A DNA stretch of 64,000 nucleotides from Candidatus Onthovicinus excrementipullorum (GTDB lineage Bacteria > Bacillota > Clostridia > Oscillospirales > Acutalibacteraceae): positions 1 through 64,000 of the forward strand of contig DVHG01000020.1 of assembly GCA_018712345.1 (NCBI GenBank), written 5' to 3'. The position numbers and the translations under genes were made by a program. Shown here piece after piece: positions 1 through 64,000 of this stretch (its first letter is position 1; the number at the start of each line of letters is the position of its first letter). Below the pieces are notes generated by a model. That model was not told the DNA's origin. It searched no databases and saw only the letters and a list, made by a program, of their open reading frames with translations.

Positions 1-40
1 GTAGCCGTGTGATACTAATAGGTCGAGGGCTTGACCAAAA
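1..40 (+). rRNA. 3' end of 23S rRNA (partial)
   Basis: 'tgatactaataggtcgagggcttgacc' matches the conserved 3' terminus of Firmicutes 23S rRNA. Confidence 0.85.
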
Positions 41-139
41 AGCTTTGGTTACTGATTGTACTACGATCTTTTGTCAACTCGATTGACACTTTGGTGATTC
101 GCTTCCTTTGTTCGGTTTTTAAGGCGCGATCTTATATAT

Positions 140-215
140 GCACCATTAGCTCAGTTGGTAGAGCACCTGACTCTTAATCAGGGTGTCCACGGTTCGAGCC
201 CGTGATGGTGTACCA
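140..215 (+). tRNA. tRNA-Lys (anticodon CTT), CCA encoded
   Basis: Cloverleaf: acceptor GCACCAT/ATGGTGT, anticodon loop CTCTTAA, GGTTCGAGCC T-arm, 3' ACCA. Confidence 0.93.
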
Positions 216-289
216 CTTAAAGTCAATGGCGGATTTCAGGTCTTGACCTTTTTTCGCTTTGATGATAAAATAAGGCAGAAGCCTTTCAT

Positions 290-365
290 GGCCCGTTGGT
301 CAAGTGGCCTAAGACTCCGGCCTCTCACGCCGGCAACAGCGGTTCGAATCCGCTACGGGTCACCA
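290..365 (+). tRNA. tRNA-Glu (anticodon CTC), CCA encoded
   Basis: Acceptor GGCCCGT/ACGGGTC, anticodon stem CCGGC/GCCGG with loop CTCTCAC, GGTTCGAATCC T-arm. Confidence 0.92.
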
Positions 366-419
366 CTTGTTTTTCATGCTGTTGCATGGTGTTGGCACTG
401 CATATGCAGTGTACAATAT

Positions 420-495
420 TCCTCCTTAGCTCAGTCGGTAGAGCATGCGGCTGTTAACCGCAGGGTCGTTGGTTCGAGTCCAACAGGGGGAGCCA
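420..495 (+). tRNA. tRNA-Asn (anticodon GTT), CCA encoded
   Basis: Acceptor TCCTCCT/AGGGGGA, anticodon loop CTGTTAA, GGTTCGAGTCC T-arm. Confidence 0.93.
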
Positions 496-893
496 CTTCG
501 GAGCAAAGTTCGCTTTGCTCCGATTTTTTTATTTCTCTTATTAGAAAGCAGGCCGCCCGTCCCCTTGCCCGTCATTCCTTCCCGGGGGTTGTCCTTTTTT
601 GTCGGTCATAAGCCTGCGCAGTGGAAAATATTTACGGCCGACTTTTGGCTGCTTTGTCTTATGAAGAAATGAAGAGTTACCTGGATTTGGTTTTTTCCAA
701 GCTTCTGGTAAATTGTACGAATCAATCCGTACTCACTCCTGAGGGAGCTGAGTTTGGATTTTTCATTTGCTTTTTTGGTGATCGCTCGAGATGGAAGAGC
801 GAAAACATGCTGGCAGTCCTTTGCGTGCAAGGGTATATAAGTGTTTAGAGTTTATAAAATCAGAGATGTTGCAGTCCCAACTGGTTTTTTTGT

Positions 894-1436
894 ATGGCAA
901 GTTATCACATGCTGCCATATGGTGGACCGGATGGAGAATTAGGGGCTTCCCTGCGCTATCTCAGCCAGCGCTTCTCTATGCCTTACCCGGAATTGAAGGG
1001 ACTGCTTACCGATATCGGTACGGAAGAACTGGGACATCTGGAAATGGTGGGCGCCATTGTCTATCAGCTGACCCGGAACCTCAGCGTGGATGAGATCAAG
1101 AAGAGCGGATTTGACACGTATTTTGTCGACCACACAACCGGCGTTTACCCGACAGCGGCGAGTGGGTTCCCGTTCAGTGCGGCGTCCATCGCATGTAAGG
1201 GCGACGTCATCGCGGATTTGAACGAGGATTTGGCTGCGGAGCAGAAAGCGCGCGTCACGTATGATAACATCCTCCGTCTGGTGGATGACCCGGATGTGCG
1301 CGATGTCATCAAATTCCTCCGTCAGCGTGAGATCGTCCATTATCAACGCTTTGGAGAGGGCTTGCGTCTTGCTACGGACCGGCTGAACGAGAAGAATTTC
1401 TATGCGTTCAATCCCAGCTTTGATAAGAAAAAATAG
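894..1436 (+). CDS. Manganese-catalase-like protein, CotJC family (short N-terminus)
   Basis: YGGPDGELGASLRYLSQR, LLTDIGTEELGHLEMV, DLAAEQKARVTYDNILRL, REIVHYQRFGE: the conserved di-metal Glu/His ligands of the CotJC/Mn-catalase family. Confidence 0.85.
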   Translation: MASYHMLPYGGPDGELGASLRYLSQRFSMPYPELKGLLTDIGTEELGHLEMVGAIVYQLTRNLSVDEIKKSGFDTYFVDHTTGVYPTAASGFPFSAASIACKGDVIADLNEDLAAEQKARVTYDNILRLVDDPDVRDVIKFLRQREIVHYQRFGEGLRLATDRLNEKNFYAFNPSFDKKK

Positions 1437-1498
1437 CAGCTGAATAGATTTACTTGTTTGTTGTGGACACAGTGGCCCAACAGGATTACAGAATAACA

Positions 1499-1530
1499 AG
1501 AGGCACCGGATTAACCGGTGCCTCTTTTGT
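1499..1530 (+). terminator. Rho-independent terminator after the CotJC-like gene
   Basis: AGAGGCACCGG-attaa-CCGGTGCCTCT followed by TTTTGT. Confidence 0.85.
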
Positions 1531-1564
1531 CGTTCATAGCTACCTAATTTTTCCTGACAATAAA

Positions 1565-1591
1565 AATAGAGGATAATATCTAATTATCCAT
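1565..1591. repeat. 27-bp perfect inverted repeat, left copy (dif-like: GGATAAT-ATCTA-ATTATCC core)
   Basis: AATAGAGGATAATATCTAATTATCCAT; exact reverse complement at 4958-4984. Confidence 0.95.
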
Positions 1592-1619
1592 TTAATTTTA
1601 GGTTGAAATAGGAGACAAA

Positions 1620-3950
1620 ATGGCTGAACAATTATTAGATAGAGAAAAAGAAACAAAAGAAATATTAGAAATCCTAAATAACTCTGCGGACAATAACAAA
1701 ATTATTTATCTAACAGGAATCAGTGGTGTAGGAAAGACCGGATTTGTCAAAAAACTTTCACAAAGCTCACTACTTAATCAAACAATTTTATCTATTAAAA
1801 TTAGCAAAAGTTCCGTCGAAACAATTGAAAACTTACAGTATTTTAATGCATTGTACAAGGCGGTTACAAATTATGCTAAAAATAAAATGTTTGATTCAGT
1901 TTTATCTCCTGCACAACAAAATGCAAGGAGTATTAGGAATCTTTGGAGAGTTTTGGTCAGCATGTTCAAAAGTAAATCTGGGTTATCGGATATGGAACCT
2001 TTATCAGAGCCCGCAGAAGATGCAGGAGTTGTAAGGAAAAAAGATTATTTGCTTTATGTACTGAAAAAGAATGATATTATAATTGATATTGAAAATATAC
2101 AAAATATAGATACGCAGTCTTGGGAACTGATAAAGGATATAATATATGAAGCTCATAATCGGACATTTATCTTTGAGTATACTCTTACAAATAGTAGTCA
2201 TAATCATTTTGAAAATCAATATAAAGAATTTAGAGAAATATGTTCCGATATATCCTGCTACAAAATAGAAAAAATGGATTTTTTAATCGCTCAAGATTTG
2301 GCTCCAGCAGATATAAATATTAACTTCGATGAAGTACGTGTGCAATATGAAAAGAGTAATGGCAATTTGATGGAAATAATCTTGGCAAATGAATATAGTA
2401 ATGAGAGCGAAAGCAACATTGATACAAAGATAAAAAAATTATCTAAAAAAGAAAAATATATATTATTTATTGTATATTTAAATGATGCACCTATAGAATA
2501 TGATGATTTGGCTGTCATGGCCATCGAAAATGACAATCAAATTCGCTTAGATTTTGAAGAATTAAAAAGCTTGATAAACATATTATGCCAGAAAAAAATA
2601 TTAATAAAAGAGAACGATACTGTAAAAATTAAGCATGACTCTATAATTGAAGCATTACAAATATATATGCAATCTCCGATTTTATACTGTGCATATATAA
2701 CTTTAAAGAATTTCTACAATGATAATCTCGATACTAAAAAGGCATCAGTAGAAAAGCTTTTATCATTATATCTGCGTTTCTCTGACCAAGATCTTTTAAT
2801 TCTACTACCTAGAATAAAAGAATTTATTTTGGATATAAAATATCCCGATCTAATTATAGAAAAATTAGATCTTTTCAGAAATCAAATATTACACTCCAGC
2901 GCAAAGGGATTTTATGGTGCAGATTCTTTGACACAAATGATAGTAGAAATTTGTCTTAATAAACAAATGGGAAATATTGCACAAAAAAATCTAGATTTGA
3001 TATATGACGACACCAATGCCTATCATATTGCATTACAGGCTCAAATTTATTCTCTTCAGGAAACGATGGCAGCACATGATGCATTATGTACTCTAGTGCA
3101 AAAATTACAAGACGGTAGTCGGCTTAAATTAATATGCGAAATTTGTTTTTTATATTTAAAAATGAAATTATTGCCTGCTCAGAATGCTAAAGAATACGGC
3201 AAAAAACTTATTAGTAACAAGCTATATACACAATACATAGAGTATGCTTATCTTTTGCGAAATTATGCTGAATTATCTGATGACAATGAAGAATGTAAAC
3301 AATTATATAACCAAGCTCTTGATAGGTTTAAAAGTAAAGAAATGTACCATGATATGGCTGCGGTATATCTTTCGCTCTCAATGATAACAGCTTATAGCGG
3401 AGATATTGCTCGGTCAAAGCAATATATAAAAGATGCTACTACACTAGATAGGCGGGAACTTTCAGAATGCTATATTTTGAATAATAATGCTGTGTTGGAA
3501 TTACTTGGCAACGCTTACTCTAATCAAACAGAAAAAGATTTGAGAAACGCGTTATTATTGTGTGTAACTAGATATGAAAAATTAATAGTAAGTGCTAATC
3601 TATTAATTTTCTATTGCCTTACCAATAATTTTAATGAAGCTACTCGTATAGCAGATTTCATTGAAAAGAGCAATTATCTTGATTTTCAATATGAAGAATT
3701 TTTGCATATCATATATCAAAATTTATACTATTATTATGATTTATTCAAACATAATAATAATAAAAGACACTACTATTATGACCAGATCCTAGATTTAGTT
3801 AATTCCCCGAAGACGAAAGAATCAACTAAATTTTTGGCTTCTGGTATGAATCATCTTATAAAAACAGACTACTTTTATGCTCAATTCCCGTTTAGAGCAG
3901 ATTTCTTGGGTTATTGGGAATTCACAGTTGATAGTGATTTAAGCAATTGA
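1620..3950 (+). CDS. STAND-type P-loop NTPase with winged-helix-like and TPR-like C-terminal region
   Basis: Walker A TGISGVGKT, Walker B-like NDIIIDIEN, helical-repeat C-terminus; RBS aggag at about 1610; AT-rich. Confidence 0.75.
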   Translation: MAEQLLDREKETKEILEILNNSADNNKIIYLTGISGVGKTGFVKKLSQSSLLNQTILSIKISKSSVETIENLQYFNALYKAVTNYAKNKMFDSVLSPAQQNARSIRNLWRVLVSMFKSKSGLSDMEPLSEPAEDAGVVRKKDYLLYVLKKNDIIIDIENIQNIDTQSWELIKDIIYEAHNRTFIFEYTLTNSSHNHFENQYKEFREICSDISCYKIEKMDFLIAQDLAPADININFDEVRVQYEKSNGNLMEIILANEYSNESESNIDTKIKKLSKKEKYILFIVYLNDAPIEYDDLAVMAIENDNQIRLDFEELKSLINILCQKKILIKENDTVKIKHDSIIEALQIYMQSPILYCAYITLKNFYNDNLDTKKASVEKLLSLYLRFSDQDLLILLPRIKEFILDIKYPDLIIEKLDLFRNQILHSSAKGFYGADSLTQMIVEICLNKQMGNIAQKNLDLIYDDTNAYHIALQAQIYSLQETMAAHDALCTLVQKLQDGSRLKLICEICFLYLKMKLLPAQNAKEYGKKLISNKLYTQYIEYAYLLRNYAELSDDNEECKQLYNQALDRFKSKEMYHDMAAVYLSLSMITAYSGDIARSKQYIKDATTLDRRELSECYILNNNAVLELLGNAYSNQTEKDLRNALLLCVTRYEKLIVSANLLIFYCLTNNFNEATRIADFIEKSNYLDFQYEEFLHIIYQNLYYYYDLFKHNNNKRHYYYDQILDLVNSPKTKESTKFLASGMNHLIKTDYFYAQFPFRADFLGYWEFTVDSDLSN

Positions 3951-4914
3951 CTATTAAATATTCAAACATCTGGGAGAGAGAATAGCCTTTGCTTCCAAAT
4001 GCATAATAAAAGGCACAATCATCTCCCAGATAACAATCTGGAGATAATTCGATCAAATGAAATTCACCCTGATACATACGGCCATCGACACGCATAAATT
4101 CAATTTTATCGAATGCTTTAAATAAATTGTGTATTTTATTAATATCGTTTTTAGATATGAATGAACTCATTTTAAAATCTATATTTGTATCATCTATTTT
4201 TTTGGTTTCATATCCCCAAATTTCATGATCAAAGAACTCTTTTTTATCCATTATCAACTGAACTTCTTCGCTGAAAGTAATTCCTTTTTTGGTTCCTACA
4301 AGAATTAATTCAACCTCCTCACCTGGAATATATTCTTCAACTAGAATTGGCATTTTATGATAGGAATATAATCTTATAACAAGATCAGTGGCAGAATCAA
4401 AATCAGCACATATATTATGCTCAGAGATGCCTGTTGAGCCGCCCCCAAAATTAGGTTTGATGACAAAAGGAGGTTTTAATGAATGCAGGTTCTCTTTAAC
4501 AGTAGCAAAATTTTCTGGATTTCTAAAAAGAAGAGCAGGCGCTGTTTTTATGCCGAACTCCCTAGCAAATATTTTGGACATATATTTATCATTACATAAC
4601 ATATGAGCATAATCATCTGCTCCTACATATTTTAATCCTGCTCCTTCGCAAATACCCGGGATTATGCTTTTAGAATCCGGTGCATTATACCCATATTTCA
4701 TAGGAAATATAATATTTTCTTTATATTTTTCTATATCATGCATGAACAAAGGAACACTTGTATAAATTTCAAATTCTTTACATATAGATTTAATTGCATT
4801 TGATATCATTCTCGTTGAATGTTCATTATTGCCCTCTAAATTTCTATTTGATATATCTGCATGATCTATTTTTTCATTTTCGTCTGTTATTAAAACCACT
4901 TTGTTATCAATCAT
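3922..4914 (-). CDS. ATP-grasp ligase (D-Ala-D-Ala-ligase-like)
   Basis: PPFVIKPNFGGGSTGIS, ILVEEYIPGEEVE, FMRVDGRM..FHLIELSP; start chosen at MIDNKVV with RBS GGGAGGGG (longer ORF to 4947 possible). Confidence 0.75.
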   Translation of the reverse strand: MIDNKVVLITDENEKIDHADISNRNLEGNNEHSTRMISNAIKSICKEFEIYTSVPLFMHDIEKYKENIIFPMKYGYNAPDSKSIIPGICEGAGLKYVGADDYAHMLCNDKYMSKIFAREFGIKTAPALLFRNPENFATVKENLHSLKPPFVIKPNFGGGSTGISEHNICADFDSATDLVIRLYSYHKMPILVEEYIPGEEVELILVGTKKGITFSEEVQLIMDKKEFFDHEIWGYETKKIDDTNIDFKMSSFISKNDINKIHNLFKAFDKIEFMRVDGRMYQGEFHLIELSPDCYLGDDCAFYYAFGSKGYSLSQMFEYLIVNCLNHYQL

Positions 4915-4957
4915 GTACTTCCCCTCCCAGCAATAAACCAAAGACATATTTTTTAAT

Positions 4958-4984
4958 ATGGATAATTAGATATTATCCTCTATT
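4958..4984. repeat. 27-bp perfect inverted repeat, right copy
   Basis: ATGGATAATTAGATATTATCCTCTATT = reverse complement of 1565-1591. Confidence 0.95.
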
Positions 4985-5060
4985 CCGCATTCCTCACAAC
5001 TTAAAATGATCTATACTTATCAAGAATTTACATACATCAAGAAGTGATTTATACACAATT

Positions 5061-5089
5061 ATTATACCCCTTATTTTTACAAAGTTCAA
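5061..5089 (-). promoter_or_regulatory. Sigma-A-like promoter pointing into the cassette through the right repeat
   Basis: Minus strand TTGAAC-N17-TATAAT. Confidence 0.6.
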
Positions 5090-5219
5090 TATAAAATATA
5101 AACATACTTCTCATTTCGTTTTTGTTCAACTCTGCCCTCAGGCTTTTGATTCGACAAAAGCGTAAAAAGCGGTCATAATAGTAACGGGGTTTCCAAAAAC
5201 AAAGACGATAGGAGAATGT

Positions 5220-6167
5220 GTGATGCTTATTTTGGACGAAGAAATCAGTCAATACTTATCCCAATGCCGGATCAAAAAAGAACTCAATCCATTGACTCTG
5301 AAAGCATATGGGATTGATCTCGGGCAATTTTCCGCATTTGCCGCGGGAAGGATTTGGACGGAGCGGGAGGCGATTGATCGGTACATAGACCTGCTGCATG
5401 CCCGATATAAGCCCAAGACCATCAAGCGCAAGACGGCGAGCCTAAAGGCGTTCTTTCACTATCTGGAAGAGGAGGAGAAGATCGCTCTCAATCCGTTTCA
5501 TAAGATTCGGCTGAATTTCCGCGAGGCGTTTATTTTACCCAAGACGATCTCCGTGCCCAATATTGCCCGTCTGCTGGACAGAAGCTACCTGGTGCAGGGG
5601 GAACTCACCCAGTACCAGTCCTTCTGCCGCCTGAGAAATGTCTGTGTACTTGAACTGCTTTTTGCTACGGGAATGCGTGTGAGCGAGGCCGCCCACCTGA
5701 CGCTGAAAGATTTGGACTGGAATGCCAGAACGATTCGCATTTTTGGCAAGGGCGCCAAGGAACGGATGATCCAGCTGACCAATCCGGACGTGATCGGGAT
5801 CGTGGGCCAATATCTGGACAGGCGCACGGCGATCGGGATGGAACAGCCCTATCTTTTTCTCAACCGGGATGGAGGCCGGTACTCCGAACAGTCAATCCGC
5901 AATATGATTCAAAAATACACCCGGGAGGCCGGCATTCGGGAGCACATTACCCCACATATGTTCCGTCACACCTTTGCGACGCTCCTGCTGGAGGAGGATG
6001 TGGACATCCGGTATATTCAGCACATGCTCGGACACAGCTCCATCACCACCACGCAAATCTACACCCATGTCAGTACACGAAAGCAGCGGATTATTCTGGA
6101 AAAGCATCATCCCAGGAATTTTATTCAGGTTTGCTCAAACGGGGGATCCATAGACGGCGCCGGGTAA
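5220..6167 (+). CDS. Xer-like tyrosine recombinase
   Basis: FATGMRVSEAAHL, HMFRHTFATLLLE, HMLGHSSITTTQIYTHV: the R..HxxR..H..Y catalytic pattern; about 315 aa. Confidence 0.92.
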   Translation: MMLILDEEISQYLSQCRIKKELNPLTLKAYGIDLGQFSAFAAGRIWTEREAIDRYIDLLHARYKPKTIKRKTASLKAFFHYLEEEEKIALNPFHKIRLNFREAFILPKTISVPNIARLLDRSYLVQGELTQYQSFCRLRNVCVLELLFATGMRVSEAAHLTLKDLDWNARTIRIFGKGAKERMIQLTNPDVIGIVGQYLDRRTAIGMEQPYLFLNRDGGRYSEQSIRNMIQKYTREAGIREHITPHMFRHTFATLLLEEDVDIRYIQHMLGHSSITTTQIYTHVSTRKQRIILEKHHPRNFIQVCSNGGSIDGAG

Positions 6168-6485
6168 TAGGAGCGTTTGGCGGGTACAGCGCTTTTAAAG
6201 AGCGAATTTATGTAAGACTTTCCCGTTTGAGAAAATGTAAGACGACATAAGATCGTAATACTTCTCCATGGTTGTGGGATTTAAACGTCGCTTTGGAAAA
6301 CAGTGAAGCCGTGACTTGAAAAGCAGGCGGGAATCGTACATATTTTATGGGTCAGGATAGATAGGACCGGTTGAATCGTCAAAAAGGATGAAGGACCGCT
6401 GTTTTGGAAAAATGCGGCGGTAAAATACAATGACTGACATGGGAAAAAGGACAGTCATCATTGTCTGATCAAAAGGGGATGTGCT

Positions 6486-7160
6486 ATGAAAATTGTCAGT
6501 TGGAATTGCAACGGGAAATTCCGCGAGAAATACAGAGAAATTGCCAAACTCCGCGCGGATATTTATGTTATTGAAGAGTGCGAGAATCCGGATCAACAGG
6601 ACGATCCCGGATACCGAGCCTTTGCTGAAAACGCTCTCTGGATTGGTGAAAAGCCCAGTAAAGGGCTCGGGATATTTGCAGATGAGTCGATTCGGTTAAG
6701 TCCCAAAAGCTGGCCCAATTATTGTCTGCGGAATTTTTTGCCGGTCAACATCAATGGAAAATTTGATTTGTTAGGCGTATGGGCCTGCCGTCCGTATATA
6801 GAGGAATATTGTGTTTATCAAGCAATTCATAAAGAAAAATACACGCCGAATATGGTGATTATCGGAGATTTTAACAGTAATAAAATTTGGGATCGCGGAC
6901 ATGGCCCGAGAAATCACAGCGCAGTTGTAAGAGAACTGAACGATATGGGCCTTATTTCAGCCTATCATTATGTGACCGGCGAAGAGCAGGGGGAGGAATT
7001 GCAAAATACATTTTATATGTACCGTCATAAAGATCGGGGTTTCCATATTGACTACTGCTTTACAAATCGGAACAATATTCGGGCATTTCAGGTATTATCT
7101 TCTGATGTTTGGCTAAAGTATTCGGATCATATGCCTATTGTGCTTGACATGGCCCATTGA
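6486..7160 (+). CDS. Endonuclease/exonuclease/phosphatase (EEP) family protein
   Basis: MKIVSWNCNGKFREK, VIEECE, MVIIGDFNSN, YSDHMPIVLDM: EEP fold motifs. Confidence 0.85.
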   Translation: MKIVSWNCNGKFREKYREIAKLRADIYVIEECENPDQQDDPGYRAFAENALWIGEKPSKGLGIFADESIRLSPKSWPNYCLRNFLPVNINGKFDLLGVWACRPYIEEYCVYQAIHKEKYTPNMVIIGDFNSNKIWDRGHGPRNHSAVVRELNDMGLISAYHYVTGEEQGEELQNTFYMYRHKDRGFHIDYCFTNRNNIRAFQVLSSDVWLKYSDHMPIVLDMAH

Positions 7161-7300
7161 CTTGAGCCCGGATTTTCGCCACGGTGTAAGGGGCATACTG
7201 GCTGCGGCAGGGAGCGCAGCATCCTCATAACAGTAGAAACGCAGAGGACATCGTTTTTACGATGGCCTCTGCGTCAGGGGCGGTTTTTCTTTTGTGAAGA

Positions 7301-9547
7301 TCAATACAAATCCGGCCTGGTGTTTTGCCAGCTGCGGATGCGTGCCCGCATCTCGTCAATGCCGAGGATCCCGTGCGCAAATCCCTTTTTTACGAGCTCC
7401 GCGGGGAGAAATTCGTCGTATTTTTCAAATAGCGGCACCTCATTCGGATATACGAGCTCCATCGGATCGAGTGGCTGCTTCTCCATCTCCGAGAGCACGC
7501 GGAAGAATTCCTCCCGGTCCGCTTTCATCTTGAACTGGATGAAATAGGGCCTTGAGGAGTCGAGTCCGCTCAGCCCGAGCTGTGAGGCGCACTTGAGCTT
7601 GAGAAAACGCTCCAGCGCAAGAAAGGCATATGTCCCGAGCCAGGGGAACAGGCACCACATATCCCCGCCCAGACAGATGAGTGGATCGCATGCCACGCCG
7701 GAATTTGCCGCTGTATGGCGTGCCTGATCAAGCCGGGCAACGGCGTTTTTCATCAGATAGGGATAGGCGGCGTGCTCCTGAAGGACGCGGCGCATCCGCT
7801 CCAAAACCTTTGTGTGGATATCGCCCGGGCACTCACCGAAGTAGGCGGGCACTTTCCCTTTTACCTGCTCGCAGTAGATCAGATGGCGCTTGTGATCGAC
7901 TTCTTCCACGATCCATACATGACCCGCGAGGGCAATTTTTTCTCCGGCGGGCGGTGGCTTTACAATCGTACCCAACTCCTGAGAGCCGCAGCGGACGGTG
8001 TACTCTTCATCCTCCTGAAATACGGCATAGAATTTAAAGGAATTCACGATCCGTTCGCCGGCGAGGCCGACGATCAGCCCGCCTTCCTCTGTGCGCTGGA
8101 TGTGATCAATCTCGATCAGATGGCGAAGGAGAGTTTTGTAATCCTCCTGCGTGATGCGGTAAAAACAGCTCAGGGACAGCACGCGGGCGGCGAGCGCCGC
8201 AGGGGACAGCTCGCCGCAGGAGGCAAGGGTACTCATCGTCTGGTGGTAGAGCAGGCTGAACGGCAGCCGGTCCAGCTTGGGCGGTTCCACCCAGCGTTCC
8301 TCCAGATAGAGCTGTACCAGAGCGATCCCCTGAATGAGCTTCCAGGGGACGGTCGTGGGTAGCATGGCCCGCGCCTCCGGCTGCTCCTCCCGCATGACGA
8401 ACCACATCTCCGGCGGCTGATCGCGCCGGCCGGTGCGCCCCATCCGCTGCAAAAAGGAGGAGACGGTAAAGGGGGCGTCAATCTGAAACGCGCGCTCCAA
8501 CCGGCCGATGTCGATCCCCAGTTCCAGAGTGGCGGTGGTCACAGTCGTTTGAAATTGGTCGTCATCCTTCATCACGGCCTCGGCCGTCTCACGGTAGGAG
8601 GCGGAAAGATTCCCGTGGTGGATCAAAAAGCGATCCGGCTCATGACGCGCCTCGCAGTACTGGCGCAGGGTGGTGGTCACGGCCTCGCACTCCTCACGCG
8701 AGTTGACAAATATGAGGCATTTCTTGCCCCGTGTGTGCTCAAAGATATAGCCGATCCCGGGATCGGCATTTGCGGGCGCTGTGTCCGTTGCGCTGTCAAG
8801 CGTCGGGAGGGCGTTTGTGACTACCTTATCCTGTGCGGACTGCGGCCCCTGTACATAGAAGTGCTCCATGGAGAGCCGCCATTTTCCACCTCTGGCCTCA
8901 ATCTTTGGGATGACCGTTCCGCGTCCGGTGCCGGAGGCGAGGAATTCTCCGGTCCCCTGCGGGTCTCCGATTGTGGCGGAGAGGCCGATCCTCCGGGGGT
9001 TGACCCCCGCCATACGGGAGAGTCGCTCAATCAGGCAGAGCGTCTGCCCGCCCCGATCCCCACGCATAAGGGAGTGCACCTCATCGATGACGACATAGCG
9101 CAGGTCCCCGAACAGCCGGGCGATGGCTGCATGCTTGTGGAGCAGAAGCGCCTCCAGCGATTCCGGTGTGATCTGTAAAATGCCTGACGGATGTTTCAGC
9201 AGTCTGCTTTTATGGGACTGCGGCACATCGCCGTGCCAGTGCCATACGGGGATATCCGCCTGAGCACACAGATCGTTTAGCCGGGAAAACTGGTCATTGA
9301 TGAGCGCCTTGAGCGGCCCGATATAGAGTGCGCCCACGGAGCGGGGCGGATCCTCATACAACTGGGTCAGGATGGGGAAAAAAGCCGCCTCCGTCTTTCC
9401 GGATGCGGTGGAGGCGGTGAGGAGCACATTCTCATCTGTATTGAAGATCGCATCCCCAGCCGCTACCTGGATGGCACGCAGGGATTCCCAGCTGTTCTGA
9501 TAGATAAAATCCTGAATAAACGGTGCATACCGATTAAAAATATTCAT
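7301..9547 (-). CDS. DEAD/DEAH-box helicase, Lhr-like (BrxHI-like)
   Basis: TASTASGKT, VVIDEVHSL, LSATIGD, QRMGRTGRRDQ helicase motifs. Confidence 0.88.
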   Translation of the reverse strand: MNIFNRYAPFIQDFIYQNSWESLRAIQVAAGDAIFNTDENVLLTASTASGKTEAAFFPILTQLYEDPPRSVGALYIGPLKALINDQFSRLNDLCAQADIPVWHWHGDVPQSHKSRLLKHPSGILQITPESLEALLLHKHAAIARLFGDLRYVVIDEVHSLMRGDRGGQTLCLIERLSRMAGVNPRRIGLSATIGDPQGTGEFLASGTGRGTVIPKIEARGGKWRLSMEHFYVQGPQSAQDKVVTNALPTLDSATDTAPANADPGIGYIFEHTRGKKCLIFVNSREECEAVTTTLRQYCEARHEPDRFLIHHGNLSASYRETAEAVMKDDDQFQTTVTTATLELGIDIGRLERAFQIDAPFTVSSFLQRMGRTGRRDQPPEMWFVMREEQPEARAMLPTTVPWKLIQGIALVQLYLEERWVEPPKLDRLPFSLLYHQTMSTLASCGELSPAALAARVLSLSCFYRITQEDYKTLLRHLIEIDHIQRTEEGGLIVGLAGERIVNSFKFYAVFQEDEEYTVRCGSQELGTIVKPPPAGEKIALAGHVWIVEEVDHKRHLIYCEQVKGKVPAYFGECPGDIHTKVLERMRRVLQEHAAYPYLMKNAVARLDQARHTAANSGVACDPLICLGGDMWCLFPWLGTYAFLALERFLKLKCASQLGLSGLDSSRPYFIQFKMKADREEFFRVLSEMEKQPLDPMELVYPNEVPLFEKYDEFLPAELVKKGFAHGILGIDEMRARIRSWQNTRPDLY

Positions 9548-9556
9548 CGCTACCCC

Positions 9557-10873
9557 TTATAGCTCAAATTCCGCAAAGGATTCCGCTACGGGCTCCTCAT
9601 CGAGCGGTGCTTTGGCGTACTCGAACTGGTCCGAGTGCATCAGGTCCGCCGCTTTCAGCCCCGGGTTCTGGCAGACGATATCAAGCAGCTCGATAAAATC
9701 ACGGATGACCTCGCGCGGCGTGATATTGACATCCGCACCGATCCGGCCAAATTCGATCTTGATAAAGTCGATCAGGTCCTCCTGCGTGAGCGTCTGTTTG
9801 TACCCAAAGAGACCGGCGTGAATGTCGGCCAGCTTTTCGATCAAAACCAGCATTTCCTCATTCGTCAGCGGGGCCAGACGGATCACCGGCGCGAGCATAT
9901 CCTTGTACGTCTCCCGGCCAAACCGCCCCTCTGCCAGACGGGAACGCAGCGCCTCATAGCTGTACACGCCACGCCGCGTATCCTCAATGCACTGTGGTGT
10001 CCCGCTCATGATGATCCCCAGATAACGCGCCTTTCCCTGCAGCGTATCGTTATACATGGTCAGGATCTTCTCATAGTTGTACTGCCGGGTGATACTGTTG
10101 GGGATCTTGTAGATATTGACCAGTTCGTCGATCAGGATCAGCAGGCCGCTGTAACCCGCCCGCTTGAGGAACATGGCAAACAGCTTGAGATATTCGTACC
10201 AGTCATCGTCCGTAATCACGATATTGACGCCCAGCTCCGCCCGCGCCTCGGTCTTATTGGCGTATTCGCCGCGGAACCACTGGACCACCTTTGCCCGGGT
10301 CTCGTCGTCGCCATCGGTGTAGGAGCGGTAATAGAGCGTCAGCAGCCGGGCAAAGTCAAAGCCGTGCACCATCTCCTGAAGGGACTGGATGACCTCATGG
10401 ATCTTTTTCTCCACCAGCGCGTGGAAGGCCGGATCGGCAGAGTCCAGCCCGCTCTCCGCGGCGGCCTCGCTCTGTACGCTGCTGATCCACCGGTCCAGAA
10501 TGAGCGTGAGCGCCCCGCCCTCGGGCCGCGTTTTGGTGGACATGTTCCGGATCAGCTCCTTATACGTGGCCAATCCCTGCCCTTTTGTCCCCTGGAGCCT
10601 CCGCTCCGGGGAGAGGTCGGCGTCCACTACCACAAAGTTGCGGTCCATCACGTAATTGCGGATCGTCTGGAGCAGAAAGCTCTTCCCGCTGCCGTACCGG
10701 CCCACAATAAATCGGAACGATGCGCCGCCGTCCGCGATGATGTCTACATCGTGCAGCAGGGCACTGATTTCCGTCTCCCGTCCCACGGTGATATATGGCA
10801 GGCCGATCCGCGGCACTACGCCGCCCTTGAGCGAGTTGATGACGGCTGACGCGATTCTCTTGGGTATCTTCAT
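9557..10873 (-). CDS. AAA+/P-loop ATPase, DUF2791/BrxD-like
   Basis: FIVGRYGSGKSFLLQTIRN (Walker A), YSGLLILIDELVNIYK (Walker B), GTPQCIEDTRRGVYSYEALRSRL. Confidence 0.8.
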   Translation of the reverse strand: MKIPKRIASAVINSLKGGVVPRIGLPYITVGRETEISALLHDVDIIADGGASFRFIVGRYGSGKSFLLQTIRNYVMDRNFVVVDADLSPERRLQGTKGQGLATYKELIRNMSTKTRPEGGALTLILDRWISSVQSEAAAESGLDSADPAFHALVEKKIHEVIQSLQEMVHGFDFARLLTLYYRSYTDGDDETRAKVVQWFRGEYANKTEARAELGVNIVITDDDWYEYLKLFAMFLKRAGYSGLLILIDELVNIYKIPNSITRQYNYEKILTMYNDTLQGKARYLGIIMSGTPQCIEDTRRGVYSYEALRSRLAEGRFGRETYKDMLAPVIRLAPLTNEEMLVLIEKLADIHAGLFGYKQTLTQEDLIDFIKIEFGRIGADVNITPREVIRDFIELLDIVCQNPGLKAADLMHSDQFEYAKAPLDEEPVAESFAEFEL

Positions 10874-12366
10874 CTTTCCACGATTCCTTTCAATTCTTCC
10901 GCGTAATCCTCGATCGGCTCCGGTGCATCACCGTCATAGAGAATGACGGTATCGCCGAACCGGTCAAAGAGCTTTTCATTGATCGAGTCCACCAGAACGG
11001 ATGCAAGGGCACCCGACTCCCGCAGTACGGCGCCGGGATCGCCGCCGCAGAGCAGCGCGCGCAGGTACCGGATCTCCGTTTCAGTCAAGCCCATGTCATC
11101 CTCTGAGGGTTCGTGGGCCTCTTCCGGGGGCGGTGGTGCCGCTGCAATCGGAATTTCACCGGGTTCCTCGTCCACAATCAGGCGGTCACGCGTAATCTCC
11201 GCGGCCTGCCGGATTCCCTGCAGCTTGGTCAGGTCAATCTCAACTTTCGGCACCTCGCTGCGCCGCTTGAGTTCCAGATACCGGGCGATTTCCCGGCGGA
11301 TGATCCCCTGCAGCACCTTGGTGATTTTTTCCTCCTTCAGCGGCGGATGAAAGCCGTATTCCTGCCGCATAAGGCAGTCTACCGCCCGCAGGAAGGCGCC
11401 GAGCTCCCGGTTCCTGCCCCGGCTGCCGAAATACTTTTCACAGGTCCAGACGCCTTTTTTGCACGTATAGCGGTGGATGGCATTGATCTCATACGTGTAG
11501 TCTTCATACCGTCTCTGGTCGTAGAAAACGGCGGATTGGAATATCTGGTAGGGGCACGTGATCTTTCGGCCAAAGAGCTTTTCAATCAGGCTCTTCTGGC
11601 GGTTCTTCTCATAGTACTCCGCCCACGCCCTGAACGATGCGCAGGCGACTGCTTCAACCTCCGCGGAGTGCTGCTTATAGAACCGGGAGTGTTCAATCCG
11701 GTAGGAGGAGAGGGCGGCAAGCGCCGGGAACATCTCCAGGTCTTCCGCTGTACCGGTCCGGAGCAGGACAAGCAGATTCTCATCAAAAGCGACGTCTGAA
11801 AGCTCCCGCAGCAGCGACCGGTCCAGTCCGTAATAGACCACATAGTCGCTCAGCCAGGCCCGCATGTAGCGGTCAATGGACGGCTCGAATACGCGGTAGC
11901 TCTTCCAAAAGCGCCGCAGCATACAAAGGCCCTCTGCCGGGTCCGGCACGCCGATCTGATTGAGCAGCTCATAGATATAGACGAATGCGAAGGAGAGCGA
12001 TGTGCGCCCGACCTCGCCGCGGCGCACTTTGGTCCGCCAGGAGAAGTAGCCGCGCAGCTGGAGATCATTCATGGCCTGATAGGTTGGAAAGTAACGGATA
12101 AACGTGCCGTGGTAGTCGAAGTCGTCCTCAAAATCCTCCATAAATTTTCCCTGCTGATAAAACACCCAGTCCGCGGATTTGCCCAGGGCGGCGTGACTCC
12201 GAGCGATCCCGCGCATTTTCCGGCAGCGCGGCGGGAGATAGTTCGCCATCTGCGCGGCAGTCTGCAGGATCGGCTCGTCGTGATAGACACGGGTGGTGAA
12301 GTTTTTCCCTTCCCGCAGCTTTTTATCAGACAAAAGCTGCTCAATAAATCGCTTGATATTCTCCAA
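10870..12366 (-). CDS. TerB_N/TerB_C domain protein
   Basis: DWVFYQQGKFMEDFEDDFDY, YFSWRTKVRRGE, FAFVYIYELLNQIG and a C-terminal LTETEIRYLRALL region typical of TerB_N/TerB_C proteins; ATGA overlap with the downstream ATPase. Confidence 0.75.
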   Translation of the reverse strand: MENIKRFIEQLLSDKKLREGKNFTTRVYHDEPILQTAAQMANYLPPRCRKMRGIARSHAALGKSADWVFYQQGKFMEDFEDDFDYHGTFIRYFPTYQAMNDLQLRGYFSWRTKVRRGEVGRTSLSFAFVYIYELLNQIGVPDPAEGLCMLRRFWKSYRVFEPSIDRYMRAWLSDYVVYYGLDRSLLRELSDVAFDENLLVLLRTGTAEDLEMFPALAALSSYRIEHSRFYKQHSAEVEAVACASFRAWAEYYEKNRQKSLIEKLFGRKITCPYQIFQSAVFYDQRRYEDYTYEINAIHRYTCKKGVWTCEKYFGSRGRNRELGAFLRAVDCLMRQEYGFHPPLKEEKITKVLQGIIRREIARYLELKRRSEVPKVEIDLTKLQGIRQAAEITRDRLIVDEEPGEIPIAAAPPPPEEAHEPSEDDMGLTETEIRYLRALLCGGDPGAVLRESGALASVLVDSINEKLFDRFGDTVILYDGDAPEPIEDYAEELKGIVER

Positions 12367-12399
12367 TGCACCGGCCCCTTGTCCCCGTATGATATCCCC

Positions 12400-12428
12400 A
12401 TTATATCAATGTTTTCAGCGGTTTACAA
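12400..12428 (-). promoter_or_regulatory. Promoter of the TerB-ATPase-helicase operon
   Basis: Minus strand TTGTAA-N17-TATAAT upstream of the 12366 start. Confidence 0.55.
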
Positions 12429-12510
12429 GGCATTTAATGAATTTTTTCGAACATTTGTCTCCGATTTTCGCGAGCTTCGATACCCGCGTGGAAAAATCCG
12501 AAAACCGGAC

Positions 12511-12546
12511 AGCACAGCGCCGGGCATAACCGATATGCCCGGCGCT
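12511..12546 (-). terminator. Hairpin after the serine recombinase
   Basis: agcgccgggcat-aaccgat-atgcccggcgct; strong palindrome between the recombinase and the TerB operon. Confidence 0.6.
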
Positions 12547-12553
12547 GGAGGGG

Positions 12554-13975
12554 CTATTTGCCGTATGCGTAGTAAATAATGTGAATGCAGCGGTTCTGCC
12601 GGTCAAAGACGATGTGATGGACAAAGGTGCGCAGCAGCAGATTCCGCAGATCCGGCGGCGGGGATGCGGGACTTTTCCGGTCCGGCGGAGCGTCCCCGTC
12701 TGCGGGTTTCTGCTCCTCGGATTGCAGGCGCCGTTTTTGTGCTTCAAGCGCGCGGAGCTGTCCGCCGATCCGTTCCTTGTTTGCCCGGTACTCCTCCAGA
12801 GAGTCGATCCCGCGCTCATAGGCATCCCGGATCCGGTCCAGCCGCTTTTGTTCAATGGCAATCTGCCGGTCCAGCAGCGCCGACTCGGGAGAGGGCCTTT
12901 CCCGTACCCTGCGGTTCAGCATGATCGCGGCCCCAGCCCAGTCATCCAGGATGGCCGGTAAGATCAGGGCCTCGATCTTTGGGGTGGAGATGTAATGCGA
13001 AGCCCCGCACCGGCCGTGGATATATCCGCTGCACTGGTATCCGCCCCGGGCGGAGGACAGGGTTCGGCCGCAGGCGCCGCACTGGAGCAGGCCCCGGACC
13101 AGCGGGCCGGAGAGGCCGCGGCGCTGGTATTTGCCATACATGGTCTTGAGCACATCGGCCCGTGCCTGTACGCGCTCCCACAGGGGGAGATCAATCAGGG
13201 GATCGTGACACCCGTCCGTGATTTGGACATCCGGCCCGTCAAAGCGGCGGCCGGCAGGGCCGTTTGGATTCCAGCGGATCTTTCCGATGTAGACCGGATT
13301 GCGCAGGATATATTCCACGGCGCGGTCTTCCCACGCGCCGCCGCGGCCGGTATGGACGCCCAGTCCGTTGAGCGTCAGGGCGATTGAGCGGTAGCCCGCG
13401 CCGCCGGCAAACTCCTCAAAAATCATCCGGACCAGCGGGGCCGTATCCGGGGCGGGGAGCAATGCGCCCTGATCCATGCGGTAGCCAAACGGTGCGACGG
13501 AGACAGGGCGCCCGCGCCCGGCGCGCTCGGCCATGCCGCGCCGGACCTCATCGGCCAGGCGGACGGAATAATACCCGTCCATCCACTCGATAATGCGTTC
13601 AATCAGACTGCCGAATTCGCTATCCGCAGCGATCGGCTCCGATACACTGATCACGGAGATCCCGCGCTCGCGGCGGAGGAGCGATTTGTAGACAATACTC
13701 TCCTCCTGATTGCGGGCAAAGCGCGAAAATTTCCAGACCAGCACTGCACGGATCTGATTTTCCCTGCACCGCGCGACGGCGATCATCCGCTGGAATGCGG
13801 GCCGGTTTTCCGCCCTGCGTCCGCTCACGCCGTCAGCCTCCCGGAAGATGAATGCCTCCGGCAGAACCATGCCGTGTGCTTCGGCATACTCCCGGATGCG
13901 CTTCAGCTGGCTGTCTGGGCTGTATTCCAGCTGATCGTCCGTGCTCACCCGGATATAGGCGGCGACGATATCCAT
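12554..13975 (-). CDS. Large serine recombinase (resolvase/recombinase/zinc-ribbon)
   Basis: AAYIRVSTDDQLEYSPDSQ, VLVWKFSRFARNQEES, GRPVSVAPFGYRM, GLLQCGACGRTLSS. Confidence 0.93.
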   Translation of the reverse strand: MDIVAAYIRVSTDDQLEYSPDSQLKRIREYAEAHGMVLPEAFIFREADGVSGRRAENRPAFQRMIAVARCRENQIRAVLVWKFSRFARNQEESIVYKSLLRRERGISVISVSEPIAADSEFGSLIERIIEWMDGYYSVRLADEVRRGMAERAGRGRPVSVAPFGYRMDQGALLPAPDTAPLVRMIFEEFAGGAGYRSIALTLNGLGVHTGRGGAWEDRAVEYILRNPVYIGKIRWNPNGPAGRRFDGPDVQITDGCHDPLIDLPLWERVQARADVLKTMYGKYQRRGLSGPLVRGLLQCGACGRTLSSARGGYQCSGYIHGRCGASHYISTPKIEALILPAILDDWAGAAIMLNRRVRERPSPESALLDRQIAIEQKRLDRIRDAYERGIDSLEEYRANKERIGGQLRALEAQKRRLQSEEQKPADGDAPPDRKSPASPPPDLRNLLLRTFVHHIVFDRQNRCIHIIYYAYGK

Positions 13976-14010
13976 GCATTCACCTCGGTTTCATGGGCAG
14001 GGGATGGGCT

Positions 14011-14625
14011 CTATGGGTGGCAGTGCCCGCAGGGGGAGTATCCGGGCGGGACCGTTGAGGAAGTAGCATAGTTCTCCGGCTTGATCCGCCTGACATCCCG
14101 GCAGGACGGGCGATGGTATTTTTTTGTGTTTGTATTGAGCACATACGTATAGCCGATATTGTTCTGCGGGGGATCGTCCGCCGGGGTCTCCGGCGTTTCC
14201 GGCTTTTTCTTCTCCGTGGTGGGCGGTTCCGTCGCCCTGACGGTGCTCCGCTCCGCCTCGGTCGGGCGTGCCGCGGAGGAGGGCTCGGCGGTGCTGGGCT
14301 CCGTCTGTGGAACCGGCTCGGATTCCGCGTATTCGGCGGACTGGAAATAGCTCTTGCTGTATGCGGCCGTGTCGGACGTACTCGGATCATCGGATGTGCC
14401 GCCGTCGGAAAAAGCAGCGGCCAGAAGGATGATGAACCACAGCGCAGAGAGCACGGATGCGGCGGCTTTCCCGGCTATGCTCCATCTTGAATACCGCAGG
14501 GCCAGATAAATGCCGAGCGGCGGCAGTACGATCAGCATCGCAACGGTGAACCATACCGACTGGTAAAAGGGGACTTTCATTTTAAAACCACACTCCACGA
14601 TCAGATTATTACAGAGTACATCCAT
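14011..14625 (-). CDS. Membrane-anchored protein with C-terminal Cys motif (Ada metal-binding-like)
   Basis: N-terminal TM helices, low-complexity linker, C-terminal YVLNTNTKKYHRPSCRDVRRIKPENYATSS..GYSPCGHCHP. Confidence 0.65.
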   Translation of the reverse strand: MDVLCNNLIVECGFKMKVPFYQSVWFTVAMLIVLPPLGIYLALRYSRWSIAGKAAASVLSALWFIILLAAAFSDGGTSDDPSTSDTAAYSKSYFQSAEYAESEPVPQTEPSTAEPSSAARPTEAERSTVRATEPPTTEKKKPETPETPADDPPQNNIGYTYVLNTNTKKYHRPSCRDVRRIKPENYATSSTVPPGYSPCGHCHP

Positions 14626-14874
14626 AATAACGATCCAACCGACAAAATGTGACTAAAATTTTCAATTTTATGTTTGAAATGTAAATTTTGATCGTTTATT
14701 CGGGGACGGCAGTTTTTAATGTGCAGGGGCCAGCTTTTGTAGCGGGGAAAGGGGGATCTATACCATCATATCGGCAGGGGACTGTCCATTATTCCGGGAC
14801 TTGGAATTTTAAAGGGCGGGACTGGCAACGGACGGGCAGCCTGTGCATACCCATACTGGCGGAGGGGATGCCAT

Positions 14875-15186
14875 ATGGCACAGGCGCCGGAGTACTGGAC
14901 GGTAAAGTCCTACATCATGGACCGGGACGGTGGTACCGCCGTCCCCTTGGCTGAGCGCGTATACGAGCTTATGCGGGATCCGGAGTTGAAACAATACGCC
15001 GCCACGGAGATCAGGGGCGGCCGGTTGATGCCGGAGGAGGAACAACGCGAGGCAATACGGCGGATGGCCAAGCACGCCGGAGATGTCCTTTCCGATCATC
15101 TGTCGGGCAGTTCGGACGTACCCGGACCCGGGACCTATACGCTGGCGGAACTGTTAAAGGAGGATCAGGGTGATGGACACCGTTGA
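14875..15186 (+). CDS. Hypothetical small protein
   Basis: 103-aa ORF, sensible RBS context; no recognised family. Confidence 0.45.
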   Translation: MAQAPEYWTVKSYIMDRDGGTAVPLAERVYELMRDPELKQYAATEIRGGRLMPEEEQREAIRRMAKHAGDVLSDHLSGSSDVPGPGTYTLAELLKEDQGDGHR

Positions 15187-15306
15187 TGGTGTTTTCGGGT
15201 GCTCCACCGGCAGGAGCTCCAGCTTTAATAATAATAACAATGAAAAAAGCCGGGAACGGAGGCCTTCATTGGCCCTCCATTCCCGGTTTTTAAATAGTCA
15301 AATGCC

Positions 15307-16761
15307 TTATTTGCCCAGCAGGCGCCGGAACAGGCCCTTCTTTGCGCCCGTAGTGCTTGAGGCGTGATAGGCGCCCGCGTCGGCGTACACGGAAATCTCG
15401 GAGAGATCGGCCGCGCCGCGCGCGGCGGTGATCTGGATATCGATCGATTTCACCTGCGGCTGGAATGTGCTGGTGAGCGGATTCTGATGGGCGAACGGAT
15501 CGCGCAGCGCACAGATTCGCTTGTTCCCGACTGTGGTGCCGTCATACATGGCAAACCGGGTCTCCTCATCGGAGAAAATGCGGAACTCCTCTACGCGCTG
15601 CCCCTCGGCAATGTTTTCCCGCAGGGCCACATATTTCAGGCTGCGGCACGGCTTTTCCAGCGTCACGCGGTACCGCGGCTGCGTGGGCGGGAAGCCCTCG
15701 AGCTTGGTGACGGTGCAGGGGATCTTCCGGCTGAACTCGTGGCGGATCAGGCCGCCCAGGTCCTTCAGGCGCGCCACGTCGCGCTCGTCGATCAGGCCGT
15801 CCGTCGTCGGGGGGATGTTCAGGTTCAGGCAGGCGTTCCCGCCCACCGAGGTCAGATAGATCTGAAACAGCTCCTCAAGGGACTTTGGATCCTCATTCGG
15901 GTGCCAGAACCAGCCCTTGCGGATGGAGACATCAATCTCCGAGGGGACAAAGGTCAGCCCCTTGGAGTAGAGAATCCCCGGCATGGTACCGAGATTCTGC
16001 ATGGCGTTATATAAAAAGTCCAGCCGGGCCCCCTCCGCGAGCGGCCCCGCACCCGTCTGCACCTCAGCGTATTTGCACAGCTCGGAGGGCATAACCGCCC
16101 ACTCCGCGTAGCGGGAGGAGCCAGCCTCATTGCCGCACCAGCGCGTGTCCGGTCCATAGTCGTTGAAAATGACGGCGTTCGGCTGGAGGCGGCGGATCAG
16201 CTCAATATACCGCGGAAAGTCATACTCCTGTTTTTTTCCGTTTTTGCCCTCGCCGCACGCATTGTCAAACCAGACGCAGAAGATCTCGCCGTAATTTGTA
16301 AGCAGCTCCGTGAGCTGGTTGCAGAAGTAGTCGTTATATTCCGGCGTGCCGTAGTATTTGGAGTTGCGGTCCCATGGGGAGAGATAGACGCCGAATTTGA
16401 TCCCCCCGCGCCGGCAGGCATCGGATGCCTCCTTGACAATGTCCCCCTTGAACGGGCTGTTTTTGACGCTGTGGTCCGTGTACTGCGACGGCCACAGGCA
16501 GAAGCCGTCGTGGTGCTTGGCGGTGAGGATCAGTCCCTTTAATCCCGCCGCCTTGACCGCTGCCACCCACTGGTCGCAGTCGAGCTTCTGCGGGTTGAAT
16601 TTTTGCGGGTTTTCCTTGCCATTGCCCCACTCCCGGTTGGTAAAGGTGTTCATGCCAAAGTGTATAAAGGCATAGCCCTCCATCGCGAGCCAGTCCAGCT
16701 GACGCCGGGACGGCTTGACACAGGCCGCCTCCTGTAAGAATGGTATCATTTTTTCCTTCAT
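15307..16761 (-). CDS. Alpha-L-fucosidase, GH29-like (no signal peptide)
   Basis: WLAMEGYAFIHFGMNTFTNREWGNG, LILTAKHHDGFCLWPSQYTDHSV, GVYLSPWDRN; start at MKEKMIPF with RBS. Confidence 0.9.
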   Translation of the reverse strand: MKEKMIPFLQEAACVKPSRRQLDWLAMEGYAFIHFGMNTFTNREWGNGKENPQKFNPQKLDCDQWVAAVKAAGLKGLILTAKHHDGFCLWPSQYTDHSVKNSPFKGDIVKEASDACRRGGIKFGVYLSPWDRNSKYYGTPEYNDYFCNQLTELLTNYGEIFCVWFDNACGEGKNGKKQEYDFPRYIELIRRLQPNAVIFNDYGPDTRWCGNEAGSSRYAEWAVMPSELCKYAEVQTGAGPLAEGARLDFLYNAMQNLGTMPGILYSKGLTFVPSEIDVSIRKGWFWHPNEDPKSLEELFQIYLTSVGGNACLNLNIPPTTDGLIDERDVARLKDLGGLIRHEFSRKIPCTVTKLEGFPPTQPRYRVTLEKPCRSLKYVALRENIAEGQRVEEFRIFSDEETRFAMYDGTTVGNKRICALRDPFAHQNPLTSTFQPQVKSIDIQITAARGAADLSEISVYADAGAYHASSTTGAKKGLFRRLLGK

Positions 16762-16957
16762 TCCCTTTCCGTGAATTTGTTCCAGTATACCATGGGGCGA
16801 ATTTAGGCGCAAGGACTTGCCGAATTTTTTAAAAAATGATAAAATAGTAACACCGTCCATTGGGCGGCAATTGAATATTTCTAAAAATCAGCGAGTTGCT
16901 TTCAGCGTAAATCCAGTTGAAAACAACTCGCTTTTTTGTCTGTAAGGGGGATTTTAA

Positions 16958-17443
16958 ATGCCAAGGAATAAAAAAGAAGGGCTTCTGTTCAGCTTTCTGA
17001 TGTCCGCGGGGATGATCCTGTTTCTGTGCACGATCAATAAGCTGAGCTTTGACGGGGTGAGCTGGTGGAACATTTTTCAGATCGTGATCCACTATCCGAT
17101 TGAGGTTTTGTTTGTCATGCTGGTATCCGACTATGTTGCATCGCCGCTGAAAAACAGGCTGATCGCGCGGATCGCCACAGAGCACGAGAGCAAAAACACC
17201 ATGATTGTGTTCAACGCGCTGTGCCTGGTCACGTTGATGTCCGCAATCATGACGATCTGCGGTCCCATTATCGGGGATATCGGCTACTGGAACCGGGAAT
17301 TTTTCGCCTGGGTATTCATCTCATGGTTTGACCGGTGGCGGATGAACTTCTGCATGGCGCTGTTTATCAATCTGCTGATCGTCGGCCCCTTCAGCCGCAA
17401 GATGCTGGCAATTTATCAGCGCCGGGAGCAGACAGCCGCGTAA
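16958..17443 (+). CDS. DUF2798-like integral membrane protein
   Basis: Four hydrophobic segments; FSFLMSAGMILFL and NFCMALFINLLIVGPFSR. Confidence 0.55.
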   Translation: MPRNKKEGLLFSFLMSAGMILFLCTINKLSFDGVSWWNIFQIVIHYPIEVLFVMLVSDYVASPLKNRLIARIATEHESKNTMIVFNALCLVTLMSAIMTICGPIIGDIGYWNREFFAWVFISWFDRWRMNFCMALFINLLIVGPFSRKMLAIYQRREQTAA

Positions 17444-17481
17444 AATATAAATTCAACGCCCTGAAACCGGGCGCTGAACTT

Positions 17482-18165
17482 TTAATCCAGAATGCGGCCG
17501 TCCGTGGTGATGGTGTATACCTGCCACGGGATAAATTTTTTGCTGGCCTGAATGGCCTGCCTGGCGGCATTTTCAATCCCGCCACAGCAGGGGACCTCCA
17601 TCCGTACGACTGTTACGCTCTGGATGTCGTTTTCCCGGATGATCTGCGTTAGCTTATCCGTGTAATCCAGACCGTCCAGCTTGGGGCAGCCGATAAGTGT
17701 GACATGGCCGCGGATAAAATCCTCATGGAAATTTCCATAGGCGTAGGCCGTGCAGTCGGCGGCGATCAGCAGCTTTGCCCCATCAAAATAGGGGGCGTTG
17801 ACCGGGACCAGCTTGATCTGGACGGGCCACTGGCTCAGGCGTGAGGTGTTCCGGACGGTAGCTTCTGCCCCCGCCGGATGCGCGATGCGGCGTGACTGCG
17901 TCCCGGGGCACCCGCACGGCAATGGGGCCTGGCCCCTTTTCGCCTGTACGGCCTGTTCATCATAGGCGGCGGCCTCCCGCATTACAAACGAGATTGCACC
18001 AGTGGGGCAGGCGGGAAGACAGTCTCCCAGACCGTCACAGTAGTCGTCGCGCAGCAGGCGTGCCTTCCCATCGACCATCCCGATGGCCCCCTCATGGCAG
18101 GCCTGTGCACAGGCGCCGCACCCGTTGCATTTATCCTCATCGATTTGGATAATTTTTCGGATCAT
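17482..18165 (-). CDS. 4Fe-4S ferredoxin-domain protein
   Basis: CNGCGACAQACHEGAI and CDGLGDCLPACPTGAI; start at MIRKIIQIDEDKC. Confidence 0.85.
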   Translation of the reverse strand: MIRKIIQIDEDKCNGCGACAQACHEGAIGMVDGKARLLRDDYCDGLGDCLPACPTGAISFVMREAAAYDEQAVQAKRGQAPLPCGCPGTQSRRIAHPAGAEATVRNTSRLSQWPVQIKLVPVNAPYFDGAKLLIAADCTAYAYGNFHEDFIRGHVTLIGCPKLDGLDYTDKLTQIIRENDIQSVTVVRMEVPCCGGIENAARQAIQASKKFIPWQVYTITTDGRILD

Positions 18166-18260
18166 CTGAATCCCTCCACAGTCGGTATTGATTTGACCTT
18201 TCGGGGATATTATAATGGAATTGTCACATGTATTCTGTTGTAAAAACAACGAGGTGAAAA

Positions 18261-18941
18261 ATGGAGCCAGAAATTTTAGGGAAATCGCCGCTCTTCCGTG
18301 GATTCTCTGGGGAAGAGCTTCGCTCCCTTTTGAAAGAGCTGGGCGGCAGTGTGCGCACATATGGCCGCCAGTCGTTTTTGCTGCGTGCGGGGGAGCGGAC
18401 GGAACAGTTTGCACTGCTGCTGGAGGGAGAGGTTACGATCATTCAGGAGGATTTCTGGGGGAACCGCAATATCGTCGCCCAAATTATGCCCGGCGAAGTG
18501 TTTGCCGAGAGCTATGCCTGTGTACCCGGCAGCGTACTGCGCGTGAGCGCCTGTGCACAGACGGACTGCCGGGTGATGTGGCTGGATATGCGGCATCTGT
18601 TGGATGCCGCTTCCCGGGGTGACACTCCACGCCGGCTGCTCCGTAACCTGACGGCCATTCTGGCCGCGAAAAATTTGATGATGAATGAAAAGATTACCCA
18701 CCTCTCCCAGCGGACAATCCGGGAAAAGCTGCTGTCCTTCCTCTCCGCGGAATCAGGGCGGTGCGGCAGCGCGGAGTTTGATATTGCCTTCAGCCGGCAG
18801 CAGATGGCGGACTACCTCTCCGTGGACAGGAGCGCCCTCTCTGCCGAGCTTGGGCGCATGCGGGACGAGGGAATCCTCGCCTTCCACCGCAATCACTTCC
18901 ACCTCCTGCGCGCCGGGGACAGGGAAATCCATCAGGCGTAA
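18261..18941 (+). CDS. Crp/Fnr family transcriptional regulator
   Basis: N-terminal cNMP-binding-like domain; FSRQQMADYLSVDRSALSAELGRMRDEGIL HTH. Confidence 0.88.
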   Translation: MEPEILGKSPLFRGFSGEELRSLLKELGGSVRTYGRQSFLLRAGERTEQFALLLEGEVTIIQEDFWGNRNIVAQIMPGEVFAESYACVPGSVLRVSACAQTDCRVMWLDMRHLLDAASRGDTPRRLLRNLTAILAAKNLMMNEKITHLSQRTIREKLLSFLSAESGRCGSAEFDIAFSRQQMADYLSVDRSALSAELGRMRDEGILAFHRNHFHLLRAGDREIHQA

Positions 18942-18982
18942 AAAAACAGCCCGGGATCCATGGAGGAATCCCGGGCTGTTGT
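18942..18982. terminator. Bidirectional terminator
   Basis: aaaaaaCAGCCCGGGATccatggaggAATCCCGGGCTGtt. Confidence 0.75.
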
Positions 18983-18993
18983 GCTGTATATGG

Positions 18994-19380
18994 TTATTTG
19001 CTGGAAAAAACTTTATCCACGCCCCTGCGCAGACGCTTGTACTCCGCCGTCAGCTCGGTAAGGTAGGTCCTGCCGCTGTCCGTAATGGCATAGTACTTGC
19101 GGGTGCGGTTGTCCGGGGACATTTCCACCCCCGCCTCTTCAATGTACCCAAACCCCGCGAGGCGGTAAATCGCCGGATACAGCGTGGCCACCTGATAGAT
19201 GCCGCCGCTCTTGCGGGTGAGCTCCTGCATCATCTCATAGACGTATTTTTTGCCGTCCTTTAAAATATGGAGCAGCATCATTTCCACGGTGGCTTTTTTG
19301 AAGTTTTCATTCATACTTACGGCAGTGCCGCTTTTGTTCTGTCGTTCTTTCAGCTGCATAGTAATTACCTGACTTTTCAT
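18994..19380 (-). CDS. PadR family transcriptional regulator
   Basis: VEMMLLHILKDGKKYVYEMMQEL, GIYQVATLYPAIYRLAGFGYIEE, YYAITDSGRTYL. Confidence 0.88.
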   Translation of the reverse strand: MKSQVITMQLKERQNKSGTAVSMNENFKKATVEMMLLHILKDGKKYVYEMMQELTRKSGGIYQVATLYPAIYRLAGFGYIEEAGVEMSPDNRTRKYYAITDSGRTYLTELTAEYKRLRRGVDKVFSSK

Positions 19381-19768
19381 TAAATTTTGTTCCCTGTGGC
19401 TGCCAAGCGGCCTGTTGAAAAAACAACTGCAATGGAAGCAGGGAGAGGCCTGCCGGGAATATCCACATCCGGCCATGGGCCTGAGGTACAGAATAATGTA
19501 ACGCAATATTCCTTTTTTACCATTATACCATGTAAAAATTTTAGTGTAAATATAAAAAACAAATATGAAATGAATGATCTTTCGGCGCGAAAAAAGTCGA
19601 TTATTGTGCAGAAAAGCAAAAGGAATGTGTGAAAGCGGAAATGAAACGTACTTTCCCTTTAGTGTGTCTGCAGACAACTGACCGAGGCTGCGGGTAGAAC
19701 ACACGGAAAACCGGGCGGGATTTTTATGTGATCAAAAAAATCCCCGCCGGGTAGGCGGGGAACGGTAG

Positions 19769-20281
19769 TCAGCTCTGCTCTTCTTCTCCATCGGCACGGA
19801 AACGGTATACTGTCCGAAAAATCCATGCGGCCGTGATGAAAAGGAAAACAGCATACAGGGGATAGAGTTTTTCCAAACTGAACGGTCCGGTGTACATCAG
19901 CACGTTGTAATAGTTCAGCGCCATAACGCGGTCGAACATGGCAATGTAAAAGCCGGGGATTACGTTGATCACCATCATCAGGCAGGCGGCAATGATCATG
20001 CACAGGGAGCTCTCGTGGCCGGTCCGCTTGTAGTCCTTGATGGAGAAGATCAGCGTGACCAGCGCGATCACAGCCCCCGGGATAATGAATGGGAGCAGAC
20101 GCCCATATGCGCCGGAGACGAGCTCGTGCGCGCTGTCATTGCGCCACTGCAGGGTAAAGGTGGAGATCACCTGCGCGCCGGTGGAGGCGTTGAGCAGGCA
20201 GGAGATGATCATCAGAATGCAGTAGAGGATCAGCAGGGCCGACAGAACGCCGAAGAACCCACGCCTTTTGTCTTGATTCAC
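19769..20281 (-). CDS. Hypothetical integral membrane protein
   Basis: 170-aa ORF with four predicted hydrophobic segments. Confidence 0.6.
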   Translation of the reverse strand: MNQDKRRGFFGVLSALLILYCILMIISCLLNASTGAQVISTFTLQWRNDSAHELVSGAYGRLLPFIIPGAVIALVTLIFSIKDYKRTGHESSLCMIIAACLMMVINVIPGFYIAMFDRVMALNYYNVLMYTGPFSLEKLYPLYAVFLFITAAWIFRTVYRFRADGEEEQS

Positions 20282-20380
20282 GGTGGCAGGACTCCCATCT
20301 TATATGTTGAACCCTATTGTAACAGATTTCACTTTAAAAGTAAATGGAAATCCGGTGCCCGCATGGACAGAGACCGGCCG

Positions 20381-21460
20381 TCAGGAGAGCAGGCGCCCGG
20401 TGATTTCCTGGGCCAGGGCATCCACCTGATCAAAATCCATTGCCGGGATGTAAAAGCGCTCCAGCCGGTCGTGGATGGATTTGGCATTCTTCAGCAGAGA
20501 GATGGACTCGTCGATCAGCTGTGCCGCGGCGCGGCGGTTAAATTTCAGGCGGCAGCGGTGTTCACCCAGGACCTCTTCTTCCAGAAAGCGGCGGGCGTGG
20601 ATCCTGCGCGCCGGTTCAAAGGGCAGCCGGTGGAAGGAATTCTCCGTAAACACGGCCAGATCGGCGGCGGGGATGATGATGTGCTCAATATCCTGACAGA
20701 CGGACATGGGGCAGAGGCAGGAGATGACGTCCAGCCCGGCCGCGAGCGCGTAGCTGCGCAACAGGCGGATCAGATAGCGGCTGACCGCACCGTATTCATC
20801 GTCCAGGGCGATCACGCGGCGGCAGAGGAGCGGCAGGGTGCCGGCTTTGACGACGATGCCGTCCGGTGTGATGCCGCTCAGATAGCGCCGGTGCTCGGTG
20901 CCGATTTTTCCGTTCGGCTTGCCGAATTCCCGCGCCGCAAAGCGGGAGGCATAGTTGCGGATCTTATCAATATGGACACTCGGGGCCAGCAGGCGCTTGT
21001 TTTCCTCCAGCAGGGTGCCGGCCGCGCTCAGGAATCGGGAGGAGCGGCGGTGCATTTCCTGGTTGAGTGCGGCCGTCTCCCGGATGGCACCGGCCTGCTC
21101 CCTGAGCCGGTCCGCGTCCCAGAATTCGCCCAGATTGAGGATCTCCTCCACGGCACCGGGGAATTTTGGGTCCATCGTGTGCGGGGCCGTGCCGTCCATC
21201 AGGCAGGCCTTGATCTCCGGGATCCGGACGGCGTCCAGTGAGCCCGGGTCTGAGGAGCAGTTGAGCCGCTCCACAAAGAGTCCGGCTTTCTCCACCTCGG
21301 CCGCGATGCGCTTCATGAGCCCGGATTTACCCGTGCCGGGCCCGCCTTTGATGATGTAAACTTTCCAGTCGCCGTAAGCGTCATAGAGCCCGTCGAAAAG
21401 GGAGACAAAGCCGCCGGGCGTATTTGCTCCCGCAAAAAAAGAGACCTGGTTCTCGCTCAT
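20381..21460 (-). CDS. P-loop ATPase / PRK06851-like nucleotide kinase
   Basis: VYIIKGGPGTGKSGLMKRIA and overall layout. Confidence 0.65.
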   Translation of the reverse strand: MSENQVSFFAGANTPGGFVSLFDGLYDAYGDWKVYIIKGGPGTGKSGLMKRIAAEVEKAGLFVERLNCSSDPGSLDAVRIPEIKACLMDGTAPHTMDPKFPGAVEEILNLGEFWDADRLREQAGAIRETAALNQEMHRRSSRFLSAAGTLLEENKRLLAPSVHIDKIRNYASRFAAREFGKPNGKIGTEHRRYLSGITPDGIVVKAGTLPLLCRRVIALDDEYGAVSRYLIRLLRSYALAAGLDVISCLCPMSVCQDIEHIIIPAADLAVFTENSFHRLPFEPARRIHARRFLEEEVLGEHRCRLKFNRRAAAQLIDESISLLKNAKSIHDRLERFYIPAMDFDQVDALAQEITGRLLS

Positions 21461-21554
21461 TGCAATCCCTCCAATATGACACGCGTTTACTCGCTGCGTT
21501 TCTATTGCCAGTTTATTCCAAAACTGTAAGATTGCTACCGGGAACCGGTCTGTT

Positions 21555-22340
21555 TCAGTATTTTTCTGCCGTGATCTTGATCCTGCCGGACTTTGTTGTG
21601 CCGTCGATTGAGCAGATGCGGCACTTCCCCTTGCCCCGGAGGGTCACGGTATCCCCTGCGCTGAGCAGCTTTTCCGGCTTGGCGACGGGGACGGAGTTGA
21701 CAAAGACTGTCCCGCGCGCCACGGCTGCCGCAGCAAGGGAGCGGGAGAGGCCGAAGCAGGCCGCGGCGATGGCGTCCAGCCGGGGGGATTTGACGCTGAG
21801 GAAGAGCTCTTTCCCGGCGGCGGGCGCGATGGCGAGGGTCCGCATCTCTTCCACCGTGCAGCGGAGCGCGGCGTGACCGGCGGAGGTGAAGTGCTCCGCT
21901 ATGTAGCCCGCCATCTGCCGGAGCACAATGATCTGGCACCCCTCCTCTGTGACGAGGAGATCCCCGATCATCTCGCGCCGGATTCCAAGGGCCAGCAGCG
22001 CGCCGAGGTAGTCCCGATGCCCCGCGGCGCTGAAGGCGTCCTTGTGCGCCCGGACGACACACAGCGGGCAGAGCTCCGGCTCCTGTTCAAAATACTGGGG
22101 CAGTGCCGTGCCATCCCCGCCCGCGATGTAATCAGGGAGAAAAATGCATACCGTGCGCTCGGCCTCGGGATATCCGCCATAAAAGGCGCATCCCGGATAC
22201 AGATGTTCTGTGCGTGCGATCGCCTCGGCCTCCGCGCGCTGTGCCGGGGTCAGGAAGTGTGTGTGCGTGAGCCGGTATTCCGCATCCCGCGTGCGCGCCT
22301 TGTCCAGCAGCGCCCCGCGGAGCAAACTTTTTTCGTCCAT
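21555..22340 (-). CDS. S4-domain RNA-binding protein (YlmH-like)
   Basis: ALLALGIRREMIGDLLV, C-terminal S4: SPRLDAIAAACFGLSRS..VFVNSVPV..LSAGDTVTLRGKG. Confidence 0.8.
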   Translation of the reverse strand: MDEKSLLRGALLDKARTRDAEYRLTHTHFLTPAQRAEAEAIARTEHLYPGCAFYGGYPEAERTVCIFLPDYIAGGDGTALPQYFEQEPELCPLCVVRAHKDAFSAAGHRDYLGALLALGIRREMIGDLLVTEEGCQIIVLRQMAGYIAEHFTSAGHAALRCTVEEMRTLAIAPAAGKELFLSVKSPRLDAIAAACFGLSRSLAAAAVARGTVFVNSVPVAKPEKLLSAGDTVTLRGKGKCRICSIDGTTKSGRIKITAEKY

Positions 22341-22351
22341 AGGTCCTCCGG

Positions 22352-23353
22352 TTATTCGATGGTTTCAAAGCAGATGTCCCGCAGGGGGAGATCCGCAGCG
22401 GTATTCGGCGTATTGCAGCAGTAGACCATCTTGACGTAGGCCGCCGCCGTTGACACACCCGGCAGCGGGACGGCTCCGGCGTCCATGAGCTGCTGGGTGG
22501 TGCTGTACCGGTCCCCGCGGTGGGCGGGCGTGAAGTAGCTGGGAATTCCCTGTTCGACGCACCGCCGGATGAATTTCGTCAGGCTGCCGCGCCCTTCGGT
22601 CTGCCCCGTCCCCGAGTGATACAGGCAGTGCAGTACAGCGGTGCATCCGGTGAGATCAAAGACCCCGTAGTTGATCCCGGGATACGCCTTGATCAGCGCG
22701 ACGCGGCGGTCAAACGCAATTCCCGTGGGGAAGGCGGGCTTGCGGCTCTGATTCAGCTCCTGTGCTGTGGGATTCTGCGGAGCCTGTTCAGGAATAAATT
22801 GATGATCGGAAATCGTGCCCAGCGGCACACCGCCGTAGGAGTGCAGGCGCGCCCCGCAGGCCGTGATCTCCTCCAGCCGGGCGGCGAGGTGGATCCGGCA
22901 CGGCTCCCCGTCGTTGGCATAGGCGGCGAATATACCCCGCAGCCCGCCGGTGCGGATGAAATCTACGGCGCCCTGTACATTGATGTGTGCGTTGCTGCGC
23001 GGGTCGTTCGGCTCATAGGCGGCGCTCACCAGTACGATTGGAATCGGTGTATCATTGAGCGTATAGGCCAGAGCGGCGCCGGTATAACAGAGGGTATCCG
23101 TCCCATGTGTGATAAGGATCCCGCTGTATTCCTCCCAGTGCAGCGTGCGTACGGTCCGGGCGATCCAGTCCCAGGTCTCCGGCCGGGCGTTCTCACTCAA
23201 AATATTGATCGGCGAAAAAACTTCATATTCCTGACCGGCCAGCGCACGGCCGATTGCCGGGTTCTCGCGCTCCGATACGCGGATGATCCCGTTGTCCGTA
23301 CTGCTGCCGATGGTTCCGCCCGTTGTGATGACGGCGATCTTTTTCATGTACAT
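22352..23353 (-). CDS. L-asparaginase
   Basis: KIAVITTGGTIGS, GILITHGTDTLCYTGAAL. Confidence 0.9.
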   Translation of the reverse strand: MYMKKIAVITTGGTIGSSTDNGIIRVSERENPAIGRALAGQEYEVFSPINILSENARPETWDWIARTVRTLHWEEYSGILITHGTDTLCYTGAALAYTLNDTPIPIVLVSAAYEPNDPRSNAHINVQGAVDFIRTGGLRGIFAAYANDGEPCRIHLAARLEEITACGARLHSYGGVPLGTISDHQFIPEQAPQNPTAQELNQSRKPAFPTGIAFDRRVALIKAYPGINYGVFDLTGCTAVLHCLYHSGTGQTEGRGSLTKFIRRCVEQGIPSYFTPAHRGDRYSTTQQLMDAGAVPLPGVSTAAAYVKMVYCCNTPNTAADLPLRDICFETIE

Positions 23354-23482
23354 CCCCCTGTATTATTATAAATTTGATCGGAATTTCCCACAAGCCCCTT
23401 GTTTCGACAAATTTTGTGCGGCGGAGCAGTTATAATCCGGCATGTACAGAATATTTACTGCTCAGCAGAAAGGATGAGTGAG

Positions 23483-23635
23483 ATGACAAAGGAATATACG
23501 CTGCTTTTTAACGGCATCACCCGGGCGATCGAGGAACTGGACCGCCTACGCGCCGAGCTGGCCCGCCTTCAGTGTGAGGCGGAGGAGATGTATATTCAAC
23601 GGGGAGACAACATAATAAAGGATGAAGAAGTATAA
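23483..23635 (+). CDS. Small coiled-coil hypothetical protein
   Basis: MTKEYTLLFNGITRAIEELDRLRAELARLQCEAEEM with RBS aaagga. Confidence 0.5.
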   Translation: MTKEYTLLFNGITRAIEELDRLRAELARLQCEAEEMYIQRGDNIIKDEEV

Positions 23636-23788
23636 TCAAATATTATCCAAATTGGTAATTGACAGTTTTGTGGATATATGATATATTTCAAATTAGAGTG
23701 TTAATTAATTTAAGAATAAGGTTATACTCATGTGTCATGTAGGATTTTTGCGGATTTTTCTACTATAGCTTTTAGGGGGAATTTATGA

Positions 23789-24859
23789 ATGAAAAAATAT
23801 ATGCGTCTCGTATCCGGTATCGTTTCGGTCGGCATCCTTGGCGGTTTGGCCGCAGTTCCGGCTTTTGCGGCGGATACGGAGAGGATCATATCTGAAAAAA
23901 TTGACAGCGTCATTAGCGTTGAGGAAAATGGGTATGAGGAAATAAAAACAATCAATAAAAATGATTTGGTAAAAGCGGGACTTTTAGATACCGCCGGCAG
24001 TACACGGCTTGATACGCAGATTATAGAGGCATTGGACATCTGTGAGGAGGGAAGCGCACTGTATGACGATCTGCACGATATGCTGGCGCAGGGGACGGAG
24101 TTGACGGTTTCCTCCAAGTATTTGAAGATTGATGAGGCAACAGGTGCGCAGCAGGTAATTCCGAAGGATCAATGCATCCGCGAAGCGAACGCGGTCAATC
24201 TGAAAAAAGAGGCTGAATTAGCTAACCGGATCTATTCTGAAGGTTCCAATGTGCGTCTGGCATCTGCGCGGTCTTTGGATTATGATGGCGACGAAAAAAA
24301 GTCAACAGATGGATATATGCTTTTAACCCTTGCATATTTGGGAGTGCCCGAAGACGGAAATTATGTGTTTTCTGGTGGCGCAAAATGGCTAACGATGCCC
24401 CCAAAAAGGGGAAAAGATGCGATATCGCTTTATTGCTCAGAAGTGGCATGGACAGATGAATTTCAGGCGACGATTGAATATGATGACCGATTGATAAATG
24501 CGTACAATGGATCAAGCACTACTAAAAAAGTCGTGGACACGCTGGAAGGGGATGAGGCGAATATCGTTTATGATGAGGGATTTTATTATGAGTTCGTTTT
24601 ACCTGATGATCTCTATGAAGAGGCGTATACAGTCCAAATTTTAAACTATTCAATAACCATTTCTGGCCATGCTTTTGTAAAATATCCGGATGAATTGCGA
24701 TATTTTAATTTGTACACGAACTATGCGCATACCTTGAGCAGTCTATTCAATTGGGTGACATTTTCATGGAACATCGGAGGGATTTTCGGTGTCAGTGTTA
24801 ATACAAACAAGTTTACATCGGCGAAAAATTACGACCATATGATCCTAATTAACAGGTAG
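23789..24859 (+). CDS. Secreted protein of unknown function
   Basis: Clear signal peptide MKKYMRLVSGIVSVGILGGLAAVPAFAADT. Confidence 0.75.
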   Translation: MKKYMRLVSGIVSVGILGGLAAVPAFAADTERIISEKIDSVISVEENGYEEIKTINKNDLVKAGLLDTAGSTRLDTQIIEALDICEEGSALYDDLHDMLAQGTELTVSSKYLKIDEATGAQQVIPKDQCIREANAVNLKKEAELANRIYSEGSNVRLASARSLDYDGDEKKSTDGYMLLTLAYLGVPEDGNYVFSGGAKWLTMPPKRGKDAISLYCSEVAWTDEFQATIEYDDRLINAYNGSSTTKKVVDTLEGDEANIVYDEGFYYEFVLPDDLYEEAYTVQILNYSITISGHAFVKYPDELRYFNLYTNYAHTLSSLFNWVTFSWNIGGIFGVSVNTNKFTSAKNYDHMILINR

Positions 24860-24868
24860 GAGGAGAAG

Positions 24869-25189
24869 ATGAAATTACCAAGCGAAGATGAAATTACCAT
24901 CGTCGGGATTCTCAGCATTGTAATCCCACCCATTGTGATTTTCGGAATTACGGTACTGTTGATGTGGATTCGGCCCGACGAGCCGGGGGTGAGCAGTTGG
25001 GCGTTTGATACGGTCACTGTCATTGCAACGGCTGTATCTTATTTCGGTGTGCGCGGGATTCGGGAGCGTAGGGAGTGCAAGGAAGAGATTAGGGAGCTTC
25101 GGGAACAATTGGCGCAGATGTCCTCCGTACGCGATCTTTCATCAGAAGATAAGGAATCCAATCAGCAGATAAGGGGGAGAAAACAATGA
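24869..25189 (+). CDS. Small two-TM coiled-coil membrane protein (paralogue A)
   Basis: ILSIVIPPIVIFGITVLLMW..AVSYFGVRGIRERR + coiled coil. Confidence 0.65.
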   Translation: MKLPSEDEITIVGILSIVIPPIVIFGITVLLMWIRPDEPGVSSWAFDTVTVIATAVSYFGVRGIRERRECKEEIRELREQLAQMSSVRDLSSEDKESNQQIRGRKQ

Positions 25190-25557
25190 ACGACTATCAT
25201 CGGGATACCTTTCTCTGGGGGGCACTGAGCATCATTCTGCCGCCTGTTTTGGTGACAGCCCTCTTGATGCTGCTTGCATGGACACATGTTCTAAAGGGCG
25301 ATTCGGGCGAGATCGCGTTCTTTGGCGTTATTGTATCGGCAACACTGATCTCCTATTTTGGGGTCCGGTTGATCCGTGGGGAGATGCGGGTGCGCGCCCG
25401 GCAGGATGAGATCATGCAGGCACTGGAGGAGTTGCAGTCCGAGATGGATCAGCAGCAGCGCGTATTACAGACGCTTGCGGAAAAGCAGGGGATTGATATA
25501 AATGCGCTGAAAACGCCCGAAACGGAAGAAGATCACGATTCATCTAAAAAACAATGA
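25186..25557 (+). CDS. Small two-TM coiled-coil membrane protein (paralogue B)
   Basis: ALSIILPPVLVTALLMLLAW..LISYFGVRLIRGEM + coiled coil; ATGA overlap with paralogue A. Confidence 0.65.
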   Translation: MNDYHRDTFLWGALSIILPPVLVTALLMLLAWTHVLKGDSGEIAFFGVIVSATLISYFGVRLIRGEMRVRARQDEIMQALEELQSEMDQQQRVLQTLAEKQGIDINALKTPETEEDHDSSKKQ

Positions 25558-25607
25558 TGCACCTATGCGGCCGTGAATCGCGGCCGCTTTTTATGTATCC
25601 GCCCCGC

Positions 25608-25868
25608 TCACAGCAGGGTCAGCAGCGCCGTGACGGCGGCGCCGGCGCCGGCCGAGCCGAGCATGCCCAGGGCCATGATCAGCCTGCGGTTGCGGATCCG
25701 GGCGGCGGGCGGGGCCCCGGTGCTGTTCCCAATCTGCTGGGCACGCTCCTTGAGCTGGTGCTCGCTGATTGTGGAATACTCCGGCTTTACAAAAAATAAG
25801 ATTCGCTCAAAATATTCGTTTTCCACCTGCGTGATCTCCACGACCTGCCTGTTGATCCCCTTGATCAT
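25608..25868 (-). CDS. Small hypothetical protein with C-terminal TM
   Basis: MIKGINRQVVEITQVENEYFERILFFVKPEY.. C-terminal hydrophobic helix. Confidence 0.5.
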   Translation of the reverse strand: MIKGINRQVVEITQVENEYFERILFFVKPEYSTISEHQLKERAQQIGNSTGAPPAARIRNRRLIMALGMLGSAGAGAAVTALLTLL

Positions 25869-25978
25869 CCGGATCCCTCCTTTTCCCTTATCTTGTGCAT
25901 GAAAAAGGGGATTATTCCGGCCAAATTGTTAAAAACAGCGCGGTTTATACTATTTGTATAATAAAAATGGGGCGCTCA

Positions 25979-26008
25979 TGTGGAAAACTCTGTGGAAACT
26001 GTGGACAA
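25979..26008 (-). promoter_or_regulatory. Cluster of three DnaA-box-like 9-mers
   Basis: TGTGGAAAA (25979), TGTGGAAAC (25991), TGTGGACAA (26000), i.e. TTTTCCACA, GTTTCCACA, TTGTCCACA on the minus strand. Confidence 0.4.
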
Positions 26009-26219
26009 ATAGATGGGGTTCACCGTGATGATACAGGAAAATATTCGTGTAAATAAATGTGCTTTACAAATCAAATGTTTGTAAACTGAAATATACGGTC
26101 TGTTTAATTTTCTTTACAAATGAACATTTCAGCGGGCAGAGAGCAAAAATTTCCGTTGGCGTTTTTTCCCGGAAATGATATGATAATAGCTGAGAATGAA
26201 ACGAGCGGGATGTGAGACG

Positions 26220-27056
26220 ATGGAAATTGCGGCAATTGGCAGGGATATCGTGGTGAATCGGGTGGACTGTCTAGATTTGGCGCGGACGCTCGACTGCGGC
26301 CAGGCATTCCGCTGGAGCCAGACAGAGGATGGACGGTGGCACGGCGTCGTGCGCGGCACGGCACTCGCCATCAGTCAGGAGGGGGATCGGATCACGTTTT
26401 ACGGTACCACACGCGCGGTATTTGACCGGATATGGGCGCTATACTTTGATCTGGGGCGCAACTATCCGCAGATGGTTGCGCGGCTGTGTGAGGACCCCGT
26501 TCTGGCGCGTGCCGTGCGGGAGCACCGCGGAATCCGTATCCTCCGTCAGGAGCCGTGGGAGGCGCTGTGCTCCTTTATTATCTCCCAGAACAATAACATT
26601 CCCCGGATTAAGGGCATTATCGCCAGACTGTGTGAATACTTTGGAGAGAGGGCGTCAGGCGGCGGCTTTGCCTTCCCGGGGCCAGAGCGTCTGGCGCCGC
26701 TGGAGCCGGAGGATCTGGCGGTACTGCGTGCGGGATTCCGGGCGCGGTATATCATTGATGCGGCGCGGAAGGTGTCGGACGGCACGGTACCGCTCGACGG
26801 ACTGGATTACCTCCCGATTGATGAGGCACGCGCCCGGCTGATGCAGATCACAGGGGTCGGTATTAAGGTGGCGGACTGCACCCTGCTCTACGGTGCGGGG
26901 CGGCTGGAGATCTGCCCGATGGATGTCTGGATGAAGCGCGTGATTGCGGCCTTTTATCCGCAGGGGATGCCGCCGTGCACCGCCGGGCTCGAGGGGGTGG
27001 CCCAGCAGTATCTGTTCCATTATGCGCGTACAAGTGGTGTGCTCAGTGCCGGATAG
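26220..27056 (+). CDS. 8-oxoguanine DNA glycosylase (OGG/HhH-GPD family)
   Basis: LDCGQAFRW, EALCSFIISQNNNIPRIKGII, LMQITGVGIKVADC..PMDVWMKRV. Confidence 0.9.
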   Translation: MEIAAIGRDIVVNRVDCLDLARTLDCGQAFRWSQTEDGRWHGVVRGTALAISQEGDRITFYGTTRAVFDRIWALYFDLGRNYPQMVARLCEDPVLARAVREHRGIRILRQEPWEALCSFIISQNNNIPRIKGIIARLCEYFGERASGGGFAFPGPERLAPLEPEDLAVLRAGFRARYIIDAARKVSDGTVPLDGLDYLPIDEARARLMQITGVGIKVADCTLLYGAGRLEICPMDVWMKRVIAAFYPQGMPPCTAGLEGVAQQYLFHYARTSGVLSAG

Positions 27057-27128
27057 CTGCGGCCGCCTTTGGGCAAATATACTACAAAACAGGAGTGAAG
27101 ATTGTTGGTCATAATCGTGAAAATAGAA

Positions 27129-27157
27129 TTGACTTCTATTTAATCTTTTGTTAAAAT
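27129..27157 (+). promoter_or_regulatory. Sigma-A-like promoter of the SCP2/aminotransferase/transketolase operon
   Basis: TTGACT-N17-TAAAAT. Confidence 0.6.
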
Positions 27158-27218
27158 AGCAGTATAAATATTTTGAGCACCCGGTATGGACCGTCCGGTT
27201 TTCCAGGGGATATGGAGT

Positions 27219-27234
27219 GAGCGGATATTCGCTC
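27219..27234. promoter_or_regulatory. TetR-type operator palindrome 1
   Basis: GAGCGGATATTCGCTC. Confidence 0.65.
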
Positions 27235-27257
27235 CTTCCTTCCCTGATGGCGCCGGA

Positions 27258-27275
27258 TGAGCGAATACTCGCTCA
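27258..27275. promoter_or_regulatory. TetR-type operator palindrome 2
   Basis: TGAGCGAATACTCGCTCA, 40 bp centre-to-centre from palindrome 1. Confidence 0.7.
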
Positions 27276-27296
27276 CAAAGCAGGGAGGAATGCACT

Positions 27297-28064
27297 TTGC
27301 TGACGACGACTGATTCCAAAACGATGGCCTACATCAACATGTTTGCCGTCCTTGGAACACTGGAAAATCTGTGTGAACTGGACGAGAATGCCAGCGCCCT
27401 TCTCAGCGGAAAAAAGCCGATCCGCATCGGCTTTGAGGTCAAGGGCGGCCCGAGCGCGACGCTCCTGTTCAAAAATGGGAAGTGCCGCATGGAGGATGGA
27501 ATCCGCGACTGTGAGGTCAAGCTTCCGTTTTCCTCCTGCGAAAAGTTCAACGGTTTGATCGACGGTACTACGACGCCGATCCCCTCCAAGGGCTTTACGC
27601 ACATCGGATTCCTGCTCAAGACCTTTGTCCCGCTGACGGACCTGCTCGCCAAGTATCTCCGTCCGAGCGAGGAGGATATGAAGGATCCCGCGTTCCGTAA
27701 AAAGAGCATTGAGATGACGCTCTACTGCGCGGCGGTGGCGATCTCCCAGGTCGCCAATCACGACCAGAGCGGTAAGTTCAGCGCTAATCTGATCCCGGAT
27801 GGCGAGATCGCCATGGGCGTCAAGGATTCGATCGGTGCCACGCTCCGTGTAAAAGATCATCATATGGTCACGATCAAAAAGCCGTGCGAGCATCCGCGCG
27901 CCGCGATGGAGTTCAGCTCCCTCGATGTGGTCGGCGGTGTTCTCTCCGGCCAGCTGAGCGCGATGGGCTGCATCTGTGACGGTACGATCTCCATGCGCGG
28001 CATGGTCAATATGATCGACAATGTCAACCGTATTCTCGACAGGGTCAGCCTGTACTTATCCTAA
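27297..28064 (+). CDS. SCP2-sterol-transfer-like protein (two tandem SCP2-like segments), TTG start
   Basis: IRIGFEVKGGPSATLLFKNGKCRM.. and C-terminal GTISMRGMVNMIDNVNRIL; RBS gggagg. Confidence 0.55.
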   Translation: MLTTTDSKTMAYINMFAVLGTLENLCELDENASALLSGKKPIRIGFEVKGGPSATLLFKNGKCRMEDGIRDCEVKLPFSSCEKFNGLIDGTTTPIPSKGFTHIGFLLKTFVPLTDLLAKYLRPSEEDMKDPAFRKKSIEMTLYCAAVAISQVANHDQSGKFSANLIPDGEIAMGVKDSIGATLRVKDHHMVTIKKPCEHPRAAMEFSSLDVVGGVLSGQLSAMGCICDGTISMRGMVNMIDNVNRILDRVSLYLS

Positions 28065-28079
28065 AAGGGGGCACGGAAT

Positions 28080-29336
28080 ATGAGCTTTAAAATCAACACC
28101 TATACAAAGAGCCGTGAAATGTTCAACCGGGCGTTTAAGGTAATTCCGTCCGGCATCTATGGCCATCAGGGGCCGTCAGAGGGCTGCTATATCCCCAACG
28201 ACGCGTTCCCGCTCTACTCCTCCAAGGCCCAGGGCACATACTTCTGGGATCTGGATGGCAACAAGTATATCGACTACATGTGCGGCTACGGCCCCAACGT
28301 GCTGGGGTACTGTGACCCGGATGTCGACGCGGCGGCGCTTGAGCAGCTCAAAAAGGAGAACTGCGTGACGATCCCGTCCTCCGTCATGGTGGACTTTGCG
28401 GAGCTGCTGGTCGACACTGTCGCCTGTGCGGACTGGGCGTTCTTCGCCAAGAACGGCAACGACGTCACTTCGCTGGCGGTCATTACCGCGCGCGCGGCCA
28501 CCCACCGCAAGAAGATCGTCTTCTTCAACGGCTACTATCATGGCGTTTCCCCATGGACACAGAAGCTCGACTACCCCGGCATCCTCGAGGAGGAGGTTTG
28601 CAACAACATCTATGTCCCGTGGAACGATTATGCCGCTCTGGAGCGCGTGTTTGAGGAGAACAAGGGCGAGATTGCCGGTATCATCGCACAGCCATACATG
28701 CATGGCAACTTCGTGGACAATGAGTTCCCGGCAGACGGCTTCTGGCAGAAGGTTCGCAAGCTCTGCGACGACAATGGCACCGTCCTCATCATTGATGATG
28801 TCCGCGCCGGATTCCGTCTGGATCTGGCGGGCAGCGATCACTACTTCGGCTTTAAGGCGGACCTGATCTGCTTCTGTAAAGCACTGGCGAATGGCTACAA
28901 TGTCTCCGCACTGTGCGGCCGTGCCGACCTGAAGGACGTCGTCAGCTCCATCACCTACACGGGCAGCTACTGGATGAGCGCCGTCCCGTTCGCGGCCGGC
29001 ATCGCCTGCATCAATAAACTCAAGCAGATCAACGCCCCGGCGCTGTTTAAGGAGAAGGGTGAAAAGCTCACCACCGGCCTTGTTGCCGCGGCGAAGGAGC
29101 ATGGCTTCCACCTGAAGGCCACCGGTGCACCGGCACTGTTCTACCTGCGTACAGCGGATGACGACTCCCTGATGATCCATCAGGAGTTTATCGCGGAGAT
29201 GGTCAAGCGCGGCGTCTTCCTGACCTCGCACCATAACCATTTCATCAATGCGTCGCTCTCCGATGAGGATATCAACCGCACCATTGAGATCGCCGAGGAG
29301 GCGTTCAAGGTCGTCCGCGAGAAGCATCCGCTCTGA
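28080..29336 (+). CDS. Class III PLP-dependent aminotransferase / glutamate-1-semialdehyde aminomutase-like
   Basis: GTYFWDLDGNKYIDYMCGYG, VLIIDDVRAGFR, DLICFCKALANGYNVSALCG (PLP lysine). Confidence 0.88.
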   Translation: MSFKINTYTKSREMFNRAFKVIPSGIYGHQGPSEGCYIPNDAFPLYSSKAQGTYFWDLDGNKYIDYMCGYGPNVLGYCDPDVDAAALEQLKKENCVTIPSSVMVDFAELLVDTVACADWAFFAKNGNDVTSLAVITARAATHRKKIVFFNGYYHGVSPWTQKLDYPGILEEEVCNNIYVPWNDYAALERVFEENKGEIAGIIAQPYMHGNFVDNEFPADGFWQKVRKLCDDNGTVLIIDDVRAGFRLDLAGSDHYFGFKADLICFCKALANGYNVSALCGRADLKDVVSSITYTGSYWMSAVPFAAGIACINKLKQINAPALFKEKGEKLTTGLVAAAKEHGFHLKATGAPALFYLRTADDDSLMIHQEFIAEMVKRGVFLTSHHNHFINASLSDEDINRTIEIAEEAFKVVREKHPL

Positions 29337-29408
29337 TTCCACTGAACTTTTCGGCATCTGGCAGTGCCGTTTAGATTGAAAAGAATTTTGAAAGAGGAGG
29401 CAATTTAC

Positions 29409-30275
29409 ATGCCACTTACCAAGCAGGAATGGCTCGATTTGGAAGCCAAGGCAAACCAGCTCCGGCACACCACGCTGGACACCACCCTGTGCGCCGGCAG
29501 CGGTCACATCGGCGGCAGTCTGAGCGCCATGGATATGCTCGTATGCCTGTATTACAAGTATATGAATATCAAGGTGGAGGATCCCAACTGGATTGACAGG
29601 GACCGCTTCATCCTCTCCAAGGGTCACATCGGCATCGGCTATGCCGGCCTTTTGATCGACAAGGGCTGGAATGACGCGGATCAGCTCAAGACCTTCAACC
29701 TGTCCGGCTCCAAGATGGGTGTCCATCTGGATTCCAATAAGGTTGTCGGTGTGGATGCATCCACCGGCTCTCTTGGTCACGGATTTTCCATTGCCGTCGG
29801 TACGGCGCTGGCAGCTAGGGTCCGCGGCAAGGACTATATTACTTATTGTATGCTCGGCGATGGCGAGCTGGATGAGGGCTCCAACTGGGAGGCCGCCATG
29901 TCCGCCAGCCAGTTTAAGCTCGATAATCTGATCTGCTTTGTGGACCGCAACATGCTTATGATGGACGGCCCCACGGAGGATGAGATGGCCCTTGAGCCGC
30001 TTGATAAGAAGTTTGAGGCCTTTGGTTTCAACACGCTGACGATTGACGGCAACAATATGAAAGAGATCTGCGAGGCCATTGACAACGGCCTTGCCTGCAA
30101 GGGCAAGCCCACCATGATTATCGCCAAGACCGTCAAGGGCTGCGGCATTAAGTTCATGGAAAATCAGTACAAGTGGCACTACGGAGCGATCGACCAGGAT
30201 CTGCACGATCAGGCTGCCGCGGATCTGGATGCGATGTATAAAGAGCGCGTAGCGCGCGTTGAGAAGGAGGCTTAA
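29409..30275 (+). CDS. Transketolase, N-terminal subunit
   Basis: SGHIGGSLSAMDMLVCLYY, SKGHIGIGYAGLL, STGSLGHGFSIAVG, MLGDGELDEGSNWEA. Confidence 0.92.
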   Translation: MPLTKQEWLDLEAKANQLRHTTLDTTLCAGSGHIGGSLSAMDMLVCLYYKYMNIKVEDPNWIDRDRFILSKGHIGIGYAGLLIDKGWNDADQLKTFNLSGSKMGVHLDSNKVVGVDASTGSLGHGFSIAVGTALAARVRGKDYITYCMLGDGELDEGSNWEAAMSASQFKLDNLICFVDRNMLMMDGPTEDEMALEPLDKKFEAFGFNTLTIDGNNMKEICEAIDNGLACKGKPTMIIAKTVKGCGIKFMENQYKWHYGAIDQDLHDQAAADLDAMYKERVARVEKEA

Positions 30276-30277
30276 TC

Positions 30278-31288
30278 ATGGCAGGAGGATTGGTTTATAC
30301 GGCGGTTGGCTCCGATGCTATGGCAACAGCCGAGTACTACGGACAGGCGCTTTGTGAGCTTGCAAAAGAGCACCCCGATATCGTTGCCCTGACGGCAGAT
30401 CTCGGCGGTTCTACTAAAATCGGCGTATTCGGGAAGGAGTTCCCGGACCGCTTCTTTAACGTTGGTATTGCGGAGCAGAACATGGTCGGTATCGCAGCCG
30501 GCATGGCTAAGGCAGGGCTTGTTCCATTTATCTCCACAATGTCCGTGTTTGCGACTATGCGCGTGGCCGATCAGCTGCACGCGGATGTCTGCTATCAGAA
30601 CGCAAATGTAAAAATCATCGGTACCCATGCGGGCACATCGTTTGGTCAAGCGGGTTCCACCCACCATGCGATTGTTGATTTTGGCCTGCTGCGCACGCTG
30701 CCGAATATGAAGCTCGTCTGCCCCGCAGACGGCATGGAGACGGTCAACGCCGTCCGCGCGGCATATGAGACCCCCGGCCCGTTTTACATCCGCATCAACC
30801 GCGGCTTTGACCGGCTCCTGTATGAGAACACGGAGTATGGTTTCCAGCTGGGCAAGGCTCATATGCTTAACGACGGTACGGACCTGACGATCATTGCCTG
30901 TGGCTCCTGCGTCTATCAGGCGCTCCAGGCGGCTAAGGCACTTGAGGTCAATGATGGCCTGAAAATCCGCGTGCTGAACATGCATACGCTCAAGCCGATT
31001 GACCGCGAGGCAGTTGAAAAGGCGATTGTTGACACCCGCCGCATTATTACCGTTGAGGATCACAATATCATCAACGGCCTTGGCAGCGCTGTTGCGGATA
31101 TTATTGCAGAGTCCGGCAAGGGATGCGCATTCAAACGTCTGGGTGTTCAGGATCAGTTTGCGCCGATTGGGCTGCATGAGGATATCATGTCCGTGCTCGG
31201 TATTGATGCAAACGGCATTATGGCTGCAGTCCGCGAGGTCATGCATAAGGACTTCGAGGAAGATGACGCATGGGATGACGAGGTGTGA
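30278..31288 (+). CDS. Transketolase, C-terminal subunit
   Basis: VALTADLGGSTKIGVF, FFNVGIAEQNMVGIAAGMA, FYIRINRG. Confidence 0.92.
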   Translation: MAGGLVYTAVGSDAMATAEYYGQALCELAKEHPDIVALTADLGGSTKIGVFGKEFPDRFFNVGIAEQNMVGIAAGMAKAGLVPFISTMSVFATMRVADQLHADVCYQNANVKIIGTHAGTSFGQAGSTHHAIVDFGLLRTLPNMKLVCPADGMETVNAVRAAYETPGPFYIRINRGFDRLLYENTEYGFQLGKAHMLNDGTDLTIIACGSCVYQALQAAKALEVNDGLKIRVLNMHTLKPIDREAVEKAIVDTRRIITVEDHNIINGLGSAVADIIAESGKGCAFKRLGVQDQFAPIGLHEDIMSVLGIDANGIMAAVREVMHKDFEEDDAWDDEV

Positions 31289-31291
31289 TCT

Positions 31292-32101
31292 ATGGCATTG
31301 ACAAAAGAGGATCTTTATTCCTGTAAAATTTTCCTGAATGCCGCGCTGCCCCTCGCCAAGGTCATTGCGGCGGACATCCCGAAGCTCGGGAATAAGTTCA
31401 ACCGCACGCACGCGGTTATTCAGGTCAGCGCGCTGGACCCGGATGCGCCGGGTGGGAAACGCGCCACCCACTTCGTAATCAACAGTGGTGAGTGGCTCGT
31501 CCATACAGACCGCATCACAAAGGACCCGCACATTGAGCTGGAGTTTAAATCTGTTCCGGCGCTCAACCAGTTCTTTAAAGGGAAGATCGGGCCGGCAACG
31601 CTCCCAAAATTTCACGTAAAGGTGAAAAAATTCCCGGACTTTCTGGCGTTTATGCAGGTGCTGCTGAAGATGGCCTCCTTGCTTGGCGCTACGGACGCAC
31701 CGGAGGACGAGGCGACCAAGAAGTTGCTCGTCAAGTGCTACTTCTACCTGATCACCAGTGGCATCAGTCAGCTGAACAAGGCGGGCCATGAGGGCGTTGT
31801 CAATTGGACGAAGCCCAGCCCGGACCGCGTCTATGCGCTGGCGGTGGATGGCCATGATGATATCTCCGCCTATATCCGGATCAAGGCCGGTAAGTCCAAA
31901 GCGGGCCGCGGCAATTATAAGCGCGCGCTCCCGTTCTTTAAGATGCGTTTCCCGGACTATGACTGTGCGCTGGGTATCCTGCTTCAGAAGGACGACCTGC
32001 TGGAGGCGCTGAAGGCCAAGCGCCTGATTCTGGACGGCGCACCGGAGTTCGCCGGACAGATCGGCAACTTTATGATGGAAGTGGCTGCCCTTGCTAAGTA
32101 A
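31292..32101 (+). CDS. SCP2-sterol-transfer-like protein (second copy, two tandem segments)
   Basis: THFVINSGEWLVHTDRITKDPHIELEFKSVPALNQFFKGK; C-terminal LILDGAPEFAGQIGNFMMEV. Confidence 0.55.
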   Translation: MALTKEDLYSCKIFLNAALPLAKVIAADIPKLGNKFNRTHAVIQVSALDPDAPGGKRATHFVINSGEWLVHTDRITKDPHIELEFKSVPALNQFFKGKIGPATLPKFHVKVKKFPDFLAFMQVLLKMASLLGATDAPEDEATKKLLVKCYFYLITSGISQLNKAGHEGVVNWTKPSPDRVYALAVDGHDDISAYIRIKAGKSKAGRGNYKRALPFFKMRFPDYDCALGILLQKDDLLEALKAKRLILDGAPEFAGQIGNFMMEVAALAK

Positions 32102-32136
32102 GGGCGTTTCCGCAATAAGAGAGGGGAGAAAATGAA

Positions 32137-32174
32137 GGATTGCCCGCCCGCATTATGATCCGGGCGGGCAATCC
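32137..32174. terminator. Strong hairpin between the SCP2-like gene and tetR
   Basis: GGATTGCCCGCCCG-cattatgatc-CGGGCGGGCAATCC; 14-bp stem, no long T-run. Confidence 0.5.
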
Positions 32175-32213
32175 GGTGTCTATGGGGCGTCTGTACCCGA
32201 AGGGAGGGAGAGA

Positions 32214-32873
32214 ATGGACCGGAATCGTTTGAGAACTCAGGGAGCGTTTGAGGGGACCTCGGCCGAACGTCAGGAAAGGATCCTTGATGCCGCGATCCAC
32301 GAATTCGCATCCCGGGGATTTAACGGGGCCAATATCAATATCATTGCACGTCGGGCGGGGGTCAGCATTGGCTCCATGTACAGCTATTTTGAATCAAAGG
32401 AAGAGCTCTTCCTCACAGTGATGAAATATTGCCTGCGCACGCTGTATGATGCGCTCTCAAGCATCCATGTGACGGACGGCGTTGTCGCCGCGTTTGAGGA
32501 CATGTTGCGCATGGCCCGAGCCGTGTCAATCCGGCAGCCAGAGGTTACGCAGATCTATCTGGACTGTTCCTCGCAGAGCCTGGTCAGCCTCTCCGGTAAA
32601 CTGTCCAGTGAGGCGGAGAGCGTGACGGTTAAGCTCTACAAGGATATTCTTGCCAATGATAAGGCCCTTGGCCGCGTGCGTGCCGATCTGGATATTGACA
32701 GTACGGCCTTTATGCTGGACAATCTGGTAATGATGTACCAGTTTTCCTTTGCCTCCGACTACTTTTCCGAGCGGAAAAAGCTGTTTTTTGGCTCGCTTGA
32801 GGTGTCGGACAGCGATGAGACGATCCGTTCCATGGTCGAGTTTGTCCGCAGCGCGGTCGGTGCATCCTACTGA
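32214..32873 (+). CDS. TetR/AcrR family transcriptional regulator
   Basis: RQERILDAAIHEFASRGFNGANINIIARRAGVSIGSMYSYFESKEELF. Confidence 0.93.
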   Translation: MDRNRLRTQGAFEGTSAERQERILDAAIHEFASRGFNGANINIIARRAGVSIGSMYSYFESKEELFLTVMKYCLRTLYDALSSIHVTDGVVAAFEDMLRMARAVSIRQPEVTQIYLDCSSQSLVSLSGKLSSEAESVTVKLYKDILANDKALGRVRADLDIDSTAFMLDNLVMMYQFSFASDYFSERKKLFFGSLEVSDSDETIRSMVEFVRSAVGASY

Positions 32874-32997
32874 CTGAAAGAGAAGAATGAAAAAGATGTT
32901 TAATGTGTATTAAATACTGGTCGTTGCCGTGCCTGCCGGACGGAGGGGGGCCCCCTTTTCAAAGTGTTGGCAGGGGAGTGCCGGAGGGGGAGAGCCC

Positions 32998-33615
32998 ATG
33001 AAGCTGATTTACGGGACACATAACAGCGCCAAGCTTGAAGTCATGCGTCAATATGTCCGAACGCTGGATATTGACATTGCAGGGTTCCCGGCCGATATGG
33101 ACGTCCCACCGGTTGACGAGAGCGGCTCTAACCCGCTGGAGAATGCAGAGATTAAGGCGCGCACTTTTTATCAAGTACTCCGCCGCCCTGTTTTTTCCTG
33201 CGATTCCGGCCTGTTTTTTGATGGCGTGCCCGCCGGCGAACAGCCGGGGACGCATGTGCGACGTGTTAAGGGGAACAGCTTGACAGACAAGGAGATGGTT
33301 GCGTATTATGCCGCGATGTCCCGCAAATATGGCGGTCGGCTGACTGCGCGCTATCGGAATGCGATCTGTCTCATTTTGGATGAGAACCATATTTATCGCA
33401 GTATGGACGATTCGCTGTCCGGTGAACCATTCTGGCTGGTGGACACCCCGCATCCTCGCCGGATTAACGGCTTTCCGCTTGATTCCCTGTCGGTCGATCC
33501 CAAAACGGGTCTGTATTACCTCGACTATGCCGGCAGCTGGGCAGAGGAGAGTTCGATCGGAGCCGGATTATGTAATTTTTTTGAGCACGTTCTGGCGGAG
33601 TTGGATCATTATTGA
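32998..33615 (+). CDS. Non-canonical purine NTP pyrophosphatase (Ham1/RdgB-like)
   Basis: IYGTHNSAKLEVMR, SGSNPLENAEIKARTFY, FSCDSGLFFDG. Confidence 0.8.
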   Translation: MKLIYGTHNSAKLEVMRQYVRTLDIDIAGFPADMDVPPVDESGSNPLENAEIKARTFYQVLRRPVFSCDSGLFFDGVPAGEQPGTHVRRVKGNSLTDKEMVAYYAAMSRKYGGRLTARYRNAICLILDENHIYRSMDDSLSGEPFWLVDTPHPRRINGFPLDSLSVDPKTGLYYLDYAGSWAEESSIGAGLCNFFEHVLAELDHY

Positions 33616-33650
33616 GTAAAAGCAGGCGGCCCGGCCGCCTGCTTCTTATA
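33616..33650 (+). terminator. Terminator
   Basis: aaaagCAGGCGGCccgGCCGCCTGcttctt. Confidence 0.7.
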
Positions 33651-33662
33651 TTTGGAATCGTT

Positions 33663-34256
33663 TTACACACTTTCCCGGCCGTAAACCCGCCGGATTGTGC
33701 CGTTCAGTTTGACTGTGAGCAGGGCCGCGGCGGCAATCTTGACTGCATCACCCGGTAAAAATGGGACTACGCAGGTCATCATGGACGCGCCGATCCCCGT
33801 ATGGGTGAGTGCAATATACCATATCGTTCCAAAAGCATAACAGACGATCAGCCCCAGAACAAAGACAGGGATGATATAGCGCATTTTGTTCCGGCAGCGG
33901 GGAACAATTAACCCGATCACAAGCGCCATAAAGATATAGCCGACGATATATCCCCCGGTGGGGCCGGCCAACTTGCCGAGTCCACCCGAAAAGCCGGAAA
34001 AGACCGGTACGCCAACTACTCCAAGCAGCACATAGATCAGCTGGCTGACCGTACCGTCCCGCGCGCCGAGCAGGCCGCCGGCAAGGAATACGGCCAGGGT
34101 GGACAGGCTGATCGGTACCGGTCCGAGAGGGATGGCAATCTGTGATAGTACGGCGGTCACGGCTGCAAACAGAGCGCACAGGGCCATCGATCGGATGCCG
34201 AACCGGTGTGCGGCTCTCTTTTCAGGGGGCGTTTTGTCTGATTTAGTCTGATGCAT
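33663..34256 (-). CDS. bioY: Biotin transporter BioY (ECF S component)
   Basis: ALCALFAAVTAVLSQIAIPLGPVPISLSTLAVFLAGGLLG, GPTGGYIVGYI. Confidence 0.92.
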   Translation of the reverse strand: MHQTKSDKTPPEKRAAHRFGIRSMALCALFAAVTAVLSQIAIPLGPVPISLSTLAVFLAGGLLGARDGTVSQLIYVLLGVVGVPVFSGFSGGLGKLAGPTGGYIVGYIFMALVIGLIVPRCRNKMRYIIPVFVLGLIVCYAFGTIWYIALTHTGIGASMMTCVVPFLPGDAVKIAAAALLTVKLNGTIRRVYGRESV

Positions 34257-34312
34257 GAATGAAGATCCTCCGTTTGTTTCATTTAAGATCATTATAAAGA
34301 ATCCTCAAAAGA

Positions 34313-34344
34313 TTGTCAACCAAAAAAATATTAAAGGTTTACAA
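34313..34344. promoter_or_regulatory. BirA operator upstream of bioY
   Basis: TTGTCAACC-N14-GGTTTACAA matches the BirA box architecture. Confidence 0.82.
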
Positions 34345-34482
34345 TGCGCAGGCTTTTCTGAAAGGTGTTCCATTTTTCCTGTAAATCATGTATAATGGAT
34401 TCAATCTGTAAGACACTTTTATTGGCTGATTTCGGGAAACCGGCGGTACAACCATAAATTGATGGGATAGGCGTGATCGGGA

Positions 34483-35751
34483 ATGGAAAGAATTGAGTTT
34501 GCCAACGGCTTCCGTGTAATGCTGGAGCGGGTAGAGGGTGCGCGCAGCGCGACGATGGGGGTCTGGATCGGCAGCGGATCCCGTTATGAGTGCCCGGAGA
34601 ATGCGGGTATTTCCCACTTCATTGAGCATATGCTCTTTAAAGGGACGCCGCGCCGCAGCGCGTGGGATATCGCGGAGCAGATGGACTCCATTGGCGGGGC
34701 GCTCAACGCCTATACGGCCAAGGAGTACACCTGTGTCTATGCCCGGGCACTCAACAGCAACGTCCCGGCTGCGCTCGATATCATCTGTGATATGATCGCC
34801 AATCCCCGGTTTGATGCGCAGGATCTTGAGACCGAAAAAGGCGTGATCCTCGAGGAGATCGGCATGTACGAGGACAGCCCGGAGGATCTGTGCGTGGACA
34901 TGATGTACTCCTCTGTGTGGCGGACCAGCCGGCTGGGTGCGAATATTCTCGGCACGCGGGAGACAGTCGGGGGGATGACGCCGGAACAGATCCGGTCTTA
35001 TAAGGAAAAAATGTATGTGCCGGAGCGTATGGTCGCGGCGATCGCCGGGAGCTTTGACCGGGATGAAGTGCTCATGTGCCTTGAAAAATATTTTGGCGGG
35101 CTGGCGAATACCGCCAGCCCGATCATGACGGAGCCGGCGGACTATCACCGCGGCAATGTGCTGCTGACAAAGGACTTTGAGCAGACGCAGATTGCGCTCG
35201 GTTTTCCGGGGATCTCCGCGACGGACGAGCGGCGCTTTGCCATGCAGGTCCTCAATACGATTCTGGGTTCGGCCTCCTCTTCCCGCCTCTACCAGCGTAT
35301 CCGGGAAGAATTGGGGCTTGTGTACTCAATCGATTTCTTCTCCGCCTCGCATTTGGACTCTGGCCTGTCCGGTGTACTGATGGCGCTGGCGCCGCAGTCG
35401 GAGGAGCGTGCACTCTATGAGACAATCTGTATTCTGGACGGCATTAAGCGCAACGTCAGTGAAAAGGAGATCACCCGCGCCAAGGAGCAGTATGCCGCCT
35501 CCCTCATCATGGGGATGGAGAACACACCGGCCCGTGCAGCCCACATGGGGCGCAGTGAGCTGATTTATGGCCGCGTGCCCACGGAGGATGAGCTGATTGA
35601 GCGGATCCGCAACGTGTCGGCGGAGCAGGTGATGGAGCTCGCGCGGGAACTGCTGCGGTTTGACCAGATGTCCATTGCCGCCGTAGGGAAGGTAAAGGAA
35701 GCGGATTTTTATTCTACAGTTGTGGACAAGGCGTCAAATGTGGTATACTAA
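34483..35751 (+). CDS. M16 family zinc metallopeptidase
   Basis: GISHFIEHMLFKGT (HxxEH), EKGVILEEIGMYEDSPED. Confidence 0.93.
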   Translation: MERIEFANGFRVMLERVEGARSATMGVWIGSGSRYECPENAGISHFIEHMLFKGTPRRSAWDIAEQMDSIGGALNAYTAKEYTCVYARALNSNVPAALDIICDMIANPRFDAQDLETEKGVILEEIGMYEDSPEDLCVDMMYSSVWRTSRLGANILGTRETVGGMTPEQIRSYKEKMYVPERMVAAIAGSFDRDEVLMCLEKYFGGLANTASPIMTEPADYHRGNVLLTKDFEQTQIALGFPGISATDERRFAMQVLNTILGSASSSRLYQRIREELGLVYSIDFFSASHLDSGLSGVLMALAPQSEERALYETICILDGIKRNVSEKEITRAKEQYAASLIMGMENTPARAAHMGRSELIYGRVPTEDELIERIRNVSAEQVMELARELLRFDQMSIAAVGKVKEADFYSTVVDKASNVVY

Positions 35752-35790
35752 ATTGTCAGACAATTTTTTATGCAGAAAAGGGGAGTTCCC

Positions 35791-36579
35791 TTGTTGGATT
35801 TGGGCGCGGCAAAGCGCATTGTGGTAAAGGTCGGCACCTCTACCCTTACATACGATACGGGCAAATTGAATATCCGCCGGGTGGAGCGCCTCGTGGGCGT
35901 GCTGTCCGACCTGTGCAATTCCGGCCGGCAGGTAGCGCTTGTCACCTCGGGCGCGATCGGCGTCGGCGTCGGGAAGCTGGGGCTCGGCTCCAAGCCGGAC
36001 GATACGCCGGGCCGTCAGGCCGCGGCGACGGTCGGCCAGTGTGAGCTGATGTTTATATACGATAAATACTTTGGGGAGTTCGGCTATCCCACCGGCCAGC
36101 TCCTGATTACAAAGGACGACTTGGAGAATGCGCGCCGGCGCGGGAACCTGATGAACGCGTTTGAGCGCCTGTTTGAGTACGGAGCGGTCCCCATCGTCAA
36201 TGAAAATGACGCCGTGGCGGTGGAGGAGATCGTCTTTGGCGACAATGATACGCTTTCGGCAGCCGTAGCGGAGCTGATCGGTGCGCAGGCGTTGATCATC
36301 CTCACGGATATCGACGGGCTGTATGACCGGGATCCCCGCGCGGATGCGGATGCATCCCTGATCCCCGTGGTGCATAAGATTGATGAGGAGATCATGGCGC
36401 TCGCGGGCGGAAGCGGTACAAGCCGCGGCACGGGCGGCATGCTGACCAAGCTCCATGCCGCAAAGCTGGCCACGGCAGCCGGGATTCCGACTGTAGTCAT
36501 GAATGGGCAGGAGCCGCACGATATTTACCGCCTGATGGAGGGGCACCGGTTCGGTACGCTGTTTACACCGGAGAAATAA
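35791..36579 (+). CDS. proB: Glutamate 5-kinase
   Basis: IVVKVGTSTLTYDTGKLN, VTSGAIGVGVGKLGL, NENDAVAVEEI, GTGGMLTKLHAAKLA; TTG start preferred after GGGGA (ORF track 35770). Confidence 0.93.
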   Translation: MLDLGAAKRIVVKVGTSTLTYDTGKLNIRRVERLVGVLSDLCNSGRQVALVTSGAIGVGVGKLGLGSKPDDTPGRQAAATVGQCELMFIYDKYFGEFGYPTGQLLITKDDLENARRRGNLMNAFERLFEYGAVPIVNENDAVAVEEIVFGDNDTLSAAVAELIGAQALIILTDIDGLYDRDPRADADASLIPVVHKIDEEIMALAGGSGTSRGTGGMLTKLHAAKLATAAGIPTVVMNGQEPHDIYRLMEGHRFGTLFTPEK

Positions 36580-36595
36580 AAGTGAGGTGTTTGGA

Positions 36596-37840
36596 ATGGA
36601 ATTGCTCAACAGGATTGGCGAGAATGCAAAAGCCGCCTCCCGTACGCTTGCCGGGCTGTCCGGAGCGGTGCGGGACCGCGGATTGGAAATGCTTGCCCAG
36701 GGGCTTTTAGACGCCTGCGAGGACATCCTCGCGGCCAATGCGCAGGACCTTGAGGCCGGGCGGCAGAACGGCCTGCGCGATGCGATGCTCGACCGGCTGC
36801 GCCTGACGCGCGAACGGATCGAGGGCATGGCTTCTGGCATTCGGGAGATCATCGCCCTGCCGGATCCCATCGGGCGGACGCTCTCCGGCACCACGGCCCC
36901 CAACGGGCTGAAGATCCGCAAGGTGACGGTCCCGCTGGGGGTTATCGCCATCATCTATGAGGCGCGCCCGAATGTGACCTCAGACGCGGCAGCGCTCTGC
37001 CTGAAGTCCGGCAACGCGGTCGTCCTGCGCGGCGGCAAGGAGGCGATCCGCTCCAATCGGGCCATTGCGGAGTGCATGCGCCGCTCGCTGCGCAGCGCGG
37101 GGATCGATGAGAACTGTATCCAGCTCATTGAGGACACCAGCCGTGAGACGGCGGAGGGCCTGATGAAGCTCAATGATTATATCGATGTCCTGATCCCGCG
37201 CGGCGGCGCCGGGTTGATCCGCAATGTGGTGATGAATTCCACGGTACCGGTGATCCAGACGGGCGCCGGCAACTGCCATATCTATGTGGACCGCACGGCT
37301 GATGTAGATATGGCGGCGGAGATCATATTCAATGCCAAAACCTCCCGCCCGTCCGTCTGTAACGCGTGTGAGAGCCTGCTGATCCACCGCGATATCGCAC
37401 GGGAGGTACTGCCCGTTATCAAAGCGCGGCTGGATGAAAAGCAGGTTGAGATCCGCGGGGATGACGTGGTCTGTGAGATTTTGCAGGATACCGTCCCGGC
37501 CTCCGAGGAGGACTGGGGCACGGAATATCTGGACTATATCATCAGTGTAAAAACGGTAGGCAGTGTGGAGGAGGCGATCGCGCACATCAACCGCTATTCC
37601 ACCCATCACAGCGAGTGCATCGTGACGCAGGACTACCGCGCGGCCCAGCAGTTTCAGGATGAAGTTGATTCGGCCGCCGTTTACGTCAATGCTTCCACTC
37701 GTTTTACCGACGGCGGCATGTTCGGCTTTGGTGCGGAGATCGGCATCTCCACCCAGAAGCTGCACGCACGTGGCCCGCTGGGGCTGCCGGAGCTGACCAC
37801 ATTTAAATATCTGATCGACGGCAACGGTCAGGTAAGGTAG
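36596..37840 (+). CDS. proA: Gamma-glutamyl phosphate reductase
   Basis: PLGVIAIIYEARPNVTSDAAALCLKSGNAVVLRGGKEA, SRPSVCNACESLLIH. Confidence 0.95.
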   Translation: MELLNRIGENAKAASRTLAGLSGAVRDRGLEMLAQGLLDACEDILAANAQDLEAGRQNGLRDAMLDRLRLTRERIEGMASGIREIIALPDPIGRTLSGTTAPNGLKIRKVTVPLGVIAIIYEARPNVTSDAAALCLKSGNAVVLRGGKEAIRSNRAIAECMRRSLRSAGIDENCIQLIEDTSRETAEGLMKLNDYIDVLIPRGGAGLIRNVVMNSTVPVIQTGAGNCHIYVDRTADVDMAAEIIFNAKTSRPSVCNACESLLIHRDIAREVLPVIKARLDEKQVEIRGDDVVCEILQDTVPASEEDWGTEYLDYIISVKTVGSVEEAIAHINRYSTHHSECIVTQDYRAAQQFQDEVDSAAVYVNASTRFTDGGMFGFGAEIGISTQKLHARGPLGLPELTTFKYLIDGNGQVR

Positions 37841-37852
37841 GAGGGACTCTTT

Positions 37853-38662
37853 ATGGCTGAGATGACAACACAGCGCCGGGAACGGCGCCGGAGAAAGCAC
37901 CGCTGGGCCTTCCCGGTCGGCCTGCTTATGGTACTGCTGGCTCTCGTGGGCGCCGGAACAATCATTTTCTTTTGTGTGCAGGGTGTGCGCGATCTGGCCA
38001 ATGACACCCACAAATACGATGAGTATCAGGAATTTCTGACGCCCGTCGTCATGTTTGATCCGGACTCCTTTGACGACTTGACGCAGGCCAAGCCGGATCA
38101 GCTCATCAACTGCGCCATCTGGGCTCTGCTCACGAGTGATCTGGAGCCCGATCAATATCTGTCGGATTCGGGGACCATGATCGTGCCTCAGGCCGATGTG
38201 GAGAAGGCGTTTGCCGGTCTGTTCGGTACGGAGATCAAACCGGTGCACCAGACGGTGGACGGGTACGGCTATCAGTTTGCGTATGATGCCGCAGCCGGTA
38301 CATATAACATTCCGCTCACGGGCGTAGAGCCGCTGTATACGCCGCAGGTGGAGAGTGTGAGCCGCAGCGGGAGTACCCGCACAGTTATCATCGCCTATGT
38401 GGCAAGCAACCAGTGGGCGCAGGATAGAACGGGGAACATGGTGCCCGTCCTGGCGGATAAGTACATGAGGGCCACCCTGCGTGACAACGGTGCGGGCGGC
38501 TATTATCTGAGTGCCCTCCAGCCGACGGATGCGCCGGAGGCGGCAAAGGTCCCCAATACCACGGCGGCGCCGGTAACTGAGGAACCAACGACTCAGGCGG
38601 AGACACAGCCGCCGACGGCACAGGCTGAGGCGGCGGCCGATACGGCCGAAACAGCAGCTTGA
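37853..38662 (+). CDS. Hypothetical membrane-anchored protein
   Basis: Single N-terminal TM after a basic stretch, low-complexity T/A/E/Q tail. Confidence 0.6.
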   Translation: MAEMTTQRRERRRRKHRWAFPVGLLMVLLALVGAGTIIFFCVQGVRDLANDTHKYDEYQEFLTPVVMFDPDSFDDLTQAKPDQLINCAIWALLTSDLEPDQYLSDSGTMIVPQADVEKAFAGLFGTEIKPVHQTVDGYGYQFAYDAAAGTYNIPLTGVEPLYTPQVESVSRSGSTRTVIIAYVASNQWAQDRTGNMVPVLADKYMRATLRDNGAGGYYLSALQPTDAPEAAKVPNTTAAPVTEEPTTQAETQPPTAQAEAAADTAETAA

Positions 38663-38676
38663 TTTAAAAGATGAAT

Positions 38677-38701
38677 GGCGCCGGACCAATGGTCCGGCGC
38701 C
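38677..38701 (+). repeat. Terminator-like palindrome, copy 1
   Basis: GGCGCCGGACC-AAT-GGTCCGGCGCC. Confidence 0.85.
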
Positions 38702-39272
38702 TCAGTTTGTCGAAAAGCGTATATTTTCGGATTCCCGCTGAAAGGGGCATCCCCCTTTCATGGAAAAGGTCTGTGAAGCAGGGACTAAAAAGTCTGTGGA
38801 AACTGATCCGGCTTCCCCTGTTATGGGAAATGTCCACAAAGCGGACAAAAGGATCCCCCTGCGGACAGGAGTTGTCGCCGCAAGGCAACTGATGAGGTGG
38901 AAATCCAGTCGTTTACAGGTACTTCGTGCAAACCGCAGGAACCACCTCATCCGTCTCGGCCCGTGGCCTCGCCACCTTCCCCTTGAGGGGAAGGCTTTAA
39001 TAGTTTGTGTATATCCTTTCGGCTTCCCCTTGAGGGGAAGCTGTCAGCGGAGCTGACTGATGAGGTGGAGGGCCGCTGTTCCGCATCCAGCCAGCGCAAA
39101 ACGCAGTAGAACACCTCAGTCGTCACGGCTTGTGTGGCTTTTTGTATATTTTTAACGGATGGACAAAGTTGCACCTATCCGTCCTGTCCCACCCCACCCC
39201 ATCTGATTTGCACGATCAGATGATTTTTCTCTTATGTACGTACCTCATACATAAAGTTCTTAGGCAGTCTCA
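38702..39272. repeat. Intergenic segment packed with nested REP/MITE-like palindromes
   Basis: CCTTCCCCTTGAGGGGAAGG (38975-38994), GCTTCCCCTTGAGGGGAAGC (39022-39041), GTCAGC-GGA-GCTGAC (39043-39057), repeated TGATGAGGTGG / CCACCTCATC. Confidence 0.75.
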
Positions 39273-39303
39273 GGCGCCGGACCAATGGTCCGGCGCTATT
39301 TTT
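39273..39303 (+). terminator. Terminator palindrome, copy 2, with T-run
   Basis: GGCGCCGGACCAATGGTCCGGCGC then TATTTTTA; same 24-bp word as copy 1. Confidence 0.8.
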
Positions 39304-39328
39304 ATGAATTCTGTATTTTTGCGGGTGC

Positions 39329-41971
39329 CTATTCCTCCTCATTGGGCTCTTTTTTGCGGCCAAACCATTTGGCAATCTCCATGACAAACAGCGGAATCAA
39401 AGCGAACCCCCACACGGCCCCCCACTGAGCGGCAGTTAGTGTAACAGCACCGAAGACTGCGGCGAGAGGTGGAATCATCATTACCACAACCTGAAGAGCC
39501 GCACACACGGCAAAGGCTCCGACCATCTTCCGGTTTGAAAACGGGCCGATGCGCAGCAGAGATCGGTCACTGCGCATGTTGAAGGCGTGGACCAGCTCGG
39601 ACAGGCTCAGCACGCCGAACGCCATGGTTCCGCCTACGCCTGTAGCCCCGTTTAAATCGAAAAACGTGTGGCCGAACACATAGGCCAGCAGGGAAACGGC
39701 GCCGATCATGATTCCCTCCAGGGCAATGTCAAAGCCCAGGCCGCCCGCGAACATGCTTCCGCCGGGGGAGACGGGCTTGCGCCGCATGATGTTTGGGTCT
39801 GCCTTCTCCACTCCAAGTGCCATCGCGGGCAGTGCGTCGGTCACCAGATTGACCCATAGCAGTTGGATTGGGGCGAGAGGGGAGGGCAGGCCCATCAGGA
39901 AGGCGGCCAGGATCACCAGAATTTCCCCAATATTGCAGGACAGCAGGAAGTGTACGGATTTTTTAATATTGTCATAAATTCCTCGGCCCTCCCGGACGGC
40001 GCTGACGATGGTGGCGAAGTTATCGTCCGTAAGGATCATATCAGAGGCCCCTTTGGCCACATCCGTGCCGCTCTGGCCCATGGCGCACCCGATATCGGCC
40101 GCCTTGAGCGCGGGCGCGTCGTTGACGCCGTCCCCCGTCATGGCGACGATCTCTCCCTTTGCACGCAGGGCCTTGACGATCCGAACCTTGTGCTCAGGGG
40201 AAACACGTGCAAATACGCGGATGTTTTTGACGTTCTCAGTCAGCTCATCCTCCCCCATCTGGTCAAGCTCCGCCCCCGTGACACAGCGGCAGCCCTTCTC
40301 TAGAATGCCGAGCTGCTCCGCCACTGCCTTGGCTGTTGCAATGTGGTCACCTGTGATCATGATCGGGATGATTCCCGCCGCCTTGCAGATGCGTACGGCT
40401 TCCCTGGCCTCCCGGCGCGGTGGATCTTCCATGCCGATCAGCCCGATGAGGGCGAGGCCATTCTCGGCGCTTTCTCCGCTGCCGGTGAGCGGCTTGCAGG
40501 CCACGGCAATCACGCGCAGGGCGCGTGAGGCAAGCCGGGCGTTTAGCTGCGCGGCGGACTGCCTGCGCGCCTCGCTCATCGGCAGTATTTTCCCGTTCAG
40601 GAGCACGCCCGTGCAGCTCCTGAGCAGCAGGTCCGGCGCCCCCTTTACAATGGCGAAGCATTTGCCGTCCTGTGTGCGGTGTATAGTGGTCATCCGTTTG
40701 GAAGAGGATGTAAACGGAATTTCCTTTACGCGCTTGTACTGCGTATTCAGCGCGTGCAGGTCCGTTCCTCCCTGGGCGGCCGCCAGGACGATGGCGTTTT
40801 CCGTCGGTTCTCCGTCCGCCGTATAATGCCCCTTCTGCTTCTGGACGGATGCGTTGCAGCACAGCGCGCCGGCGGCGAGCAGGCGATGTGCCTCCTCGGA
40901 ATTCAGGTTCAGCATGCCGTCCGCCGTACACGCCGCCGTGACCGTCATTTTGTTCTGGGTCAGGGTCCCCGTCTTATCGGAACAGATGACGGTCGCGCTG
41001 CCGAGCGTCTCCACTGCGGGGAGGCGGCGGATGACGGCGTTACGCCGTGCCATCCGCTGGACGCCAATGGAGAGAACGATTGTCACGATCGCCGGAAGCC
41101 CCTCCGGGATCGCCGCAACGGCTAGGCTGACAGAGAGCATGAAGCTGTCAAAGATGGGCGTCTTCTGCAGAATTCCCATCACAAAAATGACTGCACAGAT
41201 CAGTAGCGCCCCGATGCCGAGGATCCGCCCAGTCCGGGCGAGGCGGAGCTGGAGCGGAGTCTGAGGGGTTTCCTGCTCGCTGATCATTCCGGCGATCCTG
41301 CCCACGCTCGTATCCATACCCGTACCCGTTACAATGGCGCGGCCGTGTCCGGCGGTGACTGTGCTCATGGCGAAGACCATGTTTTTCTGATCGCCTGCGG
41401 CCGTATTCGGGCGCAGCACTGCGGCGGCGTCCTTGGAAACGGGGACGGATTCCCCCGTCAGCTTGGATTCCTCCGCCTTGAGTGCGGTGGAGTCCACCAG
41501 CCGTGCGTCAGCGGGGACAAGGTCGCCGGCCTCCAGGAGCAACACATCCCCGGGGACGATATCTTCCGTATTGACGGTGACAGTACGCCCCTCCCGAATG
41601 ATCCGGGCATGGGGAGCAGACATTTTTTTGAGCGCCTCAATCGCGTGTTCCGCACGGTTTTCCTGAATTACACCGATCGCCGCATTGAGAATGACGATGA
41701 CCAGGATGATTATGGGTTCTATGTAATCGCCCTCTCCACTGTAAATGGCCGTGGCGAAGGAGATCACAGCCGCGATGAGCAGGATGATGACCATAAAGTT
41801 GGCGAACTGCTCCAAAAATTTGCGGATCAGGCTCTTTTTTTTTCCCGCCTCCAGTCTGTTTTTTCCGTATTGCCGGAGCCTTTTCTCCGCCTCAATTGCG
41901 GAGAGCCCGGCGGAGGGGTCGGTCTTTAGTTCTTCCGCCGCCCGATTCGGCGGTACAGCGTGCCACTGCAT
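39329..41971 (-). CDS. P-type cation-transporting ATPase (Ca2+/SERCA-like)
   Basis: ICSDKTGTLTQNKMT, AIPEGLPAIVTI, MTGDGVNDAPALKAADIG; start at MQWHAVPP. Confidence 0.93.
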   Translation of the reverse strand: MQWHAVPPNRAAEELKTDPSAGLSAIEAEKRLRQYGKNRLEAGKKKSLIRKFLEQFANFMVIILLIAAVISFATAIYSGEGDYIEPIIILVIVILNAAIGVIQENRAEHAIEALKKMSAPHARIIREGRTVTVNTEDIVPGDVLLLEAGDLVPADARLVDSTALKAEESKLTGESVPVSKDAAAVLRPNTAAGDQKNMVFAMSTVTAGHGRAIVTGTGMDTSVGRIAGMISEQETPQTPLQLRLARTGRILGIGALLICAVIFVMGILQKTPIFDSFMLSVSLAVAAIPEGLPAIVTIVLSIGVQRMARRNAVIRRLPAVETLGSATVICSDKTGTLTQNKMTVTAACTADGMLNLNSEEAHRLLAAGALCCNASVQKQKGHYTADGEPTENAIVLAAAQGGTDLHALNTQYKRVKEIPFTSSSKRMTTIHRTQDGKCFAIVKGAPDLLLRSCTGVLLNGKILPMSEARRQSAAQLNARLASRALRVIAVACKPLTGSGESAENGLALIGLIGMEDPPRREAREAVRICKAAGIIPIMITGDHIATAKAVAEQLGILEKGCRCVTGAELDQMGEDELTENVKNIRVFARVSPEHKVRIVKALRAKGEIVAMTGDGVNDAPALKAADIGCAMGQSGTDVAKGASDMILTDDNFATIVSAVREGRGIYDNIKKSVHFLLSCNIGEILVILAAFLMGLPSPLAPIQLLWVNLVTDALPAMALGVEKADPNIMRRKPVSPGGSMFAGGLGFDIALEGIMIGAVSLLAYVFGHTFFDLNGATGVGGTMAFGVLSLSELVHAFNMRSDRSLLRIGPFSNRKMVGAFAVCAALQVVVMMIPPLAAVFGAVTLTAAQWGAVWGFALIPLFVMEIAKWFGRKKEPNEEE

Positions 41972-42134
41972 TTTTACACCTCCATTTATTAAACGGCATG
42001 GGCCGCTGTGTAAATATATTCGATTTTCCTCCACATAATTCTTATAAATCGTTGAAGAATTGCGAGTTTTGCGGTATAATTCTCTTATGTGGATTTTTAT
42101 CCGCTGCAAAAGGAGAAAGGGGGCTTGCGGAAGA

Positions 42135-43892
42135 GTGAAGGTGCTTCATTTTCTGAAACCGTATGTCGGTCATACGGTGGCTGCGGTGATTCTGGTGCTG
42201 GTCAACTCCGTGACCCAGCTAATCCTGCCGACCCTCATGGCGGAGATGATCAATAACGGGATCGCCAAGGGCGACCTGAACTATATTTACAAAATCGGCG
42301 CGTGGATGCTCATTGTGTCCGGAATCGTCGTGGTGACGGCTATTGCACTCAGTTATTGCTCCAGCATGGCGTCCGCGGGATTTGGAACGGAAGCGCGCAG
42401 GCAGGTGTTCCGCAAAACGGAGAGCTTTTCTCTGAGTGACGTGGATAAGATTGGGACGGCTTCGCTCATTACACGGACCACCAACGATATCCGGCAGATT
42501 CAGGACCTCCTTTTGATGGGGATCCGGGTTATCATCAGCGCCCCCTTTATGCTGATCGGCGGAGCTGTGATGGCATTTGTGATGAATAAGACGCTCTCCA
42601 TTGTCATTTTTATCCTGATTCCAATTATCGGTGCCATTGCCTTTTTAGCCTCCCGCTTTGTGATGCCGCTGTTTGACCGCCAACAGAAAAAAATCGACAG
42701 GCTCAATGCCGTCGTCCGCGAGAAGATCTCCGGTATCCGCGTGATCCGCGCCTTTAACAGGAGCGATTATGAGGACGCCCGGTTTGAACAGAGCAACGAA
42801 GAGCTCGCAAGCATCGCCAAAAAGATCAACCGTCTCTTTGCCGTCCTGGTGCCGGTGCTGATGATCGTGCTCTACTTCACGATCGTGGTGCTCGTATTTA
42901 TCGGGGCCAAGCAGGTGGAGTGGATGGACCTTGCCACACAGGCCTCTGAGATTGCGCAGACGGTGGGCAATCTGCAGGCGTTTATCCTCTATGTCATTAT
43001 GATCATTGGTGCCGTGAGCATGGCGGCGGGATTGCTCGTTATGCTTCCACGGGCCAAGGTCAGCGCCCGCCGGATTATGGAAGTCATGAATATGGAAAAT
43101 GATATCCGCCCGCCCGCTGAACCCAAAAAGCCGGATGGCAGTGTTAAGGGTGTGGTGGAGTTCCGGCACGTGTCCTTCCGCTACCCCGGGGAGCAGCAGG
43201 ATGTGCTGCACGATATCAGCTTCCGTACTGAGCCCGGAACGGTGACCGCGATCATCGGTTCTACCGGGAGCGGCAAGTCCTCCGTCATCAATCTGATTCC
43301 ACGATTTTATGATGTGAGCGCAGGGAGCATCAGCGTCGACGGTGTGGATGTGCGCGATATGGAGGCGTCTGACCTTCACGCTCGGCTCGGACTGATTCCG
43401 CAGCAGGCGTTTCTGTTCAGCGGGACCATAGCGGATAATCTTCGCTATGGCAAAGAGGACGCCACACCGGAGGAGATGTGGGAGGCACTTGACACGGCCT
43501 GCGCGGCGGAATTTGTCCGTGACCGTGACCGGGGGCTTGAGGAACGGGTCTCCCAAAATGCAAATAACCTCTCCGGCGGGCAGAAGCAGCGCCTGGCCAT
43601 TGCGCGGGCGCTCATCAAGAAAGCGGAAATCTATATTTTTGATGACAGCTTTTCCGCACTCGATTTTAAAACAGATGCCGCCGTGCGCGCGAATATCCGC
43701 CGCCGGCTGTCCGACTGCGCAATGCTGATCGTGGCCCAGCGCGTGGGGACGATCCTCACCGCGGACCGGATTTTGGTGCTCGACGGCGGACGGGTTGTCG
43801 GAGACGGAAAACACGAGGAGCTGATGAAGACCTGCGCGGCGTACCGTGAAATTGCGCTCTCCCAGCTCTCGAGAGAGGAGGCGGGTGCATGA
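42135..43892 (+). CDS. ABC exporter subunit 1 (fused TM-ATPase)
   Basis: IIGSTGSGKSSVINLI, LSGGQKQRLAIARAL, IYIFDDSFSALD; GTG start proposed. Confidence 0.9.
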   Translation: MKVLHFLKPYVGHTVAAVILVLVNSVTQLILPTLMAEMINNGIAKGDLNYIYKIGAWMLIVSGIVVVTAIALSYCSSMASAGFGTEARRQVFRKTESFSLSDVDKIGTASLITRTTNDIRQIQDLLLMGIRVIISAPFMLIGGAVMAFVMNKTLSIVIFILIPIIGAIAFLASRFVMPLFDRQQKKIDRLNAVVREKISGIRVIRAFNRSDYEDARFEQSNEELASIAKKINRLFAVLVPVLMIVLYFTIVVLVFIGAKQVEWMDLATQASEIAQTVGNLQAFILYVIMIIGAVSMAAGLLVMLPRAKVSARRIMEVMNMENDIRPPAEPKKPDGSVKGVVEFRHVSFRYPGEQQDVLHDISFRTEPGTVTAIIGSTGSGKSSVINLIPRFYDVSAGSISVDGVDVRDMEASDLHARLGLIPQQAFLFSGTIADNLRYGKEDATPEEMWEALDTACAAEFVRDRDRGLEERVSQNANNLSGGQKQRLAIARALIKKAEIYIFDDSFSALDFKTDAAVRANIRRRLSDCAMLIVAQRVGTILTADRILVLDGGRVVGDGKHEELMKTCAAYREIALSQLSREEAGA

Positions 43893-45763
43893 GCAGGAAA
43901 AGCAAATACCACTCCTCCCGTGAGGTACTCTCCGAGCGTAGGCGGATTGAACCGGCGCCGGAGCCAAAGCTGGACAGGCCCTCCGACACGCGCGGGACAA
44001 TCCGTAGGATAGGGGCGATTCTGTTTTCCCATCCCGCGGCAATGATTATAGTGATCATCAGCTGCGTAGCGTCCGCGTTGCTTTCCGTGCTCGGCCCGAT
44101 GTACCTGGGAGATATCATCGACGCAATTCAGGTTCAGGTGGAGATTAAGCTCGCCGATGGTGCGATGGACTTCGGCCAGGTGCTGAAGATCCTGATGACA
44201 GTTTTCCTTGTATATGCGGCTAGTTCTGTGATGATGTTCATCCAGAACTATTTGATGGCGGGGATGTCTCAGGATATTGCCCGCGATCTGCGCGGGAAGA
44301 TTAACCGGAAACTCTCCAGACTGCCGCTGCGCTTTTTTGATTCCAACAGCAAGGGAGATATCCTCAGCCGCCTCACCAATGATATGGACAGCATCAGCGT
44401 CACGCTCCAGAATAATCTGGTTCAGCTTCTGACGGCGGTCTCCACGCTGGTGGGCGTGTTTGTGATGATGATGATCGTCAGCCCGCTGATGGGGGCCATT
44501 ACTCTTGCGACGATTCCTCCCTGCGTTTTTGTCACATTTGTGATCGCCCGCCGCTCGGAGCGCTATTTCCGCCGGCAGTGGAATGTCCTGGGTGAGCTCA
44601 ACGGTCATATTGAGGAGATGTACACCGGGCACAAGGTGATCAAGGCATTTGATCGGGAACACGCAGCGATTGAGGAGTTTGATGAGATCAATACCGAGCT
44701 CTTCCGCGTGAGCCGGCTGGCGCAGTTCCTCTCCGGGAATATTGGCCCGTTGATGACTTTTATCAATAATCTCGGTTATTCGGTTATCTGCATCGTCGGC
44801 GGCCTGATGTTCCTCCAGGGATCAATGACGCTCGGTGTTATCACTAGCTTTATCGCCTATTCCAAGATGTTTACCCAGCCGATTTCAAATATCGGGAACC
44901 TGATGAACAATCTACAGGCCTCAATAGCGGCAGCGGAGCGGGTGTTCCACGTGCTTGACGAGGAAGACGCTCCGCCGGATTCCAAGGAAAACAGGATTGT
45001 CAAACAGCGTGGGAACGGCCGAGTCTGCTTTGAACATGTGGATTTTGGGTATAAAAAAGACCGCACCATCATCCATGACCTGAATCTGACGGTGGAGCCG
45101 GGCAATCTGGTGGCGATCGTCGGCCCGACGGGGGCCGGTAAGACGACGCTCGTGAATCTGCTCATGCGCTTTTACGATGTGGACCAGGGCAGGATCACGA
45201 TCGACGGCGTAGATATCCGTACCGTTCCGCGGGAAAACCTGCGCTCGGTCTTTGGCATGGTCCTGCAGGACGCGTGGCTCTTTGAGGGCACGGTGCGGGA
45301 GAATATCGCATACGGCCGCTTTGACGCGACGGAGGAGGAGATCCTCCGTGCCGCCCATGTCGCCCGTGTGGATGAGATTGTGGATATGCTGCCCAATGGT
45401 TACGATACACTCATTGAGGAAAACGGCGCCAATCTCTCCCAAGGGGAGCGCCAGCTGATCACCATCGCGCGTGCGGTCCTGTCCGATCCGGAAATTCTCA
45501 TCCTGGATGAGGCTACCAGCTCCGTGGATACGCGCACAGAGCTCCTGATTCAGGAGTCCATGCAGGAGCTGATGCATTCGCGTACCAGCTTTGTCATCGC
45601 CCACCGGCTCTCAACTATTCGAGAGGCGGATGCCATTCTCGTGATGCGCCATGGGAAAATTGTTGAGAGCGGCAGCCATGAGGAACTGCTTGAAAAGGGC
45701 GGGACCTATGCACAGCTCTATAACAGCCAGTTTGGCGACTGCGATATTGATGAGGATTTTTGA
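43889..45763 (+). CDS. ABC exporter subunit 2 (fused TM-ATPase)
   Basis: IVGPTGAGKTTLVNLL, LSQGERQLITIARAV, ILILDEATSSVDTRTE; ATGA overlap with subunit 1. Confidence 0.93.
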   Translation: MSRKSKYHSSREVLSERRRIEPAPEPKLDRPSDTRGTIRRIGAILFSHPAAMIIVIISCVASALLSVLGPMYLGDIIDAIQVQVEIKLADGAMDFGQVLKILMTVFLVYAASSVMMFIQNYLMAGMSQDIARDLRGKINRKLSRLPLRFFDSNSKGDILSRLTNDMDSISVTLQNNLVQLLTAVSTLVGVFVMMMIVSPLMGAITLATIPPCVFVTFVIARRSERYFRRQWNVLGELNGHIEEMYTGHKVIKAFDREHAAIEEFDEINTELFRVSRLAQFLSGNIGPLMTFINNLGYSVICIVGGLMFLQGSMTLGVITSFIAYSKMFTQPISNIGNLMNNLQASIAAAERVFHVLDEEDAPPDSKENRIVKQRGNGRVCFEHVDFGYKKDRTIIHDLNLTVEPGNLVAIVGPTGAGKTTLVNLLMRFYDVDQGRITIDGVDIRTVPRENLRSVFGMVLQDAWLFEGTVRENIAYGRFDATEEEILRAAHVARVDEIVDMLPNGYDTLIEENGANLSQGERQLITIARAVLSDPEILILDEATSSVDTRTELLIQESMQELMHSRTSFVIAHRLSTIREADAILVMRHGKIVESGSHEELLEKGGTYAQLYNSQFGDCDIDEDF

Positions 45764-45773
45764 TTAAACCCGA

Positions 45774-45815
45774 AAAAACAGCGGAGGGATAATTCCCTCC
45801 GCTGTTTTTGCTGTC
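45774..45815. terminator. Bidirectional terminator
   Basis: aaaaaaCAGCGGAGGGAtaatTCCCTCCGCTGtttttg. Confidence 0.85.
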
Positions 45816-46071
45816 AGTCGCCGTTTGATTGCAGATCTTTGAGCTCCTGTACGCACTTGCTGCAGATGCGGTGGCCCTTATAGTGGATCAGGCCCTCGTC
45901 TCCGCCGCAAAACATGCAGGCCGGTGTGTATTTTTTCAGGATAATGGCGTCCCCCTCTACAGAGATTTCAACGGAGTCCACGTCATCCTTGAGATCAAAT
46001 GTATTACGGATGCTCTTGGGCAGTACAATTCGCCCGGCAGTGTCGATTTTTCGGATGCTTCCGGTTCCCAT
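45814..46071 (-). CDS. AbrB/SpoVT-type regulator with CxxC zinc-binding tail
   Basis: SIRKIDTAGRIVLPKSIRNTFDL; CMFCGGDEGLIHYKGHRICSKC. Confidence 0.88.
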   Translation of the reverse strand: MGTGSIRKIDTAGRIVLPKSIRNTFDLKDDVDSVEISVEGDAIILKKYTPACMFCGGDEGLIHYKGHRICSKCVQELKDLQSNGD

Positions 46072-46344
46072 CTTGCACCTCCTGTCTTTTATCATATTCG
46101 GCGGGAGAATATTTCTCCCATATTCTTACATTTCTTAATATACCTTTTTTTGACAGAAAAGTCAAGGCGATTCAGATCGAAATTTGTCGATAACTTTGGC
46201 TTTTTGGAGGAGATCGTAAAAAACAATAATTGGAAAGGGGAACACCTTTACTATGCAAAAAATGAAATTTATGTTATAATAAAATGCAAATTTGTATTTT
46301 ACAGGTGTTTTGATCATAATGGAACCAGGAAAGGAGAAGAGGAA

Positions 46345-47712
46345 ATGGCGGAACAGCTTTATTCCGGGGTCTCGGCGGAGGTTGCGGAGCTGACAGAGCG
46401 CTGCATCAATAACAGCAGGATTGATCCGGATTTATATACACAGCTTAAGGTTTACAGGGGCCTGCGCGACCAGGACGGCCGCGGTGTCCTGACGGGGCTG
46501 ACGGAAATCTCCGATGTCACCTCCTTTGAGGAGCGCGACGGCAAACGTGTGCCCATCCCCGGCCGCCTGTGCTATCGTGGGGTAAACATTAAGGATATTG
46601 TGAAGGGATTCATTTCCGAAAACCGCTTTGGGTTTGAGGAGGTCTGTTATCTGCTGCTGATCGGCAATCTGCCCAATGAGCAGGAGCTCAGTGACTTTAA
46701 GGCGCTGCTTGCGAAAAACAGGCCGCTCCCGAATTCCTTTGTGCGGGACATTATTATGAAGGCGCCCAGCAAGGATATGATGAATACACTCGCGCGCAGT
46801 GTGCTGACGCTGTATGCGTTTGATGATAATCCGGATGATACCAGCATCCCAAATGTGATGCGCCAGAGCATCCAGCTGATCGCCCGCTTCCCGCTGCTGG
46901 CGGTGTACGGCTATCAGGCGTCCAACTACTATTACGGGGGCCAGAGCCTGTACATTCATCAGCCCAGTGCTGAACTCTCCACGGCGGAGAACATCCTCAC
47001 CCTGCTGCGTCCGGACCAGAAGTATACGCACCTGGAGGCGCAGATTCTCGATCTGGCCCTTGTCCTCCATGCGGAGCACGGCGGCGGTAATAACTCCACG
47101 TTTACTACCCGTGTTGTGTCCTCCTCCGGCAGTGATACTTATTCGGCCATCGCGGCGGCTCTCGGCTCCCTTAAGGGGCCCAAGCACGGCGGCGCCAATA
47201 TCAAGGTCACCCAGATGTTTGAGGATATGAAGAGCAACATCAAGGACTGGGAGGATGAAGAGGAGGTCAAGCAGTATCTGCGCGATATCCTGGATAAAAA
47301 GGTCTTTGATAAGGCTGGCCTAATCTACGGGATGGGCCATGCCGTCTACTCCATCTCCGACCCGCGCGCCGAGGTGTTCAAACGCTTTGTGGAGTCGCTC
47401 TCCGAGGAGAAGGGGATGCATCGCGAATTTGCCCTCTACTCCAATGTGGAGCGGCTGGCTCCGCAGGTCATTGCGGAGAAACGCCATATTTATAAGGGCG
47501 TGAGCGCCAACGTCGATTTCTACAGCGGATTTGTCTACAGCATGCTCGATCTGCCGAAGGAGCTCTATACGCCGCTCTTTGCCATCGCGCGTATTGCGGG
47601 GTGGAGTGCGCACCGGATGGAAGAGCTTATCAACGCTGGAAAGATCATTCGTCCCGCCTATCAGCATGTCGGCCATTTTTCCGACTATGTCCCGCTGAAG
47701 GATCGTAAATAA
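46345..47712 (+). CDS. gltA: Citrate synthase
   Basis: GLTEISDVTSFEE..GRLCYRGVNIKDIV, LVLHAEHGGGNNSTFTTRV, GPKHGGANIKV, GHAVYSISDPRA. Confidence 0.93.
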   Translation: MAEQLYSGVSAEVAELTERCINNSRIDPDLYTQLKVYRGLRDQDGRGVLTGLTEISDVTSFEERDGKRVPIPGRLCYRGVNIKDIVKGFISENRFGFEEVCYLLLIGNLPNEQELSDFKALLAKNRPLPNSFVRDIIMKAPSKDMMNTLARSVLTLYAFDDNPDDTSIPNVMRQSIQLIARFPLLAVYGYQASNYYYGGQSLYIHQPSAELSTAENILTLLRPDQKYTHLEAQILDLALVLHAEHGGGNNSTFTTRVVSSSGSDTYSAIAAALGSLKGPKHGGANIKVTQMFEDMKSNIKDWEDEEEVKQYLRDILDKKVFDKAGLIYGMGHAVYSISDPRAEVFKRFVESLSEEKGMHREFALYSNVERLAPQVIAEKRHIYKGVSANVDFYSGFVYSMLDLPKELYTPLFAIARIAGWSAHRMEELINAGKIIRPAYQHVGHFSDYVPLKDRK

Positions 47713-47719
47713 AGTATAT

Positions 47720-47760
47720 CTTAAAAAAGAGGGATGGCACCGTGCCATCCCTCTTTTCGC
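47720..47760. terminator. Bidirectional terminator
   Basis: aaaaaaGAGGGATGGCACcGTGCCATCCCTCtttt. Confidence 0.88.
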
Positions 47761-47774
47761 TTCCGCTGAAGCGG

Positions 47775-49429
<1,655 letters not shown>

Positions 49430-49433
<4 letters not shown>

Positions 49434-51097
49434 GCTCTTACCCCTTTCAGGCGTGCCAGTGTATCGTTCAGCCGGGCCAGGACGCGGTCCTCGCCGAGCA
49501 GATCCATGATTGCAAACAGGTCCGGCGTCATCAGCCGGGAGGTGACGGCCCCGCGGATCACGGAGGAGACGTCGCCCACATGGCCGCGGAACTGGTCCGG
49601 GGCGGCCTTATATTCCTTGACGTTCTCCGCGTAGCCGAGCGGCGCGCAGATACTCTTGATTAAAGCGAACCACTCGTCCTTATCCGCGGCCGGATGATAG
49701 ACGGAAATGTATTTTTCCAGGATTTCAGCCGCAGCCGCCGGTGTGATATTCTCCGGCAGTGTGACGGCGGGGATGTAAGTCTCATCAAAGAAATAGGCGG
49801 TGAATTCCCGCACCTCATTCCACTTGGCCAAATCCTTGCGCGGCTTTTTGCCGCCGCGGTCAATGGCAAAAATACTGGTGGAAAATTCCGGGGTGCGCGT
49901 GAGGAGCTTGTACAGTTGCGGATTGTACTGCTCCGCCCAGGCGGAAGCGCGTTCATAGACCTCTTGCGCCGTCATGCGGGCGATGACGTTCTTGCTTACG
50001 TCGGTCAGCTTTTTCAGGTCGAACAGCGCGCCGGAGGCACCCATCTTTTTCAGGTTGAACGGGAAGGCGCTCAGTGCGGAATCCGGATTGGCGCGCCGCC
50101 AGTCCTCAAAGTTGGAGTTGGCGAGCGTCATCAAATATTCGTTCACACTCTCCGCAGGATAGCCCTCCTCGGTATAATAGGTCACGGCCGCCTCCGGGTC
50201 CTTGCGCTTGCTCAGCTTCCGCTTGCCGCCGTCCTCCTCCTTCATGATGGGGGCGATGTGGGCGTACTTGGGTACCCTGAATCCGCACGCCTTGAACAGC
50301 GCGATGTGCAGCGGCACGCTGGCGATCCACTCATCCCCGCGCACCACGTGTGTGGTGTGCATCAGGTGGTCATCCACTGCGTGGGCAAAGTGGTAGGTCG
50401 GGATTCCGTCCGTCTTGAGCAGCACGGCGTCCTGATAGTTGGCTTCCATCTCAATTTTGCCCTTGATCATGTCATCAAAGGTGATGCGGCCGCTCTCCGT
50501 CGGCTGTGCCCTGAAGCGGAGGACATACGGCTTCCCCTTTTTGATATTCTCCTCAATCTGCTCATAGGTCAGGTCGCGGCAGCAGGCATATTCACCGTAG
50601 TATCCCTTGGTGACGCCGGCCTCCTCCTGCCGGGCGCGCAGCGCATCCAGATCCTCTGCCGTGCAGAAGCACGGATAGGCCAGCCCCTTTTTGACAAGCT
50701 CCTTGGCATAGCAGCGGTAGATCTCGCGGCGCGCGCTTTGGCGGTAGGGGCCATAATCGCCGGATTCTGAATCCTCGCCTGTCATGCCCTCGTCAAATGT
50801 GATGCCAAAATCGTTCAGGCCGTCAATAATCCCTTTCACACCACCCGCGACCTCACGCTTTTTGTCCGTATCCTCAATCCGCAGGAAAAACACACCGTCT
50901 GTCGTCCGGGCGGTCAGACGCGCGATCATGGCAGCGAACAGCCCGCCGATATGCAGGAAGCCCGTCGGGCTGGGGGCAAAGCGTGTCACGCGGGCGCCCT
51001 CCTTCAGCTGCCGCTCCGGGTACTTTTCCTCATAATATGCCGGTGTCTTGTCCACATCGCCGAAGAGCAGCTCGGCAAGCTTTTCATACTCTGTCAA
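49430..51097 (-). CDS. gltX: Glutamyl-tRNA synthetase
   Basis: [53 protein letters not shown] overlap with glnS. Confidence 0.93.
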
Positions 51098-51266
51098 TGC
51101 GAATCCCTCTTTTCGCCTAAAAAATCAGTTCAATTTATATATTATCGCAGAAAATGACCGTAGATTCAAGGTTTTCTGCCGAAAAAGCGGAAAGAATATT
51201 GGATTTATATTCCGCCGATCGGTTTGCCTCGGCGCCTCATTTGTGATATGATAGAGACGGTCTTTC

Positions 51267-52067
51267 ATGAAAGAGAGGGGATTGTGCTTGGCTGCCGCTG
51301 TTTATACCGCCGTGATCTTTGTTGCAACGCTTCTTGGGGCGTTCGTGGGGCTGGGCGGTGGCGTCGTTATTAAGCCGGTGCTCGATGCGATCGGCCTTGA
51401 CCCTGTGGATACGGTCTCTTTTCTCTCGAGCGTAGCGGTCTTTTCCATGTCCGTCTCCTCAACGGCGCGCCACATCGTGAAAAAGACGCCGTTTGAGACG
51501 CGCATTATTTTACTGCTCTCTGCCGGTTCCGCGGCGGGCGGACTGATCGGGGATCTGCTGTTCCGGGCGCTGCTGGAACACTTTAACGAGGGGCTGGTCA
51601 AGGGGGTTCAATCCCTGCTCCTCGGCTGTCTGCTGGCGGCAGTACTGGTGTATCTCAACGGGCGCTTCCGGCGTTTTTTCGTGCGAAATTGGGCCGGAAT
51701 TATCGCCGTCGGGCTGGGGCTGGGGGCGGTCTCGTCCTTCCTCGGTGTCGGCGGTGGGCCGATCAATGTGGCGGTCCTAGTGCTGTTCTTCGGCTTTTCG
51801 ATGAAGGATTCCGCCGTTTATTCCGTGGCAGTGATTTTCTTTGCGCAGCTTGCCAAGCTAATTACAATCTATGCCAGCAACCGGTTTGAGCCCTACGACC
51901 TGAAAATACTGATCTTTATCATTCCTGCGGCTGTGATCGGCGGCCTGATCGGCGCTCGGCTGAACCGCCTGTGTGATGAAAAGCGGATCCGGCGCGTGTT
52001 CACCGTGTGCGTGGGTGCCGTGACGCTGCTGAATTTTTACAATGCTGCCGCAGCACTGATTTTTTGA
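51267..52067 (+). CDS. TauE/SafE family sulfite/sulfonate exporter-like permease
   Basis: GAFVGLGGGVVIKPVL, SSFLGVGGGPINVAVL; multiple TM helices. Confidence 0.85.
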   Translation: MKERGLCLAAAVYTAVIFVATLLGAFVGLGGGVVIKPVLDAIGLDPVDTVSFLSSVAVFSMSVSSTARHIVKKTPFETRIILLLSAGSAAGGLIGDLLFRALLEHFNEGLVKGVQSLLLGCLLAAVLVYLNGRFRRFFVRNWAGIIAVGLGLGAVSSFLGVGGGPINVAVLVLFFGFSMKDSAVYSVAVIFFAQLAKLITIYASNRFEPYDLKILIFIIPAAVIGGLIGARLNRLCDEKRIRRVFTVCVGAVTLLNFYNAAAALIF

Positions 52068-52078
52068 GGTGATATAAT

Positions 52079-53416
52079 ATGTCGGAACAGAAGAATATTA
52101 TTTTTTATTTCAGCGACCAACAGCGCTGGGACACGGTGAACGATCAGGTTACGCCGAATTTGATGGCTCTGGCGGAGGAGGGCGTCAAATTTGAGCGCTC
52201 CTTTACGTGCCAGCCCGTGTGCGGTCCGGCGCGCGCCTGTCTGCAGACGGGGGTGAACGCCACGCAGAACGGCTGCTTTAAGAATGGAATCGCCCTGCCA
52301 CAGGACATCAAACCCCTGGCCGAATATTTTAACGAGGCGGGCTATGACACGGCCTATATTGGCAAATGGCACCTGGCCAGCGACGACCGCCCGTCCCATG
52401 CCTTCCACTGCGAAAAGACGCCTGTCCCGCGGGATCGCCAGGGCGGCTACCGCTACTGGCGGGCTGCTGATGTGCTGGAATTTACCTCCCATGGGTACGA
52501 TGGCTATGTCTTTGATGAGGCGGGCAATAAGCTCAATTTTGAAGGCTACCGCCCCGACTGCATCAATGACTATGCGATGGAGTATCTGGAGAGCGGCCGG
52601 GAGCCGGGAAAACCGTTCTTTCTGTTTATTTCTCAGCTGGAGCCGCATCATCAGAATGACCATGGCCGTTATGAAGGATATCGCGAGACAGTGGGAAATT
52701 ATCGTGACTACCCGATTCCGGAGGACCTGAGCTTTTTAAAGGGCGATTACCGGGAGCAGTACCCGGATTATATTTCCGCGATCAACCGGCTTGATTATAA
52801 TGTGGGCAGGCTTGTAGCAAAGCTGAAAGAACTGGGGATTTATGAGGATACGGTCATTATCTACACCAGCGATCACGGTTCTCATTTTAAAACACGGAAC
52901 CTGGAGTATAAACGCTCCTGTCATGAGGCCTCCATCCATACGCCGTTGATTATCCGCGGCGGCGCCTTTCAGGGCGGAAAACGCGAGGAGCGGCTTGTCA
53001 GCCTGCTCGACCTGCCGCCAACGATGCTCTCCCTGGCGGGGATTCCGATCCCGGACAGCTATGTGGGGCACGACCTGACACCGATGATGACTTCCGACCG
53101 GCCCAATCGGGACTGTGTGTTTATCCAGATCAGTGAGAGCCAGTGCGGCCGCGCAGTGCGCACGCCGCGGTACACCTATTCTGTGCGGGCACGCGGCGGC
53201 ATGGGGACCGGGATGATCAAATCCGCATCCAATGTCTACTATGAAGATTTTCTCTATGACCTGAAAGAGGATCCCTTTGAAAAACACAATCTGGTTAAAT
53301 CCCATGCCCACCGGGAGGTCCGCCGTCAGCTGCGGGAAATGCTTCTCCGCGAGATGGAAAAGGCCGGAGAGCCGGAACCGGTCATCCGGAAACCGCTCCT
53401 TGCCCGAAAAAAGTGA
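52079..53416 (+). CDS. Sulfatase (Cys-type, no signal peptide)
   Basis: CGPARACLQTG (CxPxR), YIGKWHL, YTSDHGSHF. Confidence 0.92.
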   Translation: MSEQKNIIFYFSDQQRWDTVNDQVTPNLMALAEEGVKFERSFTCQPVCGPARACLQTGVNATQNGCFKNGIALPQDIKPLAEYFNEAGYDTAYIGKWHLASDDRPSHAFHCEKTPVPRDRQGGYRYWRAADVLEFTSHGYDGYVFDEAGNKLNFEGYRPDCINDYAMEYLESGREPGKPFFLFISQLEPHHQNDHGRYEGYRETVGNYRDYPIPEDLSFLKGDYREQYPDYISAINRLDYNVGRLVAKLKELGIYEDTVIIYTSDHGSHFKTRNLEYKRSCHEASIHTPLIIRGGAFQGGKREERLVSLLDLPPTMLSLAGIPIPDSYVGHDLTPMMTSDRPNRDCVFIQISESQCGRAVRTPRYTYSVRARGGMGTGMIKSASNVYYEDFLYDLKEDPFEKHNLVKSHAHREVRRQLREMLLREMEKAGEPEPVIRKPLLARKK

Positions 53417-53428
53417 GGATAGATTCAG

Positions 53429-53935
53429 ATGAAAAGGCTGATTTTGATCGGGGGAACCATGGGCGTCGGGAAGACGGCCGTCTGCCGGGAGCTGCAAAAG
53501 CTCCTGCCGGACAATGTCTTCCTCGATGGGGACTGGTGCTGGGATGCCGTTCCCTTTCAGGTGACGGCGGAGACTAAGAGCATGGTGATGGAGAACATCG
53601 CCTTCCTGCTGAACCAGTTTTTGCGCTGTTCCGCTTATGAAAACGTCCTGTTCTGCTGGGTACTGCACGAGCGTGCAATCTGGGATGATCTGCTCGGGCG
53701 ATTGAATTTGAGTGACGTGAAGGTGATCTGCCTGTCTTTGACCTGCGCGCCACAGGAACTGGAGCGGCGGCTGAACCGGGATATCGCGCAGGGGATCCGT
53801 ACGCCGGACGTTATCAATCGCAGTCTGGAACGGCTGCGTTGTTATGAACGGCTGGAGCTCCCGCTGATTGACACCACCTGCCTGGCACCGCGTAAGGCGG
53901 CGGAGCATCTGATCAGGATCATTGATAATGAATGA
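53429..53935 (+). CDS. P-loop kinase-like AAA protein
   Basis: LILIGGTMGVGKTAVCREL. Confidence 0.75.
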   Translation: MKRLILIGGTMGVGKTAVCRELQKLLPDNVFLDGDWCWDAVPFQVTAETKSMVMENIAFLLNQFLRCSAYENVLFCWVLHERAIWDDLLGRLNLSDVKVICLSLTCAPQELERRLNRDIAQGIRTPDVINRSLERLRCYERLELPLIDTTCLAPRKAAEHLIRIIDNE

Positions 53936-53975
53936 AAAACAGCCCTCATCGCCAGGTGAGGGCTGTTATATGTAC
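53936..53975. terminator. Bidirectional terminator
   Basis: aaaaaCAGCCCTCAtcgccaggTGAGGGCTGttat. Confidence 0.78.
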
Positions 53976-53982
53976 AAAAGGG

Positions 53983-54561
53983 TCAGATTTTCAGCAGCTT
54001 GGGCAGCTTCTGCTTGATTTTTGCTTTGTCCAGCGCAAAGGCGATCACCACAAACAGTATGGCGCTTCCCGCCGCTTGAATGAGATTGCCGGGAATACTG
54101 GCGCCCGCGGAGGCGATCCAGTTTTTCGCGCTGAAAAACTCGGCGAGGAAGGAGGTGTCTGCAGCGCCGGACATCGCGATCATAATGACATCTACCACAT
54201 AATAGGCCGCCACAGTGATGGCGCCGGAGGCGATGCAGCACAGCCCGTTGCGCAGGGTGAGGATCTTCTCCTTTTTGGAAGTGAAAACCGAAGCGTTGAG
54301 TGCCTTAATGATCAGCGTTGGGATGATATAGATGGCGTAACCGCCTGCAAGGTCGCTCAGTGCGCCGCCAATCCCGGCCGATACAATCGCATAGGGGAAG
54401 GGGAGAATGCACGCGGACAGATAGATCATCGCATCCCCCAGATGAATATATCCGCCACTGGGCATCGGGATGCGCACGGAAAACGTGAGAGCAAATGTCA
54501 TTGCAGCGAACAGCGCCGTCAGAATGAGCAGACGCAGTCTCTTATTTGTTGTTTTCTCCAC
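53983..54561 (-). CDS. ECF transporter S component
   Basis: ILTALFAAMTFALTFSVRIPMPSGGYIHLGDAMIYLSACILP; GTG start proposed after taggag RBS. Confidence 0.8.
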   Translation of the reverse strand: MEKTTNKRLRLLILTALFAAMTFALTFSVRIPMPSGGYIHLGDAMIYLSACILPFPYAIVSAGIGGALSDLAGGYAIYIIPTLIIKALNASVFTSKKEKILTLRNGLCCIASGAITVAAYYVVDVIMIAMSGAADTSFLAEFFSAKNWIASAGASIPGNLIQAAGSAILFVVIAFALDKAKIKQKLPKLLKI

Positions 54562-54599
54562 TGGAATCACACTCCTAATTGGTACTGAAGTCATTATAC

Positions 54600-54659
54600 G
54601 GCAAATCTGATTATATTGAAATATCCAATTTTGATATTTTTTATCAGGTCAGATTTGCC
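54600..54659. repeat. 11-bp perfect inverted repeat around the ECF S-component promoter
   Basis: GGCAAATCTGA (54600-54610) / TCAGATTTGCC (54649-54659); minus-strand TATAAT at 54593-54598. Confidence 0.75.
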
Positions 54660-54797
54660 TCATTCAATCTTTTATCCTCCTGCCGGGCAGACAGAAGTAC
54701 GGGAGCCAGCGGAAAACATTTAAAAACACAGAAAAGCGCCGGGCATCATGCCCGGCGCTGGTCCTTCTGTAGCGGAACCGCAGATTTACGGCTCTCT

Positions 54798-57425
54798 TTA
54801 TTTCGCCTTAATCGCAGCCTGTGCAGCGGCAAGACGTGCGATCGGCACGCGGAACGGGGAGCAGGAAACGTAGTTCAGGCCGATGTTGTGGCAGAACTCA
54901 ATCGTGCTCGGATCACCGCCGTGCTCACCGCAGATACCCAGCTTGATGTTCGGACGCGTCTCGCGGCCGGCCTCAGCAGCCATCTTGACAAGCTTGCCGA
55001 CACCCTTCTGGTCGAGCTTCGCAAACGGATCGGACTCATAGATCTTGGCGTCATAGTAGGCGTCCAGGAACGCGCCCGCGTCGTCACGGCTGAAGCCAAA
55101 GGTCATCTGGGTCAGATCGTTGGTGCCGAAGCTGAAGAACTCGGCCTCCGTTGCGATCTCGTCAGCCAGAAGCGCCGCACGCGGGATCTCGATCATCGTA
55201 CCGACAAGGTAGTGCATATCAACGCCGGCATCCGCGATCAGCTTATCGGCCGTCTTGGTAACGACATCCTTGACATACTTGAGCTCGCGGACCTCGCCAA
55301 CCAGCGGGATCATAATCTCGGGCGTTACATGGAATGCCGGATGGGCCTTATTGACGTTGATCGCGGCATTGATGACAGCGGTGGTCTGCATCTCCGCAAT
55401 CTCCGGATAGGAGACGGCCAGACGGCAGCCGCGGTGACCCATCATCGGGTTGAACTCATGCAGGGAGTCCACAACGGCCTTCAGCTCGTCATAGGTCATA
55501 TCCAGCTCTTTTGCAAGATCCTCAATCTCCTCCCTGGTGTTCGGCAGGAACTCATGCAGCGGCGGATCCAGGAAGCGGATCGTCATCGGGCGGCCCTCAA
55601 GGACAGTGTACATATCCTCAAAGTCCTGCTGCTGATACGGAAGAATCTTGGCAAGAGCCTTCTTGCGGGCCTCCGTATCCTTGGCGACGATCATCTCGCG
55701 CATGGCCTTGATACGGTTGGCCTCAAAGAACATGTGCTCTGTGCGGCACAGGCCGATACCCTCAGCGCCGAACTTGACGGCCTGAGCGGCATCACGCGGG
55801 GTGTCCGCATTAGTGCGCACGCGCAGGACGCGGCGCTCATCTGCCCAGGTCATCAGGCGGTCGAAGTCGCCCGCGATGGTGGCGTCGGCTGTCGGAACGG
55901 CCTCGCCGTAGATCTTACCGGTCGTACCATCGATGGAGATGTAATCGCCCTCCTTAATGGTCAGGCCGCCGAGCTCAAAGTACTTCTCATCCTCATGCAT
56001 GGTGATGTCGCCGCAGCCGGAGACACAGCAGGTGCCCATGCCGCGCGCAACGACCGCCGCGTGGGAGGTCATACCGCCGCGCACGGTCAGGATGCCCTCA
56101 GCGGAGGCCATGCCCTCGATATCCTCAGGAGAGGTCTCCAGACGGACCAGAACAACCTTCTCGCCGCGCTCTGCCCATGCCTTGGCGTCCTCAGCGGAGA
56201 AGACAACCTTACCGCAGGCCGCTCCGGGGGAGGCTGCCAGACCGGAGCCGATCTCCTTGGCCTTTTTCAGCGCGTCGGCATCAAACTGCGGGTGCAGCAG
56301 GGCGTCAAGCTGCTTGGGCTCTACGCGGAGCACAGCCTCGTCGCGGTCGATCTTGCCCTCGTCCACGAGGTCGACGGCGATCTTCAGCGCGGCGGCAGCG
56401 GTGCGCTTGCCGTTACGGGTCTGGAGCATGAAGAGCTTGCCGTTTTCAATGGTAAACTCCATGTCCTGCATGTCATGGTAGTGATTCTCAAGCGTTGTCG
56501 CAATATTGGCGAACTGCTCATAGACCTCCGGCATGATGTCCTTGAGCTGATCGATGGACTGCGGGGTGCGGACACCGGCGACGACGTCCTCGCCCTGTGC
56601 ATTCATCAGAAACTCGCCGAACAGCTTCTTTTCGCCGGTGGCGGGGTTACGCGTGAAGGCGACACCCGTGCCGGAGTTGTTGCCGGTGTTGCCGAAGACC
56701 ATGGCCTGTACGTTGACGGCGGTGCCCCAGCTGTACGGGATATCGTTCATGCGGCGGTAAACATTTGCACGGGGGTTGTCCCAGGAGCGGAAAACGGCCT
56801 TGACAGCCTCCATCAGCTGAACCTTCGGCTCTGTCGGGAAGTCGCTGCCCTTCTGCTCTTTGTAGAAGGCCTTGAAGCGCTGGACCATTTCCTTCATGTC
56901 GTCAGCGGTGAACTCGGTGTCGAGCTTAATGCCGCGGGCGTCCTTCATCTCGTCAATGATGACCTCGAAGCGGGACTTCGGCAGCTCCATGACGACGTCG
57001 GAGAACATCTGGATAAAGCGGCGATAGGAGTCATACGCAAAGCGCTCGTTGCTCGTCAGCTTGGCAAAGCCTTCGACAACTTCGTCATTCAGGCCCAGAT
57101 TCAGGATGGTGTCCATCATGCCGGGCATGGAGGCGCGGGCGCCGGAGCGGACGGAGACGAGCAGCGGGTTCTGGGCATCGCCGAACTTTTTGCCGGTGAT
57201 CTCCTCCATCTTTGCCAGGTATTCAAAGATTTCCGCCTTGATGTCGTCTGCGATCTGGCGGCCGTCATCATAATAACGGGTGCAGGCCTCGGTGGTGACC
57301 GTAAAGCCCTGCGGAACCGGAAGACCGAGATTTGTCATCTCAGCGAGGTTTGCGCCTTTGCCGCCGAGGAGCTCGCGCATGTTGGCGTTGCCCTCGGAGA
57401 ACAGGTACACGTACTTGTGACTCAT
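54798..57425 (-). CDS. ppdK: Pyruvate, phosphate dikinase
   Basis: LGGKGANLAEMTNLGLPVPQGFTVTTEAC, GGMTSHAAVVARGMGTCCVSGC, GLCRTEHMFF. Confidence 0.95.
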   Translation of the reverse strand: MSHKYVYLFSEGNANMRELLGGKGANLAEMTNLGLPVPQGFTVTTEACTRYYDDGRQIADDIKAEIFEYLAKMEEITGKKFGDAQNPLLVSVRSGARASMPGMMDTILNLGLNDEVVEGFAKLTSNERFAYDSYRRFIQMFSDVVMELPKSRFEVIIDEMKDARGIKLDTEFTADDMKEMVQRFKAFYKEQKGSDFPTEPKVQLMEAVKAVFRSWDNPRANVYRRMNDIPYSWGTAVNVQAMVFGNTGNNSGTGVAFTRNPATGEKKLFGEFLMNAQGEDVVAGVRTPQSIDQLKDIMPEVYEQFANIATTLENHYHDMQDMEFTIENGKLFMLQTRNGKRTAAAALKIAVDLVDEGKIDRDEAVLRVEPKQLDALLHPQFDADALKKAKEIGSGLAASPGAACGKVVFSAEDAKAWAERGEKVVLVRLETSPEDIEGMASAEGILTVRGGMTSHAAVVARGMGTCCVSGCGDITMHEDEKYFELGGLTIKEGDYISIDGTTGKIYGEAVPTADATIAGDFDRLMTWADERRVLRVRTNADTPRDAAQAVKFGAEGIGLCRTEHMFFEANRIKAMREMIVAKDTEARKKALAKILPYQQQDFEDMYTVLEGRPMTIRFLDPPLHEFLPNTREEIEDLAKELDMTYDELKAVVDSLHEFNPMMGHRGCRLAVSYPEIAEMQTTAVINAAINVNKAHPAFHVTPEIMIPLVGEVRELKYVKDVVTKTADKLIADAGVDMHYLVGTMIEIPRAALLADEIATEAEFFSFGTNDLTQMTFGFSRDDAGAFLDAYYDAKIYESDPFAKLDQKGVGKLVKMAAEAGRETRPNIKLGICGEHGGDPSTIEFCHNIGLNYVSCSPFRVPIARLAAAQAAIKAK

Positions 57426-57648
57426 TGAGAATCTACCTCCAATATTGTTTTACACTATATTCAGCTCATAGCCTACCCTGCATTATACCAGAAAAGCGTT
57501 TGATTTTCCATAGCTTTTTCAATAAAATTGGAAAGGAAGGCAATTTTTTTACATTCTCGGAGTCTAATAGGGTTGAAAATCGATTAAAATATGTCATAAT
57601 AATATAAAGATCGGTCCCCGGACCGAGTGATTGCAGGAGGCAGATACC

Positions 57649-59013
57649 ATGAACAAGTGCGCAGTGATCCTGGCCGCCGGCCAGGGAAAACGGATGAAAT
57701 CAGCCGGACCCAAGGCAATGTGCCGGGTTCTGCTCAAGCCGATGATTGACTGGGTGATTGACGCCGTACGCGGGGCCGGGATTACGGAGATCTGCGTGGT
57801 GACCGGCTGCGGGGCGGAGCAGCTGCGCGCCCATCTGCCGGAGGATATTGTAACCGTGCGTCAGGAGCGCCAGCTCGGCACCGGTGATGCGGTGCGTGCG
57901 GCAGCGGATTTTATTGCGCAGCAGGGCGGCAGTGTGATTGTACTCAACGGAGATGCCCCGCTGATCGACTCGGAGACAATCCGGGACGCGTTTGAAAAGC
58001 ATGCGAGCGAGGGAAACGCCGCCACCGTCATCTCCGCCCGTGTGGATAATCCGTATGGCTACGGACGCATCGTAATCGACCACCGGGACGGCTCCCTCTC
58101 CCGCATTGTAGAGGAGAAAGATGCCGACGAACAGGAAAAGGGAATTTATGAGGTCAACTCCGGCGCCTTCTGGTTTGACAGCGCAGACCTGCTCCGGAGC
58201 CTGGAGGGGCTGCGCGGGGACAATGCGCAGGGCGAGTACTATCTGACGGACACCGTGGCGATCCTGCGGCGGGCTGGCAAGCGCGCGGGCGTCTATTCCA
58301 CCGCCAATTCCAGTGTGGTGCTCGGCGCAAATGACCGGGCCCAGCTGATGGAGCTCAACCGGATCGCCCGCAGGCGTGTCTTTGACGCCCTGCTCGCGGA
58401 GGGTGTGGATATCCCGTGCCCGGACGGCGTGATCATCGGGCCGGACGTGAGGATCGGGCGCGATACCCTCATTCTGCCCAACACGATCCTCAGCGGGAGC
58501 ACCGTAATCGGGGAGAGCTGCACGGTCGGGCCGAACACCCGGGTGGAGGACAGCAAAATTGCCGACGGCGTCCGGCTGGATAACGTGGTCTGCGAGCGCG
58601 CCAGGGTGCGTTCCGGTGCGGATATCGGCCCCTTTGTTCACATCCGCCCGAATTCCGATGTCGGCGAGCGGGTCCATCTCGGGAATTTCGTCGAGGTGAA
58701 GAATTCAACCGTGGGCGAGGGGACGAAGGTCTCCCACCTGACATATGTCGGGGACAGCGACGTAGGGGCGCGCGTCAACTTCGGCTGCGGCTGCGTGACG
58801 GTCAACTACGATGGAAAGGCAAAGCACCGCACCACGATCGGGGACAATGCCTTTATTGGGTGCAATACCAACCTGATTGCGCCGGTCACCGTGGCGGAGA
58901 ACGCCTACACGGCAGCGGGCTCGACCATCACGGAAGACGTCCCGGCCGAGGCGCTTGGGATCGCACGGGCCCGCCAGGTCAATAAAGAGGGTTGGGTCCG
59001 GCGCAGGAAGTGA
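57649..59013 (+). CDS. glmU: Bifunctional UDP-GlcNAc pyrophosphorylase / GlcN-1-P acetyltransferase
   Basis: VILAAGQGKRMKS, LNGDAPLID, hexapeptide repeats, NFVEVKNSTVGEGTKVSHLTYVGD. Confidence 0.95.
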   Translation: MNKCAVILAAGQGKRMKSAGPKAMCRVLLKPMIDWVIDAVRGAGITEICVVTGCGAEQLRAHLPEDIVTVRQERQLGTGDAVRAAADFIAQQGGSVIVLNGDAPLIDSETIRDAFEKHASEGNAATVISARVDNPYGYGRIVIDHRDGSLSRIVEEKDADEQEKGIYEVNSGAFWFDSADLLRSLEGLRGDNAQGEYYLTDTVAILRRAGKRAGVYSTANSSVVLGANDRAQLMELNRIARRRVFDALLAEGVDIPCPDGVIIGPDVRIGRDTLILPNTILSGSTVIGESCTVGPNTRVEDSKIADGVRLDNVVCERARVRSGADIGPFVHIRPNSDVGERVHLGNFVEVKNSTVGEGTKVSHLTYVGDSDVGARVNFGCGCVTVNYDGKAKHRTTIGDNAFIGCNTNLIAPVTVAENAYTAAGSTITEDVPAEALGIARARQVNKEGWVRRRK

Positions 59014-59040
59014 AGCGCCGTTCCCGGAGAGGAGCAGGAG

Positions 59041-59289
59041 ATGGTCAGGATTCTGATACTGTTTTTGATCGTCGTGGTGCTCGTCGCCATCCGCGGGGTG
59101 GTCTGGTATATGCGGGTGCCGCGTGAGGAGCGGGTCGTCGCCTGCCCGGAATGCGGGAAGGAATTTACGCCCTATCTGCTGCGGATGATCTTTACCGGCG
59201 CCTCCCTGGAGGGGAAGGTGGTCCGGTGCCCGCACTGCGGCGCCCAGCAGTATATCGTTCCCAGCGGGCGACGAGGCAGAAAAAAGTGA
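59041..59289 (+). CDS. Small membrane-anchored zinc-ribbon protein
   Basis: N-terminal TM; CPECGKEF..CPHCGAQQY. Confidence 0.6.
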   Translation: MVRILILFLIVVVLVAIRGVVWYMRVPREERVVACPECGKEFTPYLLRMIFTGASLEGKVVRCPHCGAQQYIVPSGRRGRKK

Positions 59290-59295
59290 GGCCTC

Positions 59296-59910
59296 ATGAT
59301 GGAGGATAACGGAGAAATGTTTGGAATGTTCAGGCGCGGTGCGCCGCAATATCTGATTGTGGGGCTGGGCAATCCGGGCCCCAAGTATGAGATGACACGC
59401 CACAACGCAGGCTTTAAGGCCATTGACGCGATCGCGGAAAACGCGGGCGTTTCAGTCAGGCAGATCAAATTTCATGCCCTGGTTGGAGAGGCGGAGATCG
59501 GCGGGCAGAAGTGTCTGCTCATGAAGCCGCAGACTTTGATGAATGCAAGCGGAATCGCCGTTCAGGCGGCGGCCGCTTACTATAAGATTCCGGTGGATCG
59601 GATTATTGTCCTGTTTGATGATATCTCACTCAAGCCGGGCGCTATGCGCATCCGGCGCAAGGGCTCGGATGGCGGGCACAACGGAATCAAGAGCCTGATT
59701 GCCCAATTGGACAGTGAACAGTTCCCGCGCGTCAAGATCGGCGTCGGTGCCAAGCCGAACCCGGACTATGATCTGGCGGCCTGGGTGCTCTCAAAATTTA
59801 CGCCGGAGGAGCAGAAACTGCTCAATGAGGCGTACGAACGTGCGCCCGGGGCGGTGGAACTGATGGTGTCCGGCAGGATGGACGAGGCCATGAACCGCTA
59901 TAATTCCTGA
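59296..59910 (+). CDS. pth: Peptidyl-tRNA hydrolase
   Basis: LIVGLGNPGPKYEMTRHNAGF, LLMKPQTLMNASG, GGHNGIKSL. Confidence 0.95.
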   Translation: MMEDNGEMFGMFRRGAPQYLIVGLGNPGPKYEMTRHNAGFKAIDAIAENAGVSVRQIKFHALVGEAEIGGQKCLLMKPQTLMNASGIAVQAAAAYYKIPVDRIIVLFDDISLKPGAMRIRRKGSDGGHNGIKSLIAQLDSEQFPRVKIGVGAKPNPDYDLAAWVLSKFTPEEQKLLNEAYERAPGAVELMVSGRMDEAMNRYNS

Positions 59911-59948
59911 AAAAAGGCTGTTGAGCCGGCATACATAGAGGTGAAAAA

Positions 59949-62900
59949 ATGTCCTGTTTTGCACAGGCACTCTTGAAGAGTGAATCCTTTCAGACCCTGC
60001 TGCGCGACGTGGAGCGGAAGAGGCTCCCTGCCGGCGTAACGGGGCTTTCCCCTGTGGGGAAGACCCACGCGGCCTATACGGTGCTGGAGCGATGCAGGGC
60101 GCGCCATGCCCTTGTCCTGACGCACGATGAGGCTGCGGCCACACGGGCCGCAGCGGATTTTAATACCATGGCGGGCAGGGAGTGCGCCTATGTTTTCCCG
60201 GCGCGGGATTTTGCGTTCCGGGAGGTGAGCGGCCAGTCCCGCGAATACGAGCAGACGCGGCTAGGTGTCCTGGCCCGGATGGCGGGCGGCGACTATACGG
60301 CCGTATTCTGCCCGATTGACGCGCTCGTGCAGCGCACCATCCCGCCGGAGGAGCTCAGGCGGCGCTCCCGTGTGCTCCGCGAGGCGGATGAGATCGGATC
60401 AGAAGAACTCGCGGCTCTCCTGATGCGCGCGGGGTACACCCGTGCCGCGCAGGTGGACGGTGTGGGCCTGTTCTCCGTGCGCGGCGGGATTGTTGACTTC
60501 TTCCCCCCGGAGCTCAAGCGGCCGGTGCGCGTGGAACTGTTCGGGGATGAGATCGATACGATCGCGGCCTTTGATGTGGAGACCCAGCGGCGCGGCGAGC
60601 GGATGCGGGAGGTGGCCGTCACACCGGTGCGCGAGATTCTGTTTGATTCTCCGCAGGCCCTTGCGGAAAAAATTCGGGCCTTTGCCGCATCGTTAAAGGG
60701 GAAGGCCGCCAAAGCGAGAGAACAGCTCCGGCGCGATGTTGAGCAGATTGAGGGGAGCGGAGAACTTCCGGCATCAGACAAATATCTGCCGTTGGCCTAT
60801 GACGCGTCCGCCACACTGTTTGACTACCTTCCGGACGACGGGCTCCTCTTTGTTTTTGATTCGGGTGATGTTGCCCACCGCGCGCGCGACCTGCAAAAGC
60901 TGATGAATGAGGAGCTCAAGGTCCTCTTTGAGGACGGCGTGCTCTGTAAAGGACTTGACTCTTACACGGTCGAGTTTTCCAAAATTACAGGCATGTATGA
61001 GCGGTTCGGCGCCATATATATGGATACCTTCGCCCGCGGCAGCTTTGATACCCCGGTGCGGGACCTGATCACCATGAACTGTCGCAGGACTTCCCCATGG
61101 AATGGATCGGTTCAGGCCCTGCGGGATGATCTGATCCCGCTGCTGAAGCAGAACTATACGTGTGTGATCCTCGCCGGCACGGAGAGGGGAGCGCGCGCCG
61201 TCGCGCAGGAGCTTGAGCGGGAGGCGGTGCGCTGCACTTTTTATCCGGAGCTCCCCGCCGATCTGCCTGCACATTCGGTCAGCGTCCTCCCCGGTGCGCT
61301 CAGCGGCGGGGTGGAATACGATGATATCCATTTTTCCGTCACCACTTATTCCAGAGCGACCTCCACCCGGCGGAAATCCCGCGCCAGGGTGGAGGCTAAA
61401 AACAGAATTCACTCGCTGGAAGAGCTGCACCGGGGGGACTACATTGTCCACAATGTCCACGGTATCGGCATTTTTGAGGGGATTCACAAGCTGGATGTCA
61501 GCGGTGTGACAAAGGACTATATCAAGATCCGCTATCTGAAAGACGATATTCTCTATGTGCCGGTCACCCAGCTCGACCTGGTGTCCAAGTACATCGCGCC
61601 GGGGGAGGACAGCGGCGTCAAGGCAGTCAAGCTCAACCGCCTGGGCGGAACGGACTGGGCCAAGACGCGCAGCCGTGTGCGGGCCGCGGTCCAGGATATG
61701 GCAAAGGAGCTCACGGCCCTGTATGCCAAGCGGATGAGCACGCCGGGATATGCCTTCTCCCCCGATACGGAGATGCAGCGCGACTTTGAGAGCAGGTTTG
61801 AGTACGAGGAGACGGATGACCAGCTCCGCTGCATTCAGGAGATCAAAAAGGATATGGAGCAGCCGCATCCCATGGACCGCCTGCTGTGCGGGGATGTTGG
61901 CTTTGGCAAGACGGAGGTCGCCCTGCGCGCCGCGTTCAAGTGCATTGCCGACGGCAAGCAGTGTGCCATCCTTGTCCCGACTACGATCCTGGCCTTCCAG
62001 CACTATCAGACGGTTCTGCGGCGGTTTGAGGGCTTCCCGGTCGAGGCGGCGCTTCTCTCGCGCTTCACCTCTCCCAGAGACAGCAAGCGGGCTGTGGACG
62101 GCCTGCGCCGCGGGAGTGTGGACCTGGTGGTGGGGACGCACCGCCTGATCTCCAGAGATATCAAATTCCGCGATCTGGGCCTGCTGATTATCGATGAGGA
62201 GCAGCGCTTCGGCGTGGCGCAGAAGGAGAAGCTCAAGCAGCTCTTCCCCACGGTGGACGTGCTCACGCTCTCCGCGACGCCGATCCCCCGCACGCTGAAC
62301 ATGGCGATGTCCGGCATCCGCGACATGTCCATCATTGAGGAGGCGCCCATGGGGCGCTTCCCGGTGCAGACGTATGTCATCGAGCACGATGACGGCGTTC
62401 TGCGGGAGGCGATGGAGCGCGAACTGCGCCGCGGCGGGCAGGTCTACTACCTGCATAACCGGATCGACACGATTGACCGTACGGCGGAGCGGATCGCCCA
62501 GCTGCTGCCGGGGGCGCGTGTGGCCACCGCGCACGGCCGCATGAGCGAGGAGGAGCTGAGCACCGTCTGGCGCGAACTGATGGAAGGGGAGATTGACATT
62601 CTCGTCTGCACTACGATCATCGAGACGGGCGTAGATGTTCAGAATGTCAACACGCTGATTATCGAGGATGCGGACCGGATGGGCCTTGCCCAGCTGCACC
62701 AGATCCGCGGGCGCGTGGGGCGGTCCTCCCGCCGGGCGAGCGCCTACTTCACCTTCCACCGGGATCGGGAGATGACGCAGATCGCGGCAAGCCGTCTGGC
62801 GGCCATTCAGGAGTACACGCAGTTTGGCTCCGGATTCCAGATCGCCATGCGCGATCTGGAGATCCGCGGCGCGGGCAGCGTGCTCGGCGCGCAGCAGCAT

Positions 62901-63449
62901 GGGCATATGGAGGCCGTGGGGTACGATATGTACTTGAAGATGCTCTCCGACGCTGTCGCGGAGGAGAAGGGCGAAAAGCCGATTGAGAAGAAAGAGTGCC
63001 TGATCGACTTGCAGATTCAGGCCCACATTCCGGAGCAGTATATCAGCAGTGTCCCGCAGCGGCTGAATATCTACCGCAGGATTGCGGACGTCCGCACACA
63101 GGACGACGCAGGCGATGTGATCGACGAGCTGATCGACCGCTTTGGTGATCCGCCCGCAAGTGTGCAGGGGCTCATCCGTGTTTCCCTGATGCGCAACACG
63201 GCGGCCGCCCTTGGCATCTATGAGGTGACGCAGCGCGGGGAGCAGATTCTGCTCTACTTTGACACACTCGATCTGGAGCGGATCACTCTCCTCTCACAGG
63301 CCATGCCGCGGCGGGTTAAGGTCGGCTCCGGGAAAAAGGCGTATATTGCCGTCCGCCTTGCTGGGGAACGGCCGGAGGATGTGCTGGAAAAGCTGCTGGC
63401 GATCCTCTCCCGCACCGCTGAAAAGGAAGCTCCGGCTCAAAATGACTAA
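59949..63449 (+). CDS. mfd: Transcription-repair coupling factor
   Basis: HRYDRL-like GDYIVHNVHGIGIFEGI, RLLCGDVGFGKTEVALRAAFK, LTLSATPIPRTL, QIRGRVGRSSR. Confidence 0.96.
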   Translation: MSCFAQALLKSESFQTLLRDVERKRLPAGVTGLSPVGKTHAAYTVLERCRARHALVLTHDEAAATRAAADFNTMAGRECAYVFPARDFAFREVSGQSREYEQTRLGVLARMAGGDYTAVFCPIDALVQRTIPPEELRRRSRVLREADEIGSEELAALLMRAGYTRAAQVDGVGLFSVRGGIVDFFPPELKRPVRVELFGDEIDTIAAFDVETQRRGERMREVAVTPVREILFDSPQALAEKIRAFAASLKGKAAKAREQLRRDVEQIEGSGELPASDKYLPLAYDASATLFDYLPDDGLLFVFDSGDVAHRARDLQKLMNEELKVLFEDGVLCKGLDSYTVEFSKITGMYERFGAIYMDTFARGSFDTPVRDLITMNCRRTSPWNGSVQALRDDLIPLLKQNYTCVILAGTERGARAVAQELEREAVRCTFYPELPADLPAHSVSVLPGALSGGVEYDDIHFSVTTYSRATSTRRKSRARVEAKNRIHSLEELHRGDYIVHNVHGIGIFEGIHKLDVSGVTKDYIKIRYLKDDILYVPVTQLDLVSKYIAPGEDSGVKAVKLNRLGGTDWAKTRSRVRAAVQDMAKELTALYAKRMSTPGYAFSPDTEMQRDFESRFEYEETDDQLRCIQEIKKDMEQPHPMDRLLCGDVGFGKTEVALRAAFKCIADGKQCAILVPTTILAFQHYQTVLRRFEGFPVEAALLSRFTSPRDSKRAVDGLRRGSVDLVVGTHRLISRDIKFRDLGLLIIDEEQRFGVAQKEKLKQLFPTVDVLTLSATPIPRTLNMAMSGIRDMSIIEEAPMGRFPVQTYVIEHDDGVLREAMERELRRGGQVYYLHNRIDTIDRTAERIAQLLPGARVATAHGRMSEEELSTVWRELMEGEIDILVCTTIIETGVDVQNVNTLIIEDADRMGLAQLHQIRGRVGRSSRRASAYFTFHRDREMTQIAASRLAAIQEYTQFGSGFQIAMRDLEIRGAGSVLGAQQHGHMEAVGYDMYLKMLSDAVAEEKGEKPIEKKECLIDLQIQAHIPEQYISSVPQRLNIYRRIADVRTQDDAGDVIDELIDRFGDPPASVQGLIRVSLMRNTAAALGIYEVTQRGEQILLYFDTLDLERITLLSQAMPRRVKVGSGKKAYIAVRLAGERPEDVLEKLLAILSRTAEKEAPAQND

Positions 63450-63457
63450 AATATTCC

Positions 63458-63486
63458 TTGACGTAAAAATATTTTTATGATATAAT
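63458..63486 (+). promoter_or_regulatory. Promoter of P-type ATPase leader
   Basis: TTGACG-N17-TATAAT. Confidence 0.8.
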
Positions 63487-63506
63487 GCAACCACAATAGA
63501 AAATCC

Positions 63507-63599
63507 CATGGGGGAGTAATCAGCGTAGATTTGCGGCTCTGCGGGGTAAGTCAACAGCGTGGCGTTTAGCCTGGCTTGCCTGAAACGGTGAGACTCATG
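63507..63599 (+). ncRNA. yybP-ykoY (Mn2+) riboswitch-like leader
   Basis: CATGGGGGAGTAATCAGC ... CTTGCCTGAAACGGTGAGACTCATG, placed just upstream of a P-type ATPase. Confidence 0.72.
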
Positions 63600-63647
63600 T
63601 ATAATACCTGTTATACATGGTGCGTTGTTCCCAATTTTGATTCAGTG

Positions 63648-63682
63648 CCCGGTATAACGGTTGTTATACCGGGTTTTCTTTT
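63648..63682 (+). terminator. Riboswitch expression-platform terminator
   Basis: CCCGGTATAAC-ggtt-GTTATACCGGG-TTTTCTTTT. Confidence 0.9.
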
Positions 63683-63711
63683 GCCCATAATAATGGACGG
63701 AGGTACTGTGA

Positions 63712-64000
63712 ATGAACTACTATTCAATGACCGCACAAGAAGCTCTGAAAACACTTGGGACCGATCAGACAACCGGTTTGACACAGGAACAGACTGCCAG
63801 TCAGCGGGCGGCGCACGGGCGCAATGAGCTGACCCGGCAAAAGCCGATTTCCATGGCACGCCGCTTCCTGAATGCGCTCACAGATCCGATGATTATTCTG
63901 CTGATCATTGCCGCGCTGATTACGCTTGCAGTGAATCTGATCTCCTACTTTACAGGGGGGCATGCGGACTGGATTGAGTGCGTGGGCATCTTCGGCGCGA
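63712..64000 (+). CDS. P-type cation-transporting ATPase, N-terminal part (runs off window)
   Basis: MNYYSMTAQEALKTLGTDQTTGLTQEQTASQRAAHGRNELTRQKPISMARRFLNALTDPMIILLIIAALI: cation-ATPase N-terminal domain. Confidence 0.85.
   Translation, partial: MNYYSMTAQEALKTLGTDQTTGLTQEQTASQRAAHGRNELTRQKPISMARRFLNALTDPMIILLIIAALITLAVNLISYFTGGHADWIECVGIFGA

What the first reader, a model, noticed from the sequence alone, without database searches (positions are those of the whole stretch)
1565..6167. Putative Xer-type invertible cassette: one promoter, two alternative genes (STAND NTPase or ATP-grasp ligase)
Seen: a perfect 27-bp inverted repeat (1565-1591 and 4958-4984) encloses exactly two convergent genes. 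Each gene has its own RBS, but there is no room for a full promoter between its start and the repeat (28 and 43 bp). The repeat reads ATAGAGGATAA-TATCTAA-TTATCCAT, resembling a dif/Xer core (..ATAA-centre-TTAT..), and its centre is asymmetric, so the two sites have defined opposite orientations. Outside the right repeat, TTGAAC-N17-TATAAT (5061-5089, minus strand) points into the cassette. Outside the left repeat there is a terminator (1499-1530) and no convincing promoter. A Xer-like tyrosine recombinase starts at 5220. Knowledge: tyrosine recombinases invert segments between inverted sites. Inference: inversion would put either the ATP-grasp gene (present orientation) or the STAND gene under the right-hand promoter, giving a mutually exclusive phase switch.
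Basis: partly seen in the sequence, partly recalled or inferred. Interest (0 to 1): 0.92.

Follow-up and report, generated by a model that had tools for sequence, protein, structure and literature searches.

The report
Flip switch choosing between two genes
A short stretch of DNA carrying two facing genes (an immune-type sensor and a small-molecule ligase) is built to be flipped by a neighbouring enzyme so that an outside promoter reads one gene or the other; the same design, with many other gene pairs, recurs in hundreds of bacteria and was caught in both orientations in two isolates of another species.

Summary
A perfect 27-bp inverted repeat (1565-1591/4958-4984) encloses a STAND-like NTPase gene and a convergent D-Ala-D-Ala-ligase-like ATP-grasp gene, next to a Xer-like recombinase (5220-6167). 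The repeat exists nowhere else in the genome. The interpretation gains strong comparative support. The recombinase belongs to a large family, mostly in Clostridia, that sits beside a 17-bp site, GATAAY-N5-RTTATC. The sites flank convergent two-gene cassettes; 51 of 54 cassette ends carry an inward gene, starting a median 28 bp from the repeat. The decisive case is Aliarcobacter cryaerophilus: plasmids of two isolates carry a homologous STAND/ATP-grasp cassette in opposite orientations. The 3,458-bp inverted segment differs at 3 positions, the flanks are identical at the junctions, and the breakpoints are the sites. Two isolate assemblies (Paenibacillus, Lacrimispora) break at the sites as expected if both orientations coexist. 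Gene pairs recur, usually an immune-type sensor or effector facing a biosynthetic enzyme. Not shown: inversion in this species, exclusive transcription, and the function of either state. I found no description of this system in the papers searched.

The parts
1565..1591 (+). left recombination site / arm of the perfect 27-bp inverted repeat; core GATAATATCTAATTATC at 1572-1588
   Evidence: matches the family site GATAAY-N5-RTTATC
4958..4984 (-). right recombination site / arm of the inverted repeat
1620..3950 (+). STAND-like NTPase (776 aa; Walker A GISGVGKT near the N terminus, long repeat-like C terminus); distal to the promoter, predicted OFF in this orientation
   Evidence: AAA_16 E 1e-5, below Pfam cut-off; 46% identical homologue in G147
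3922..4914 (-). D-Ala-D-Ala-ligase-like ATP-grasp ligase; ORF can be extended to 4947, but the start at 4914 is favoured; predicted ON in this orientation
   Evidence: PF07478 44 bits, cut-off 24; TIGR01205 79 bits, below cut-off 245.65
5061..5089 (-). promoter-like TTGAAC-N17-TATAAT reading into the cassette through the right site
1498..1526 (.). intrinsic-terminator-like hairpin (12-bp stem) just outside the left site, insulating the promoterless side
5220..6167 (+). Xer-like tyrosine recombinase (315 aa), family with C-terminal HPRN motif, catalytic R153 K177 H246 R249 H272 Y281 invariant in 14 homologues
4985..5219 (.). 235-bp intergenic region between right site and recombinase: inward promoter and presumed recombinase promoter

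Best explanation
The locus is a site-specific inversion switch. The Xer-like tyrosine recombinase encoded next to the cassette binds the two oppositely oriented 17-bp core sites (inner arms GATAA/TTATC around an asymmetric 7-bp spacer) and flips the 3.37-kb segment between them. The two convergent genes in the segment have no promoter of their own. A fixed promoter outside the recombinase-side site transcribes whichever gene lies next to it (now the ATP-grasp ligase; after inversion the STAND protein), and a terminator shields the other side. Shown: site anatomy, family-wide recurrence, and exact inversion of a homologous cassette between two isolates of another species. Inferred: that this recombinase does it here, that expression is exclusive, and that a population therefore mixes 'sensor/defence' cells with 'enzyme' cells. 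The wider family also swaps whole gene-pair cassettes at the same sites (shown by comparison of related plasmids; mechanism inferred).
For: Perfect repeat, unique in the genome. Strict site within 450 bp of the recombinase in 50 of 80 GTDB homologue loci against 1 of 200 control windows. Spacer identical within a locus and variable between loci. 51 of 54 cassette ends carry an inward gene, median 28 bp from the arm. A. cryaerophilus ATCC 43158 and M830MA: 3,458-bp cassette inverted with 3 differences, flanks identical at both junctions, breakpoints at the sites; its ATP-grasp is 36% identical to the window's. Four contig ends meet at a shared 26-bp site in Paenibacillus sp. YN15; in Lacrimispora amygdalina the shared site is 24 bp while contigs overlap by 119 bp. 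26 of 85 true contig ends lie within 130 bp of a site. Independent STAND/ATP-grasp cassette with its own repeat in another genus.
Against: No reads or second orientation for the window's own species; its assembly shows one orientation. The promoter is a consensus match, and a clear one-sided promoter was not found in every homologue. In some loci the recombinase gene runs straight into the cassette without a visible terminator, so the 'off' gene could be transcribed at a low level. Three cassettes pair ThsA-like SIR2 with TIR, proteins that in known Thoeris act together, which fits poorly with strict either/or expression. The inverted Aliarcobacter pair uses a recombinase only 43% identical to the window's.
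Confidence: 0.82

Rival explanations
1. Cassette dock: the main job of the recombinase is to capture and exchange two-gene cassettes between sites (integron-like, one slot); inversion is a by-product of the inverted site order.
For: Same recombinase and flanks hold different cassettes in A. cryaerophilus and A. faecis, and three different cassettes in S. salivarius megaplasmids, with homology ending at the sites. Cassettes are AT-rich (24-37% GC) against their hosts. The window's ATP-grasp is 71% identical to that of G147 while the recombinases are 47% identical. The same methyltransferase/GNAT-like pair occurs in Clostridia, Streptococcus and Aliarcobacter.
Against: Genes are nearly always placed so that flipping changes which one faces the outside; exact inversion is seen without exchange. 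Flanking homology could also explain exchange by ordinary homologous recombination.
Confidence: 0.3
2. Ratio switch: both proteins are made in both orientations, one strongly from the dedicated promoter and the other weakly by read-through (for instance with the recombinase), and work together as one two-component system whose balance is flipped.
For: Gene pairs recur as pairs across distant genomes, including ThsA plus TIR halves; in several loci the recombinase stop codon is within about 10 bp of the site.
Against: The window has a terminator on the other side, as do L060, L063 and L092 between recombinase and site.
Confidence: 0.2
3. The repeats are inert remnants, for instance terminal repeats of a mobile element that brought the two genes in; no programmed inversion occurs in this species.
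For: AT-rich cassette in a 55% GC genome; only one orientation assembled.
Against: The recombinase is intact with all catalytic residues; the repeat is perfect; no transposase lies inside; the same architecture inverts in Aliarcobacter.
Confidence: 0.08

Closest known systems
Phage Mu G segment / P1 C segment (Gin/Cin, from general knowledge)
   Same: Invertible segment carries two alternative gene sets in convergent order, expressed from a fixed promoter outside; each inversion swaps which set is read.
   Different: Serine invertases with an enhancer, fused N terminus and tail-fibre cargo; here a Xer-like tyrosine recombinase, separate complete genes, immune/enzyme cargo, and cassettes that are exchanged.
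Promoter invertons (PhaseFinder-type; C. difficile RecV switches; Microbiome 2025, PMC11892184)
   Same: Inverted repeats plus tyrosine recombinase in gut Clostridia; that paper links inverton group 139 (32 of 33 in Clostridia) to a tyrosine recombinase group 35 with an unpublished motif, which may overlap this family.
   Different: Those flip a promoter; here the genes flip and the promoter stays. I could not compare the motifs because supplements were not readable.
Mycoplasma Xer1 vpma/vsp inversions and pneumococcal PsrA hsdS inversions
   Same: Xer-type or related tyrosine recombinase choosing which gene or domain follows a fixed promoter or start (PMC2268961, PMC7096588; listed, details from general knowledge).
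   Different: Families of paralogous surface-protein or specificity genes; here two unrelated genes.
Integrons / Xer pdif modules
   Same: Xer-related tyrosine recombinase with a resident locus and exchangeable cassettes.
   Different: No attC array, two inverted near-palindromic sites, one slot, convergent gene pair; IntI model far below cut-off.
Thoeris (ThsA/ThsB)
   Same: Some sister cassettes carry ThsA-like SIR2-STALD and TIR.
   Different: Convergent inside an invertible cassette rather than an operon; not present in the window.

Membership tests
Tyrosine recombinase, Xer-like | Phage_integrase domain with R-K-H-R-H-Y active site | tested here: met
   PF00589 149 bits; R153, K177, H246, R249, H272, Y281 invariant in 14 homologues
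Housekeeping XerC/XerD (dif resolution) | equivalog score above the NCBIfam cut-off; single dif site | tested here: not met
   XerD 240.7 bits against 329.6, XerC 235.8 against 335.15; two sites flanking the neighbouring cassette
DNA inversion switch with alternative genes | two inverted recombination sites flanking the segment | tested here: met
DNA inversion switch with alternative genes | both orientations found in nature | tested here: inconclusive
   shown for a homologous cassette in A. cryaerophilus, not for the window's species
DNA inversion switch with alternative genes | one outside promoter drives only the adjacent gene | tested here: inconclusive
   promoter on one flank and terminator on the other by pattern only; no expression data
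Promoter inverton | invertible segment is short and carries the promoter | tested here: not met
   3.37 kb of coding DNA; starts 28 and 43 bp from the arms; promoter outside
Integron | IntI-type integrase and attC sites | tested here: not met
   integrase_gron 110 bits against cut-off 265; no attC array was seen, only two sites
D-alanine--D-alanine ligase | ATP-grasp ligase fold of the Ddl type | tested here: met
   PF07478 44 bits over cut-off 24; Ddl and Van structures are the best PDB hits
D-alanine--D-alanine ligase | orthodox Ddl score | tested here: not met
   TIGR01205 79 bits against 245.65
STAND NTPase | STAND/AAA_16 NTPase domain | tested here: inconclusive
   AAA_16 26.4 bits against 32.6; nSTAND6 18.5 against 27.7; homologues in the same cassette slot hit AAA_16, NB-ARC, nSTAND and TPR models
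Known anti-phage system | match to a PADLOC system | tested here: not met
   window STAND: only mad8 at E 0.0016

The most novel reading that the evidence does not exclude
A widespread, previously undescribed class of single-slot 'flip cassettes': a Xer-like recombinase locus that both inverts and exchanges convergent gene pairs, typically one immune-type sensor/effector (STAND, TIR, SIR2, long STAND-type ATPase) and one biosynthetic enzyme (ligase, glycosyltransferase, SHMT, methyltransferase), so that a clonal population stays split between two mutually exclusive immune or metabolic states.
Probability: 0.5. Interest if true: 0.93.

Novelty: new variant of a known kind. Interest (0 to 1): 0.86.

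Why it matters
Phase variation is best known for surface proteins and restriction specificity. Here a whole recombinase family seems to put an immune-type sensor and an unrelated enzyme under one promoter as alternatives, in gut Clostridia and on plasmids of Streptococcus and Aliarcobacter, and to swap these pairs between strains. If true, defence genes can be heritably off in part of a clone and traded for a metabolic trait, which changes how immune systems should be counted in genomes, and the isolates found make it directly testable. It also flags a systematic assembly problem, because contigs often end at these sites.

Tried and rejected
Structure prediction of the STAND protein failed twice because the queue was full, so no fold comparison was made. 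One Pfam call failed on wrong coordinates and was repeated without that protein. The same-genus genome G001 has a recombinase homologue, but its contig ends 318 bp upstream of it, so its cassette is unknown. Phage and viral collections gave few close relatives, so this is not a phage-specific element. PADLOC gave no known system for the window STAND protein. A strict 'defence versus surface' rule was considered and rejected as too narrow: ThsA/TIR, methyltransferase/GNAT and spermidine-synthase cassettes do not fit. Promoter asymmetry was tested on all paired loci: clear in some, absent in others, and in L074 on the unexpected side. Orientation relative to the recombinase also differs between distant homologues (L074/L078, L058/L124), but I do not use this as proof because the promoter side may differ too. 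Ten literature searches found no description of this family; the library lacks most subscription journals and preprints.
Full report
What was checked. The window begins at the end of an rRNA operon with three tRNAs, followed by a manganese-catalase-like gene. The described feature is there: a perfect 27-bp inverted repeat at 1565-1591 and 4958-4984. Between 1e-7 and 7e-6 such pairs are expected by chance in a window of this size, and a search of the whole 2.45-Mb genome allowing three mismatches finds only these two copies. The enclosed 3.37 kb is 30% GC in a 55% GC window. It holds a 776-aa protein with a Walker A motif and weak STAND/AAA_16 similarity, and a convergent ATP-grasp protein whose closest curated family is the D-Ala-D-Ala ligase C-terminal domain. 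The ligase scores far below the orthodox Ddl cut-off, although Ddl and Van ligases are its best matches among solved structures.

The recombinase family. The 315-aa protein at 5220-6167 is a Xer-like tyrosine recombinase with all catalytic residues, but it scores below the cut-offs for XerC and XerD. Homologues at 42-54% identity share a C-terminal HPRN motif. At E <= 1e-50 it occurs in 14 of 300 genomes of the family, and at E <= 1e-60 in 16 of 388 genomes of the class.

The site. In these loci the inverted repeats share a 17-bp core, GATAAY-N5-RTTATC: inner arms GATAA and TTATC around a 7-bp spacer. A strict site lies within 450 bp of the recombinase in 50 of the 80 loci, against 1 of 200 control windows. 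The spacer is the same in the two sites of a locus but differs between loci, as expected for the strand-exchange region of a tyrosine recombinase. The window's sites fit (GATAATATCTAATTATC).

The cassettes. For 27 cassettes with both ends in hand, 51 of 54 ends carry a gene pointing inward, starting a median 28 bp from the repeat. Two layouts exist. In one, as in the window, the recombinase reads away from the cassette; in the other it reads toward it. Promoter-like sequences reading inward were significant on one flank in fewer than half of the loci, usually between site and recombinase in the first layout and on the far flank in the second. Terminator-like hairpins lie on the opposite flank in the window, L060, L063 and L092. 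This supports 'one promoter side, one terminated side' but does not prove it for every locus.

Direct evidence of inversion. Plasmids of Aliarcobacter cryaerophilus ATCC 43158 and M830MA carry the same recombinase (annotated under one protein accession) and near-identical flanks. The segment between the sites matches on the opposite strand over 3,458 bp with only three differences, and both junctions are identical up to and through the 17-bp site. The two genes are a STAND-like protein (22% identical to the G147 STAND) and an ATP-grasp ligase 36% identical to the window's, so this is the same kind of cassette. One of the three differences is a one-base deletion in a run of A within the STAND gene of M830MA, which splits its annotation; it could be a mutation or a sequencing error. 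In two further isolates the assembly broke at the sites. In Paenibacillus sp. YN15 the two flanking contigs and both ends of a 1,756-bp cassette contig share only the 26-bp site. In Lacrimispora amygdalina the shared site is 24 bp while neighbouring contigs overlap by 119 bp, as a k-mer graph leaves when both continuations are present. Overall 26 of 85 true contig ends lie within 130 bp of such a site, where uniform placement would give about one or two. Long repeat arms can also break assemblies, so this is support, not proof.

Cassette exchange. The A. faecis plasmid has the same locus (recombinase side 97.8%, far flank about 91% identical) but a methyltransferase/GNAT cassette between the sites. 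Five megaplasmids of Streptococcus salivarius and S. equinus share the recombinase and its downstream pezAT flank, yet hold three different convergent pairs: a polyprenyl synthase with an unknown protein, an SHMT-like enzyme with a STAND-TPR protein, and a GNAT-like protein with a methyltransferase. Homology ends at or within a few bases of the sites. In the window's own cassette the ligase is 71% identical to that of G147 while the recombinases are 47% identical, so cassettes and recombinases have different histories.

What the cassettes carry. Pairs recur as pairs: STAND with Ddl-like ATP-grasp (window, L053, L074, L078, L116, Aliarcobacter, Paenibacillus IHBB 10380, probably L100), STAND with SHMT (L145, S. 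salivarius ICDC2), long STAND-type ATPase with glycosyltransferase (L089, L098, L136), TIR-like with glycosyltransferase (L058, L124), TIR with a P-loop kinase (L092, L093), radical-SAM/ATP-grasp with pentapeptide protein (L087, L097, L107), methyltransferase with GNAT-like protein (L059, A. faecis, S. salivarius), spermidine synthase with an unknown protein (L090, L179), and ThsA-like SIR2 with TIR (L067, L140, and by sequence L277). Most pairs put an intracellular sensor or effector of the kind known from anti-phage systems against a small-molecule or glycan enzyme. The ThsA/TIR pairs are hard to reconcile with strict exclusivity, because in Thoeris the two proteins act together (general knowledge). 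Either the 'off' gene is still weakly expressed, or the switch disarms the system in part of the population.

Interpretation. The best-supported mechanism is site-specific inversion by the adjacent recombinase, placing either gene behind an outside promoter. Steps shown: sites, family, gene layout, and inversion of a homologous cassette between isolates. Steps inferred: inversion in this species, catalysis by this enzyme, exclusive transcription, and the benefit. A plausible benefit is bet-hedging between a costly immune sensor and an enzyme that changes a surface or a metabolite, but no experiment bears on it here.

Relation to known systems. It works like the Mu G segment, in which the genes flip and the promoter stays, but it uses a Xer-like tyrosine recombinase and is not a member of that family. 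It is not a promoter inverton, nor an integron, although cassette exchange resembles one. A 2025 survey of gut invertons (PMC11892184) reports a Clostridia-dominated inverton group linked to a tyrosine recombinase group; it may overlap this family, and I could not read its motif table. Within the papers available I found no account of the two-gene cassettes, their exchange, or their cargo.

Noticed in passing
L127:141-329 and L142:2139-2295: Next to recombinases of the same family, pairs of inverted sites only about 140-170 bp apart: promoter-size switches using the same site.
   Followed up: no
L121:10964 and 12151: Two copies of the site in the same orientation next to the recombinase; recombination there would excise rather than invert.
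   Followed up: no
L067:7511-9639, L140:7216-9309, L277:5552-7717: ThsA-like SIR2 and TIR genes arranged convergently inside an invertible cassette, that is, Thoeris-like halves that may not be expressed together.
   Followed up: partly
L283:1937-4407: In A. cryaerophilus M830MA the inverted STAND gene is split by a one-base deletion in an A run; mutation or sequencing error.
   Followed up: partly
L059:4559-6401: Methyltransferase/GNAT-like flip cassette among mobile-element-like genes, consistent with spread of such cassettes on mobile elements.
   Followed up: no
L063:4156-9332: One-sided cassette: SEFIR protein, nuclease-like gene and lipoprotein all on one strand between the sites, possibly an on/off rather than an either/or switch.
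   Followed up: no
window 12554-13975: Large serine recombinase gene on the minus strand, about 6 kb beyond the switch; may mark another mobile element.
   Followed up: no
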